This document shows positions 1 to 42,056 of a stretch of 42,056 nucleotides of DNA, one piece after another. Within the stretch, counting starts at the first letter, position 1, and every line of letters begins with the position of its first letter. A program made the translations under genes and the position numbers. The notes below the pieces were generated by a model that did no database searches, was not told the origin of the DNA, and saw only the letters and a program-made list of their open reading frames with translations. The DNA comes from Candidatus Berkelbacteria bacterium (lineage in GTDB: Bacteria; Patescibacteriota; UBA1384; JACPKC01). Where the stretch lies: the NCBI GenBank assembly GCA_016198415.1, contig JACQIO010000019.1, positions 1 through 42,056 of the forward strand, written 5' to 3'.

Positions 1-1
1 C

Positions 2-493
2 CGCCACGCCGTCAACTTTGAAGGCAACTACCTCTTCCGGACGCTCTACGCGAGACCAAGTGACGAGCCGATTGCCTACCCACCGATGCCGCACGCGATC
101 TTTTCCAGCCCTCAGGTAGGCAGCGTTGGGCCAACGGAGGAAGCGCTCATCGAGCGCGGGGTCGACTACGTTGTGGGGAAGAACAGCTACGCCGACAGCG
201 CCATGGGCATGGCACTCCGCTCCGAGTTTGGCTTTGCCAAGCTCCTCTTTGAGCGCCGAAGTCGCAAGCTCCTGGCGGCCCACATTGTTGGAGATGATGC
301 GGCCACACTAGTTCACCAGCTCATCTACGCCCTGACCTTTGACGCCACCCGCGAGAACTTGCTCGAGATGATCTACATCCACCCGGCCCTGCCAGAGGTG
401 ATCCGCAATGCCGCCATCAATGCCGACTTTTCCAAGCCCAGCCCACAAGGAGGACCAAGTGACTGGAGCCCAGTCAAAGCCCACACCACCTAA
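2..493 (+). CDS. Pyridine nucleotide-disulfide oxidoreductase (dihydrolipoamide dehydrogenase/mycothione reductase-like), C-terminal part, truncated by window edge
   Basis: Open frame from base 2; dimerisation-domain motifs AIFSSPQVGSVGPTE, KLLAAHIVGDDAATLVHQ and IHPALPEVIRNA. Confidence 0.85.
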   Translation, partial: RHAVNFEGNYLFRTLYARPSDEPIAYPPMPHAIFSSPQVGSVGPTEEALIERGVDYVVGKNSYADSAMGMALRSEFGFAKLLFERRSRKLLAAHIVGDDAATLVHQLIYALTFDATRENLLEMIYIHPALPEVIRNAAINADFSKPSPQGGPSDWSPVKAHTT

Positions 494-1934
494 GCTGTCA
501 CCCGGTCCAACGATCCTCGTCATCTTTGGGGCGACCGGCGATCTCATGGCCAAAAAGATCGCTCCGGCGCTGGCCTACCTTGAGCAGGCGGGCGAACTGC
601 CGGCGCAGTTCACCGTCGTCGGCGTCGGCCGACGAAACCTGACTGACGACGTCTTTCGCGAGCAGGTGCGGGAGTCGATTCATCACCGGGCCAGCTCGCC
701 CACCAAGACACTCGGCGCGGACTTCTTTGAGCGATTCGTCTACCACCGTGGTGAGTTTGATGACGAGGCCACCTACGCGGCGCTGGCTGAGCGCCTCGGC
801 CGGACCGATCGCACCTGGCGGGCGTGCGCCGACAAACTCTTCTACCTGGCCGTCCCGCCCGAGCTCGTGGAGGGCATCGTTGGGCACCTCCACGCCTCAG
901 GTCTGACCGACGCCTGTGCCGATGAGACCGGTTGGACCCGTGTCATCCTCGAGAAGCCTTTTGGCCGGGACTTGGCCAGCAGCGAAGCCCTCGACCGACT
1001 CGTTGGGCAACTGTTCAAGGAAGAGCAGCTCTATCGGATCGACCACTACCTCGGCAAAGACGTTCTCCAAAACATCCTCAACTTCCGATTTGCCAACCGG
1101 CTCTTTGAATCGTCGTGGCAGGTCGAGGCCATTGAGCGAATTGAGATCCGACTCCTTGAGACACTCGGCGTCGAGGATCGTGGCCCGTTCTACGATGGAG
1201 TCGGGGCGCTCCGTGACGTGGGCCAGAACCACCTGCTGGAGATGCTCGCACTCGTCACCATGGACGCACCGCAATCACTGGCTGCGGCCGACATTCGGGC
1301 CGCCCGAGCCAAGCTGCTGGCCGACGTCCGGACACCCAACGATCGAGACGTCAAGACAGGGTCTGTGCGAGCCCAGTACGACCGATACCGGTCAATCGAG
1401 GGGGTGGCGCCGGAGTCCCAGACCGAGACGTACTTCAAGCTCCGGCTGGCGATTGAGAGCGACCGCTGGCGCGGGGTCAACGTTGAGCTTGAGGCGGGCA
1501 AGCGCCTCGGCAGCGTCGACAAGGCGGTCGTCGTGACCTTTCGTCACCCCGAGCCGTGTCTCTGCTTGGCAAATCAGCACGTCCGCAACTCGGTTGAGTT
1601 CCGGCTCGAGCCCGATCCGGCGATCATTGTCCACTTCTGGGCCAAGTCGGCGGGTCTGGGTAACCAGTTCGAGCCGAAGCAGCTGACGTTCTCACTGGCT
1701 GATGAACCAGGCAGAGTCCAGTACGTAGCTGAGTACGCCCAGTTGCTGCTCGACTGCATTGCCGGTGATCAGACGAGCTTTGTCGCCACCGAAGAGCTGC
1801 GTCAGATGTGGCGAATTGTCGACCCGTTCGTTGTGGGTTGGAGTAAGAACGCGACCCCGCTGCGTCGCTACCCGCCAGACAGCGACGAGATTCGGACGAT
1901 CGCAACGAAGCAGCTTGAAGGGAGGAAGGAATGA
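459..1934 (+). CDS. zwf: Glucose-6-phosphate 1-dehydrogenase
   Basis: IFGATGDLMAKKIAPAL nucleotide-binding motif, RIDHYLGKD active site, EKPFGRDL. GTG start at 459 preceded by AAGGAGG (448-453). Confidence 0.95.
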   Translation: MTGAQSKPTPPKLSPGPTILVIFGATGDLMAKKIAPALAYLEQAGELPAQFTVVGVGRRNLTDDVFREQVRESIHHRASSPTKTLGADFFERFVYHRGEFDDEATYAALAERLGRTDRTWRACADKLFYLAVPPELVEGIVGHLHASGLTDACADETGWTRVILEKPFGRDLASSEALDRLVGQLFKEEQLYRIDHYLGKDVLQNILNFRFANRLFESSWQVEAIERIEIRLLETLGVEDRGPFYDGVGALRDVGQNHLLEMLALVTMDAPQSLAAADIRAARAKLLADVRTPNDRDVKTGSVRAQYDRYRSIEGVAPESQTETYFKLRLAIESDRWRGVNVELEAGKRLGSVDKAVVVTFRHPEPCLCLANQHVRNSVEFRLEPDPAIIVHFWAKSAGLGNQFEPKQLTFSLADEPGRVQYVAEYAQLLLDCIAGDQTSFVATEELRQMWRIVDPFVVGWSKNATPLRRYPPDSDEIRTIATKQLEGRKE

Positions 1935-2839
1935 TGACGCTCGGTATGGTCGGCCTGGGCAAGATGGGCGGCAACCTGGCGCGCCAACTGACTGGGAAGG
2001 GCTTTCACGTTGTGGGCTACAATCGGACGGTCGAGAAGACCCTGGCACTAGCGGACGAGGGCATCGAGGCCGCTATGTCGCTCGAAGCACTGGCCGCCAC
2101 GCTGCCAGCGCCACGGATCATCTGGATCATGCTGACGGCTGGCTCGGCGGTTGATGAGGCGATTGCGACGCTGCAGCCCCACCTTGAGCGTAACGACGTT
2201 ATCATCGACGGCGGGAACTCCTTCTACAAAGACGCCGTCCGTCGCGCAGCGGCGCTCACCCACCATGGCATCCGGTTCGTTGACGTCGGCGTCTCGGGCG
2301 GTCCAGCTAGGGCACTGGCCGGGGCGTGCCTCATGGTTGGCGGCGATGAGGCGACGTTTCGACAGATTGAGCCAATCATTCGCGCCGTCTCCGTGCCTGA
2401 CGGCTACGCGTTCTTTCCTGGCATCGGGACAGGCCACTTCGTCAAGATGGTTCACAACGGGATTGAGTACGGGATGATGCAGGCCATCGCCGAGGGGTTT
2501 GAAGTGATGAAGGCGAGTCACTTCAAACTCGATTTGACCAGCGTCGCGTCGGTCTATAACCACGGCAGCGTCATCGAGTCGCAGTTGGTTGGCTGGCTGA
2601 AGGATGGCTACGACCGGTTTGGTACCGATCTTGCCGACGTGAGCAGCACTGTCGCACACACTGGCGAGGGCGCCTGGACCGTGCAGACGGCTCGTGAACT
2701 GGGGGTACCGGTGCCGATCATTGAGGGAGCGCTCGCGTTCCGTAAACGGTCGGCAACTGAACCTCGGTACACGGGCAAGGTTCTCTCAGCCTTACGCGCC
2801 ATCTTTGGCGGCCATGCGGTGTGGGAACGACCCGACTGA
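1931..2839 (+). CDS. gnd: 6-phosphogluconate dehydrogenase, decarboxylating (short form)
   Basis: GLGKMGGNLARQL Rossmann motif, DGGNSFYKDA, VGVSGGPARALAGACLMVGG, KMVHNGIEYGMMQ; ATGA overlap with zwf. Confidence 0.95.
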   Translation: MMTLGMVGLGKMGGNLARQLTGKGFHVVGYNRTVEKTLALADEGIEAAMSLEALAATLPAPRIIWIMLTAGSAVDEAIATLQPHLERNDVIIDGGNSFYKDAVRRAAALTHHGIRFVDVGVSGGPARALAGACLMVGGDEATFRQIEPIIRAVSVPDGYAFFPGIGTGHFVKMVHNGIEYGMMQAIAEGFEVMKASHFKLDLTSVASVYNHGSVIESQLVGWLKDGYDRFGTDLADVSSTVAHTGEGAWTVQTARELGVPVPIIEGALAFRKRSATEPRYTGKVLSALRAIFGGHAVWERPD

Positions 2840-2855
2840 ACTCAGGCTGTCTGTT
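2780..2855 (+). repeat. Direct repeat copy A: 3' end of gnd plus downstream bases
   Basis: Ungapped match to 3824-3899, about 65 of 76 positions by hand. Confidence 0.85.
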
Positions 2856-2902
2856 TGACGAAGTTGCTCGCGTACCGTTTGGGGTCGATCTGCGCGACAC
2901 GC

Positions 2903-3733
2903 TCACTCCTCGAGCGCCTTCCGTTTCTTGCTCGGTGGTAGGAAGTTTTGGCGACTGGAGACCTTGCGACCGCTCTCCAGCTCAAGTTTCTTCCGGGCGT
3001 CGCCCGCCACGGTGCCGCCTCGCTGGGCGACGCCTCGGTTCTCGCCGAATCCCTGAGCGTCCACGTTGCGGGCGATTTCAGTCGTGGCGGCCTCGCCAAG
3101 CATCGTGAAAATCAACTCCAAGTCGCTCATGTGATCCCGCAGGTTATGCTTCTGTTTGAGCTGTTTGAACTTTTTGTACTGACTTGGCGTCATCCCAAAC
3201 GTTGCCTTGGCAATCTCGGCGGTGAGGATGCTGTACTCCTGACCTTCTTTGACGCCGCGCTCGTGCCATTCTTTCGTCAGCTCCTCACGCACGGCGATGC
3301 CCCGGACCCGCTTGTCGATCCAATCCTTCGGACGACCTTTTGCTTCATAGAGCGCCCGCATCCGCTTCATGGCCAGTTCGGGATCGTTGATCTCTTGAAT
3401 ACGCTCGTAGCCCACTTGGGCGAGCCAGCGCTTGAACGGCTCGGCCTTCGGCGAGGGGATGGACTGGATGACGCGGAGCATCGTCGTGGTGTTTGCACAG
3501 TCGGTTGCTCGCAACTTGCCATCGGGTGCACGTAGCTTGAACTGTCCGATTTTGTCGGACAGTTCAGCACCTTCTTCCTGCAACTTGCGCTTGAGGTCGG
3601 ACCAGTACTTCCGTGGACGGGCGTTGGCTGTTAGTACCTCGATCACGTCAATGACCGAGAACCACCACTCGCTTTTATGCCACGTCTTTCGGACTTCTTT
3701 GCCTTCAAACAGGGCGATGTTAGTTTCTGCCAT
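2903..3733 (-). CDS. BRO-N/DinD-like (DNA-damage-inducible protein D-type) protein
   Basis: ETNIALFEGKEVRKTWHKSEWWFSVIDVIEVLT...YWSDLKRKL; ATG at 3733 with GGAGG upstream and TATACT further upstream. Confidence 0.8.
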   Translation of the reverse strand: MAETNIALFEGKEVRKTWHKSEWWFSVIDVIEVLTANARPRKYWSDLKRKLQEEGAELSDKIGQFKLRAPDGKLRATDCANTTTMLRVIQSIPSPKAEPFKRWLAQVGYERIQEINDPELAMKRMRALYEAKGRPKDWIDKRVRGIAVREELTKEWHERGVKEGQEYSILTAEIAKATFGMTPSQYKKFKQLKQKHNLRDHMSDLELIFTMLGEAATTEIARNVDAQGFGENRGVAQRGGTVAGDARKKLELESGRKVSSRQNFLPPSKKRKALEE

Positions 3734-3823
3734 GCTTCGCCTCCAAACCTTGACTACCAACAGTATACAGACCTCCTTGCCCGTCTTCACAGCCACTGTG
3801 TGGCTGCCCCAGGTTTGCTAGGG

Positions 3824-3899
3824 GTGCTCTCAGTCCTACGCACTATGTTCGGCGGCCATGCGGCGAGGGAACGGCCCGACTGAACTCAGGGTGTCTGTT
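3824..3899 (+). repeat. Direct repeat copy B: divergent remnant of a gnd 3' end
   Basis: Encodes VLSVLRTMFGGHAARERPD-stop vs gnd VLSALRAIFGGHAVWERPD-stop. Confidence 0.85.
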
Positions 3900-3986
3900 G
3901 CCGGTGCGAGCGAGGTGGCTGTACGAAACTGCTCGAACTCACTTCCAGCGCAACCCCGCGTAATTTACGACCACCTACTCCCGAGA

Positions 3987-4027
3987 ATGCTGCGGCAGCA
4001 TGGCTGCCGCAAGCGCGTCACGCGCTT
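3987..4027. terminator. Cluster of overlapping hairpins (possible terminator/attenuator)
   Basis: ATGCTGC-G-GCAGCAT (3987-4001), TGCGGCAGC-ATG-GCTGCCGCA (3991-4011), AAGCGCG-TCA-CGCGCTT (4011-4027). Confidence 0.5.
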
Positions 4028-4140
4028 TCGTGGGCCGCAGGGAGGGGTGTGGGGCAGGAATGCGGGCCGGCGGGTGTGGGCACGGGGAACCTAGGCGCGC
4101 GGAGTATAGAGGACGGAAGAAAATCGGGTACAATACAGCT

Positions 4141-6201
4141 ATGCCAGAGACCAACGATTCGCCCTTGGATGAGGGCGACTTTCTGAAAGACAAGTACTGG
4201 GATAAAGATGAATTTCGCGTGGCGGCTGAAAAAACAGCCCGCCGCCGGCAGCGTGCCGACGAAGATAGAGCACTTCCCACCAAGCCCAGTGAACAAATCT
4301 CACTCTACCTCGCCCGGATCGAGCGAATTGTGAAGAAGTGGCCGACGACGTTTCGCGATCGCCTCTACCCCAAGCTCCTCAGCCGCCCCAAAGACATCAC
4401 CGATGAGTATCTGAAGAATGTGCTCTTTGGTGAGTTCGTCGAACAGCAAGGTTATACCGCTAACCAACTCGCCCATCCCGAGCAGGGCCCAACCTTGAAA
4501 GCAACCCTCAGGCAACAGTTCGAACACCGGTACACCAACGACACCCCGCTTGGTGACTGGCGGGTACCTGACCAACTGCGCAGCGAGAGAGTCAGGATGG
4601 CAATCCGTGATCAGGAGACGAGCCTCAATCAGTGGTTTGACTACCTGACTGGCCCCCAAGCTGAACACTACCCAGCCGCCTTTCGCTACTGGGCAATGGC
4701 CGAGGCGGTCAAGCTTGGTCCCTACGACTACGGGCGCAAGTCCTTCAATCAACGTGAGTCAGGCACGGTGACTCGTTTCCCCGAACTCGACCAGCAGGCG
4801 CTGGCGCTTATCTTCGACGAGGTCGAAAAACACCGGACTGACCAACCATCTCTGCTCGAGCTGACCGACCCCCAAGCGCAGGAGTTCAAGAAGCGCCTGC
4901 AGACTGAAAATTTTGGCAAGCTCTACAGCTGGGCGCTCGAGTACGTCAACTCGCTCCGGCTGCCAGAGGAACGGTTGGCGATCACGAGCGGCCAGTGGCG
5001 GAAATTTGCCAAAGGCTCAGATCCGAAGGCCCTCGCCGCAGCCCTCCAGGGCTTCAACACCGGCTGGTGTATCGCCGGCGAAGGGACGGCCGCGAGCTAC
5101 CTGGAAAAGTACGATGTCTGGACTTTCTTCTCAGACGACGAAGCCAATCAGTTGAAGATTCCACGGGCCACCATTGTCACCGATGGCCAGACGATCAGCG
5201 AGGTGCGAGGGATTATCAACCGCAAGGACGCCAAGCAGCACCTCGACAGCTACATCACGCCCGTTGTCGAAGCGAAGCTCGCTGAGTTGGCCGGCGGCGA
5301 TGCGTGGCAAACGACGATGGCTGACATGCGCCACCTCGCAACCCTCAAGTTGAAGTCGCTTCGCGGCGAACTGCTCGACCGGGTGGATCTCATCTTCCTC
5401 TACGAGGTCGATCGTCCTATTCGGAGTTCTGGCTACGACCGCGATCCGCGCGTTGACGAGCTGCGGGGCGGGCGTGACCCTGAAGCCGACATGCTCACCG
5501 TCTTCGACTGCACGCCCGAGCAGATCGCCCATGCGCCTGAGGCAATCACCGCTGACACCAAAGCCTACGTTGGCCCGCTCGTTCAGACTGATGCAGATGG
5601 ACGCATCGTCCCCATCTTCGATCTGCTTCAACGCTCCGTCATCGAGCACGTCTACACCCAGCCGTTTCCTGAAGGCCGGATTCAGCGCGAACGGCGGTCG
5701 TACGGCGGGCAGACCGGGGAGGAGCTCGTCGCGGAACTCGCCGAAGAACGAACACGACGAAAAACAACTGAGGGCCTCCGACCACTCACCTTCCCCGCGT
5801 GGGCCGAGTCGATGCACACCAATCCTCAATTCGAAGCGCTCCGTCAGAAAGAAGCAACAACGGACGACTTCGTTCGATTGACCGTCGGTGATCTCGGTCT
5901 CGACAACGTCACGTTTGACGAGATCAAGTCTCGAGCCCTTCAACTTGGACTTGAGCTGTGCCCATCGGATCTGGCTGCCCACATCATGATGGACTGGTCC
6001 GTGCGTGATGAGCCGCCCGGGACTTGGTTCTACGTGGCGTCAGAGCCCGTCCCCGATTCCGACGGCAAGCTGAACGTCTTCTGCTGCCACTCGCGCGAGG
6101 ACGAGCTCAGGCTCAATGGCGACTACGCCGGGCCGTCGAGCAGGTGGGCTTCCTGGCGCCCATTCCTCTTCCGTCTGCCTGCCTCGCCTGCAGGCAGGTG
6201 A
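4141..6201 (+). CDS. Large conserved hypothetical protein
   Basis: ATG at 4141 with TACAAT 6 nt upstream; distinctive FNTGWCIAGEGTAASYLEKYDVWTFF segment; long uninterrupted frame. Confidence 0.75.
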   Translation: MPETNDSPLDEGDFLKDKYWDKDEFRVAAEKTARRRQRADEDRALPTKPSEQISLYLARIERIVKKWPTTFRDRLYPKLLSRPKDITDEYLKNVLFGEFVEQQGYTANQLAHPEQGPTLKATLRQQFEHRYTNDTPLGDWRVPDQLRSERVRMAIRDQETSLNQWFDYLTGPQAEHYPAAFRYWAMAEAVKLGPYDYGRKSFNQRESGTVTRFPELDQQALALIFDEVEKHRTDQPSLLELTDPQAQEFKKRLQTENFGKLYSWALEYVNSLRLPEERLAITSGQWRKFAKGSDPKALAAALQGFNTGWCIAGEGTAASYLEKYDVWTFFSDDEANQLKIPRATIVTDGQTISEVRGIINRKDAKQHLDSYITPVVEAKLAELAGGDAWQTTMADMRHLATLKLKSLRGELLDRVDLIFLYEVDRPIRSSGYDRDPRVDELRGGRDPEADMLTVFDCTPEQIAHAPEAITADTKAYVGPLVQTDADGRIVPIFDLLQRSVIEHVYTQPFPEGRIQRERRSYGGQTGEELVAELAEERTRRKTTEGLRPLTFPAWAESMHTNPQFEALRQKEATTDDFVRLTVGDLGLDNVTFDEIKSRALQLGLELCPSDLAAHIMMDWSVRDEPPGTWFYVASEPVPDSDGKLNVFCCHSREDELRLNGDYAGPSSRWASWRPFLFRLPASPAGR
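6178..6198. repeat. CCTGCCT..AGGCAGG palindromic repeat at gene end
   Basis: CCTGCCT (6178-6184) pairs with AGGCAGG (6192-6198). Confidence 0.6.
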
Positions 6202-6212
6202 AGCGCCAGCGA

Positions 6213-6659
6213 TTAGATTCGAAATGGTGGAGACCATGGTGGTCGAACGATCACTTGAGCCAACGCAAACGCGAGCGGTGTCGTGAGCGCCAGCTCGACG
6301 AGGGGTCCGTAGGCAGATCCGCCCAACGTGGCAACGCCCGGTCGGTAGGTCCAGAGGCCAGTGTTAGTGGCCACAAGCTCACTTGCCCAACCCCAGGCCA
6401 ACCCCAGCAGGCCCACCAGCAGCAGGTCACGGCCCGTGGCCCGGGCCAGCCACGCCCAGTCGCGCTTCCAGAGAGCAAGAACGCCGTAGGCAATCCCGGC
6501 AAAGAGGGTGTCGCCGAGTGGCCCGAGGAGACAGAGTGTCCCACCCTGCCAGACCGGTGTGTAGCCCTCAAAGATTCCGAGCTGGAGATTCTCCCAGACG
6601 ACGTTTACGCCAAACTGGATCACGAGCGCGGTGACAATCAGTCGATGGAACTGCACCAT
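6213..6659 (-). CDS. Small integral membrane protein
   Basis: Hydrophobic segments; GAGGAG Shine-Dalgarno before ATG. Confidence 0.7.
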   Translation of the reverse strand: MVQFHRLIVTALVIQFGVNVVWENLQLGIFEGYTPVWQGGTLCLLGPLGDTLFAGIAYGVLALWKRDWAWLARATGRDLLLVGLLGLAWGWASELVATNTGLWTYRPGVATLGGSAYGPLVELALTTPLAFALAQVIVRPPWSPPFRI

Positions 6660-6720
6660 AGGGCCATCTCCTCTGCGGACAGGACGGGCATCGTTGCCTG
6701 ATCTTCAGGGTATCACAGAC

Positions 6721-6773
6721 AGGAATTTCGCACTTGAGAAGTGGAGGAGAACGTGAGAAAGTCCTATGAGTGA
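6721..6773 (+). promoter_or_regulatory. Inverted-repeat element with mini-ORF MEENVRKSYE-stop (6741-6773), related to the LOG-gene 5' region at 38480-38569
   Basis: AGGAATTTCGCACTT ... GTGGAGGAGAACGTGAGAAAGTCCTATGAGTGA. Confidence 0.7.
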
Positions 6774-6791
6774 AGAACAAGGATGTGCGTG

Positions 6792-7304
6792 ATGGATAAG
6801 TTCGTGCTCTGGATTGTGCTCGGGACGGTCGTGCTACTCGGCGGGCTGGTGTGGGTATCGAGTCAAGACCCCACTAAACAGCCGCCGGTTGGGCAGGAGA
6901 TCGAGATCCTCGGCCGCGAGCACATTCCGCGTGGGTCCGAGCACCCGGCCTACAACTCAAACCCGCCCACCTCGGGCTGGCACGACGCCGAGGACGCGGC
7001 CGAGAAGATCTACGACGAGCCGATCCTGGACGAGCAGGCGATCCACTCACTCGAACACGGCCGCGTCTGGGTGACGTACCGGCCAGAGAGCGTCGACGAG
7101 GCCACGCGTGGCGAGTTCGAATCCGTCATTCGACCATTCCTGAGCAAAGCCCTCCTCTCACCTCGGCCGGCCAACGACCACGCGATCGCAGCCGTCTCCT
7201 GGGGTCGAATCCAGACCTGGGAGACGTGGAACGATCAAACCAAAACTGAACTCAAGCTCTTCCTCGAGCGCAACCGCGACCGCGGACCTGAACGAGTGCC
7301 GTAA
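6792..7304 (+). CDS. DUF3105-family membrane-anchored protein
   Basis: YNSNPPTSGWH and HSLEHGRVWVTY motifs; N-terminal TM; AAGGA 8 nt before ATG at 6792. Confidence 0.85.
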   Translation: MDKFVLWIVLGTVVLLGGLVWVSSQDPTKQPPVGQEIEILGREHIPRGSEHPAYNSNPPTSGWHDAEDAAEKIYDEPILDEQAIHSLEHGRVWVTYRPESVDEATRGEFESVIRPFLSKALLSPRPANDHAIAAVSWGRIQTWETWNDQTKTELKLFLERNRDRGPERVP

Positions 7305-7319
7305 TCAGCTGTTAGGTCA

Positions 7320-8441
7320 CTACCACGTGGCCTTGATTGGTGGCGGATAGGCGTAGCCACCGGGGAAGAAGACGGCAACGTTGATCTCGACCTGCTCGCC
7401 CGCGCTCACCGGCACGTCGGTGAGCGTCGCTGACGTCTCGTTCCAGGCGCTGACCTTGTTGATGATGGCTCGATCATTGCCGGGCGGATCGATGCTCGGT
7501 TTGTACCACATTGTATTGCTGATCCCCGTCGGAGCCTGCCAGCGAATCGTGATGTCGTTGCCAGTCCGTTCATACGTAATCCCCGTTGGTGGAGCGACAA
7601 CCTCTGGGCTGTAGTTGAGGCTGGCCGTGTGCGCGACTGATTCGCCTTTGGAGTAGGTGAAGGTGTAGCTGCCGGCCACCGGCAGTCCACCGCCGGCTGG
7701 GCCATACAGTACCCAACGGCGCGTGATCTCGCCTGAGTAACTGTTGACGTTGAAGTCCTTGGCAAGGTCGTAGACCGTTCCGTTTGGCGCGGTCACCGTC
7801 ACCCGGGTCAGATCCCACAGAAAACATTCTTGGAGTGTCGCGTAGTTGGAGCCGCAGTTGACCTTGTACTCATAGCTGGCGCCGTCGTAGCCGTTCTTCG
7901 TCCAGACCTCGGCGAAGATGTCGTCGGTCGGACTCTTCTCCTTGGGTGGCGGCGGGGTGGTCGCAGCGCCACTGCCAGCTGGTGCGCCCGGATCGCCCGT
8001 ATCGTTGCTGGGCGACGAGGAGTCTGTCGATTGCGCTGGCTGACTCGACGACGTCGCAGTTTGGGCTGCCGCTGGCGTCTTCGTGGTAGTGGCTGGTGCG
8101 GGGGTCGATTCGACTGATTGCTCATCTGCCGGTGCGAGGACGTCGCGGAAACAGCCGTTCAAGATCTCTTCCTCAGCCGGTTCCATGACACGAGCCTTCG
8201 TCGCGATCTCCTGGAAGGCCACCTCGCCCAGTTGCGACTTGACGCAGTCCTGGACGCCGGCTGGTGCATTGAGGAGCGGCGGATTCTCGCCAGTCCCGGA
8301 TAGAGACGTCGGCTCGACGGTTGCGACTGGTGTCGAACGATCAGCCAACAGTCGAGGCATCACCCAAACCGTCATCGCGATGCCGAGGATCACCACTCCG
8401 GCGATCACCCAGCGAACGACGGAGAACGACGGCAGCTGCAT
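7320..8441 (-). CDS. Secreted/anchored hypothetical protein with S/T/P/A-rich linker
   Basis: N-terminal TM, Cys-bracketed DCVKSQLGEVAFQEIATKARVMEPAEEEILNGCF, low-complexity linker, C-terminal beta-rich domain; TAGACT 6 nt before ATG. Confidence 0.8.
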   Translation of the reverse strand: MQLPSFSVVRWVIAGVVILGIAMTVWVMPRLLADRSTPVATVEPTSLSGTGENPPLLNAPAGVQDCVKSQLGEVAFQEIATKARVMEPAEEEILNGCFRDVLAPADEQSVESTPAPATTTKTPAAAQTATSSSQPAQSTDSSSPSNDTGDPGAPAGSGAATTPPPPKEKSPTDDIFAEVWTKNGYDGASYEYKVNCGSNYATLQECFLWDLTRVTVTAPNGTVYDLAKDFNVNSYSGEITRRWVLYGPAGGGLPVAGSYTFTYSKGESVAHTASLNYSPEVVAPPTGITYERTGNDITIRWQAPTGISNTMWYKPSIDPPGNDRAIINKVSAWNETSATLTDVPVSAGEQVEINVAVFFPGGYAYPPPIKATW

Positions 8442-8541
8442 TCGTTCAGTCTACCGTATGCAGAGATCGTCGGTACGCTTCATCGCTCCGGTCTGTCTAG
8501 CCTTGGCCCCGCTCACATCGGCTACTTCTTTGCCCGGTCGC

Positions 8542-10236
8542 TCAGCGGCCCAGTTGACGGTTGCTGATGGTTGTCTGGATTGACTCGAACTCCTCAACCG
8601 TGAGGATCCGTTGCTCAACGGAGAGGTCGGCAATCGCGCCAAAGCCACAGCCGGTTGGATCGGGATTGTCGAGCGGTTGGTAGTCCAGACTGTAGACCGG
8701 CAGACCGGCCATGGCGGCGTGGTAATGATCGGCCGAACACTCGGAGGGATCGTCGTAGCCCCAGAACTGGTAGAGCGGGTACCGAGCGCCGTTGAGTACG
8801 AGGACCTTCATCGAGACATGGGTTTCATCGTAGTAGGTAGAGGGGGCGTAGGTCTTGGGCTGGACGGTCTTTATCGTGGTCGTCTCTGCCTCACCCGTCA
8901 GTTCATCGCCGATCGCTTGCTTGGTTGCCGCATCGATCGGCGTGCGTGGTTCTTCGACCACCGGTTGCTCGATCGGGGACTCCGCGATCGCCTTACGAAT
9001 GTAGGTGACGCCAGCCCGGGCTTGGTAGCGGTAGTCAATGACCCGCGTGCCGTCGATCCGGTAGAGGTCGAGCAGTTCCGGACCAGGACTGAGCGGATCG
9101 TGGATCTCCAGATAGACGTCGCCATTCCCCATGCGGCGCGCCCCAACCGCCGTGACCATGTGGCCGCCAGTGCGGTGATACTGGCCCTCGGCATCGTACT
9201 GCCCGTACTCGAGTGAAACCTCTACGTCCTGGCCCTTCTGGAGCTCGGTGGCGATCTTGTCCATGATCTCCAGGTCAAACTGCGTCTCGCTCACCCAGTG
9301 CGTGACGAGCGGGAGATTATGGCGTTTGACGAAGGCGTCTTTCCCCGGGAAGAAGTTGAGGTCCGTCGTCACCCCGCTGGCGGCCTGCCACTTCATGTCC
9401 TCTTTGAGTTCGGCGATGACGGCCTGCACGTCGCCGGGCAGTTTGTCCTTGAAGTTGTACTTCTCGGCCAGCCACATCAGCGAGTTAGCCGTGGACGTGG
9501 GGACGCACTCGTTCTCGCGCTGGGTGACGTCTGGGACGCCGCCGTGGAAGACGTTGAACTCCTTCTTGACTTCTCCAGGCGCTCCGTCAGCGCCGTTGGT
9601 CGCGTCACTCGAGCTCGGTGGTCGATGTGGCGCTTCCGAGGTTGCCGCCTGGGCGAGCCCGACCGATCCGAAGCCGGTGTCGCCCTCCCCAGTGGGGTCG
9701 AGAACCATCCGGCGGCTGATCTCATCGGTTTCGATCGCGGTGACCGCTGTGGCGTGCGTCTCCAGGTTCTCGGACGTCTCGCCGGCCCACATGCTGAGCG
9801 GCTCTTCCGAGAGCGCAATCACCACCGGCAGCTGCGTGCGCATATCGGCACCCGGGTCGGGCAGGGCAAAGCCAAAGCTATTGCCTTCCCCGGTCACCAC
9901 CCGAGCTGAGAAGTTTTGGACGACCCACTCTTCCTGCGTGACACCATCAGCTGTCTGATAGGCAGCGAACACGCCATCTTGGTTGAGGTCGACGACGACG
10001 TTGATGGTGTCGAAGTACGGATCGTCGGCTTGATAGGGGATTGAGAGGGTGGCGATAGGGAGCGGCTCGCCCTGGTACGTAGGTCGGACGATCGTCACGT
10101 TCGGGCCGATGTAGACACTCCCCTGGTCGGTGGCAACCCAGATGACGAGCGCGAGCACCACGAGACCCAGCCCGCCTCCCAGGACCCAGAGCCATTTCCA
10201 CCGAGACGACCCTTGAGTTTCACCTGACTGGACCAT
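8542..10236 (-). CDS. Membrane-anchored protein with C39-like papain-fold peptidase domain
   Basis: TQRENECVPTSTANSLMWL (Cys), GGHMVTAVGARR (His), EIHDPLSPG (Asp); N-terminal TM. Confidence 0.75.
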   Translation of the reverse strand: MVQSGETQGSSRWKWLWVLGGGLGLVVLALVIWVATDQGSVYIGPNVTIVRPTYQGEPLPIATLSIPYQADDPYFDTINVVVDLNQDGVFAAYQTADGVTQEEWVVQNFSARVVTGEGNSFGFALPDPGADMRTQLPVVIALSEEPLSMWAGETSENLETHATAVTAIETDEISRRMVLDPTGEGDTGFGSVGLAQAATSEAPHRPPSSSDATNGADGAPGEVKKEFNVFHGGVPDVTQRENECVPTSTANSLMWLAEKYNFKDKLPGDVQAVIAELKEDMKWQAASGVTTDLNFFPGKDAFVKRHNLPLVTHWVSETQFDLEIMDKIATELQKGQDVEVSLEYGQYDAEGQYHRTGGHMVTAVGARRMGNGDVYLEIHDPLSPGPELLDLYRIDGTRVIDYRYQARAGVTYIRKAIAESPIEQPVVEEPRTPIDAATKQAIGDELTGEAETTTIKTVQPKTYAPSTYYDETHVSMKVLVLNGARYPLYQFWGYDDPSECSADHYHAAMAGLPVYSLDYQPLDNPDPTGCGFGAIADLSVEQRILTVEEFESIQTTISNRQLGR

Positions 10237-10327
10237 TACACCCCCTCGTCTGCCCCCAGTATACCGTATTCGATTCATTGGCCGAGGCTCCAGTGACGAG
10301 ATCGCTCGGCCCTGCTACGCTCTGGCC

Positions 10328-11872
10328 ATGCAGCGCCATCCACGATCTGATCGCGCGTTCTGGATTGCCCTCCTCGTTATCGTGGGGTTGGCAGCCGTTC
10401 TCCGTCTGGTTGGGTTGAACGATCGGCTTCACGTGGGTGACGACCAAGCCCGTGATCTCCTGACCGTTAAGCGGTCGGTCGAGACGCTTCACCCGTTCGT
10501 GGTTGGTCCGGCTCAGGTGGCCAACGAAAGTGGCGTTGTCCTCGGTCCGTTCTACTACTACTTGATCACGCCAGCGGCGATCCTGGCCAACTACCACCCA
10601 CTTGGTCCAGCCGTCCTCATCGCGCTGCTCTCGGTCTTGGCGGTTGCCGGCATCGGCTGGTTGGGTCGAGTCGCCTTTGATCCCACAACAGGCCTCCTGG
10701 CCGCCTTCCTCCTGGCGGTCTCTTCGCTGGCCGTCGAGTTTGGCCGGTTCGCCTGGAATCCCAATCCCCTCCCACTCGTGGTGGTTGGGATCGCCCTCGG
10801 CTTCTGGGCTTGGTCAGAGCGCCGGCCCTGGGGGTTTCCCACCACGATCCTCCTGACCGTGGTGGCCACCCAACTGCACAGCACCGGCTTTCTGCTTGTC
10901 CCGATCGTGCTCGTCAGCTCCCTCATTGTCCGACCACCGCGACCGAGCTGGCCGATGATGGGGTGGGTCATGCTGGGAGTTGGGCTCCTGCTCGCTCCCC
11001 TCCTCTACCACGAGGTCAAGCACGACTGGCCGAGTCTGTGGGGCTACCTGGGCCTTGAGGGTCAGCCAGGTGCAGCAACGAGCGCTTGGTGGTACCTGCG
11101 GCGCGCCTGGGACAACCTCGTGGCGTTCTTTTTGGCCGAACTGGTGGCGAGCCGATCATCCTGGGCCTTGACCGGTGCCGGCCTCGTCCTCTGCCTCGCT
11201 GGCTTGTGGCAGCTCCGTCAGTGGGCCATTGGCGTCCTCTTCATTACACTGCTCACGTTCGGCGGCCTCGCCTTGGCACTGTCTGGTCGCCTGCTCTTCC
11301 TTCACTACTTCCTTTTTCTCATCCCGGCAGTGATCATCGGCTTGGCGGTGGGACTACGTCAGCTGTCAGGCTGGCGGGGCGGCTGGGGACTCGTCCTTGT
11401 CTTCCTCATACTCTTCACGGTCGTACACGTTCAGGCGATGGCACCCACGTGGCAGGCGATTGGGCAGGCTGACTATCCCGCAACGGAGGCAACGAGCATC
11501 GTCTACCCAGACGTGGAGGCGGCTGCGGCCTGGATCCTGGCTGACGCCGGCGAGCGCTCGCCCGAGCTCCTCTTTGTCAAGCCAACGGCCAGCCACAACC
11601 AGGTGGCGTTCGACTTAGCCGTTGAGCGAGCCGATCGCGTGGTGCTCGAGTGGGACGGGATTCTCATTCCGGCTCAGCCGGCTGACGCCGATCGCCTCGG
11701 CGAGCTCATCAGAACCCTCTCGAGCACCGAGCCGGTCGGGAATCACCTTGATCCGCTCTACGTGATCGTTGAGCCGGCGGGAACACCACTCCCGCAGGCC
11801 TTCCAAGCCTTGCCGATCGATGTTGAAGCGCGCTTTGGACAGGTTAAGGTCCTCAAGGTCGGGGAGGAGTAG
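10328..11872 (+). CDS. ArnT/PMT-like (GT39/GT83-type) multi-TM glycosyltransferase
   Basis: LRLVGLNDRLHVGDDQARDLL luminal DD motif after TM1, many TM segments. Confidence 0.75.
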   Translation: MQRHPRSDRAFWIALLVIVGLAAVLRLVGLNDRLHVGDDQARDLLTVKRSVETLHPFVVGPAQVANESGVVLGPFYYYLITPAAILANYHPLGPAVLIALLSVLAVAGIGWLGRVAFDPTTGLLAAFLLAVSSLAVEFGRFAWNPNPLPLVVVGIALGFWAWSERRPWGFPTTILLTVVATQLHSTGFLLVPIVLVSSLIVRPPRPSWPMMGWVMLGVGLLLAPLLYHEVKHDWPSLWGYLGLEGQPGAATSAWWYLRRAWDNLVAFFLAELVASRSSWALTGAGLVLCLAGLWQLRQWAIGVLFITLLTFGGLALALSGRLLFLHYFLFLIPAVIIGLAVGLRQLSGWRGGWGLVLVFLILFTVVHVQAMAPTWQAIGQADYPATEATSIVYPDVEAAAAWILADAGERSPELLFVKPTASHNQVAFDLAVERADRVVLEWDGILIPAQPADADRLGELIRTLSSTEPVGNHLDPLYVIVEPAGTPLPQAFQALPIDVEARFGQVKVLKVGEE

Positions 11873-11874
11873 TC

Positions 11875-12564
11875 GTGGCGCGGTCACGGTCGCTCAAAGA
11901 TCGAGTACTTGGCCAGTACCGGACGCAGTCGTTCCTGACCCGACTCTTCCTCTGGCTGCGTTGGCGCCTGACGTTCTTTGAGCGGCTCCTGGCCTGTGTT
12001 CCCCGCCAGGGCCTCGTGGTTGACATTGGCTGCGGCCACGGCCTCTGGCCGGTGGCGTTGGTCCTCGATGCGCCGGCTCGGGAGGTGGTGGGCTACGATC
12101 CGGATCGGCGGCGGATCGAGCAGGCAGAGCGCGTGGCAGCGCAGGTACCCCGAGTGCGGTTCACGAGCCACTGGGAGGATCTGGCCTCCCTCGGGCCTAC
12201 TTCAGTCACGGTCGTTGATGTACTGATCCTCCTGCCACCTCGGGACAAAGAGCGGCTCCTGGGGTGGGCCAGTGATCACCTGGTGCCGGGTGGCACTCTG
12301 TTACTCAAAGTCAACGGGACGGAGCCGCGCCTCAAGCACTGGTTCTCGCTCATGGAGGAAAGGTTCATGACGAGTGTCGGACCAACGCACGCTACATCGG
12401 GTCTCCACAGCTGGCCGGTGGCAGAGTACGTGACGCTCTGCCAAGCATTGGGATTCGAGATCACGCGGGTTGAGCGACTTGACCGCTGGTACCACCCGCA
12501 GCCACATAGTCTTATTGTGGCCGAGAAGCCAGCGACGCCTGCCAGAGTGCGTCGTAGGTCGTGA
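11875..12564 (+). CDS. Class I SAM-dependent methyltransferase
   Basis: GLVVDIGCGHGLWPVAL motif I, VVGYDPDRRRIEQAERVA. Confidence 0.8.
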   Translation: MARSRSLKDRVLGQYRTQSFLTRLFLWLRWRLTFFERLLACVPRQGLVVDIGCGHGLWPVALVLDAPAREVVGYDPDRRRIEQAERVAAQVPRVRFTSHWEDLASLGPTSVTVVDVLILLPPRDKERLLGWASDHLVPGGTLLLKVNGTEPRLKHWFSLMEERFMTSVGPTHATSGLHSWPVAEYVTLCQALGFEITRVERLDRWYHPQPHSLIVAEKPATPARVRRRS

Positions 12565-13330
12565 GTGTCAGAACGTTGGTGGTCTCGAGCTCTTTCCAGG
12601 GGCAGGCCTCGAGCATTGGCAGTTGCGGGGCGCGCCATGGGAAACTCGGCCCGTCGGTCAGGTGCCAGATGCACTCGTAGGTTCCGGGTGGCAGGCAGCG
12701 GAATGTTCCAGCCAGCGTTGGTTGTGGCAGCCAGCGCGGGTCAATGAGGCCAGTCAGCATCGGCCGGTCCGACCAGCCCGTGCAACTGAGGCGACTGGTG
12801 GCGTGGGCAATCAGCCGGGCGCGGAGCGGGGCCAGCGGAGGGAGCATGAGCCGCTTGGCGAGGCGGACGGTTGGAATTGCCCGCTCATCGGCAATCGTCC
12901 GGACGGTCTCCCGGACCGGGTGATAGCAGTGGATGTGGTGGTGGCTATCGAGGTGTGGGGGGAGGTGCCCGAACCAGTCGGAGTACGTGGCAACCTGGGC
13001 TCGGAGCTCGCGCGCCATCTGATCAGCCCTGACCCCTCCGGTCCAGAGCTTGAGGAGGAAGCCGGTCAAACCGAGGAACTGGCCAGTTCGACTCACCAGT
13101 GAGGCAATGGTAGTCGGATCACTGATTGGCCGACCCTCGGTCAGGTTGAGGTGGAGGCCACGGGGGAGCGACGCCGGGATGGTTGGGTCTGTGACGATCG
13201 CCTGGCTCGACGGTGGGGTGACGATGACGCTCAACTCGGACAGGCCACCGGCCGTCACCGCCTGGTGGATGCCGGCGGTCACCTCCGGGTGGAGACCGAG
13301 ATCATCAGCGTGTGAGATGAGCTGGAGCAT
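12512..13330 (-). CDS. ChbG/YdjC-family carbohydrate deacetylase-like protein
   Basis: ISHADDLGLHPEVTAGI, GLHLNLTEGRPI, LPPHLDSHHHIHCYHPV metal-ligand motifs. Confidence 0.9.
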   Translation of the reverse strand: MLQLISHADDLGLHPEVTAGIHQAVTAGGLSELSVIVTPPSSQAIVTDPTIPASLPRGLHLNLTEGRPISDPTTIASLVSRTGQFLGLTGFLLKLWTGGVRADQMARELRAQVATYSDWFGHLPPHLDSHHHIHCYHPVRETVRTIADERAIPTVRLAKRLMLPPLAPLRARLIAHATSRLSCTGWSDRPMLTGLIDPRWLPQPTLAGTFRCLPPGTYECIWHLTDGPSFPWRAPQLPMLEACPWKELETTNVLTLTTYDALWQASLASRPQ

Positions 13331-14063
13331 AGGTCCCTCGTTTGAGCTGCTGCCAGATGATCAGGAGCTCACCAACACTCGTCCAGGCGGCCGGCAGCGC
13401 GGAGACCCGTGAGTCATCGGTGTTGGTCCAGGCAATCGGCAGCTCGCGGACGGCCAAGCCGAGTTCTCGGGCAATCACCAGGAGCTCGATGTCGAACGCC
13501 CACCGTGGGATCGTGAGGTAAGGCGCGATCGCCCGGGCCGCCTCAGCCCGGAGAAGCTTGAAGCCACACTGGGTATCGGCGTAGGGCAGGCCAAAGAGGT
13601 GCCGGACCAACCAGTTGCCGGTCCGCGAGACAATCGTTCGATCCCAGGACTGCCGGGCGGTGTCGAGTGAGGGCGCGAGGTACTTGGAGCTGATCACAAT
13701 CGGGGCGTCCTTGAGCACGGGCAGAAAGCGGTCGAGTTCCCCCACGGGGAGTGAGCCATCGGCATCCAAGATGAGGACCCAGCTGCCGCGGGCAGCACTT
13801 AAGCCGGTCCGGACAGCTGCTCCCTTGCCACGATTGGTGGGATGCTGCAGTAGCGAGAGGCGAAACGGCAGTTGGCGAGTGGCGTGAACCACCTCGCTCG
13901 TTTCGTCGGTTGAACCGTCATCCACCACGATCACTTCCAGTGACCACGTTGGATGACGGTGGGCGTAGGCAGCAATCTCTTGGAGGGTCTTGGGGAGGCG
14001 GCCCGCCTCGTTGTAGGCGGGAATCACCAGCGAGCCGGCGGGCCGTCGTGGCTTGGACTGCAT
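13305..14063 (-). CDS. Glycosyltransferase family 2 (dolichyl-phosphate beta-glucosyltransferase-like)
   Basis: LVIPAYNEAGRL, VDDGSTDET, NRGKGAAVRTGL, DADGSLP, DTQCGFKL. Confidence 0.9.
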   Translation of the reverse strand: MQSKPRRPAGSLVIPAYNEAGRLPKTLQEIAAYAHRHPTWSLEVIVVDDGSTDETSEVVHATRQLPFRLSLLQHPTNRGKGAAVRTGLSAARGSWVLILDADGSLPVGELDRFLPVLKDAPIVISSKYLAPSLDTARQSWDRTIVSRTGNWLVRHLFGLPYADTQCGFKLLRAEAARAIAPYLTIPRWAFDIELLVIARELGLAVRELPIAWTNTDDSRVSALPAAWTSVGELLIIWQQLKRGTYAPAHLTR

Positions 14064-14142
14064 GGACCCATCCTACGCTGTTTGGAAGCGATCTCCAGAC
14101 TGGCTGCTTGCGGGCCCTTCGCTCAGGGGGCATACTGGATCC

Positions 14143-14631
14143 ATGAACGAACTCTTCCGCAGGGCCGCTGGCTGGACCTCAGCCGTGGCTGGCTCCCCGC
14201 TCGCGTTCCTGGCTGCCGTTGCCATCGTGATTGTCTGGTGGTGGAGCGGTCCCCGCTTCCACTACTCAGACACCTGGCAGCTCTTCATCAACACCGGCAC
14301 GACCATTGGCACCTTCCTCATGGTCTTCCTCATCCAGAACACCCAGAATCGCGATGCCAAGGCGATCCAACTCAAGCTCGACGAGCTCATTCGCTCCACT
14401 AAGGGTGCTCGGGCCAGCTTTGTGAACATGGAAGAGCTTGGGGACGATGAGCTCAAGGCGCTGCAAGGGGAGTTTGAGACGCTCCGCAAGAAACACGCAA
14501 GTCAGATGCTCAACGCACTCCACGCCCACATTGTGGTCGAGCGCCACCGCCGTGGCCTCCTCGGCCCGCTCGATGACGCGGTCAAGGGCGCCTTGGCCGA
14601 GCTCGCAAAACTCGGCCAGGCCAAGAAGTAG
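14143..14631 (+). CDS. Low-affinity iron permease family protein
   Basis: DTWQLFINTGTTIGTFLMVFLIQNTQNRDAKAIQLKLDELI. Confidence 0.9.
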   Translation: MNELFRRAAGWTSAVAGSPLAFLAAVAIVIVWWWSGPRFHYSDTWQLFINTGTTIGTFLMVFLIQNTQNRDAKAIQLKLDELIRSTKGARASFVNMEELGDDELKALQGEFETLRKKHASQMLNALHAHIVVERHRRGLLGPLDDAVKGALAELAKLGQAKK

Positions 14632-14738
14632 CCGTTCGACCATACGCAGGGCTACCTAAGCCAAGGAGTCCCGCGCCAACTATGAGCGTCATCAATCGTT
14701 GCATCGATCGCTTCTTCCACTCCTACCCCCGTTCCTGT

Positions 14739-16505
14739 CTAGAACTTCTGTTTTTCCCAGAGCTCGTGGAAGCGACCGCGCCGCCGCATGAGGTGAGCAA
14801 AGTTGCCGTCATCGACAATCTGCCCGTCTTCGATGACCAGAATCCGGTCCATCTCGCGGATGGTGGTCAGCCGGTGGGCAATCACCACGGCCGTGACGGA
14901 CTGGAAGACCTGGTGGAGCGAGTCTTGAATCTTCTCCTCGGACTCTATATCCAGATGTGAGGTCGCCTCGTCCAGCAAGAGGAGTTGGGGCTCCTTGAAG
15001 ACGGCGCGGGCGATCCCCACCCGCTGCTTCTCCCCACCCGAGAGTTTGACGCCCTTCTCGCCCACGAGCGTGGTGTCCCCCTTGGGGAGTCGGGGCAGGA
15101 AGTCGGTGACGTGAGCCACCTCGAGCGCTTGGCGGAGGAGCTTGGTGTCACGGGCCCGACGCTGGTTCGCGATTGAGACGTTATCTCGGAGCGAGAAGTT
15201 GAAGATCTCCGTTTCCTGGAGGACGACGGCCGTTTGGGCCAGATACGAGCCTCGGGCAATTGAGCGCAGCGGCAGCCCGTCAACCAAGATCTCGCCGCTG
15301 TAGTCCTCGTGCTCATTGAGGAGCAGCTTGAAGAGGGTCGATTTGCCAGCCCCAGAGACGCCCACAATCCCCAGCCGCTCACCCCGCCTGATCGTGAAGG
15401 AGAGACGATTGAGGACGCGCTCGGCTCCGTAGCTGAACGAGAGATTCTTGACCTCGATCTGCTGCCAGTCGCGGGGGAACGATACCTTACCGGTCTCGTC
15501 CTCGATGGTGACCGGCTCCTTGAGGATGGCGACCATTCGGGCCACCGCGTAGCGCGCGAGCAAGAAGCGCTGACTCTGCTCTGCAATCTCGTTGACCGAT
15601 CGCCAGAGGCGCCCAAAGTAGTCCCAGAAGATGACCAAGAGCCCAACCTCGTACTGACCCTTCAAGATGCCAGCCAGAATGTAGATGAGCAGTCCTAGTC
15701 GGAAGAGTTGCCCGCCACCATCCAAGATGGCCTGACGGCTCCGGAACCGAGTGATTCGTTCGGTGATGCGGACAAAGAGGATGCGCATCTCGTCGCGGAT
15801 GCGGCCAAAGAGCGTGTCCGAGAAGCCCAGGGCCTTGACGGTCCGAATGTTGTTGATCGACTCGTAGATGAGGCCGCTGACGCCTTCGTCGCCTACATTG
15901 ACAGCGTCTGCCGCCAGCACGGCCCGTCTAGCCAGCAGCACCGAAGCGACGTAGTAGCAGCCGGCGAACACGACGAGGGCGACGGAGATCCAAGTATCGA
16001 TGGTGGCTAAGATGATGACGATGCCAACAAAGTTGACGGTCGCCTCAATGGCGTTATCGATCCACATGTCGAGCATGGTGTGGATGCCGTTGGCGCCCCG
16101 CTGGATGCGCTTGACCTTGTTGCCCGAGTTCTCGCGCTCGTGCCAGGCCAGATCAATCTTGAAGAGGTGCCCGACCGTCTCGAGCGTGGCATCCAGCTCA
16201 ACGCGTTCGCCAATTCGGTAGGCGGCGTACTTGGCCAGCTGCCGACCAACGTAGTAGTAGACCGAGGCGACAATCCAGATCGTCATCAGGTTGACGATTG
16301 GTTGGTAGGAGTCCCCTGGCTGATAGGATCCCAGAAACGTGACGATGCTCCCGAGGGCGTAGGACGGGTAGAGCCAGATGACGTCGGTGCTGAGCCGCAG
16401 GAGGCTGGCCCAGAGGTACTGCCAGCGGTAGGGCTTAAGCCACCGCCAGATATCGAGCAACAGCTCGCGGTTAGAGTAGTCGATGGTCTTGGGAAGCGCG
16501 CTCAT
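14739..16505 (-). CDS. ABC transporter, fused permease/ATPase (exporter type)
   Basis: Walker A GVSGAGKSTL, signature KLSGGEKQRVGIARA, Walker B LLLLDEATSHLD, N-terminal TM domain. Confidence 0.95.
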   Translation of the reverse strand: MSALPKTIDYSNRELLLDIWRWLKPYRWQYLWASLLRLSTDVIWLYPSYALGSIVTFLGSYQPGDSYQPIVNLMTIWIVASVYYYVGRQLAKYAAYRIGERVELDATLETVGHLFKIDLAWHERENSGNKVKRIQRGANGIHTMLDMWIDNAIEATVNFVGIVIILATIDTWISVALVVFAGCYYVASVLLARRAVLAADAVNVGDEGVSGLIYESINNIRTVKALGFSDTLFGRIRDEMRILFVRITERITRFRSRQAILDGGGQLFRLGLLIYILAGILKGQYEVGLLVIFWDYFGRLWRSVNEIAEQSQRFLLARYAVARMVAILKEPVTIEDETGKVSFPRDWQQIEVKNLSFSYGAERVLNRLSFTIRRGERLGIVGVSGAGKSTLFKLLLNEHEDYSGEILVDGLPLRSIARGSYLAQTAVVLQETEIFNFSLRDNVSIANQRRARDTKLLRQALEVAHVTDFLPRLPKGDTTLVGEKGVKLSGGEKQRVGIARAVFKEPQLLLLDEATSHLDIESEEKIQDSLHQVFQSVTAVVIAHRLTTIREMDRILVIEDGQIVDDGNFAHLMRRRGRFHELWEKQKF

Positions 16506-16557
16506 AGACCCAGTATACGCGTCTTCGCCTCGCGACCCGTACCGACCCGGGGTGGTG

Positions 16558-17607
16558 CTAACGACAGAACGACTCGCCGTGCGGTGGGTTTCCGCTCAGT
16601 GACCCGAAGAGTGCCTTGTATTGAGCGTACATCGTTGATGAGTAGTACCCCCATGGGCAGACCGCCGTGGTGGCGTTGTCGCTCCAGTTCCAAGCGGGGT
16701 CGCTCGCGTAGCGATTGGAGACCGTTGTGTTGTAGACCCCAAAGTCCCAAATGCCGTAGATGGTGCCGGTCGTCGTGGCAATCTGCTCGCCGGCGGCAAA
16801 CGAGAGTGAGGTGGTCGGGGCGGTCGTGCGTGTGTCGGACTGCTTGATGGGGAAGGCGTCCTTGATGGACTGGATGGGGCCCGTGATGTGGTCAAACCGG
16901 AAGGTGACCTCGCAGCTGACACGGAATATGAGGAGGTACTCGCCACCCGGGTTGCCTTCTTGGTAGTAGGCGCCGCTGTCGAGCGTTGCTACGATTGGCG
17001 CGTAGACCGGGACACTGGTGAGCTGGGTATCAACGTACCCGTGCGGCTTGAGATCGGTTCCGGCCTTGGTTGGCGGCGGGATCACCTGACTGACTTTGGT
17101 CAGATCGGTGATGTGGTGGGTGAAGGTGGGTGAGGCGTTCGATTGGCAGGTCGGGGTCGAACTGGCGGGTGGACTGGTTTGTTCCTGACTATTCCCAGGG
17201 CTACTCGCTGGTGGCGAGGAACTCTCTCCACTTTCACTCCCGTGTTCCCCCGACGGCTCCTTGGCCTGATCGTTCGTAGCCTGCTCGGGGGCAGGTGTCT
17301 CGGCTGGGGTCGCTGCCGTTGGTTCTGATGACGTTGGTGCGTTGGTCTCGGATGCGACCGGCGTCTTCGCGTTCGTCGTGGTCGGGGTGAGGGTAGCTGC
17401 GACGTTCGCCGTCGTCTCCACGGTCGCAGCTGGCTCCGCAACCGATTCGACCGGCTGCTCGACTAATTCGAGCAGCTCCTCACCAAGGGTGCGATCGTTC
17501 CGAACCTCGCCAAACACCCCCGCCTGCGTCGCGACATACGCCGCCGTCCCGCCGGCCAGGACCAGCACCCCAGCTCCTCCTAGAATCCACCGACTTGGCA
17601 GGACCAT
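16558..17607 (-). CDS. Secreted/anchored hypothetical protein with T/P/E-rich linker
   Basis: N-terminal TM, long linker, Cys-containing C-terminal domain; TATACT 6 nt before ATG. Confidence 0.75.
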   Translation of the reverse strand: MVLPSRWILGGAGVLVLAGGTAAYVATQAGVFGEVRNDRTLGEELLELVEQPVESVAEPAATVETTANVAATLTPTTTNAKTPVASETNAPTSSEPTAATPAETPAPEQATNDQAKEPSGEHGSESGESSSPPASSPGNSQEQTSPPASSTPTCQSNASPTFTHHITDLTKVSQVIPPPTKAGTDLKPHGYVDTQLTSVPVYAPIVATLDSGAYYQEGNPGGEYLLIFRVSCEVTFRFDHITGPIQSIKDAFPIKQSDTRTTAPTTSLSFAAGEQIATTTGTIYGIWDFGVYNTTVSNRYASDPAWNWSDNATTAVCPWGYYSSTMYAQYKALFGSLSGNPPHGESFCR

Positions 17608-17675
17608 GGAGACAGTATACCTCGTCGACCGACGGTCGCGACTCTCTCAACCCCACGATTTGCTACACTCAAGTC

Positions 17676-17891
17676 ATGACTCGCTTTCGCTCAACCCGGC
17701 GCTACATCAAGGCGCTCACAATCGCGGCTGGGCTCGTCCTCATCTGGCGAGGTATGTGGTACGGCCTGGATTGGATCGATGGGTACCTGTTTGGTGGCAG
17801 CCACGCCCTGACGGCCATCGGCGGCATCATCCTCGGCGTCCTCCTCCTGGCCATTCCCGATGGTGATCTCAAGGAGCTCGAGAAACTCTAA
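17676..17891 (+). CDS. Small membrane protein (71 aa)
   Basis: Two hydrophobic segments; TACACT 6 nt before ATG. Confidence 0.65.
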   Translation: MTRFRSTRRYIKALTIAAGLVLIWRGMWYGLDWIDGYLFGGSHALTAIGGIILGVLLLAIPDGDLKELEKL

Positions 17892-17934
17892 TCGAACCAC
17901 TCGGTGGTGGCGATTGCCGGAACGTCTCTAAAAG

Positions 17935-17959
17935 ACTACCGACACTGAGAGTCGGTAGT
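17935..17959. repeat. 25-nt palindrome ACTACCGACACTGAGAGTCGGTAGT
   Basis: Same loop as, and compensatory change relative to, 40794-40818. Confidence 0.85.
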
Positions 17960-18295
17960 GGAGATGGCAGTGTGTCGGTTGGCTTGGAGCGCCAGCCTAT
18001 GTGTGACGAGTCGCCCTCGTAGTTCGTCTTCACTATGATTGGCCACCCATTCTGGAAAGAAGACCGGCTGCGTTTGGGGATCATGCCACGTCGCGTAGGC
18101 GCTCTGCCACATCGCTGGCGAACTGCGCTGGAAGTTGATCGTCACCGGCAGCGTGAAGTACAGATACCGCTCCCGACTCCCCGCCGGCACATCCGGATGG
18201 ACCTCGTGCTGGGCCAGCGTAGGAATCTGGCCAGCGGCAAAGAGCTCACGCAGTCGTTGAATCCGATCGAGGATGGTCACTGTCGCAGTCGCCAT
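17936..18295 (-). CDS. Probably C-terminally truncated hypothetical protein
   Basis: QHEVHPDVPAGSRERYLYFTLPVTINFQRSSPAMWQSA...; last residues and TAG stop come from the palindrome at 17935-17959; TAGAAT 6 nt before ATG. Confidence 0.6.
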   Translation of the reverse strand: MATATVTILDRIQRLRELFAAGQIPTLAQHEVHPDVPAGSRERYLYFTLPVTINFQRSSPAMWQSAYATWHDPQTQPVFFPEWVANHSEDELRGRLVTHRLALQANRHTAISTTDSQCR

Positions 18296-18332
18296 GTATC
18301 CATTCTACACCACGATCTGGTAGGCTTTGGCT

Positions 18333-18923
18333 ATGAAGAAGCGTGCCGTCATTGTCCACTGTTGGGATGGGACGCCGGAGGGGGCGTGGTACCCGTGGCT
18401 CAAGGCTGAACTTGAGGCGCGAGGGTTTGAGGTCGCAGTCCCGGCCATGCCGGAGACGGAGACGCCCAAGATTGGGCCGTGGGTAGGGACACTTACCACG
18501 GTCGTGGGACAACCAGACGAGCAGACGTACCTCATTGGTCACAGCATCGGCTGCCAGACCGTCTTGCGCTACCTCGAATCGCTCCCGCCGGGTCAGAAGG
18601 TCGGCGGCGTGGTGTTGGTCGCCGGCTTCTTCACGCTCCAAGGGATCGATGAAGAAGGCGAGATGATTGTCCGGCCATGGCTTGAGACGCCGATCGATAC
18701 TGACACGGTTCGTACGCACGCCGATCACATCGAGGCAATCTTCTCTGACAACGATCCCTGGGTGCCGGTTGCCAACGAGCGACTGTTCGTAGATCGTCTG
18801 GGTGCCACCACGCACATGTTTCACGGTCGTGGGCACTTCAGCCAGACTGACGACACGACCGAACTTCCCGAGGCGCTCGAAGCCGTACTGCATCTTGTCG
18901 AGCGCGAGCTGGCGAGGGAGTGA
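18333..18923 (+). CDS. Alpha/beta hydrolase, RBBP9/YdeN family
   Basis: VIVHCWDGTPEGAWYPWL, LIGHSIGCQTVLRYL nucleophile elbow, catalytic Asp (SDNDPWVP) and His (GRGHFS). Confidence 0.9.
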   Translation: MKKRAVIVHCWDGTPEGAWYPWLKAELEARGFEVAVPAMPETETPKIGPWVGTLTTVVGQPDEQTYLIGHSIGCQTVLRYLESLPPGQKVGGVVLVAGFFTLQGIDEEGEMIVRPWLETPIDTDTVRTHADHIEAIFSDNDPWVPVANERLFVDRLGATTHMFHGRGHFSQTDDTTELPEALEAVLHLVERELARE

Positions 18924-18926
18924 ATC

Positions 18927-19346
18927 ATGGAGAACCGCCACCATCCAGAGCGGAAGCTCGGCCACCTGCTCTCAATCCCCTTCATCTACTGGATTGCCGT
19001 CCCGGCGGTGTTCTGGGATCTCTCACTCGAGCTCTACCACCGAATTTGCTTTCCTCTGTATGGTCTCCCACTCATTGAGCGGCGCCGGTACATCAAGATC
19101 GATCGCCACCGTCTGGCCTACCTCTCGGGCTTGGAGCGTATCAATTGCGCCTACTGCGGCTACGTCAATGGGCTCTTGGCCTACTCAGTCCAGATTGTCG
19201 CCGAGACCGAACGGTACTGGTGCGCCATCCAGCACGCCAAGGACCCCAACTTCCGCCCACCGGCCCACCACACCGACTTTACCAAGTACGCTGATCAGCA
19301 AGCACTCGAGGCGCGCTACCCGGCCCAGAAACACACGCGGTCGTGA
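18927..19346 (+). CDS. Conserved hypothetical protein with CxxC motif
   Basis: INCAYCGYVNGLLAYSVQIVAETERYWCAIQHAKDP. Confidence 0.8.
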   Translation: MENRHHPERKLGHLLSIPFIYWIAVPAVFWDLSLELYHRICFPLYGLPLIERRRYIKIDRHRLAYLSGLERINCAYCGYVNGLLAYSVQIVAETERYWCAIQHAKDPNFRPPAHHTDFTKYADQQALEARYPAQKHTRS

Positions 19347-19395
19347 TTTGTGTGCCGGACTTGCGAGTCGCTGCCAGGCGGATCAGAATAGGTCT

Positions 19396-19977
19396 ATGCC
19401 GTTGCCAGTCAATGCCCAACCAATCCCGATCACCTATCGTGAGGTGCAGGATCACTGTGGGCCGGCGGTGGTCAGGGCGATCATCCGTTATCGTCTCGGT
19501 CGCGACGTGCCGGAGCTCGAGCTCGTTGAGCAGCTCAAACCAACCCCAGAAGAGGGAACGGCGCCGGATTCCATCATCCGCGTCCTCGGCCATGACTACG
19601 GTCTGCCAACGAGGCTGGTTGAGCGGGCTTCGCTCGAGGATCTTCGATCGGTCCTTGAGCGCGGCGCGAGTGCGATTCTCAATCTCCAAGCGTGGGCCGA
19701 GCCAACCACGGGCGAAGTCGCGTGGCAGGATCGCTGGGACGATGGTCACTACGTCGTCCTCGTTGGGCTCGACGAGACCCACCTCTACGTCATGGATCCT
19801 TCCATTGGTCACGCCTACGGCTACCTGCCGCTCAATGAGTTTGAAGTTCGTTGGCATGACCAGCGTCTGCTAGAGGACGGGACCGAACGTCGCTACCTGC
19901 AGTCTTTCTTCCAGATTACCGGAGGCAACCCTCAGGCCCTATCCACTCCTACCCAAGTCGTCGTTGCGATAGAGTGA
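19396..19977 (+). CDS. C39-family-like cysteine peptidase
   Basis: EVQDHCGPAVVRAIIRY (Cys), DGHYVVLVGLD (His), VMDPSIG (Asp). Confidence 0.8.
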   Translation: MPLPVNAQPIPITYREVQDHCGPAVVRAIIRYRLGRDVPELELVEQLKPTPEEGTAPDSIIRVLGHDYGLPTRLVERASLEDLRSVLERGASAILNLQAWAEPTTGEVAWQDRWDDGHYVVLVGLDETHLYVMDPSIGHAYGYLPLNEFEVRWHDQRLLEDGTERRYLQSFFQITGGNPQALSTPTQVVVAIE

Positions 19978-19994
19978 CACAGAAAGGATCTGTC

Positions 19995-20513
19995 ATGCTC
20001 AAGGTTATCTACACCTTCTTTACCGGGCTCTTGCTCGCCACGTTCGTGGGAGTGGGAATCGCGGCGCTCTACCCAGCACCCCAGTACCCAGAGTACCCAG
20101 TTGCGCTTGAAGGCGTGGACGTCTGCCTGATTGAGACAACGGCCGGCAACCGACCGTGTCCTAAAGCTGAGGGGATGGCCGAGCCAACCGACGAGCAGAA
20201 GCAGATCAAGCGTGACTACGATGCAGCGGTCAAGCAGCACCAAGAAGATCAACAGCGCTACGCGCGTAACGTCTCGATTACCAGTTTTGCCTGTGCCCTG
20301 CTCTTTGCCGCGATCGGACTCCTCCTGGAGTCGCGGCTCAAACTGATCGCCGACGGCGTGCTCCTGGGTGGACTGTTCACGCTCGTGTACGGGATCGGCT
20401 GGGGTTTTGCCACCGAGGATAACGTCTATCGCTTCATGGTCGTCACGATCGGCCTCGTAGTCGTGCTCATTCTTGGGTATCTGAAATTTGTTGGGCCCGA
20501 GTCCAAGCGCTAG
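19995..20513 (+). CDS. Membrane protein
   Basis: N-terminal TM plus three C-terminal hydrophobic segments; AAAGGA before ATG. Confidence 0.7.
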   Translation: MLKVIYTFFTGLLLATFVGVGIAALYPAPQYPEYPVALEGVDVCLIETTAGNRPCPKAEGMAEPTDEQKQIKRDYDAAVKQHQEDQQRYARNVSITSFACALLFAAIGLLLESRLKLIADGVLLGGLFTLVYGIGWGFATEDNVYRFMVVTIGLVVVLILGYLKFVGPESKR

Positions 20514-20545
20514 ATCTTGCACGGTCGTTTGGTCAATCCGACGAT

Positions 20546-20575
20546 GAAGAACGAGCGGCTGACCGCTCGTTCTTC
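20546..20575. terminator. Perfect 13-bp hairpin, likely terminator
   Basis: GAAGAACGAGCGG-CTGA-CCGCTCGTTCTTC. Confidence 0.75.
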
Positions 20576-20610
20576 AGGTAGGCATGGTCGGTTATGCGCG
20601 ACCGAGGAGC

Positions 20611-20754
20611 TTACTCAACGGGAGGAACGATCGGTGCTTCCTCGTCCTCGCCATCCTCCTCGTCCTCGTCACCCTCAAGCTCCTCGTCCTCGTCGTCACC
20701 CGCTTCATCATCGTCGCTCCACGCTGGGCTCTTCACATCGTCCAGGTCGTCCAT
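20611..20754 (-). CDS. 47-aa highly acidic protein (26 of 47 residues D/E)
   Basis: ATG at 20754 preceded on minus strand by AGAAGGGAG; MDDLDDVKSPAWSDDDEAGDDEDEELEGDEDEEDGEDEEAPIVPPVE. Below the 60-aa cutoff of the ORF track. Confidence 0.7.
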   Translation of the reverse strand: MDDLDDVKSPAWSDDDEAGDDEDEELEGDEDEEDGEDEEAPIVPPVE

Positions 20755-20926
20755 GATCGCTCCCTTCTGCCTAACTATTGTGCAGGCAACTCCAGTATAC
20801 CGAGTGGAAAATCCTCGCTGTCAACCGCGGATCACGGTCCGGTATCCACAGTTGAGTGTTGGTTCGGTGGACTGGCTGGGCAGGCGGCTCAAGGCAGGGT
20901 ATACTCGCCACGATTAGGGAGGGAAC

Positions 20927-23065
20927 GTGCGCAGTCATGCCGTCATCGCGAACCTCATGGGCCTGGTAGCGGGTCTGAGTTGGCTGGCAGCCGTCGGCAG
21001 TCCAGTCCAGGCAGCCAGTCTGCAAGCAGAGTTTGGCATTATCGGTGCCATCTCCTCACTGTCAGAAGGCTCACGAGCCACCGGCGTCAACTTGACCACG
21101 GGAGCGGGCTTTGGCTGGGCGCGTGAGGAGGTGACGTACGCGACTGGCATCAACTACGCTCCGTACGACGATGCCTTCGCGCGTCTCCGAGCGGCGGGGG
21201 TGAAGCTGCTCGTCCTCCTGACGTACCCCGGCGAGGGAACGAGTCACGAGGACTGGAAGACCTACGTCACTGCCGTCGTCGACCGCTACGGCAGTCAAGT
21301 TGATGCCTGGGAGATCATGAACGAGGCCGATAACTACCTCTCGGCGAGTGACTACGTCACCTACCTGAGCGAGGCCCACGAGATTCTCAAAACCAAGGAT
21401 GCGAGCGCCACGATTGTCTCGAGCGGGATCACCTCCCGGATTGAGGCGACCACCTACCTTGATGGCATTGCCGCCGCCGGGGGCTGGGGCAAGTTTGACG
21501 TCGTTGGTTTGCACGTCTACCACTCGGGCAATCCCGAGAAGGTCAACTTTGGTGGTGGCAACCTGACGGCCGAGTTCAACCGCATCGTGGGCGCCATCAG
21601 CCGGAACGGGGGTGGCAAGAAGATCTGGGTGACGGAGACCGGCTACCAGTCTGGGGCGGAGGGAGCCGCGAACCAGGCGAACTGGCTGGCCAGGAGCCTG
21701 ATCATGGCGCGCTCAGTTGTGAGCGTGGAGAAGCTCTTCCTCTATCGGCTCTACGATGGCAGCGGCAGTTACGGCCTGGTCACCTCGAGTTTTCAAGAGA
21801 AGGAGGCCTACGCCCGAGTCAAAGAGGCAATCGCTGGGTTGGGCGGGGCTGGGACGGGGACGCGTCTCTTTCCAACCGAGAAGACCACGCTCGACGCCTT
21901 CACGACCGTCCCGGGTGGCTGGGGTCCTGAACGGAGCATCAACGCGGCCGTCTCCCTCTCAGGCGTGGAGGGCTACAGCGGCACGGGCATGAAGATTGCC
22001 TACTCGTTCTCAGCCGAGACCGCCTACGCCCTAGTAGAGAAGAGCGGGTTGAGCGCTGGCACACCGACGGCCTTTGCGGCCTGGGTGAATGGGGATGGGA
22101 CGAGCAACGTCTGGAAGTTCCGCTTTGTGGATGCCAACAACGAGACCTTCCAGGTGGACCTGGGCAGCATTGCCGCGGGCTGGCAGTACCAGCAGTTCAC
22201 GCTTGGCCAAGACTCGGCCATCACCAGCTGGGAGGGCAACGGTGTCATCGACTATCCCGTCAGCTTCAAGGCCGTCGTTGTGGATCGGCAGGGCGGGGCG
22301 GCTGAGGGGAGCGGGATTGTCGACGAGCTGGTCGCCATCTCGGGCGGAGCGGATCTCTATGCCTACCAGTTTGGCAACACCGTTGCCTTCTGGAAGGTGT
22401 TGGGGAGCGCTGAGGCCACCCTGTGTAAGCAGCGCCGAACCTTTGCCGAGGCACCAGCCTTTGACGGAGTGACGAGCTGTAATGACACGCCGGAGACGGC
22501 CGAGGAGGCCGGGGCAGCGGTTGACACCCCCAGTTCCAGTCCGGCGGCCGCTACCACCAAGACCACCACCAAAGCCACGCCAGCAGCTGCTCCAGTTGAG
22601 AAGGTGGCGGTCAGCGCTGAGCGGTCGAGCGTGCGCGTGGATGGCGAGGCGCTCGTTGCCGACGGTACGCAGACCTACCGGGTTGTCACCACGGTGGCCG
22701 ATGCCAATCGCAACGTCCTCAAGGATCGGATCCCCCAGTTTGCCATCACCGGTGGCCAGAGCACACTCACGGAACCGGTCCTGGTGGGCAACGAGTGGAT
22801 CGCTGAGGTGAGCGCCACGGAGAGCGGTGAGCGTCAGGTTGTCGTCAGCGCCGATGGGGTGGAGCTGGGGAGCGTCACGCTGACCTTTCTCCCCATCCCC
22901 ATCGGCGTCGTCGAGGTTCGGGAGGCGGAACCAGTCCTGGCGCCGGTCACCACAGTGGTCGCGCCGGCCTCACTCCAGGATAAGCTGCTCGGTGGTTTTG
23001 GGCTCGTGGCCCTTGCGCTTGGTCTCTGGTGGTGGGCCCACCACCGCCGTCATCCCCAGGTCTAG
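20927..23065 (+). CDS. Secreted glycoside-hydrolase-like (TIM-barrel) protein with CBM-like and Ig-like domains and C-terminal TM anchor
   Basis: Signal peptide; DAWEIMNEADNY and WVTETGYQSG (candidate acid/base and nucleophile Glu); T/A/P linker; C-terminal TM followed by basic tail. Confidence 0.8.
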   Translation: MRSHAVIANLMGLVAGLSWLAAVGSPVQAASLQAEFGIIGAISSLSEGSRATGVNLTTGAGFGWAREEVTYATGINYAPYDDAFARLRAAGVKLLVLLTYPGEGTSHEDWKTYVTAVVDRYGSQVDAWEIMNEADNYLSASDYVTYLSEAHEILKTKDASATIVSSGITSRIEATTYLDGIAAAGGWGKFDVVGLHVYHSGNPEKVNFGGGNLTAEFNRIVGAISRNGGGKKIWVTETGYQSGAEGAANQANWLARSLIMARSVVSVEKLFLYRLYDGSGSYGLVTSSFQEKEAYARVKEAIAGLGGAGTGTRLFPTEKTTLDAFTTVPGGWGPERSINAAVSLSGVEGYSGTGMKIAYSFSAETAYALVEKSGLSAGTPTAFAAWVNGDGTSNVWKFRFVDANNETFQVDLGSIAAGWQYQQFTLGQDSAITSWEGNGVIDYPVSFKAVVVDRQGGAAEGSGIVDELVAISGGADLYAYQFGNTVAFWKVLGSAEATLCKQRRTFAEAPAFDGVTSCNDTPETAEEAGAAVDTPSSSPAAATTKTTTKATPAAAPVEKVAVSAERSSVRVDGEALVADGTQTYRVVTTVADANRNVLKDRIPQFAITGGQSTLTEPVLVGNEWIAEVSATESGERQVVVSADGVELGSVTLTFLPIPIGVVEVREAEPVLAPVTTVVAPASLQDKLLGGFGLVALALGLWWWAHHRRHPQV

Positions 23066-23132
23066 GACTTGCGCTTTAGCGGGAAGCGTGGTTGCGTACA
23101 AGGGAAGTACTCTGGAGGGAGGAAGGATCGGT

Positions 23133-23555
23133 ATGTCAGGACAGACCATTAAGCGGAGTCTCCCGCTCTGGGCGCTGGCCCTCGTGCTGGGACTCTGGTG
23201 GGGCGGATTCGAATCGCCCGCGGTGGCGCAGGCTTCCCACCGTCCAAGTATCAGCGAAGGGCTCAAGGGTCGCATTGAGGCAACGGTCTGCGAGTGGAAT
23301 CGGAGACGGACCCGACTCAAGTGTGATCGAGGACCGGTCAGCGTGACGGTCATTGTCTCTCGGGCCGGGCAGGAGGTTGGCCGCTTGAGAAGCGATGCTC
23401 GGGGACGATACCTCCTCGCCCTCCCGGCGGGTCGCTACGATCTGACTGCGGAGAGTGACAACCTCCGGGTCTTCCCGAATCGGATCGTCGTGGAGCCCGA
23501 TGAGGTGGAGCGCGTCAATCTGACCCTGAACGGCTCCCTCGAGCACGCTTTCTAG
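23133..23555 (+). CDS. Secreted protein with carboxypeptidase-regulatory-like fold
   Basis: Signal peptide; VSRAGQEVGRLRSDARGRYLLALPAGRYDLTAES; GGAGGGAGGAAGGA upstream of ATG. Confidence 0.7.
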   Translation: MSGQTIKRSLPLWALALVLGLWWGGFESPAVAQASHRPSISEGLKGRIEATVCEWNRRRTRLKCDRGPVSVTVIVSRAGQEVGRLRSDARGRYLLALPAGRYDLTAESDNLRVFPNRIVVEPDEVERVNLTLNGSLEHAF

Positions 23556-23565
23556 CGCCACTCGC

Positions 23566-24792
23566 TCACGAATGGAAGTGAGGAACTGATCCCTCTGTGT
23601 CTGGATGCTGCGCCTCCACGTCTGGATGCTTCGCCTCCACGTCTGGATCGGGCGGGCGGCGGGTGAAGAGGAGTGTCGCCAGGAACGTCGTCACGGGTAC
23701 TGCCAGGACGATGGCGCTCGAGCCAGCTAGGGTTCGTAGGGCTTCTTCGACCACGAACTCACTGTTGAGCGTCACCCAGAACGGGACCGTCTGGGTGGTG
23801 GCCGCAATCAGGAACAGGGGCAGGCCAACGGCGGCGTAGGCGAGCGCCAACGTGTTGACGAGCGAGGCGACGTGTTCGCGGCCGACTGACATCCCCCGGG
23901 CAAAGAGGGCGCGCGCCGAGAGTGAGGGTTTGGCTCGCTTGAGCTCCTCAACGGTAGCGGCTTGGGTGGTGGTGACATCGTCGAGGACACCGAGCGTCCC
24001 CAGGATGATCCCGGCCAGGAGTAGACCACGGAGATCAAGCGAACCGAGGCTCCCCAGCTGCGCGTAGAAGGCCGCCTCGGAGCCGGTGCCAGACAGGTGG
24101 GCGAGGGCGGCGAAGAGCGTGCTCAGACCCACGGCGATGAGGAGGGTGAAGAGGAGGCTCGCCAGAGCGACCGTGGTCCGCCAGCGAATCCCGTGCGCCA
24201 GGTAGAGCGTTGCACTGGCAATCAGGAAGGCGCCGACGAGGGCAATGCCGACTGGTGCCTGACCGGCGGCAATCTGGGGGACGACGTACCAGGCGAGAAT
24301 ACCAATACTGAGGGCCAGTCCAACCAGTGCCAAGAATCCCTGGCGGCCACTGACGGCCACCACGAGGCCCATGAAGACGACGACGAGCCAGCCCAGCGCT
24401 GCGGTGCGCGCCCGATCAGCCACGTAGAGGTACGTGCTGCCATCGATTCGGGTACTCTCGCCCAGGATGAAGCGCTCGCCTGCTTCGAGTTTGTCGCTGG
24501 GTTGGATCGTGTACTTGGTGCCGTGCTCGAGCTCGCGCACCACGCCCTTGTCCGGGCCGCTCGTGATCTCCATTCGGAGCCGTTGAAAGGGCTGTTGGAA
24601 GCCATGCTCGAACTCGTTCACCCCCTCCTCGAGGACGGTGATGACCTGGGCCCACGTGAATCGATCGGCTGGGAGGGCATCAACCAAGGCCGGATCAGGT
24701 TCGAGGACCGGCTCGGCCTGGGCCAGCGCGGCGGGCAGGCCAGTCAGGCTCAAGACGAGGCCAGCCAGGACGAGCGCGCTACCCAAGTTCAT
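23566..24792 (-). CDS. YibE/F-family membrane protein
   Basis: Periplasmic N-domain plus multi-TM core with GTLGVLDDVTTTQAATVEEL; start MNLGSALVL. Confidence 0.85.
   Translation of the reverse strand: MNLGSALVLAGLVLSLTGLPAALAQAEPVLEPDPALVDALPADRFTWAQVITVLEEGVNEFEHGFQQPFQRLRMEITSGPDKGVVRELEHGTKYTIQPSDKLEAGERFILGESTRIDGSTYLYVADRARTAALGWLVVVFMGLVVAVSGRQGFLALVGLALSIGILAWYVVPQIAAGQAPVGIALVGAFLIASATLYLAHGIRWRTTVALASLLFTLLIAVGLSTLFAALAHLSGTGSEAAFYAQLGSLGSLDLRGLLLAGIILGTLGVLDDVTTTQAATVEELKRAKPSLSARALFARGMSVGREHVASLVNTLALAYAAVGLPLFLIAATTQTVPFWVTLNSEFVVEEALRTLAGSSAIVLAVPVTTFLATLLFTRRPPDPDVEAKHPDVEAQHPDTEGSVPHFHS
23600..23651. repeat. 21-bp tandem repeat (2.5 units) coding for DVEA(K/Q)HP near YibE/F C-terminus
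   Basis: TCTGGATGCTGCGCCTCCACG / TCTGGATGCTTCGCCTCCACG / TCTGGATCGG. Confidence 0.85.
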
Positions 24793-25078
24793 TGAGTCGG
24801 TGGGCGAGGCGAACATCCCGCTCGGTGATCCCGCCGGTGACGTGGGTCCAAAGGTTGAGCGTGACTTTGGTGTACTCAATCAGGATATCGGGGTGATGGT
24901 CGACCTCCTCTGCCACCAGGGCCACCGCGGCCACAAAGGCCATCGCCTGATCGAAGGACGGGAACTCCCAGCGGCGCTCCAGGGTTGAGTCAACCAGTCG
25001 CCAGTCGCCTCCCAGCTTGGCGAGGACGGACTCGATCTCAGTTGGGCTCAGTTGGCTGGGTCGGACACGGTCAGTCAT
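24779..25078 (-). CDS. Pterin-4a-carbinolamine dehydratase
   Basis: WRLVDSTLERRWEFPSFDQAMAFVAAVALVAEEVDHHPDILIEYTKVTLNLWTHVTGGITERD. Confidence 0.93.
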   Translation of the reverse strand: MTDRVRPSQLSPTEIESVLAKLGGDWRLVDSTLERRWEFPSFDQAMAFVAAVALVAEEVDHHPDILIEYTKVTLNLWTHVTGGITERDVRLAHRLNELG

Positions 25079-25206
25079 GGGCCCAGTGTACCTGGTACTC
25101 GTCTCGCTGCCAACCTGGTTTGACGAACGTTCCTCGACCTACGTTCCAGGAATGTTAGTCAGGTCGGAGTGGGATCGTTCGGTTGACGCTGTGCTACCAT
25201 GGGCGT

Positions 25207-26556
25207 ATGCGACTCTCCTTCTACGGAGCGGCCGGCGAGGTGACTGGGAGTAACTACCACCTTGAGACCAGCCAGGCGACGGTCCTCATCGACTGTGGGG
25301 CGTTCCAGGGTGGGAAAGAGGCCGAGCTCAAGAACGCGGCCCCGTTCCTCTACGATCCTCATCGGGTTGATTCCCTCGTCCTCACTCATGCCCACCTGGA
25401 CCACGTCGGTCGGGTGGCCAAGCTCGTCCGTGATGGCTTCCGGGGTCCCATCTACGCGACCGGTGCCACCAAGGCGCTGGCAAAGCTCATCATGCTGGAT
25501 GCGGCCAAGATCATGAGCCACGAAGAGCTCAAGTTTGGTGACGAGCCACTCTACGGCGAGGCCGAGGTGGCGCAGGCGATGGCCCAGTTCCATGAGTTGC
25601 CATACGGGAGCAAGCAACCGGTGGCTGACGGCGTAGAGGTCCGCTTGGTGGACGCGGGCCACATTCTTGGATCGGCCTCGGTGGAACTTTGGGCCGAGGG
25701 GAAGAAGCTCCTCTTCTCCGGTGACCTTGGGAATCAGGACACCCCCATCATCCGTGACCCCACCCCAGTGACCGAGGCGGACGAGATCATCAGCGAGTCC
25801 ACCTACGGTGGCCGGACGCACGAGCCGGCGACCAAGCGCGAGGAGATCTTGGCCCGCGTGATCGGGCAGACCGTCGCCAAGCGGGGCACCCTCCTTATTC
25901 CGGCTTTTGCGCTCGAGCGGACCCAGGAGTTGCTCCATGCGCTCGATCACCTCGTTGATACCGATCGGATTGCGGACGTGCCCTTCTTCCTGGATTCGCC
26001 ACTCGCCATCAAAGCTACCGAGGTCTTTAGTCTGTTCCCAGACTACTATGATGCCGAGGCTGCGGCCCATGTCCGCGCCGGCGACGACTTCTTTGCCGTA
26101 CCGGGGCTGCGCCTGACCGAGACCGTTGAGCAGTCAAAGCGGATCGCTTCCGTGCCTCCGCCCAAGGTGATCATTGCCGGATCGGGGATGATGACCGGGG
26201 GGAGGATCCTGCACCATCTGAAGCAGTCCGTCAGCGACCCAACCACGACGATTCTGATCGTTGGCTACCAGGCCGAAGGCACGCTCGGCCGGCGCTTGAT
26301 TGAGAAGGTCAGGAGTATCGATCTCTTCCACGAACCCCACCGCGTCGAGGCGACCATCATCGCCTGCGGTGCCTTCTCGGCGCACGCCGATCACCCTCAC
26401 CTGTTGGCGTGGATCGGGGCCGTCCAGTCGCCGGTCCAACAAGTCTACCTGACCCACGGCGAGGTCTCGGCTGCCCGCGCCCTCCAGCCCGACATCGAAT
26501 CTCAGCTCGGGCATCCCACGCACGTCCCGAGACTTGGGGAGCACGTCACCCTCTAA
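25207..26556 (+). CDS. Metallo-beta-lactamase/beta-CASP RNase-like protein
   Basis: THAHLDHVG, LIDCGAFQGG, FSGDLGNQDTPIIRDP, SGMMTGGRILHHL, AFSAHADH. Confidence 0.93.
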   Translation: MRLSFYGAAGEVTGSNYHLETSQATVLIDCGAFQGGKEAELKNAAPFLYDPHRVDSLVLTHAHLDHVGRVAKLVRDGFRGPIYATGATKALAKLIMLDAAKIMSHEELKFGDEPLYGEAEVAQAMAQFHELPYGSKQPVADGVEVRLVDAGHILGSASVELWAEGKKLLFSGDLGNQDTPIIRDPTPVTEADEIISESTYGGRTHEPATKREEILARVIGQTVAKRGTLLIPAFALERTQELLHALDHLVDTDRIADVPFFLDSPLAIKATEVFSLFPDYYDAEAAAHVRAGDDFFAVPGLRLTETVEQSKRIASVPPPKVIIAGSGMMTGGRILHHLKQSVSDPTTTILIVGYQAEGTLGRRLIEKVRSIDLFHEPHRVEATIIACGAFSAHADHPHLLAWIGAVQSPVQQVYLTHGEVSAARALQPDIESQLGHPTHVPRLGEHVTL

Positions 26557-26574
26557 GGTTGGCTGGACCCAAGC

Positions 26575-26919
26575 TCAGCGGAGGGTTTTCAGCACATCCT
26601 CCAGTTGTCGCTTGAGCGGCGGAAGATCGCTGTGAATGGTATCCCAGGTGATCTTTAGGCTCACGCCGGGGTAGTGATGGATAAGGAAATTACGCATGCC
26701 ACCGATCTTCGATCAAGGAACGTCCGCGTATTGTTCACGGACGTCTTCGGGCAACTGTGTTGCGGCTTCGCCCAAAATCATGAAGCGTCGCAGAACGGCA
26801 TCTTGGAGCTGAAAATCTTCGATGAATTCGAGGTACGATTTCGAAGTAACGTACGTTTGGATTTTCTCGATTGACTCCACCATGTCCTGGACGTAGAGCC
26901 GGACTGATCGGGGCGTCAT
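26575..26919 (-). pseudogene. hepT: HepT-like (HEPN/DUF86) toxin interrupted by in-frame TGA at 26713-26715
   Basis: MTPRSVRLYVQDMVESIEKI...RRFMILGEAATQLPEDVREQYADVP-stop-SKIGGMRNFLIHHYPGVSLKITWDTIHSDLPPLKRQLEDVLKTLR. Confidence 0.85.
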
Positions 26920-27206
26920 AGCAGGGCAACACGGTCCTTCAGAATCGCATCCTTGAGCCGTGGATGAATCGAGTCTTCCGTCATAACGTCAACTTTTTTC
27001 CGGAACTCACCCTCAAGCTCTTGTTGGAGACCGACAAGATCAAAGAGTGTTGCTCCGGGCTTGAAATCGACCACGAGATCGAGGTCGCTGGCTGGCGTAT
27101 CCTCTCCACGAGCGACGGAGCCGACCACATCGACATGTCGGACGGGGAAGCGAACCACGATCGGCTGAATCTTCCGTTTGAGCTCATGTAGTTCATGCTT
27201 TGACAT
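26916..27206 (-). CDS. mntA: MntA-like minimal nucleotidyltransferase antitoxin
   Basis: DVVGSVARGEDTPASDLDLVVDF (GSX10DXD); ATGA overlap with hepT. Confidence 0.88.
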   Translation of the reverse strand: MSKHELHELKRKIQPIVVRFPVRHVDVVGSVARGEDTPASDLDLVVDFKPGATLFDLVGLQQELEGEFRKKVDVMTEDSIHPRLKDAILKDRVALL

Positions 27207-27240
27207 AGCTCTATGTTACCAGAACATGGTACCGTTTGTC

Positions 27241-27258
27241 GTGAGAGTAGGCAGTGTG
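27241..27258 (+). repeat. GTGAGAGTAGGCAGTGTG direct repeat (copy 1)
   Basis: 17 of 18 match with 28419-28436. Confidence 0.65.
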
Positions 27259-27300
27259 TTGCGGCTTACGGGCCGAGGTTCGGGGATCGCACTGGAGCGC

Positions 27301-27328
27301 TTGACACAGAGCCCAGATCAGGTATGAT
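27301..27328 (+). promoter_or_regulatory. Sigma70-like promoter TTGACA-N16-TATGAT
   Basis: TTGACA 27301-27306, TATGAT 27323-27328. Confidence 0.75.
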
Positions 27329-27347
27329 CCGGCGTTCCTTTCCAACC

Positions 27348-27418
27348 GTTTCCCAGCGCACCGTTCTGCACCAGTCGGCCGGCAGCTCACCGTGGTGCCG
27401 AACTGCGCTCTGGGAAAC
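27348..27418 (+). ncRNA. Structured 5' leader (extended hairpin)
   Basis: GTTTCCCAG/CTGGGAAAC (27348-27356 with 27410-27418), CGCA/TGCG, GTTC/GAAC, GCACCA/TGGTGC nested in order; lies between promoter and SD. Confidence 0.65.
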
Positions 27419-27466
27419 CAGAGACTCGCCCGCCAGAGCACATCTGGCAAAGGAGGGTGACGACCG

Positions 27467-28390
27467 ATGGCTGTTCAGAATCGGATCCCACCCACAGATG
27501 GCCAGGTGGCCAAGGTCAAGACCCAGGCTGAGGACGCGCTCAGGAAGGCCGGCCTCAGCAAGGACCAGGTCCAGACGATGCTCGCGAAAAAGGGGAGTGA
27601 GCTGAAGCACGGGCTGAAGGACCTGTTCCGTCGCCTCGGCGGTATCGTGAACCCCTACGATGACGAGTACGAGGAGAGCGAGTCCGGCTACCCGGCCGGC
27701 TACCGGCCCAAGTCAGTGGTAGAGCAGCTCGCCATCTTCGCGCTGCTCTACCTCGGGCTCGACGCCTCCCACGTCGCGGGCCTGGCCGAGCGCTGGCACC
27801 ACCTGCCAGATAGTGCGGAGCTCCTCCAGGTGGTGCCCAAGCTGAGCGCGGTCGCCAGGATCAGGGAGATCACCGACCCTTACGGTGTCGGCTACGGCCC
27901 CTGTTTGGAGGTCATGCTCAGCCAGATCGGCGCCAGCCGGCCGTTCCATAACTACCGGGCAGGCGCGCTGACCGACAGGCAGGTCCAGCTGCTCGCTCAC
28001 ACCCGGCAGGTGCTCGAGCAGCTCGAGGCCGAAACCCTGGGCGACTACCTCGTCGTCCCGATGCAGTCGGGCCGGCTCTACGCCGGCAGCTCGGTTCGCC
28101 GGGCGCGCTGGCAGGCCGAGTACAACGACCAGTGGGCACTGCCCAGCTGGGTCGTCGGCCATCACCTACTGGTCCACCCGGAGCGCCTCGTGGCCTACGA
28201 GGATCTCTGGATCGACTGCCCGGGCGACGAGTACCGTTCGGATGCCGATGGCGACTTCTTCAGCGCCCTGTACTTCTTCGTCGTCGGCGGCGGGCAGCTC
28301 GGGTTCAGCAGCCACTGGGTCGGCGATGCCGTCGAGGGCTATGGCTCGGCGTCCGGCGTCCTCGGGAGTGAGGAGCCCTTGGCCGTTTAG
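27467..28390 (+). CDS. Hypothetical protein (307 aa)
   Basis: AAAGGAGGG SD before ATG; long frame with own promoter; no family recognised. Confidence 0.75.
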   Translation: MAVQNRIPPTDGQVAKVKTQAEDALRKAGLSKDQVQTMLAKKGSELKHGLKDLFRRLGGIVNPYDDEYEESESGYPAGYRPKSVVEQLAIFALLYLGLDASHVAGLAERWHHLPDSAELLQVVPKLSAVARIREITDPYGVGYGPCLEVMLSQIGASRPFHNYRAGALTDRQVQLLAHTRQVLEQLEAETLGDYLVVPMQSGRLYAGSSVRRARWQAEYNDQWALPSWVVGHHLLVHPERLVAYEDLWIDCPGDEYRSDADGDFFSALYFFVVGGGQLGFSSHWVGDAVEGYGSASGVLGSEEPLAV

Positions 28391-28418
28391 GCCCTGGTCC
28401 CTTTCGTCCCCTTGGTCG

Positions 28419-28436
28419 GTGAGAGTAGACAGTGTG
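28419..28436 (+). repeat. GTGAGAGTAGACAGTGTG direct repeat (copy 2)
   Basis: 17 of 18 match with 27241-27258. Confidence 0.65.
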
Positions 28437-28643
28437 CGCCATCCTGGCGCCGCTGGCTACTCTCTTTTTTCTTGCCCGAGTCCTCGGTATCCTCGAACTG
28501 AGAGTAGGTCGTGCGGCGTTGTCTACGGACAACGTCCACCGAAATCCTTGCCACCGTGCAAGCGGCCAGAGCCCCGACGCTCATTTGAGGTTGGGGGCGT
28601 GTCGGGACGGTGGTGAGACACTCCGTACCCACATCTGGGAGCG

Positions 28644-29075
28644 ATGCCCATCGGCAACCTCACGAGTCAGCTCTTCGCCAACATCTACTTAGATGAGCTC
28701 GACCAGTTCGTGAAGCACGAACTCCTGGAGACGCACTACCTCCGCTACACCGACGACTTCATCCTGCTTCACCAGGATCCAGCGCACCTTCGCTCGCTCA
28801 TCCCGCGTCTTGAGCAGTTCCTGACCGAGCGACTCCGGCTTGCGCTCCATCCACGCAAGGTGATCCTGCGGAAGCTCCGGCGAGGCATTGACTTCCTCGG
28901 CTACGTCGTGCTGCCGCATCACCGAGTCTTGCGGACCCGGACCAAGCGTCGGATGCTGCGGCGCGTGACCAGGGACAATCTCCCGAGCTACCTCGGCCTT
29001 CTCCAGCACTGCCACGGCTACCAGCTGACACAAGTGCTGAACGCTCAAGTGGCGGTGGACCAAGCCTCTGATTGA
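28644..29075 (+). pseudogene. Reverse transcriptase fragment (palm motif 4 to C-terminus; DGR-like signature)
   Basis: PIGNLTSQLFANIYLDELDQFVK and LRYTDDFILL (YxDD); in-frame stop shortly upstream and no N-terminal RT motifs found. Confidence 0.8.
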
Positions 29076-29117
29076 AGAATGGTGATGGATGAGTGATGAT
29101 GAACATGAGGTTTCATC

Positions 29118-29576
29118 ATGAATCACCCATCCCGAATCTATATCGCTGCTGATCACAACGGGTTTGCCCTCAAGGAGCGCCTCGTGGCCTGGCTTCGTGG
29201 TGCTGGTCACATCGTTGAAGATCTGGGTGCGAGCCAGCACGACCCTGGCGACGACTACTCGACGTATGGGATCAAGCTCGGCGAAGCGGTTGCAGCCCAC
29301 CCCGGGACGGTCGGGATTGCGCTGTGTGGTTCGGGGCAGGGGATCGCGCTGGCTGCGAACAAGGTCAGGGGGGTGCGGGCGGCTGTCCCCTGGAACCCCG
29401 CCATCGCGATGGATAGCCGGACCGACGACGATGCGAATGTCCTGTGTCTGGCGGCTGACTACCTCGACCAGCCACTGACCGAGCAGATCGTCCAGGCCTG
29501 GCTCGCGACGCCATTCTCGGGTGAGGCCCGTCATCGGGCGCGGATTGCAGAGATTGAGCGCTACGAGGCGCAATGA
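29118..29576 (+). CDS. rpiB: Ribose-5-phosphate isomerase B
   Basis: IYIAADHNGFALKERL, GIALCGSGQGIALAANKVRGVRAA. Confidence 0.92.
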   Translation: MNHPSRIYIAADHNGFALKERLVAWLRGAGHIVEDLGASQHDPGDDYSTYGIKLGEAVAAHPGTVGIALCGSGQGIALAANKVRGVRAAVPWNPAIAMDSRTDDDANVLCLAADYLDQPLTEQIVQAWLATPFSGEARHRARIAEIERYEAQ

Positions 29577-30223
29577 CCCAGCTGGTGCCAGCCATCCTGG
29601 CCTCAACCGCGCACGCCCTTGAGACTCAGGCGAGCGATATCGTCTCGCTCGCCGATCTCGTCTCCTACGATGTCATGGACGGGGCCTTTGTCTCAGAGGG
29701 AACGCCCCGGCCGGGCCAGTTTCCCATTCTCCCGCCGGGCTCATCGCTCTTCTGGCACCTGATGGTCCACGATCCGCTGACGTACCTGGACGAGTGCCTG
29801 GCCCACCCCAACGAGTCCAAGATCGTGGCCGTCCATGCCGAGGCAGTTGGCCTAGAAGCCGCCCTCGAACGTCTCCGGACGGAGGAGGTGATCGTGGGCC
29901 TCGTCCTCAATCCGGCCACTCGGGTGGCGGACGTGCACTCCCTCATCCGGTCGGTCGATCTCGTCCAGATCATGACCACCATACCGGGGGCGCAGGGCCA
30001 CCAGTTCCTCCCGGCGATGCTTGAGAAGGTCCAAGAGCTCAAAGAGCTCCGCGAGAATCTCCTGGTGGCGATCGATGGTGGCGCCGATCTTGCTACAATA
30101 GCCATGATTGCCCGGTTCTGGCCTGACTACGTGGCGGTGGGCAGTGCCCTGACCGAGGCGACGGATCCGGCCGATACCTATCGAGCGATGGAGCGACTGG
30201 TGGCAAGCGCGCAGTCGTCCTAG
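29573..30223 (+). CDS. Ribulose-phosphate 3-epimerase-like protein
   Basis: LVPAILAST, SYDVMDGAFV, FWHLMV, GLVLNPAT, VAIDGGADLATI; ATGA overlap with rpiB. Confidence 0.8.
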   Translation: MTQLVPAILASTAHALETQASDIVSLADLVSYDVMDGAFVSEGTPRPGQFPILPPGSSLFWHLMVHDPLTYLDECLAHPNESKIVAVHAEAVGLEAALERLRTEEVIVGLVLNPATRVADVHSLIRSVDLVQIMTTIPGAQGHQFLPAMLEKVQELKELRENLLVAIDGGADLATIAMIARFWPDYVAVGSALTEATDPADTYRAMERLVASAQSS

Positions 30224-30237
30224 GAAGCGGAGGGGCT

Positions 30238-31086
30238 GTGACGATTCAGGAGCTTGAAGAGACGGCGAACGCGATTCGTCAGGACGTCATCACCATGCTG
30301 GCGGAGGCGGGCTCTGGGCACGCGGCCGGATCCCTAGGCATGGCTGACGTGCTGGCCGTCCTCTACGGTGCGATCCTCCATCATCAGCCCCGCCGTCCCG
30401 ACTGGCCGGACCGTGATCGCCTCGTCTTGTCGAATGGCCACATTGCCCCTGCCCTCTACGCGACGCTCGCGCAGGCTGGCTACTTTCCCAAGCGCGAACT
30501 CCTGTCGCTGCGTCAGCTGGGGAGTCGCCTCCAAGGCCATCCTGAGCGGACGAGGCTCCCAGGCCTCGAGACCAGTTCGGGCCCGCTCGGGTCAGGCCTG
30601 TCACAGGCCATCGGCATGGCCCTGGCGGCTCGGCTCGATGGTGCGAGCTGGCGAACGTACTGTCTCATGTCCGACGGTGAGCAGAACGAGGGCAATACCT
30701 GGGAGGCAGCGATGCTGGCGGGCCGAGAACGCCTCGACCATTTGATCGCCGTCGTTGATCGCAACCACATCCAGATGGATGGCCCGACTGAGCACGTGAT
30801 GCCGCTCGAGCCGCTCGGGGACAAGTACCGAGCCTTTGGGTGGCACGTCCTGGAAGTCGACGGCCACAATCACCGACTCCTGCTCGATGCGTTCAACACT
30901 GCCAAGACGGTTCAGGCCCAACCGGCCCTGATCATTGCCCAGACCGTCCCGGGCCGGGGCGTCAGCTTCATGGAGCGCCGGTTTGCGTGGCACGGCAAGG
31001 CGCCAAACCGGGCTGAAGCGGACGCTGCGCTCAGAGAACTGGGGGCGTTCCGTCAGCCCGCCCGGACGTCGAGGGCTTCCCGATGA
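30238..31086 (+). CDS. Transketolase, N-terminal subunit
   Basis: AGSGHAAGSLGMADVLAVLYG, GSGLSQAIGMALAARLDG, MSDGEQNEGNTWEAAMLAG. Confidence 0.92.
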   Translation: MTIQELEETANAIRQDVITMLAEAGSGHAAGSLGMADVLAVLYGAILHHQPRRPDWPDRDRLVLSNGHIAPALYATLAQAGYFPKRELLSLRQLGSRLQGHPERTRLPGLETSSGPLGSGLSQAIGMALAARLDGASWRTYCLMSDGEQNEGNTWEAAMLAGRERLDHLIAVVDRNHIQMDGPTEHVMPLEPLGDKYRAFGWHVLEVDGHNHRLLLDAFNTAKTVQAQPALIIAQTVPGRGVSFMERRFAWHGKAPNRAEADAALRELGAFRQPARTSRASR

Positions 31087-32087
31087 CGGTTGCACAGACC
31101 CTCAATCCCAATCGAGCGTCTCAGTCCGTCGAGCGACGGGCCACCCGCGATGGCTTTGGCGAGGGCCTCGTCCTGGCTGGTGAGGCCGATTCTCAAGTGG
31201 TCGTCCTGGCCGCTGATCTGGCCGGCTCAACCAGGGCGCAAGCCTTTGCAGAGCGGTTTCCCGATCGATTTGTCCAAGTGGGCGTGGCCGAGCAGAATCT
31301 CGTGACCGTTGCCAGCGGTCTGGCGGCGGCTGGCAAGCGTCCGGTCGCGGTCAGCTACGCCGTTTTCTCGCCGGGACGGAACTGGGAGCAGATCCGGACG
31401 ACCATCTGCTACAACGATCAGCCGGTCGTCCTGGTTGGTTCGCACGCCGGCATCTCAGTGGGGGCAGACGGTGCCACCCACCAGGCGCTCGAAGATCTGG
31501 CGCTCGCGCGGGTCCTGCCCAACCTGGCGGTGCTCTCGCCGTGCGATGCCGTTGAGGCTCGGAAGGCGATTCAGGCGGCACTCCGGTATCCGGCGCCGGT
31601 GTACCTCCGTCTGACTCGCCCGCCGACCCCAGTCATCACCACCGATCAGACACCCTTCACGTTCGGCCAGGCACTGGTGGTGAGGCCCGGTGACGACGTG
31701 ACCATCATCGGGACTGGGCCGGTGCTCTACGAGGCGTTGCTGGCTGCCGACCAGCTCCACGAGCAGGGGATGAGCGCGCGCGTCCTGAACGTCCACACCC
31801 TCAAGCCGCTCGACACCCAGACCGTGCTGGCGGCCGCTCGCGAGACGGGGGCCATCGTGACGGTTGAAGATCATCAGATCGTTGGCGGATTGGGTGGAGC
31901 CGTCGCCGAGTACCTGGCGGCCACCTGGCCCACCCCCCTTGAGTTTGTGGGCATGCAGGATCAGTTCGGCCAGTCCGGTTCGCCGGATGAGCTCGCGGCG
32001 CACTTTGGCTTGACCGCGCCGGACATCGTGCACGCCGCACTGCGCGTCAGACGGCGAGCCAATCGTCCGAAGGGTCGAGCCGCATGA
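31083..32087 (+). CDS. Transketolase, C-terminal subunit
   Basis: VVLAADLAGSTRAQAFAERFPDRFVQVGVAEQNLVTVASGLA; VTVEDHQIVGGLGGAVAE; ATGA overlap. Confidence 0.92.
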   Translation: MTVAQTLNPNRASQSVERRATRDGFGEGLVLAGEADSQVVVLAADLAGSTRAQAFAERFPDRFVQVGVAEQNLVTVASGLAAAGKRPVAVSYAVFSPGRNWEQIRTTICYNDQPVVLVGSHAGISVGADGATHQALEDLALARVLPNLAVLSPCDAVEARKAIQAALRYPAPVYLRLTRPPTPVITTDQTPFTFGQALVVRPGDDVTIIGTGPVLYEALLAADQLHEQGMSARVLNVHTLKPLDTQTVLAAARETGAIVTVEDHQIVGGLGGAVAEYLAATWPTPLEFVGMQDQFGQSGSPDELAAHFGLTAPDIVHAALRVRRRANRPKGRAA

Positions 32088-32968
32088 CTGCCTCGCACCT
32101 CCTGACGTTGGCTGAGCGGGAGCACTGGGCGCTCGGCGCCTTCAACGCCGCCAACCTGGAGACGCTCCAGGCCATCTTCCAAGCGGCCTCGGCTCTCGCC
32201 GCTCCGGTCTTGATTGAGTCCTCGCCCGGCGAGACGGCCTTTGTGGGCGAGACGGCGCTCCGCGCTCTGGTGGATGCCTACCGCGAGCGGTACGGCGTCC
32301 ACGCCTACCTGAACCTCGATCATGCCGAGACCCTCGAACAGGCCGAGCGCGGGCTTGGGGCTGGGTACGACCTCATCCACCTGGATGCGAGCGAGCAACC
32401 GTATGCGGAGAATGTGCGCGTCACCCGCTCCATTGTGGAGGCCGCCCACCGGCAGCACCGCTTGGTGGAGGGGGAGTTGGAACACATCCCCGGCTCCTCG
32501 AGCCGACACGCTGCCCTCCCAGCCACAGCCCAGCGCCAGACGACGCACACCGATCCGGACCGGGCTGAGTCCTACGTTCGGGCCACGAACGTCGATACGC
32601 TGGCCGTCTCCATCGGCAACGTCCACGGCGTCTATGCCCAGCCACCCACGCTCAACTTTGAACGGCTCCACGCCATCCGCTCGGCGGTCCGGTGTCATCT
32701 CTCCCTCCACGGTGGCTCGGGCATCCGGGATGCGGACATCCGTCAGGCCATCCAGCTCGGCATTGCCAAGATCAACGTCAATAGTGAGCTCCGGCTTGCC
32801 TACCTCGAGGCCCTTCAGCGGGCCGTCAAGAAGCCCAAGGAGGTGGCCGTCTACAAGTTTATGCCGCCCGTCATTGCGGCGGTCCAGCGGGTCGTGGAGG
32901 CCAAGCTCACGCTGTTCGGTTCGGCGGGCAAGGCCAAGCGAACGTGGGTCAAGCGGATGATCGGATGA
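32084..32968 (+). CDS. Class II fructose-bisphosphate aldolase family
   Basis: LGAFNAANLETLQAIFQAA, YLNLDHAETLEQ, HLDASEQPY, NVHGVY, LHGGSGI, KINVNSELR. Confidence 0.88.
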   Translation: MTASHLLTLAEREHWALGAFNAANLETLQAIFQAASALAAPVLIESSPGETAFVGETALRALVDAYRERYGVHAYLNLDHAETLEQAERGLGAGYDLIHLDASEQPYAENVRVTRSIVEAAHRQHRLVEGELEHIPGSSSRHAALPATAQRQTTHTDPDRAESYVRATNVDTLAVSIGNVHGVYAQPPTLNFERLHAIRSAVRCHLSLHGGSGIRDADIRQAIQLGIAKINVNSELRLAYLEALQRAVKKPKEVAVYKFMPPVIAAVQRVVEAKLTLFGSAGKAKRTWVKRMIG

Positions 32969-33948
32969 CCTACGACCTCTTCACGATTGGCGATACGCAT
33001 CTCGATACCCTGATGGTGCTCGATCCGGCTGACGCCTCGGTCCGTCGCGATGATCGGGCCGATCCGGGCGTGATCTGCCTGCGCTGGGCGGATAAGATTC
33101 CCGTTCGTGAGAGTCATCACTTTGTGGCCGGTAACGCGGCGAACGTGGCGGTTGCGGGTGCCCGGCTGGGGCTCGCCGCGGGCCTATACTCGCTCCTGGG
33201 TGACGATGACATCGCTGACTTTGAGCTGGGCGTGCTCCGAGCCGAGGGCGTTGAGACCACCTACACCACCAAAACACCGGGCGCGCCCGGCCATCAGTCA
33301 ACGGTGATCAGTCTGAATGGCGAGCGGACGATCCTCGTCTACCATGCGCCGCGTGTCTATCGGTTGCCCGCAGTCATTCCACGAACGTCTTGGGTGTACT
33401 TGACGAGTCTCGGCCCTGGTTTTGAGCGTCTCCTCCCGGATCTCAAACAGTACGTGGCAGACACTGGTGCTGCGCTCGCCTACCAACCCGGGACGTACCA
33501 GCTCCGCTTGGCGGCGGCCCAGTCGCAGTCGATCCTGGAAGCGACGACGCTCATCATCATGAATACCCAGGAAGCGCGTGCCTACACCGGACAGGCCAGG
33601 GGTGAGATCCCCGATCTCCTCGGCCAGCTCCACCAACTGGGTCCCAGACTGGCGGTCATCACCGATGGGATCCGAGGCTCATACGCCTCGAATGGGCAGA
33701 CGATCTGGCGGATGGGGGTGAGGCCCGAGGTTCGGTCCGTTGAGTCGACTGGCGCCGGTGATGCGTTCAGTGCTGCCTTTGTGACGGCGCTCGCCCACGG
33801 CGCACCGATCCCCGAGGCGCTCCGCTGGGGCACGTTCAATGCCGAGAGCGTTATTCAGCAGCTCGGCCCGCAGGCCGGCCTGCTGCGTCGGTCGGAACTA
33901 GAACAACTCTTAGTGGATCACCCCGACTTTATCGCGCGAGAACTTTGA
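32965..33948 (+). CDS. PfkB-family carbohydrate kinase
   Basis: GNAANVAVAGARLG near N-terminus, VESTGAGDAFSAAFVTAL near C-terminus. Confidence 0.9.
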   Translation: MTYDLFTIGDTHLDTLMVLDPADASVRRDDRADPGVICLRWADKIPVRESHHFVAGNAANVAVAGARLGLAAGLYSLLGDDDIADFELGVLRAEGVETTYTTKTPGAPGHQSTVISLNGERTILVYHAPRVYRLPAVIPRTSWVYLTSLGPGFERLLPDLKQYVADTGAALAYQPGTYQLRLAAAQSQSILEATTLIIMNTQEARAYTGQARGEIPDLLGQLHQLGPRLAVITDGIRGSYASNGQTIWRMGVRPEVRSVESTGAGDAFSAAFVTALAHGAPIPEALRWGTFNAESVIQQLGPQAGLLRRSELEQLLVDHPDFIAREL

Positions 33949-33967
33949 TCAGTTCACATGAGATGAG

Positions 33968-34819
33968 TTACCGGGGACCGACGACCAGCATCACCTGTTC
34001 CCCACTCGCCGGATCCCCGTGGTTGTAGTCGCCCACGGCGTCCAGGAGTCGATCGGCAGGGTAGATAAAGTCAGCGCCTCGGCGAGTGCCCGGATCGTTC
34101 GTGATGAACTGACCGTCCGCTGTATAGCCTTTGACGACCAGCATGTGGTAGACGGGCCCCGGTCGTTGAAAGTATGGGTTGCCCAGTTCCCGACCAGCCG
34201 CTGGCAGAATGACGAGCTGACCGTCAGCGAGTGCCCGTTTAATGGACTCTGACGTTACCTCATGCACGGTCGAGACCGATACGTGGTAGACGTCCTCAAT
34301 CATTTGCTTGGTTTCAGCTGCGGTGGTGCTCTCAAAGTACCCGAGATGTTCGAGTTGCCACTGCTCAAGCTCACGCATGGCCGCATCGGCCTCATCAATG
34401 GTGCCGATTGACCGGCCTTGGAAGTAGCGACCGACCATCAGCGCTGATGCCTCTTCGCAGTACTCTTCATGCCGGGCATCCCAATTAGCGTGCGGGGCCT
34501 GGGAGGTGAAGGGGACAGCCAGATTCAGAGAATCTGGGATTGATGATCGGTGACCTGCTTGCCGGTCAGGCAGGTTCGTGATTGGCGATGACAGGTCCTT
34601 CGACGGTACTGAATCTGTCGAACGGCTCGGTTGAGTGTCTGAATCACTCGCTGGCGAACTGGAGATCTGATCAACTGGTACTTCTGTCAACGGAGTCGGC
34701 AAGTCCGTTGGTCGATTCTGTTCGTACCACCACTGGGCGAGGTGCTGCTGGAACGGGCCAGCAACGAGGCCGATCACCACGAGGACTCCGACCGTGAGCC
34801 ATCGAGACCTAGCGAGCAT
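33968..34819 (-). CDS. Membrane-anchored C39-like peptidase
   Basis: N-terminal TM, Ser-rich linker, PFTSQAPHANWDARHEEYCEEASALM (Cys), VYHMLVVKGY (His), TNDPGTRRG (Asp). Confidence 0.8.
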   Translation of the reverse strand: MLARSRWLTVGVLVVIGLVAGPFQQHLAQWWYEQNRPTDLPTPLTEVPVDQISSSPASDSDTQPSRSTDSVPSKDLSSPITNLPDRQAGHRSSIPDSLNLAVPFTSQAPHANWDARHEEYCEEASALMVGRYFQGRSIGTIDEADAAMRELEQWQLEHLGYFESTTAAETKQMIEDVYHVSVSTVHEVTSESIKRALADGQLVILPAAGRELGNPYFQRPGPVYHMLVVKGYTADGQFITNDPGTRRGADFIYPADRLLDAVGDYNHGDPASGEQVMLVVGPR

Positions 34820-36038
34820 ACCGCCTCGCAAGCTGCTGACCGACGCGCAGGATGGCGCGTGACCGGGTCGATTGATCGAGCACCTGGCGCAGCACGCGAG
34901 GGAAGACTTGGCAGGTCCCGTCGATCTCGCGGCGCGTTGTGTGGTGGCCAAGTGTGATGCGGAGCGTGTGTCCGACGGCTTCCGCTTGGCCAATCGCTCG
35001 CAATGCCTGACCAGCGAAGACGTCGCTGCTGCTGGTGCAGGCCGCGCCGGTACTGACGGCGATCCCGGCCGCATCGAGCGCTGCCGCCGCCGCCTGGGCA
35101 TCCAACCCTGGCACCGAGACCACGAGAAAGCTCGGTAAGCCGTCGGGGTCGCCATGGAAGACCGCAGTGGGGAAGGTTGACGTGATGGCCGCTCGCAACC
35201 GATCCCTCTCCCGTCGAATCCGCGGGACAAGGAGGGGGAGACGGTGCCAGGTTTCGGCCAGAGCCGAACTCAGGCCGACGGCGGCTGCGACGTCCTCTGT
35301 CCCGGGCCGACGACCAGCTTGCTGGCCGCCGCCGTGGAGGACCGGTGCCAGCTTGATGCCACGGCGTACAAAGAGCAGGCCAGCGCTGACCGGACCGCCG
35401 AGCTTGGCCGCCGAGAGGGTGATGAGATCCGCACCGAGCTGCGCGGCGGTGAAACGTTGCCAGGCCGCGAGTTGGGCCGCGTCCGTGTGGAAGAGTGGCC
35501 GGTGGCCAGTCGCCGTGCCGTGGCGGGCCAGGAGCGAGGCAATTGCCCGCAGGGGTTGGATTGTGCCCAGCTCGTTACTGGCCGCGATGATGGAGACGAG
35601 ACCGGTTTCTGGCGTGAGCGCGTCGCGGAGCGCGTCGAGCGAGACCCGTCCCCGGAGATCAACCGGGAGGTACGTCACCGTCGCACCGGCCGCCTGGGCG
35701 GCCGCGACCACCGCCGGATGGTCAAGTTGGGTCGTGATGAGGTGTGGCCAGCGGCCGTGTGCGGCGTGGTACGTCTGCACCACGCCGAGGATGGCGAGAT
35801 TGGCACTCTCTGTGGCTCCGGCCGTGATCACCAGTTCGTCGGGGCGGACATTGAGCAGTCGAGCGCTGGCGCCGAGTGCAGCGTCGAAGATCGATCGCAT
35901 CTGGCGCCCAAACGCGTGCGGGCTGCCGGGATTGCCCCAGAGCGTTGCCACGCGTCCGAGGGCGCGCCGAGTGGTCGGCCAGAGCGGCGTGGCGGCGGCA
36001 GCATCGAGGTAGATCCGTTTGGTCACTGGTCGTGGCAT
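34809..36038 (-). CDS. Cysteine desulfurase (NifS/IscS-like)
   Basis: IYLDAAAATP, TAGATESANLAILG, HTDAAQLAA, SAAKLGGPVSAGLLFVR, GGGQQAGRRPGTEDVAAAVG, VSTGAACTS. Confidence 0.93.
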   Translation of the reverse strand: MPRPVTKRIYLDAAAATPLWPTTRRALGRVATLWGNPGSPHAFGRQMRSIFDAALGASARLLNVRPDELVITAGATESANLAILGVVQTYHAAHGRWPHLITTQLDHPAVVAAAQAAGATVTYLPVDLRGRVSLDALRDALTPETGLVSIIAASNELGTIQPLRAIASLLARHGTATGHRPLFHTDAAQLAAWQRFTAAQLGADLITLSAAKLGGPVSAGLLFVRRGIKLAPVLHGGGQQAGRRPGTEDVAAAVGLSSALAETWHRLPLLVPRIRRERDRLRAAITSTFPTAVFHGDPDGLPSFLVVSVPGLDAQAAAAALDAAGIAVSTGAACTSSSDVFAGQALRAIGQAEAVGHTLRITLGHHTTRREIDGTCQVFPRVLRQVLDQSTRSRAILRVGQQLARRYAR

Positions 36039-36104
36039 AACGACCGAGTGTACCACGGGGATCGCGGTGGATTCAAGGGAGGTTCCGTTGTCTCACGTTT
36101 ACCC

Positions 36105-36147
36105 TAAGCGAAGTCGAAGGGCTCAGGATGACGCACGTTCGTGCGTC
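36105..36147. repeat. Intergenic CCCT(A)AGCGAAGTCGAAGGGCTCAGGATGAC-type sequence followed by GACGCAC-GTTC-GTGCGTC hairpin
   Basis: Hairpin 36130-36147; adjoining sequence resembles a remembered dispersed repeat type. Confidence 0.5.
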
Positions 36148-36754
36148 AAAACCGCTGGTACGTGACGGCTCGGTAGAGACGCGTCTGGAGGTAGATGAGG
36201 ATCGCCAGGAGGAGCGTGTTGAGACCCAGGAGCAGGAACAGGACGAGTACGTTCTTGGCCTCGGCCGCCGCCTCTCGGTCTGAAGGATCAGCTTGATTGG
36301 CCTGCTCGATGGCCTGGGCGATGACGGCCGGTGGCTCGGCGGAGGGTGGCGAGACCGTTTCGGCTGGTGGCGAGGGTTGAGGAGCGGGTGGTGCTGGCGG
36401 GCGTGTTGTCTCCGGGGCGGGCGCTGGAGCAGCGGGGGTGGCTGTCGTGACGGTGTGCTTCGTTGGGTGAGAGACCGTGCGTACCGTCGTGGTCTCATGT
36501 CCAGACCGGGCACTGGCGGAGGCGCTGCCCGCCCGCGCTTCAGCATTGGTGTGGCTCGGGCTGGTGACGGTTGACTGGCTGCTCGCGTCCGCTGTGCCCG
36601 GACTGGCCGAGGCGGATGCGGTGGCCATTGCTGGGCCAGCCTGGGCGGACGCGCTCGCGTGAGCACTCCCGGCGACTGCCTCGGCCCAGGCCGCCTCTGC
36701 GGCGGGCGCCATGGAGAGCGTGAGCACAAGGAGGCTGAGCACGAGTACCGGCAC
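36146..36754 (-). CDS. Secreted Ala/Ser/Pro-rich protein with C-terminal TM
   Basis: GTG start at 36754 with GGGGAGAAAGGA upstream; signal peptide VPVLVLSLLVLTLSMAPAAEA; C-terminal TM. Confidence 0.7.
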   Translation of the reverse strand: MPVLVLSLLVLTLSMAPAAEAAWAEAVAGSAHASASAQAGPAMATASASASPGTADASSQSTVTSPSHTNAEARAGSASASARSGHETTTVRTVSHPTKHTVTTATPAAPAPAPETTRPPAPPAPQPSPPAETVSPPSAEPPAVIAQAIEQANQADPSDREAAAEAKNVLVLFLLLGLNTLLLAILIYLQTRLYRAVTYQRF

Positions 36755-36813
36755 ACGGTCCTTTCTCCCCTCCGCATGATGTGCCCGACCGTAGCACGCG
36801 CCAGTTCCGAGCG

Positions 36814-37788
36814 TCAATTGTGGAGAACCTGGGGCGGACAGCCCTGAAAGTTGAAGGCGTAGGCGGCGATGTCTCCAGATCGAACGGTCAGCGTCAGGCG
36901 GGCGCCCGGCAGGTACCGCTCCGAGCTGACTACCTGGTAGAGACGTGGCTCGGTCAGCGTCAGCTGGCCCCGGAGACCGTTCGCGACGACCTCCTCGCCC
37001 CACGGGTGATCGGTGGGCCGGAGACCGTCAATCGCTAGGTCCAACTGGCTTGTTCCCTGAACGGGTGCGGCCACCAACCCAACGGTGTGGGCCGCAAAGG
37101 TCAAGGCGAGCGTGGGGTGTGACGGGCCGGCGTGGCCGAGCACGGCGTCGGCGGTGCTGTCCCAGGTTCCTGTGAGCGCGACGCCCGGTGCCTCTGGGTG
37201 AGTCACGCGCTTACGGTGACCGCGCGCGTCTCCCAGGTGCGTGTATGGGTTGGTGGGCCAGCAGATTCGTCCGTGGCGATGCTGGTGGTAGCGCAGACTC
37301 ATCTCAGGGAGCGCCTGACGGCCGAGGCCGTAGAGGAGCTGGCGGACCGTCGTCTCGGCCTCGCTCAGCTGGTCCAGGCCGTAGGTGTCGTGACGGACGG
37401 TCCCCGCACCATCCAGGATCAGAAGGCGGGGCCAGGCTTGGGAGTTGAGGGCGCGCCAGATGGTCTGCTCGGCATCGTTGATGACGGGCAACGTGATCGA
37501 GTGTCGTGCCAGTGCCGACTGAACCACCGCCGGTTGTTCCTCAAACGCAAAGTGCGGGCGATGGACCGCGACCACGTCCAGGCGGTAGGGCCGATACTGA
37601 GCCGACCATTCTTGGAGGATTTGCAGCCCGGCCAGGCTGTGGAGATCGGTGGCGGACCAGAGGTAGACGGCGGTCGCCAGGGCCGGCCGACTGTTCCGGA
37701 TCACGGGGCCGTGGTTCGCCAGCCAAGGACCACTCGTCAGGAGCGAGGGGAGGGTTTGGATTGCATCGATGGCGGTGAGGCTGGTCAC
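36814..37788 (-). CDS. Thioredoxin-like protein with DipZ-like C-terminal domain; CXXC absent
   Basis: YRLDVVAVHRPHFAFEEQPAVVQSALARHSITLPVINDAEQTIW; LTGTWDSTADAV; RLYQVVSSERYLPGARLTLTVRSGDIAAYAFNF. Confidence 0.7.
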   Translation of the reverse strand: MTSLTAIDAIQTLPSLLTSGPWLANHGPVIRNSRPALATAVYLWSATDLHSLAGLQILQEWSAQYRPYRLDVVAVHRPHFAFEEQPAVVQSALARHSITLPVINDAEQTIWRALNSQAWPRLLILDGAGTVRHDTYGLDQLSEAETTVRQLLYGLGRQALPEMSLRYHQHRHGRICWPTNPYTHLGDARGHRKRVTHPEAPGVALTGTWDSTADAVLGHAGPSHPTLALTFAAHTVGLVAAPVQGTSQLDLAIDGLRPTDHPWGEEVVANGLRGQLTLTEPRLYQVVSSERYLPGARLTLTVRSGDIAAYAFNFQGCPPQVLHN

Positions 37789-38504
37789 TACGATCGGCTC
37801 GTTCGAGGCGGGCTGGCCTTGATGATGGAGACCACCTGCTCCAGGTCATCGGTCAGGGTCCAGAGCTTGAGATCGGCTGCGTCAATCGCCGCCCGGCCAT
37901 CTAGGAGGGTGTGCTGCAGCCAGTCCACGAGCGGCTGCCAGTACTCGGTGCCCACCAAAACCACCGGGATGTGGTCCTCAATTTTCTTGGTCTGGATGAG
38001 GGTGAGCATCTCAAACAGCTCGTCCAAGGTGCCGTAGCCGCCGGGGAAGAAGATGTAGGCCTGCGAGGCGAACGAGAGCATGACCTTCCGGACAAAGAAG
38101 TACTCAAAGCCAATCGGCTTGGTCACGTACGGATTCACCCGCTGCTCCGCGGGCAGGACGATGTTGAGGCCCACCGAGTCACCGCCTGAGGCCTTGGCGC
38201 CCTCGTTGGCCGCCTCCATGATGCCTGGTCCGCCACCGGTGATGACGGCGTACCCCTCGGCCGCCAGTTTGGCCGCCAGCTCGCGGGCCAGGACGTAGTG
38301 GGGATGATCCTGGGGGGTCCGGGCCGAGCCAAAGATACTGACGGCTTTGTCGAACTTAGACAGGAAGTCAAAGCCATCGACAAACTCGGCCATGATCCGG
38401 AAGATCCGCCAGTTGGGATCGTGCTGGTAGTCAAAGCTCTCGTGTGGTCCAGGATGCAAGCGCCATCCTCGATCTTCCCAGGACTTTCGCACTTTCTCCT
38501 CCAT
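37788..38504 (-). CDS. LOG family/TIGR00730 Rossmann-fold protein
   Basis: SIFGSARTPQDHPHY, AVITGGGPGIMEAANEGA, FFPGGYGTLDELFEMLT. Confidence 0.9.
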   Translation of the reverse strand: MEEKVRKSWEDRGWRLHPGPHESFDYQHDPNWRIFRIMAEFVDGFDFLSKFDKAVSIFGSARTPQDHPHYVLARELAAKLAAEGYAVITGGGPGIMEAANEGAKASGGDSVGLNIVLPAEQRVNPYVTKPIGFEYFFVRKVMLSFASQAYIFFPGGYGTLDELFEMLTLIQTKKIEDHIPVVLVGTEYWQPLVDWLQHTLLDGRAAIDAADLKLWTLTDDLEQVVSIIKASPPRTSRS

Positions 38505-38569
38505 CCGCCTAAGGCGGATGAACTTCGAAACAAACACTTGAGAAGTGATCCCGAAAGTGCGAAAGTCCT
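38480..38569 (-). promoter_or_regulatory. 17-bp perfect inverted repeat enclosing the LOG start codon, with internal hairpins
   Basis: AGGACTTTCGCACTTTC (38480-38496) and GAAAGTGCGAAAGTCCT (38553-38569); inside: ATCCGCCTAAGGCGGAT and CACTTGAGAAGTG. Confidence 0.85.
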
Positions 38570-38585
38570 GTTCCTATTCTACCAC

Positions 38586-38614
38586 CAGTGCCCCGGTGTG
38601 ACACCGGGGCACTG
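38586..38614. terminator. 29-nt perfect palindrome, possible terminator/dispersed repeat
   Basis: CAGTGCCCCGGTGT-G-ACACCGGGGCACTG. Confidence 0.65.
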
Positions 38615-38641
38615 CCAAGTCCGGTTGGCGTTGCGAGCGAG

Positions 38642-38803
38642 TTACTTCTTCCCGCCGGCAAAGCCCACAATGACACCAATGAGACCAACAATGAGGTAGA
38701 CCCACGCGTAGGCCGCGCCCTCAATGCTGAAGGTGCCAAAGAGCATGATGCCGAGGATGAAGAGCAGGATTCCCACAATGACGCTGTACCATTGAGCCGC
38801 CAT
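38642..38803 (-). CDS. Small two-TM membrane protein (53 aa)
   Basis: MAAQWYSVIVGILLFILGIMLFGTFSIEGAAYAWVYLIVGLIGVIVGFAGGKK; GGGAGG before ATG. Confidence 0.8.
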   Translation of the reverse strand: MAAQWYSVIVGILLFILGIMLFGTFSIEGAAYAWVYLIVGLIGVIVGFAGGKK

Positions 38804-38894
38804 AGTGCCTCCCTGAACGAGTGCTTGACTCTCCAGTTGACTGCACCTCGACCGCAGTGCCCATCTAGTATACCAAGAACGAACCAGGAGCGAA

Positions 38895-39980
38895 CTACAC
38901 CCTGGCCTCGTCGAGCATCGGCCCCAAGGCCCGCTTGAAGACCTCAATCGTTTCAAAGTCGTACGGGTCGACGCCGTTCAAAAGTCCCAGGTAGGTGCTC
39001 GTGGCACTCGAGAGTTGGGTAGCCAGGAGCAGCTCCTCGAACCGGCTCTGGCCGGCAATCACCACGTCTTCCCAGGTGTGGCCTGCCTCTGTGAGGATGG
39101 GCCGGAAGAGCGCGTAGCGCCGTTGGTTGCGGGCGTGGTAGCGCGGGCTGGTTAGGAGGACAAAGCGGACGAGCCTTGGGGCGGCGGCCGGATGGGGCAA
39201 GCCGAGGATGGTGTTGTGGAGGAGCTCGGGGATGAGGTCTGGGTAGGCCAAGCTCTTGCCGTTCTCATTGAGCTCTCCCTTCCAGCGGCTGGCGGCTGGG
39301 GCGAGGTGCTCGCTGGCAATCACGATTGCGAGCCGGTCTTTGAGCGCCAAAGCGAGCTGCTTGGCTCGATTGTCCGCGGTTGGGACGGTGGGGCCTAAGG
39401 CTGCACCAGCTCGCTCGAGTGTAGCCGCCACGTGGTCGATCGGTGTTTGGGCCGGTAGGAGCTCAAGATCAGTCAGGATCTGGGCCAGCCCAACGAACGA
39501 GTGAGTCATCGTCGTTCGGGGCGGAATCCCGGTGGGGAGGGAAAAGAGTGGCAGCTTGTCTGCCCTGGCCGTCTCCACGATCGCCCCGCCCGAGGCAATG
39601 ACGAGTCGGTAGGGCGTCCGGCCTTTGGCCTGGCTGAAGGCGGAGATCGTCTCCTCGGTGTTGCCAGAGTAGCTCGAGCCCACCACCAAGGTCCGTTCGC
39701 CTACGTAGGCGGGCAGCGAGTAGTCCCGGACGACTGTCACGGGGACGGTGCCTTCGAGCTGAGCCAGCGTAGCCGCCAGCTCGCTGCCAATCGCTGAGCC
39801 GCCCATGGCGATGACGACGACGCGGTCAATCTGGCCGCGCCACTCCTTGGGGACCACGCCGGCGACGCGCTGGGCGGCATCGGCTACAAAAGCCGGGACT
39901 TTGGCGACGAGGCCAAGCATGTCTTGAGGATCGTGCGCTGCCAGCCACGTTGGATCGTCGAGTGATGGGTGAGCTGTCAC
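38895..39980 (-). CDS. Bifunctional phosphoglucose/phosphomannose isomerase
   Basis: IAMGGSAIGSEL, VGSSYSGNTEETISAF, KGELNENGKSLAYPDLIPELLHN; GTG start with AAGGAGG. Confidence 0.9.
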   Translation of the reverse strand: MTAHPSLDDPTWLAAHDPQDMLGLVAKVPAFVADAAQRVAGVVPKEWRGQIDRVVVIAMGGSAIGSELAATLAQLEGTVPVTVVRDYSLPAYVGERTLVVGSSYSGNTEETISAFSQAKGRTPYRLVIASGGAIVETARADKLPLFSLPTGIPPRTTMTHSFVGLAQILTDLELLPAQTPIDHVAATLERAGAALGPTVPTADNRAKQLALALKDRLAIVIASEHLAPAASRWKGELNENGKSLAYPDLIPELLHNTILGLPHPAAAPRLVRFVLLTSPRYHARNQRRYALFRPILTEAGHTWEDVVIAGQSRFEELLLATQLSSATSTYLGLLNGVDPYDFETIEVFKRALGPMLDEARV

Positions 39981-40070
39981 GGGACCTCCTTGGTTTCTGG
40001 GATATCTCTCGCAGTCTATCAGAGGAGGTATGAGGGGATCATACGGTTATCAACAACTCCAGGAACGTGA

Positions 40071-40101
40071 GAAGGCGGTGTTCCGGGGGAACACCGCCTT
40101 C
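40071..40101. terminator. 14-bp hairpin, likely terminator
   Basis: GAAGGCGGTGTTCC-GGG-GGAACACCGCCTTC. Confidence 0.7.
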
Positions 40102-40106
40102 GTCGG

Positions 40107-40268
40107 TCAGGTCGTCGCTGTCCGCTGACGGTCGATCCGCCGTACCTTTCCATCGGTTCGGCGAGCCTTGATCGACCGCTCTCTGAGCGGGATGCGACGA
40201 CGCACGGGAGAGAGATCACAGCGCGTGAGCTGCGTCCGGACTCCCGTATCTTGAGCCGGTGCGGCCAT
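40107..40268 (-). CDS. Small basic hypothetical protein
   Basis: ATG with GGAAGGGGGT upstream; alternative ATG at 40304; RVRR/RR-rich. Confidence 0.45.
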   Translation of the reverse strand: MAAPAQDTGVRTQLTRCDLSPVRRRIPLRERSIKARRTDGKVRRIDRQRTATT

Positions 40269-40335
40269 CGGTACCACCCCCTTCCGGCCGCGGAGGTAGG
40301 CCATGCCACGTCCCAGCGGGACGGGACGGACACGC

Positions 40336-40581
40336 CTAGGGAGGCGTGAGGAGCATCTGGACGAGGTCCTGGCCGGGACCGATGCCGGCCCGGTTCAGGA
40401 CCCTGACGGAACAGTGCTGGACGAGGATCCCTGGCGGGATCCCGCGGAGTTGCTTGGGAGGAAGACGCAAGAGTTGCTCTTCGGACGCCTCGTCCTCGGA
40501 GCGAATCAGGCGGAGGATCTCTTCGAGGGAGTACTTGGATTGCCCACTCCCTCGCTTCTCAGCACGCGTTTTGTTAGCCAA
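40336..40581 (-). CDS. Small hypothetical protein
   Basis: AGGAGG SD on minus strand just before a TTG start; SLEEILRLIRSEDEASEEQLLRLPPKQLRGIPPGIL. Confidence 0.5.
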   Translation of the reverse strand: MANKTRAEKRGSGQSKYSLEEILRLIRSEDEASEEQLLRLPPKQLRGIPPGILVQHCSVRVLNRAGIGPGQDLVQMLLTPP

Positions 40582-40793
40582 TATTCCTCCTGTAAGATCT
40601 TCTCCTCGCCAGTGAGATGTCGGCTGCACCTCCAGTTATAAACTCACTCACACGATCAACCTCGCGGCTGATCGCACGGGTGGTAACGCGGCAGGATAGC
40701 TGATTCTCTTCTAGGAATCAAGCCCTGCAACCTCCCCACTATGCCACAGCGCCTGGCTTCCAAGCAAGGCGACCGTCTGCAGATTCTAGAAAA

Positions 40794-40818
40794 AGTACCG
40801 ACACTGAGTGTCGGTACT
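40794..40818. repeat. 25-nt palindrome AGTACCGACACTGAGTGTCGGTACT
   Basis: 10-bp arms around CTGAG; related to 17935-17959. Confidence 0.85.
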
Positions 40819-40912
40819 GGCGCGGTGACCGCAGAGCGGTTGACGCCTGACTTCCAGGAGTCTATCCTGCCGTCGTTCCTCTCCCAGACGGAAACGAGAG
40901 GAGGTGAGGGAC

Positions 40913-41173
40913 ATGACGTGGTCGGCATGGTTGCACTACGTGTCGCAAGGGGCCGTCACCGCACGCGCTGCGCGGCACGGACTCAGCGCGGACGAGTTCA
41001 TCGGCGGCGTCGAGCGTGACGATCCGTTTCTCATGGATCGGCTCGGCGAGCCGCCAACGTCGCAGACGCTGGAAGCGGTTCGGCTGCGGCCGGAGCGGGC
41101 GTTCTACGACTACCTTGAGCTGACCCCGGCCGAGCGGCAGCGGATCGTCGCCGAACTGGCCGCGGTGGCCTGA
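40913..41173 (+). CDS. Small hypothetical protein (86 aa)
   Basis: GAGGAGGTGAG SD before ATG; followed directly by terminator hairpin. Confidence 0.6.
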   Translation: MTWSAWLHYVSQGAVTARAARHGLSADEFIGGVERDDPFLMDRLGEPPTSQTLEAVRLRPERAFYDYLELTPAERQRIVAELAAVA

Positions 41174-41176
41174 CGT

Positions 41177-41206
41177 GAATGGGGTGGCCCGCTGGCCACC
41201 CCATTC
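41177..41206. terminator. Hairpin terminator between convergent genes
   Basis: GAATGGGGTGGCC-CGCT-GGCCACCCCATTC then TTCT. Confidence 0.8.
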
Positions 41207-41214
41207 TTCTGTAT

Positions 41215-41874
41215 CTACATGGATCGCATGATCTGAACGGATGGATTGGCGTAGATATCCGACGGCTGGAAGAAGGTGTAGGGAAATTCCCGCTTCCACG
41301 CCAGGTACGGGAAGCTCAGTTCGTCGCGGAGTGAGGTGGCAGTGATTTCCTTCCACCAGGCTTCGTTGAACGCCACCACGGCTGGATCGTGACTGGCGCG
41401 GAAGATCACCCCGTTCTTGACGAGGGCGACATCGTCCGGGAGACCCTGCTCCTTGTACCGTGCCACCTGCGCGGTGGTGCGGATTGGATCGCCCTTGCCG
41501 TGCTGGTGGCACCAGGCCAGTTCCTCGGCGAGCGTCGCGCGCTCGTGATTCTTGTAGATGGTGAAACTGCTCCGCGTAGCCTCAGCAAGGAGCCAGCCGG
41601 AGGGATCGAGGGCGGTCAGTTGGATCGAGCCATCGATCCAGAGCGAGTGGGCGTGCGAGAGGAAGCGGTGGGGCAGGATTTTGTACACCTTGGCCGCTTT
41701 CCTGGGATCACTGAACTGCGTCTGCACGACCCGCACTTCAAAGACCTCGGAGCGGAGATCCGTTCGATCGGTAAAACAGACGTAGTCGAGCCGTGGATCG
41801 GGGTGGAGCGGCTCGTGCAACTCTCCCTTCGGCCCAAAGATGGCGGTGTAGATGACGATCGGTGACATACTCAT
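41215..41874 (-). CDS. DUF616/TOD1-MUCI70-like glycosyltransferase-related protein
   Basis: IVIYTAIFGPKGELHEP, DYVCFTDR, KVYKILPHRFLSHAHSLWIDGSIQL, RYKEQGLP. Confidence 0.75.
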   Translation of the reverse strand: MSMSPIVIYTAIFGPKGELHEPLHPDPRLDYVCFTDRTDLRSEVFEVRVVQTQFSDPRKAAKVYKILPHRFLSHAHSLWIDGSIQLTALDPSGWLLAEATRSSFTIYKNHERATLAEELAWCHQHGKGDPIRTTAQVARYKEQGLPDDVALVKNGVIFRASHDPAVVAFNEAWWKEITATSLRDELSFPYLAWKREFPYTFFQPSDIYANPSVQIMRSM

Positions 41875-41908
41875 ACGCTCATCGTATCTCAGAATGTTGG
41901 ATATGTGA

Positions 41909-41934
41909 GAAGCCCACCGTGAGCGGCGGGCTTC
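41909..41934. terminator. Hairpin, possible terminator
   Basis: GAAGCCCACCG-TGAG-CGGCGGGCTTC (one mismatch). Confidence 0.5.
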
Positions 41935-42020
41935 GGGGATCCTCCTTTCCGAGTTGTGCGTTGGGCAAGCGCTGGCTACTCGGTGGGGATCCAGAGGTGG
42001 GGCACGCTCGACACCGCAGT

Positions 42021-42052
42021 TATACTATCATGCTATATAGCATGATAGTATA
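42021..42052. promoter_or_regulatory. 32-nt perfect AT-rich palindrome, operator-like
   Basis: TATACTATCATGCTATATAGCATGATAGTATA. Confidence 0.65.
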
Positions 42053-42056
42053 GTCG

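What the first reader, a model, noticed from the sequence alone, without database searches (positions are those of the whole stretch)
6721..6773. Second copy of the LOG 5' element at a DUF3105 gene, encoding a stand-alone peptide MEENVRKSYE
AGGAATTTCGCACTT then GTGGAGGAGAACGTGAGAAAGTCCTATGAGTGA parallels the LOG leader AGGACTTTCGCACTT ... ATGGAGGAGAAAGTGCGAAAGTCCTGGGAA. Translation gives M-E-E-N-V-R-K-S-Y-E-stop versus M-E-E-K-V-R-K-S-W-E-D. The differences include synonymous CGA/AGA and GAA/GAG and a Trp/Tyr swap, so the reading frame looks preserved rather than only the DNA palindrome. Here it would be a short upstream ORF ending 18 nt before the DUF3105 start. This may be a leader peptide/attenuator family or a mobile palindromic element.
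Basis: partly seen in the sequence, partly recalled or inferred. Interest (0 to 1): 0.7.

Follow-up and report, generated by a model that had tools for sequence, protein, structure and literature searches.

The report
Decayed transposon-end palindrome, not peptide gene
The short repeated sequence in front of this gene is a worn-out copy of a tiny mobile DNA element (a MITE) bounded by the ends of an IS701-type transposon, so the "shared peptide" is what transposon ends happen to spell, and the finding is ordinary.

Summary
The sequence is as described. Window 6721-6765 carries two inverted arms that match the arms of the perfect 90-bp palindrome at 38480-38569, and a third copy lies elsewhere in the genome (contig C8:6642-6722). 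The arms are the terminal inverted repeats (TIRs) of an IS701-family insertion sequence. A complete 1.15-kb IS in Candidatus Andersenbacteria (L080) has one TIR identical over 17/17 bases (TAGGACTTTCGCACTTTC), an IS701 transposase (327 bits, cutoff 250) and a CCTA/CCTA target duplication. A second complete IS occurs in a genome of the window's own class. Copy B is flanked by a TTCC/TTCC duplication, and the syntenic LOG locus of a same-family genome lacks the element. So the three copies are MITEs (transposase-less IS701 derivatives); copy A is internally deleted and decayed. The "preserved reading frame" is not evidence of coding: the arm has no stop in any forward frame, and the same synonymous-looking changes (CGA/AGA/CGT) occur in IS TIRs outside the transposase gene. 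Copy C encodes a different tail (VKEKVRKSYSKG*). The would-be start codons are buried in an 18-bp stem in copies B and C. Ordinary, low interest.

The parts
6720..6766 (+). Copy A: decayed, internally shortened MITE (47 bp counting the terminal base on each side), upstream of DUF3105
6721..6737 (+). Copy A left TIR (AGGAATTTCGCACTTGA, 3 mismatches to AGGACTTTCGCACTTTC)
6749..6765 (+). Copy A right TIR (GAACGTGAGAAAGTCCT, 2 mismatches)
6741..6773 (+). Mechanical ORF VEENVRKSYE*; the only Shine-Dalgarno-like stretch (GGAGGAG, 6743-6749) fits the inner GTG at 6753 (MRKSYE*), not the GTG at 6741
   Evidence: sequence; not considered a gene
6792..7304 (+). DUF3105 protein; its own AAGGA motif at 6779-6783 precedes ATG 6792
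38479..38570 (-). Copy B: intact 92-bp MITE with perfect 17-bp TIRs; overlaps the 5' end of the LOG reading frame
38475..38478 (.). Copy B target-site duplication, left (TTCC)
38571..38574 (.). Copy B target-site duplication, right (TTCC)
37788..38459 (-). LOG-family gene from its likely native TTG start; MEEKVRKSWED upstream is element sequence not shared by the orthologue
   Evidence: the start codon is inferred

Best explanation
[quoted passage not shown] It is a transposase-less derivative of an IS701-family insertion sequence, with termini YAGGACTTTCGCACTTTC...GAAAGTGCGAAAGTCCTR and 4-bp target duplications. It and its two sister copies (window 38479-38570; contig C8) were moved by an IS701 transposase acting in trans and landed in short intergenic gaps upstream of genes. 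Copy A then lost most of its interior and decayed. The peptide MEE[KN]VRKS[YW] is only the translation of the TIR and the sequence next to it. Shown: TIR identity to an autonomous IS, target duplication, orthologous locus without the element, multiple copies. Inferred: mobilisation in trans, decay of copy A, absence of translation.
For: A complete IS in Ca. Andersenbacteria L080:3181-4325 has left TIR TAGGACTTTCGCACTTTC, a CCTA/CCTA duplication and a 336-aa transposase scoring 327 bits to NF049921 IS701 (cutoff 250). A complete IS in same-class genome G007:C129:1088-2140 has TIR CAGGACTTACGCATTTTC and a transposase of 315 bits. In same-class genome G017 the related TIR sits next to IS sequence at contig ends. 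More distant IS701 transposases on plasmids carry related TIRs: Nostoc TCAGGACTTACGCAACTG, Methanosarcina TTAGGACTTACGCAG, Piscirickettsia TTCACGACTTTCGCACTTTGA. Duplications: copy B TTCC/TTCC, copy C TAGT/TAGC, G034 ACTA and TATA, Saccharibacteria MITE TTTA. Family IS701 makes exactly 4-bp duplications (PMC2266710). In G001 the gene pair at LOG is syntenic (upstream gene homologous, E=2e-16) with about 18 nt between the genes and no element. Copies B and C fold at -51 and -61 kcal/mol, z=-7.4 and -7.3.
Against: No IS701 transposase was found in this genome, which is 83% complete. Copy A has no target duplication and its arms are imperfect, so its membership rests on homology to copies B and C. 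All three copies face the downstream gene in the same orientation, which could hint at function (chance 1/4).
Confidence: 0.93

Rival explanations
1. Leader-peptide/attenuator family: a translated short upstream ORF (MEENVRKSYE) controls the downstream gene.
For: The frame is open in all three copies with ATG/GTG at the same spot, GGAGGAG precedes an inner GTG, and one change is synonymous (CGA/AGA).
Against: The arm is stop-free in all three forward frames. The same Arg-codon changes occur in IS TIRs outside the transposase gene. There is no run of regulatory codons. No terminator-like site on the gene's strand was found near copy A, and its RNA folds no better than shuffles. In copies B and C the GTG is buried in an 18-bp stem. 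The downstream genes are unrelated, and the LOG orthologue in G001 lacks the element.
Confidence: 0.03
2. A domesticated 5'-UTR hairpin (protein-binding or RNase-site element) that regulates the three downstream genes and only looks like a MITE.
For: All three copies lie 16-25 nt (A, C) or directly (B) upstream of a start codon in the same orientation; B and C are very stable hairpins.
Against: Target duplications, full IS elements with the same ends, copy A no longer folding (z=+0.93), and no conservation at the orthologous LOG locus.
Confidence: 0.04

Closest known systems
IS701 family insertion sequences (NF049921 subgroup; Andersenbacteria L080 IS, G007 IS)
   Same: Same terminal inverted repeats (17/17 identical at one end of L080) and 4-bp target duplications.
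   Different: The window copies are 47 and 92 bp (83 bp on C8) and carry no transposase gene.
Prokaryotic MITEs in general (review PMC10969869; e.g. Correia elements, Nezha of cyanobacteria)
   Same: Short, non-autonomous, TIR-bounded hairpins in intergenic regions near gene starts.
   Different: Only three copies here; relation of the ends to those of Correia or Nezha elements was not tested.
Rickettsia palindromic elements (PMC10969869)
   Same: Palindromic mobile DNA that can add codons to a host gene, as copy B may do at the LOG 5' end.
   Different: No sequence relation is known or was tested; here it sits at the N-terminus and probably upstream of the native start.

Membership tests
IS701-derived MITE | Termini match those of an autonomous IS of the family | tested here: met
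   L080 IS left end identical 17/17; G007 and G017 IS related
IS701-derived MITE | 4-bp target-site duplication | tested here: met
   Copy B TTCC/TTCC; copy C 3/4; other MITEs ACTA, TATA, TTTA. Copy A itself: none
IS701-derived MITE | No transposase gene inside | tested here: met
   Elements are 47, 92 and 83 bp
IS701-derived MITE | Present in several unrelated sites and absent at an orthologous site | tested here: met
   Three sites in the genome; LOG locus without element in G001
IS701-derived MITE | Autonomous partner in the same genome | tested here: not met
   No NF049921 or G007-type transposase in G000, an 83% complete assembly. This is a usual accompaniment of a MITE, not a defining requirement for descent, since partners can be lost
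IS701-derived MITE | Actual transposition by an IS701 transposase | not testable with these tools
   -
Leader peptide / attenuator | Peptide conserved beyond DNA conservation | tested here: not met
   Different tails in A, B and C; substitutions 2 non-synonymous, 1 synonymous; arm open in all frames
Leader peptide / attenuator | Terminator/antiterminator or alternative structures | tested here: not met
   No terminator-like site on the + strand at 6500-7000; copy A folds no better than shuffles; no Rfam family in the window
Leader peptide / attenuator | Translation of the short ORF | not testable with these tools
   -

The most novel reading that the evidence does not exclude
The asymmetric end of this MITE (GGAGGAG-N3-GTG-CGA-AAG-TCC) acts as a portable ribosome-binding site plus start codon, which on insertion in front of a gene creates a short coupled upstream ORF or an N-terminal extension, and has been kept at all three sites for that reason.
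Probability: 0.06. Interest if true: 0.45.

Novelty: new member of a known kind. Interest (0 to 1): 0.15.

Why it matters
It removes a false lead (a conserved micro-peptide). It also shows that small bacterial genomes of this group carry IS701-type MITEs whose ends can mimic conserved short ORFs and gene N-termini, a trap for small-ORF annotation.

Tried and rejected
Rfam scan of the window: nothing. Two-armed exact pattern across genome contigs: no hits, because interiors and arms vary; the single arm gave the decisive L080, L071 and L077 hits. The gapped pattern over 287 phylum genomes used too short a gap range (12-42) and missed even the window copies, so it says nothing. Single AGGACTTTC hits at C1, C4, C22 and C36 looked like isolated matches without a partner arm and were dropped. 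Most other single-arm hits in genome contigs (e.g. Agathobaculum, Novosphingobium) have no partner arm and are probably unrelated. DUF3105 has no relative in 20 related genomes, so no orthologous empty site could be tested for copy A. For copy C the neighbouring gene differs in G001 and G002, so the absence there is not an empty-site test.

Full report
Observation. Arms of this type are far above chance: four matches with up to two mismatches against 0.16 expected, and two inverted arm pairs in the window against none in 150 simulated windows. The second site is not just a 5' element: 38480-38569 is a perfect palindrome, AGGACTTTCGCACTTTC...GAAAGTGCGAAAGTCCT. A third copy, 81 bp, lies on contig C8:6642-6722. 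A search of the whole 738-kb assembly with up to three mismatches found only these three arm pairs.

What the arms are. In relatives of the same class the arm sequence recurs at the ends of contigs (G007, G017), as repeated insertion sequences do. G007:C129:1088-2140 is a whole IS. Its ends are CAGGACTTACGCATTTTC and the reverse complement, and inside is a 324-aa DDE transposase that scores 315 bits to NCBIfam NF049921, IS701 family (cutoff 250). It interrupts nagB (gene named from its sequence by eye), and comparison with contig C50 suggests a GAATT duplication. The single-arm scan of genome contigs found Ca. Andersenbacteria L080:3181-4325. This is an IS with left end TAGGACTTTCGCACTTTC (the window arm, 17/17), right end GGAGTGCGAAAGTCCTA, a CCTA/CCTA target duplication and an IS701 transposase (327 bits). 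More distant IS701 transposases on Nostoc, Methanosarcina and Piscirickettsia plasmids are bounded by related ends; for the ISMesi2-type hit (L101) no such ends were found within the short flanks fetched. Published features of family IS701 are 4-bp target duplications and ends ---YACT-Y--YR (PMC2266710); the window arm fits six of those seven positions by inspection.

Insertion evidence. Counting one terminal base outside each arm, copy B is flanked by TTCC/TTCC and copy C by TAGT/TAGC. MITEs elsewhere with the same ends show ACTA, TATA (G034) and TTTA (Saccharibacteria L077). Five of nine paired elements with a testable 4-bp duplication are perfect, against about 0.04 expected (my arithmetic at 1/256 each). 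In same-family genome G001 the LOG gene and its upstream neighbour are syntenic (neighbour BLASTP E=2e-16) with about 18 nt between them and no element. The LOG orthologue there begins MQPLSIPVHEHNGFDY, and the alignment to the window protein starts only at residue 20. So MEEKVRKSWED in the LOG frame is element DNA, probably upstream of a native TTG start near 38459 (inferred).

Relation of the three copies. Aligned in the orientation of the downstream gene, B and C share not only TIRs but subterminal sequence: CTTTCGGGA[TA]CACT at the left and [AG]TG[GA]AGGAGAAAGTGCGAAAGTCCT at the right. Copy A keeps a left end, a CACTTGAGAAGTG core and the right end, with the rest missing. B and C fold into very stable hairpins (z=-7.4 and -7.3) whereas A does not (z=+0.93). 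Copy A is therefore best read as a decayed, internally deleted copy.

The peptide. The arm GAAAGTGCGAAAGTCCT has no stop in any of its three forward frames, so an open frame through it is expected. In G007 and G017 the TIR lies outside the transposase gene or just at its stop. Across copies the outward frame reads VEENVRKSYE* (A), MEEKVRKSWEDRG... into LOG (B) and VKEKVRKSYSKG* (C). Codon differences are two non-synonymous (K/N, E/K) and one synonymous, so there is no sign of purifying selection, though three copies are too few for a real dN/dS. In A the GTG at 6741 has no Shine-Dalgarno sequence; GGAGGAG fits the GTG at 6753 instead. In B and C that GTG lies in the long stem.

Verdict. This is a MITE of the IS701 family, decayed at the DUF3105 site. 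What remains open is whether the outward-facing GGAGGAG-GTG of the element affects translation of neighbouring genes. All three copies face a gene, but three is too few to exclude chance (1/4), and there is no direct evidence.

Noticed in passing
L023, L034, L039 (G034), L031 (G048), L025, L040 (G001): Several elements in relatives have the same IS701-type ends around quite different cores, including TCATTGCGAG...-type and GTCATCCTGAG...GAATGAC-type repeats, as if MITE interiors were swapped or nested.
   Followed up: partly
window 38501-38521: Copy B carries an inner perfect palindrome ATCCGCCTAAGGCGGAT; CCGCCTNNGGCGG occurs at only a few sites in the genome.
   Followed up: partly
window 38479-38570 with 37788-38504 (-): The LOG reading frame stays open through the whole MITE (EQDFRTFG...MEEKVRKSWED), so automatic annotation may give LOG a false N-terminal extension.
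   Followed up: partly
L029, L037, L042, L045 (G041): Short tandem arrays of an 8-bp unit (GAAAGTCC/TAAAGTCC) near genes in one relative; they resemble the arm but look like a different repeat.
   Followed up: no
L077:1710-2030 and L071:5820-5974: Saccharibacteria MITEs (323 and 157 bp) with the same ends; a stretch near 'TATAGCCCCCGCAAAACAAATTC' occurs as an inverted repeat inside the first.
   Followed up: no

Follow-up and report, generated by a model that had tools for sequence, protein, structure and literature searches.

A 92-bp element with IS701-type ends, very probably a MITE, in the leader of a LOG gene

In the window, the whole 42,056-nt stretch of DNA analyzed here and to which positions refer, a long inverted repeat precedes the LOG gene and encloses an ATG in frame with it. 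A sequence-only reading had left two explanations for this arrangement, a translational switch or a palindromic mobile repeat that donated a new N-terminus. The question is therefore which of these the locus represents, and where translation of the LOG gene begins.

The inverted repeat in the LOG leader

The arm AGGACTTTCGCACTTTC lies at 38553-38569 (minus strand) and its exact complement at 38480-38496, both as first placed, and one further pair lengthens the repeat to 18 bp (38479-38496 and 38553-38570). Among the window's perfect inverted repeats with spacers of 3-100 nt it is the longest, and the only other long one, with no or little spacer, has 16 bp. A perfect 32-bp palindrome, TATACTATCATGCTAT/ATAGCATGATAGTATA, was seen at 42021-42052 near the contig end and may result from assembly or fold-back.

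The element delimited by the repeat covers 92 bp (38479-38570, minus strand), with the left terminal inverted repeat (TIR) CAGGACTTTCGCACTTTC at 38553-38570 and the right one GAAAGTGCGAAAGTCCTG at 38479-38496, both on the minus strand. It contains ORF fragments only and no transposase gene. Within it are a hairpin, CACTT-CTC-AAGTG (38535-38547, minus strand), and a palindrome, ATCCGCCTTAGGCGGAT (38503-38519, minus strand), which overlaps the ATG at 38504; the sequence-only reading had recognized both structures, with the palindrome written on the other strand, and the coding-strand form is the one given here. The predicted RNA fold of the 92 nt reaches -49.2 kcal/mol (z = -7.9 against shuffles) and consists of one stem with two inner hairpins that encloses ATG 38504. 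The Rfam search of the element matched no family.

Just outside the element, a promoter-like site, GTGTCA-17-TAGAAT with an extended TG (38576-38604, minus strand), scored 9/12 in the scan and is a consensus match only; its TAGAAT is at 38576-38581, as previously read. On this match, the transcript could possibly start near 38569, close to the first arm. The promoter-like site is overlapped by a perfect 14-bp hairpin, CAGTGCCCCGGTGT-C-ACACCGGGGCACTG (38586-38614), which is without a T-run and occurs once in the assembly. Upstream of LOG, a small membrane protein gene (38642-38862), which is in the same place in G001, gave no match in the Pfam search.

Insertion sequences with the same ends and further copies

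In a search of the phylum, the exact 17-mer was found in another family (locus L024), ~90 nt upstream of a transposase gene. A complete insertion sequence (IS) of ~1.15 kb has it there as its left TIR, has the right end GTGGAGTGCGAAAGTCCTA, and is flanked by CCTA on both sides. The L024 transposase matches NCBIfam transpos_IS701_2 at 327 bits (cutoff 250). Related ends, such as AGGACTTACGCATTTTC in L030, are shared by further ISs of the phylum that belong to transpos_IS701_2; some of these are more diverged, and several chromosomal ISs are without a clean duplication. Related ISs in cyanobacteria and proteobacteria have the ends YAGGACTTACGCA, and all six plasmid-borne relatives (cyanobacteria, Paraburkholderia, and Moraxella, including ISPlag1) begin with [CT]AGGACTTACGCA, five of the six having 5-bp direct repeats at that same boundary. 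The terminal repeat AGGACTT[AT]CGCA of transpos_IS701_2 ends is also that of the window element.

The boundary is thus set by the L024 and plasmid ISs independently of the window, and exactly there GGAA stands on both sides of the window element (upstream copy 38571-38574, downstream copy 38475-38478, minus strand). With the boundary fixed in advance, four bases would agree by chance once in 256 cases. The direct repeat is 4 bp in both the window element and L024, within the 4-5 bp of IS701-type elements; 4 bp is also listed for ISTth8 of the IS701 family (PMC6352166), whereas the plasmid relatives have a 5-bp duplication.

The assembly (738 kb, 37 contigs, 83% complete) was searched for all arms with at most two mismatches, and the arm was present at three places, the window element included. 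A second full element on contig C8 (G000:C8:6641-6723), TAGGACTTTCGCACTTTC...GAAAGTGCGAAAGTCCTA, has arms identical to those of the window copy but different inner palindromes, lies ~15 nt upstream of the ATG that opens an unrelated ORF, and is flanked by TAGT and TAGC, which agree at three of four bases. A degenerate, shortened copy is found at 6720-6766 (plus strand) in a gap between divergent genes. By the search pattern, no full-length copies were found in other GTDB species genomes or viral contigs.

In G041, a longer element AGGACTTTCGCACTTTGTCATTGCGAG...AATGACAATAAATGATAAAGTCCT (L018, 1500-1662), in which the end motif of the window element is fused to a TCATTGCGAG-type repeat, lies just before an rsmH-like gene, and a similar one-armed join precedes another gene in G001 (L019). 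A wider family is supported by solo arms in G001 together with this G041 element before rsmH; the assignment below does not depend on them.

With perfect 18-bp TIRs, 92 bp without a transposase, the GGAA duplication, and further copies in the genome, the element qualifies by sequence as a MITE. Because its ends are IS ends and the GGAA repeat is at the IS boundary, a MITE with IS701-type ends is the most fitting designation for it. A cognate autonomous IS with an identical left TIR is present in the phylum at L024, while no transpos_IS701_2 or other DDE_Tnp_1 transposase was found in the 83%-complete assembly of the genome itself. The window element shares with the transpos_IS701_2 clade (e.g., ISPlag1) the YAGGACTT[AT]CGCA... 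terminal repeats, including the 17-mer identical in the L024 IS, and short direct repeats positioned at that boundary, but differs in having no transposase and in being 92 bp rather than about 1.1-1.4 kb; simple deletion from the L024 IS does not account for its inner sequence. Like prokaryotic MITEs in general, which may alter leader RNA, it is short and palindromic, has TIRs and a target-site duplication, is without a transposase, and lies near a gene start (PMC10969869), although it has only three recognizable copies, one of them degenerate.

Taken as a whole, the element is very probably a 92-bp MITE with IS701-type ends that landed between the promoter-like site and the ribosome-binding site of LOG, where the TTG start discussed below was most likely kept. 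An IS701-type transposase acting in trans would have moved it, and this transposase may since have been lost or may be encoded in the portion of the genome that the assembly lacks. The insertion would have occurred at a GGAA, duplicated in the process, between the promoter-like TAGAAT and the LOG ribosome-binding site, so that the predicted pre-insertion site has a single GGAA within TAGAATAGGAAGATCGAGG. The LOG mRNA would now have a strongly folded 92-nt leader, whose 5' stem may affect how stable the mRNA is or serve as an RNase III cleavage site, by analogy with the Correia elements of Neisseria; these are likewise bounded by TIRs, occur in transcripts, and can change how the mRNA is processed, with RNase III acting at the TIRs, but are unrelated to the window element in sequence (PMC10969869). 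The LOG site could serve as a simple natural test of the effect of a MITE leader on expression.

In the literature searched, no description of a MITE of IS701 parentage in such a lineage and no paper on MITEs in Patescibacteria were found; the search for IS701 together with MITE gave a Thermus IS survey only, in which an IS701 MITE is not described. The present elements would document IS701-type MITEs in a small-genome lineage, in an assembly without a matching transposase. This lineage is tentatively taken as Patescibacteria-like because its relatives have small genomes.

Start codon of the LOG gene

The 238-aa reading that begins at ATG 38504 aligns with its close LOG orthologs (G001, G002, G029, and G035) from residue ~20 onward only. 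Neither the repeat nor the MEEKVRKSW peptide was found in these orthologs. For the right arm to form LOG codons 4-9, as the sequence-only reading had it, ATG 38504 would have to be the start, and the orthologs argue otherwise: their starts precede the FDY/FDW/FDF motif by 7-16 residues, and in the window gene this distance is 8 residues from TTG 38459 and 23 from ATG 38504. In G001, the small membrane gene upstream is only ~18 nt from the LOG ATG.

When the MITE and one GGAA are removed, the remaining sequence is GTA GAA TAG GAA GAT CGA GGA TGG CGC TTG CAT CCT. We infer TTG 38459 to have been the LOG start before the insertion because this frame has an in-frame TAG, TTG is then the first possible start, and GAGG (38467-38470) lies 7 nt upstream of it. 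The call rests on position and distance, and aligning the native-start DNA to that of G001 gave no decisive result. From this proposed start, the LOG gene (TIGR00730 family) occupies 37788-38459 on the minus strand, with a profile match, the range of the ortholog match, and the GAGG as evidence. The opening energy at TTG is 14.2 kcal/mol with the MITE and 13.1 kcal/mol without it, so the native start would be little affected, and translation most likely still starts there.

The foremost alternative is that the MITE donated a start, with ATG 38504 or GTG 38492 giving LOG a foreign N-terminus of 11-15 residues. The open frame does run through the MITE into LOG (possible extension MEEKVRKSWEDRGWR, 38460-38504, minus strand), the MITE plus duplication measures 96 bp and keeps the frame, GTG 38492 is preceded by GGAGGAG, and in-frame MITE fusions are documented for the Rickettsia palindromic elements (PMC10969869). 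Both codons are, however, buried in the strong fold, with opening energies of 29.0 kcal/mol at the ATG and 32.6 kcal/mol at the GTG against 14 for TTG, and the extension has no ortholog counterpart, the distances to the FDY/FDW/FDF motif again favoring TTG. Use of a donated start is thus considered unlikely. The likeness to the Rickettsia elements, palindromic elements in frame with a host gene, holds only if the in-frame start is used; those are ~150 bp and lie inside many ORFs, whereas the window element is at the 5' edge of one gene and is probably untranslated. A broader form of this proposal, in which the right end of the MITE, with its outward ribosome-binding site and start GGAGGAGAAAGTG recognizable in all three copies, hands its hosts a structure-gated start codon and N-terminus, LOG being the captured case, is still more doubtful. 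With TTG 38459 as the most likely start, gene callers could assign the LOG protein a false MITE-derived N-terminus.

Switch-like and REP-like readings

The other explanation offered by the sequence-only reading, a translational switch in which the 5' arm, retained for this purpose, hides the LOG start region on a signal, draws on the strong fold that encloses ATG 38504 and on the promoter-like site that puts +1 near the arm. It is very improbable, since the arms are IS ends repeated before unrelated genes, the second full copy preceding an unrelated gene folds differently, and neither the LOG orthologs nor Rfam gave a match. A cis-regulatory RNA or riboswitch is expected to be conserved with its gene and in its fold, and the element is conserved in neither respect. 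A three-way fold shared by both full copies was also considered and dropped, since the C8 copy folds as one long hairpin, unlike the stem and two hairpins of the window copy; covariation of the two looked promising under a forced consensus only. The mobile-repeat explanation, in contrast, agrees with the identity of the terminal repeats, the target-site duplication, and the further copies. What appears to be a self-regulating mRNA would then be an insertion event with a visible footprint, that is, mobile-DNA debris and not a co-evolved switch.

Least probable of all is an origin as a REP/REPIN element mobilized by a Y1 (REP-associated) transposase, four of which (PF01797) are encoded in the genome, several bounded by palindromes: none of the four Y1 loci carries the AGGACTTTCGC arm (at most two mismatches), the direct repeats and DDE-type IS ends indicate IS701, and a REP/RAYT origin was rejected since the same palindrome flanking a Y1 transposase was not found and the L024 IS contradicts it. 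The four Y1_Tnp genes (L014-L017) are at G000 C3:12922-13245, C10:250-516, C4:8324-8590, and C31:17366-17635, and several are bracketed by palindromes peculiar to the individual gene, such as CACCACCCCACCTACAC...GTGTAGGTTGGGTGGTG next to the L016 gene.
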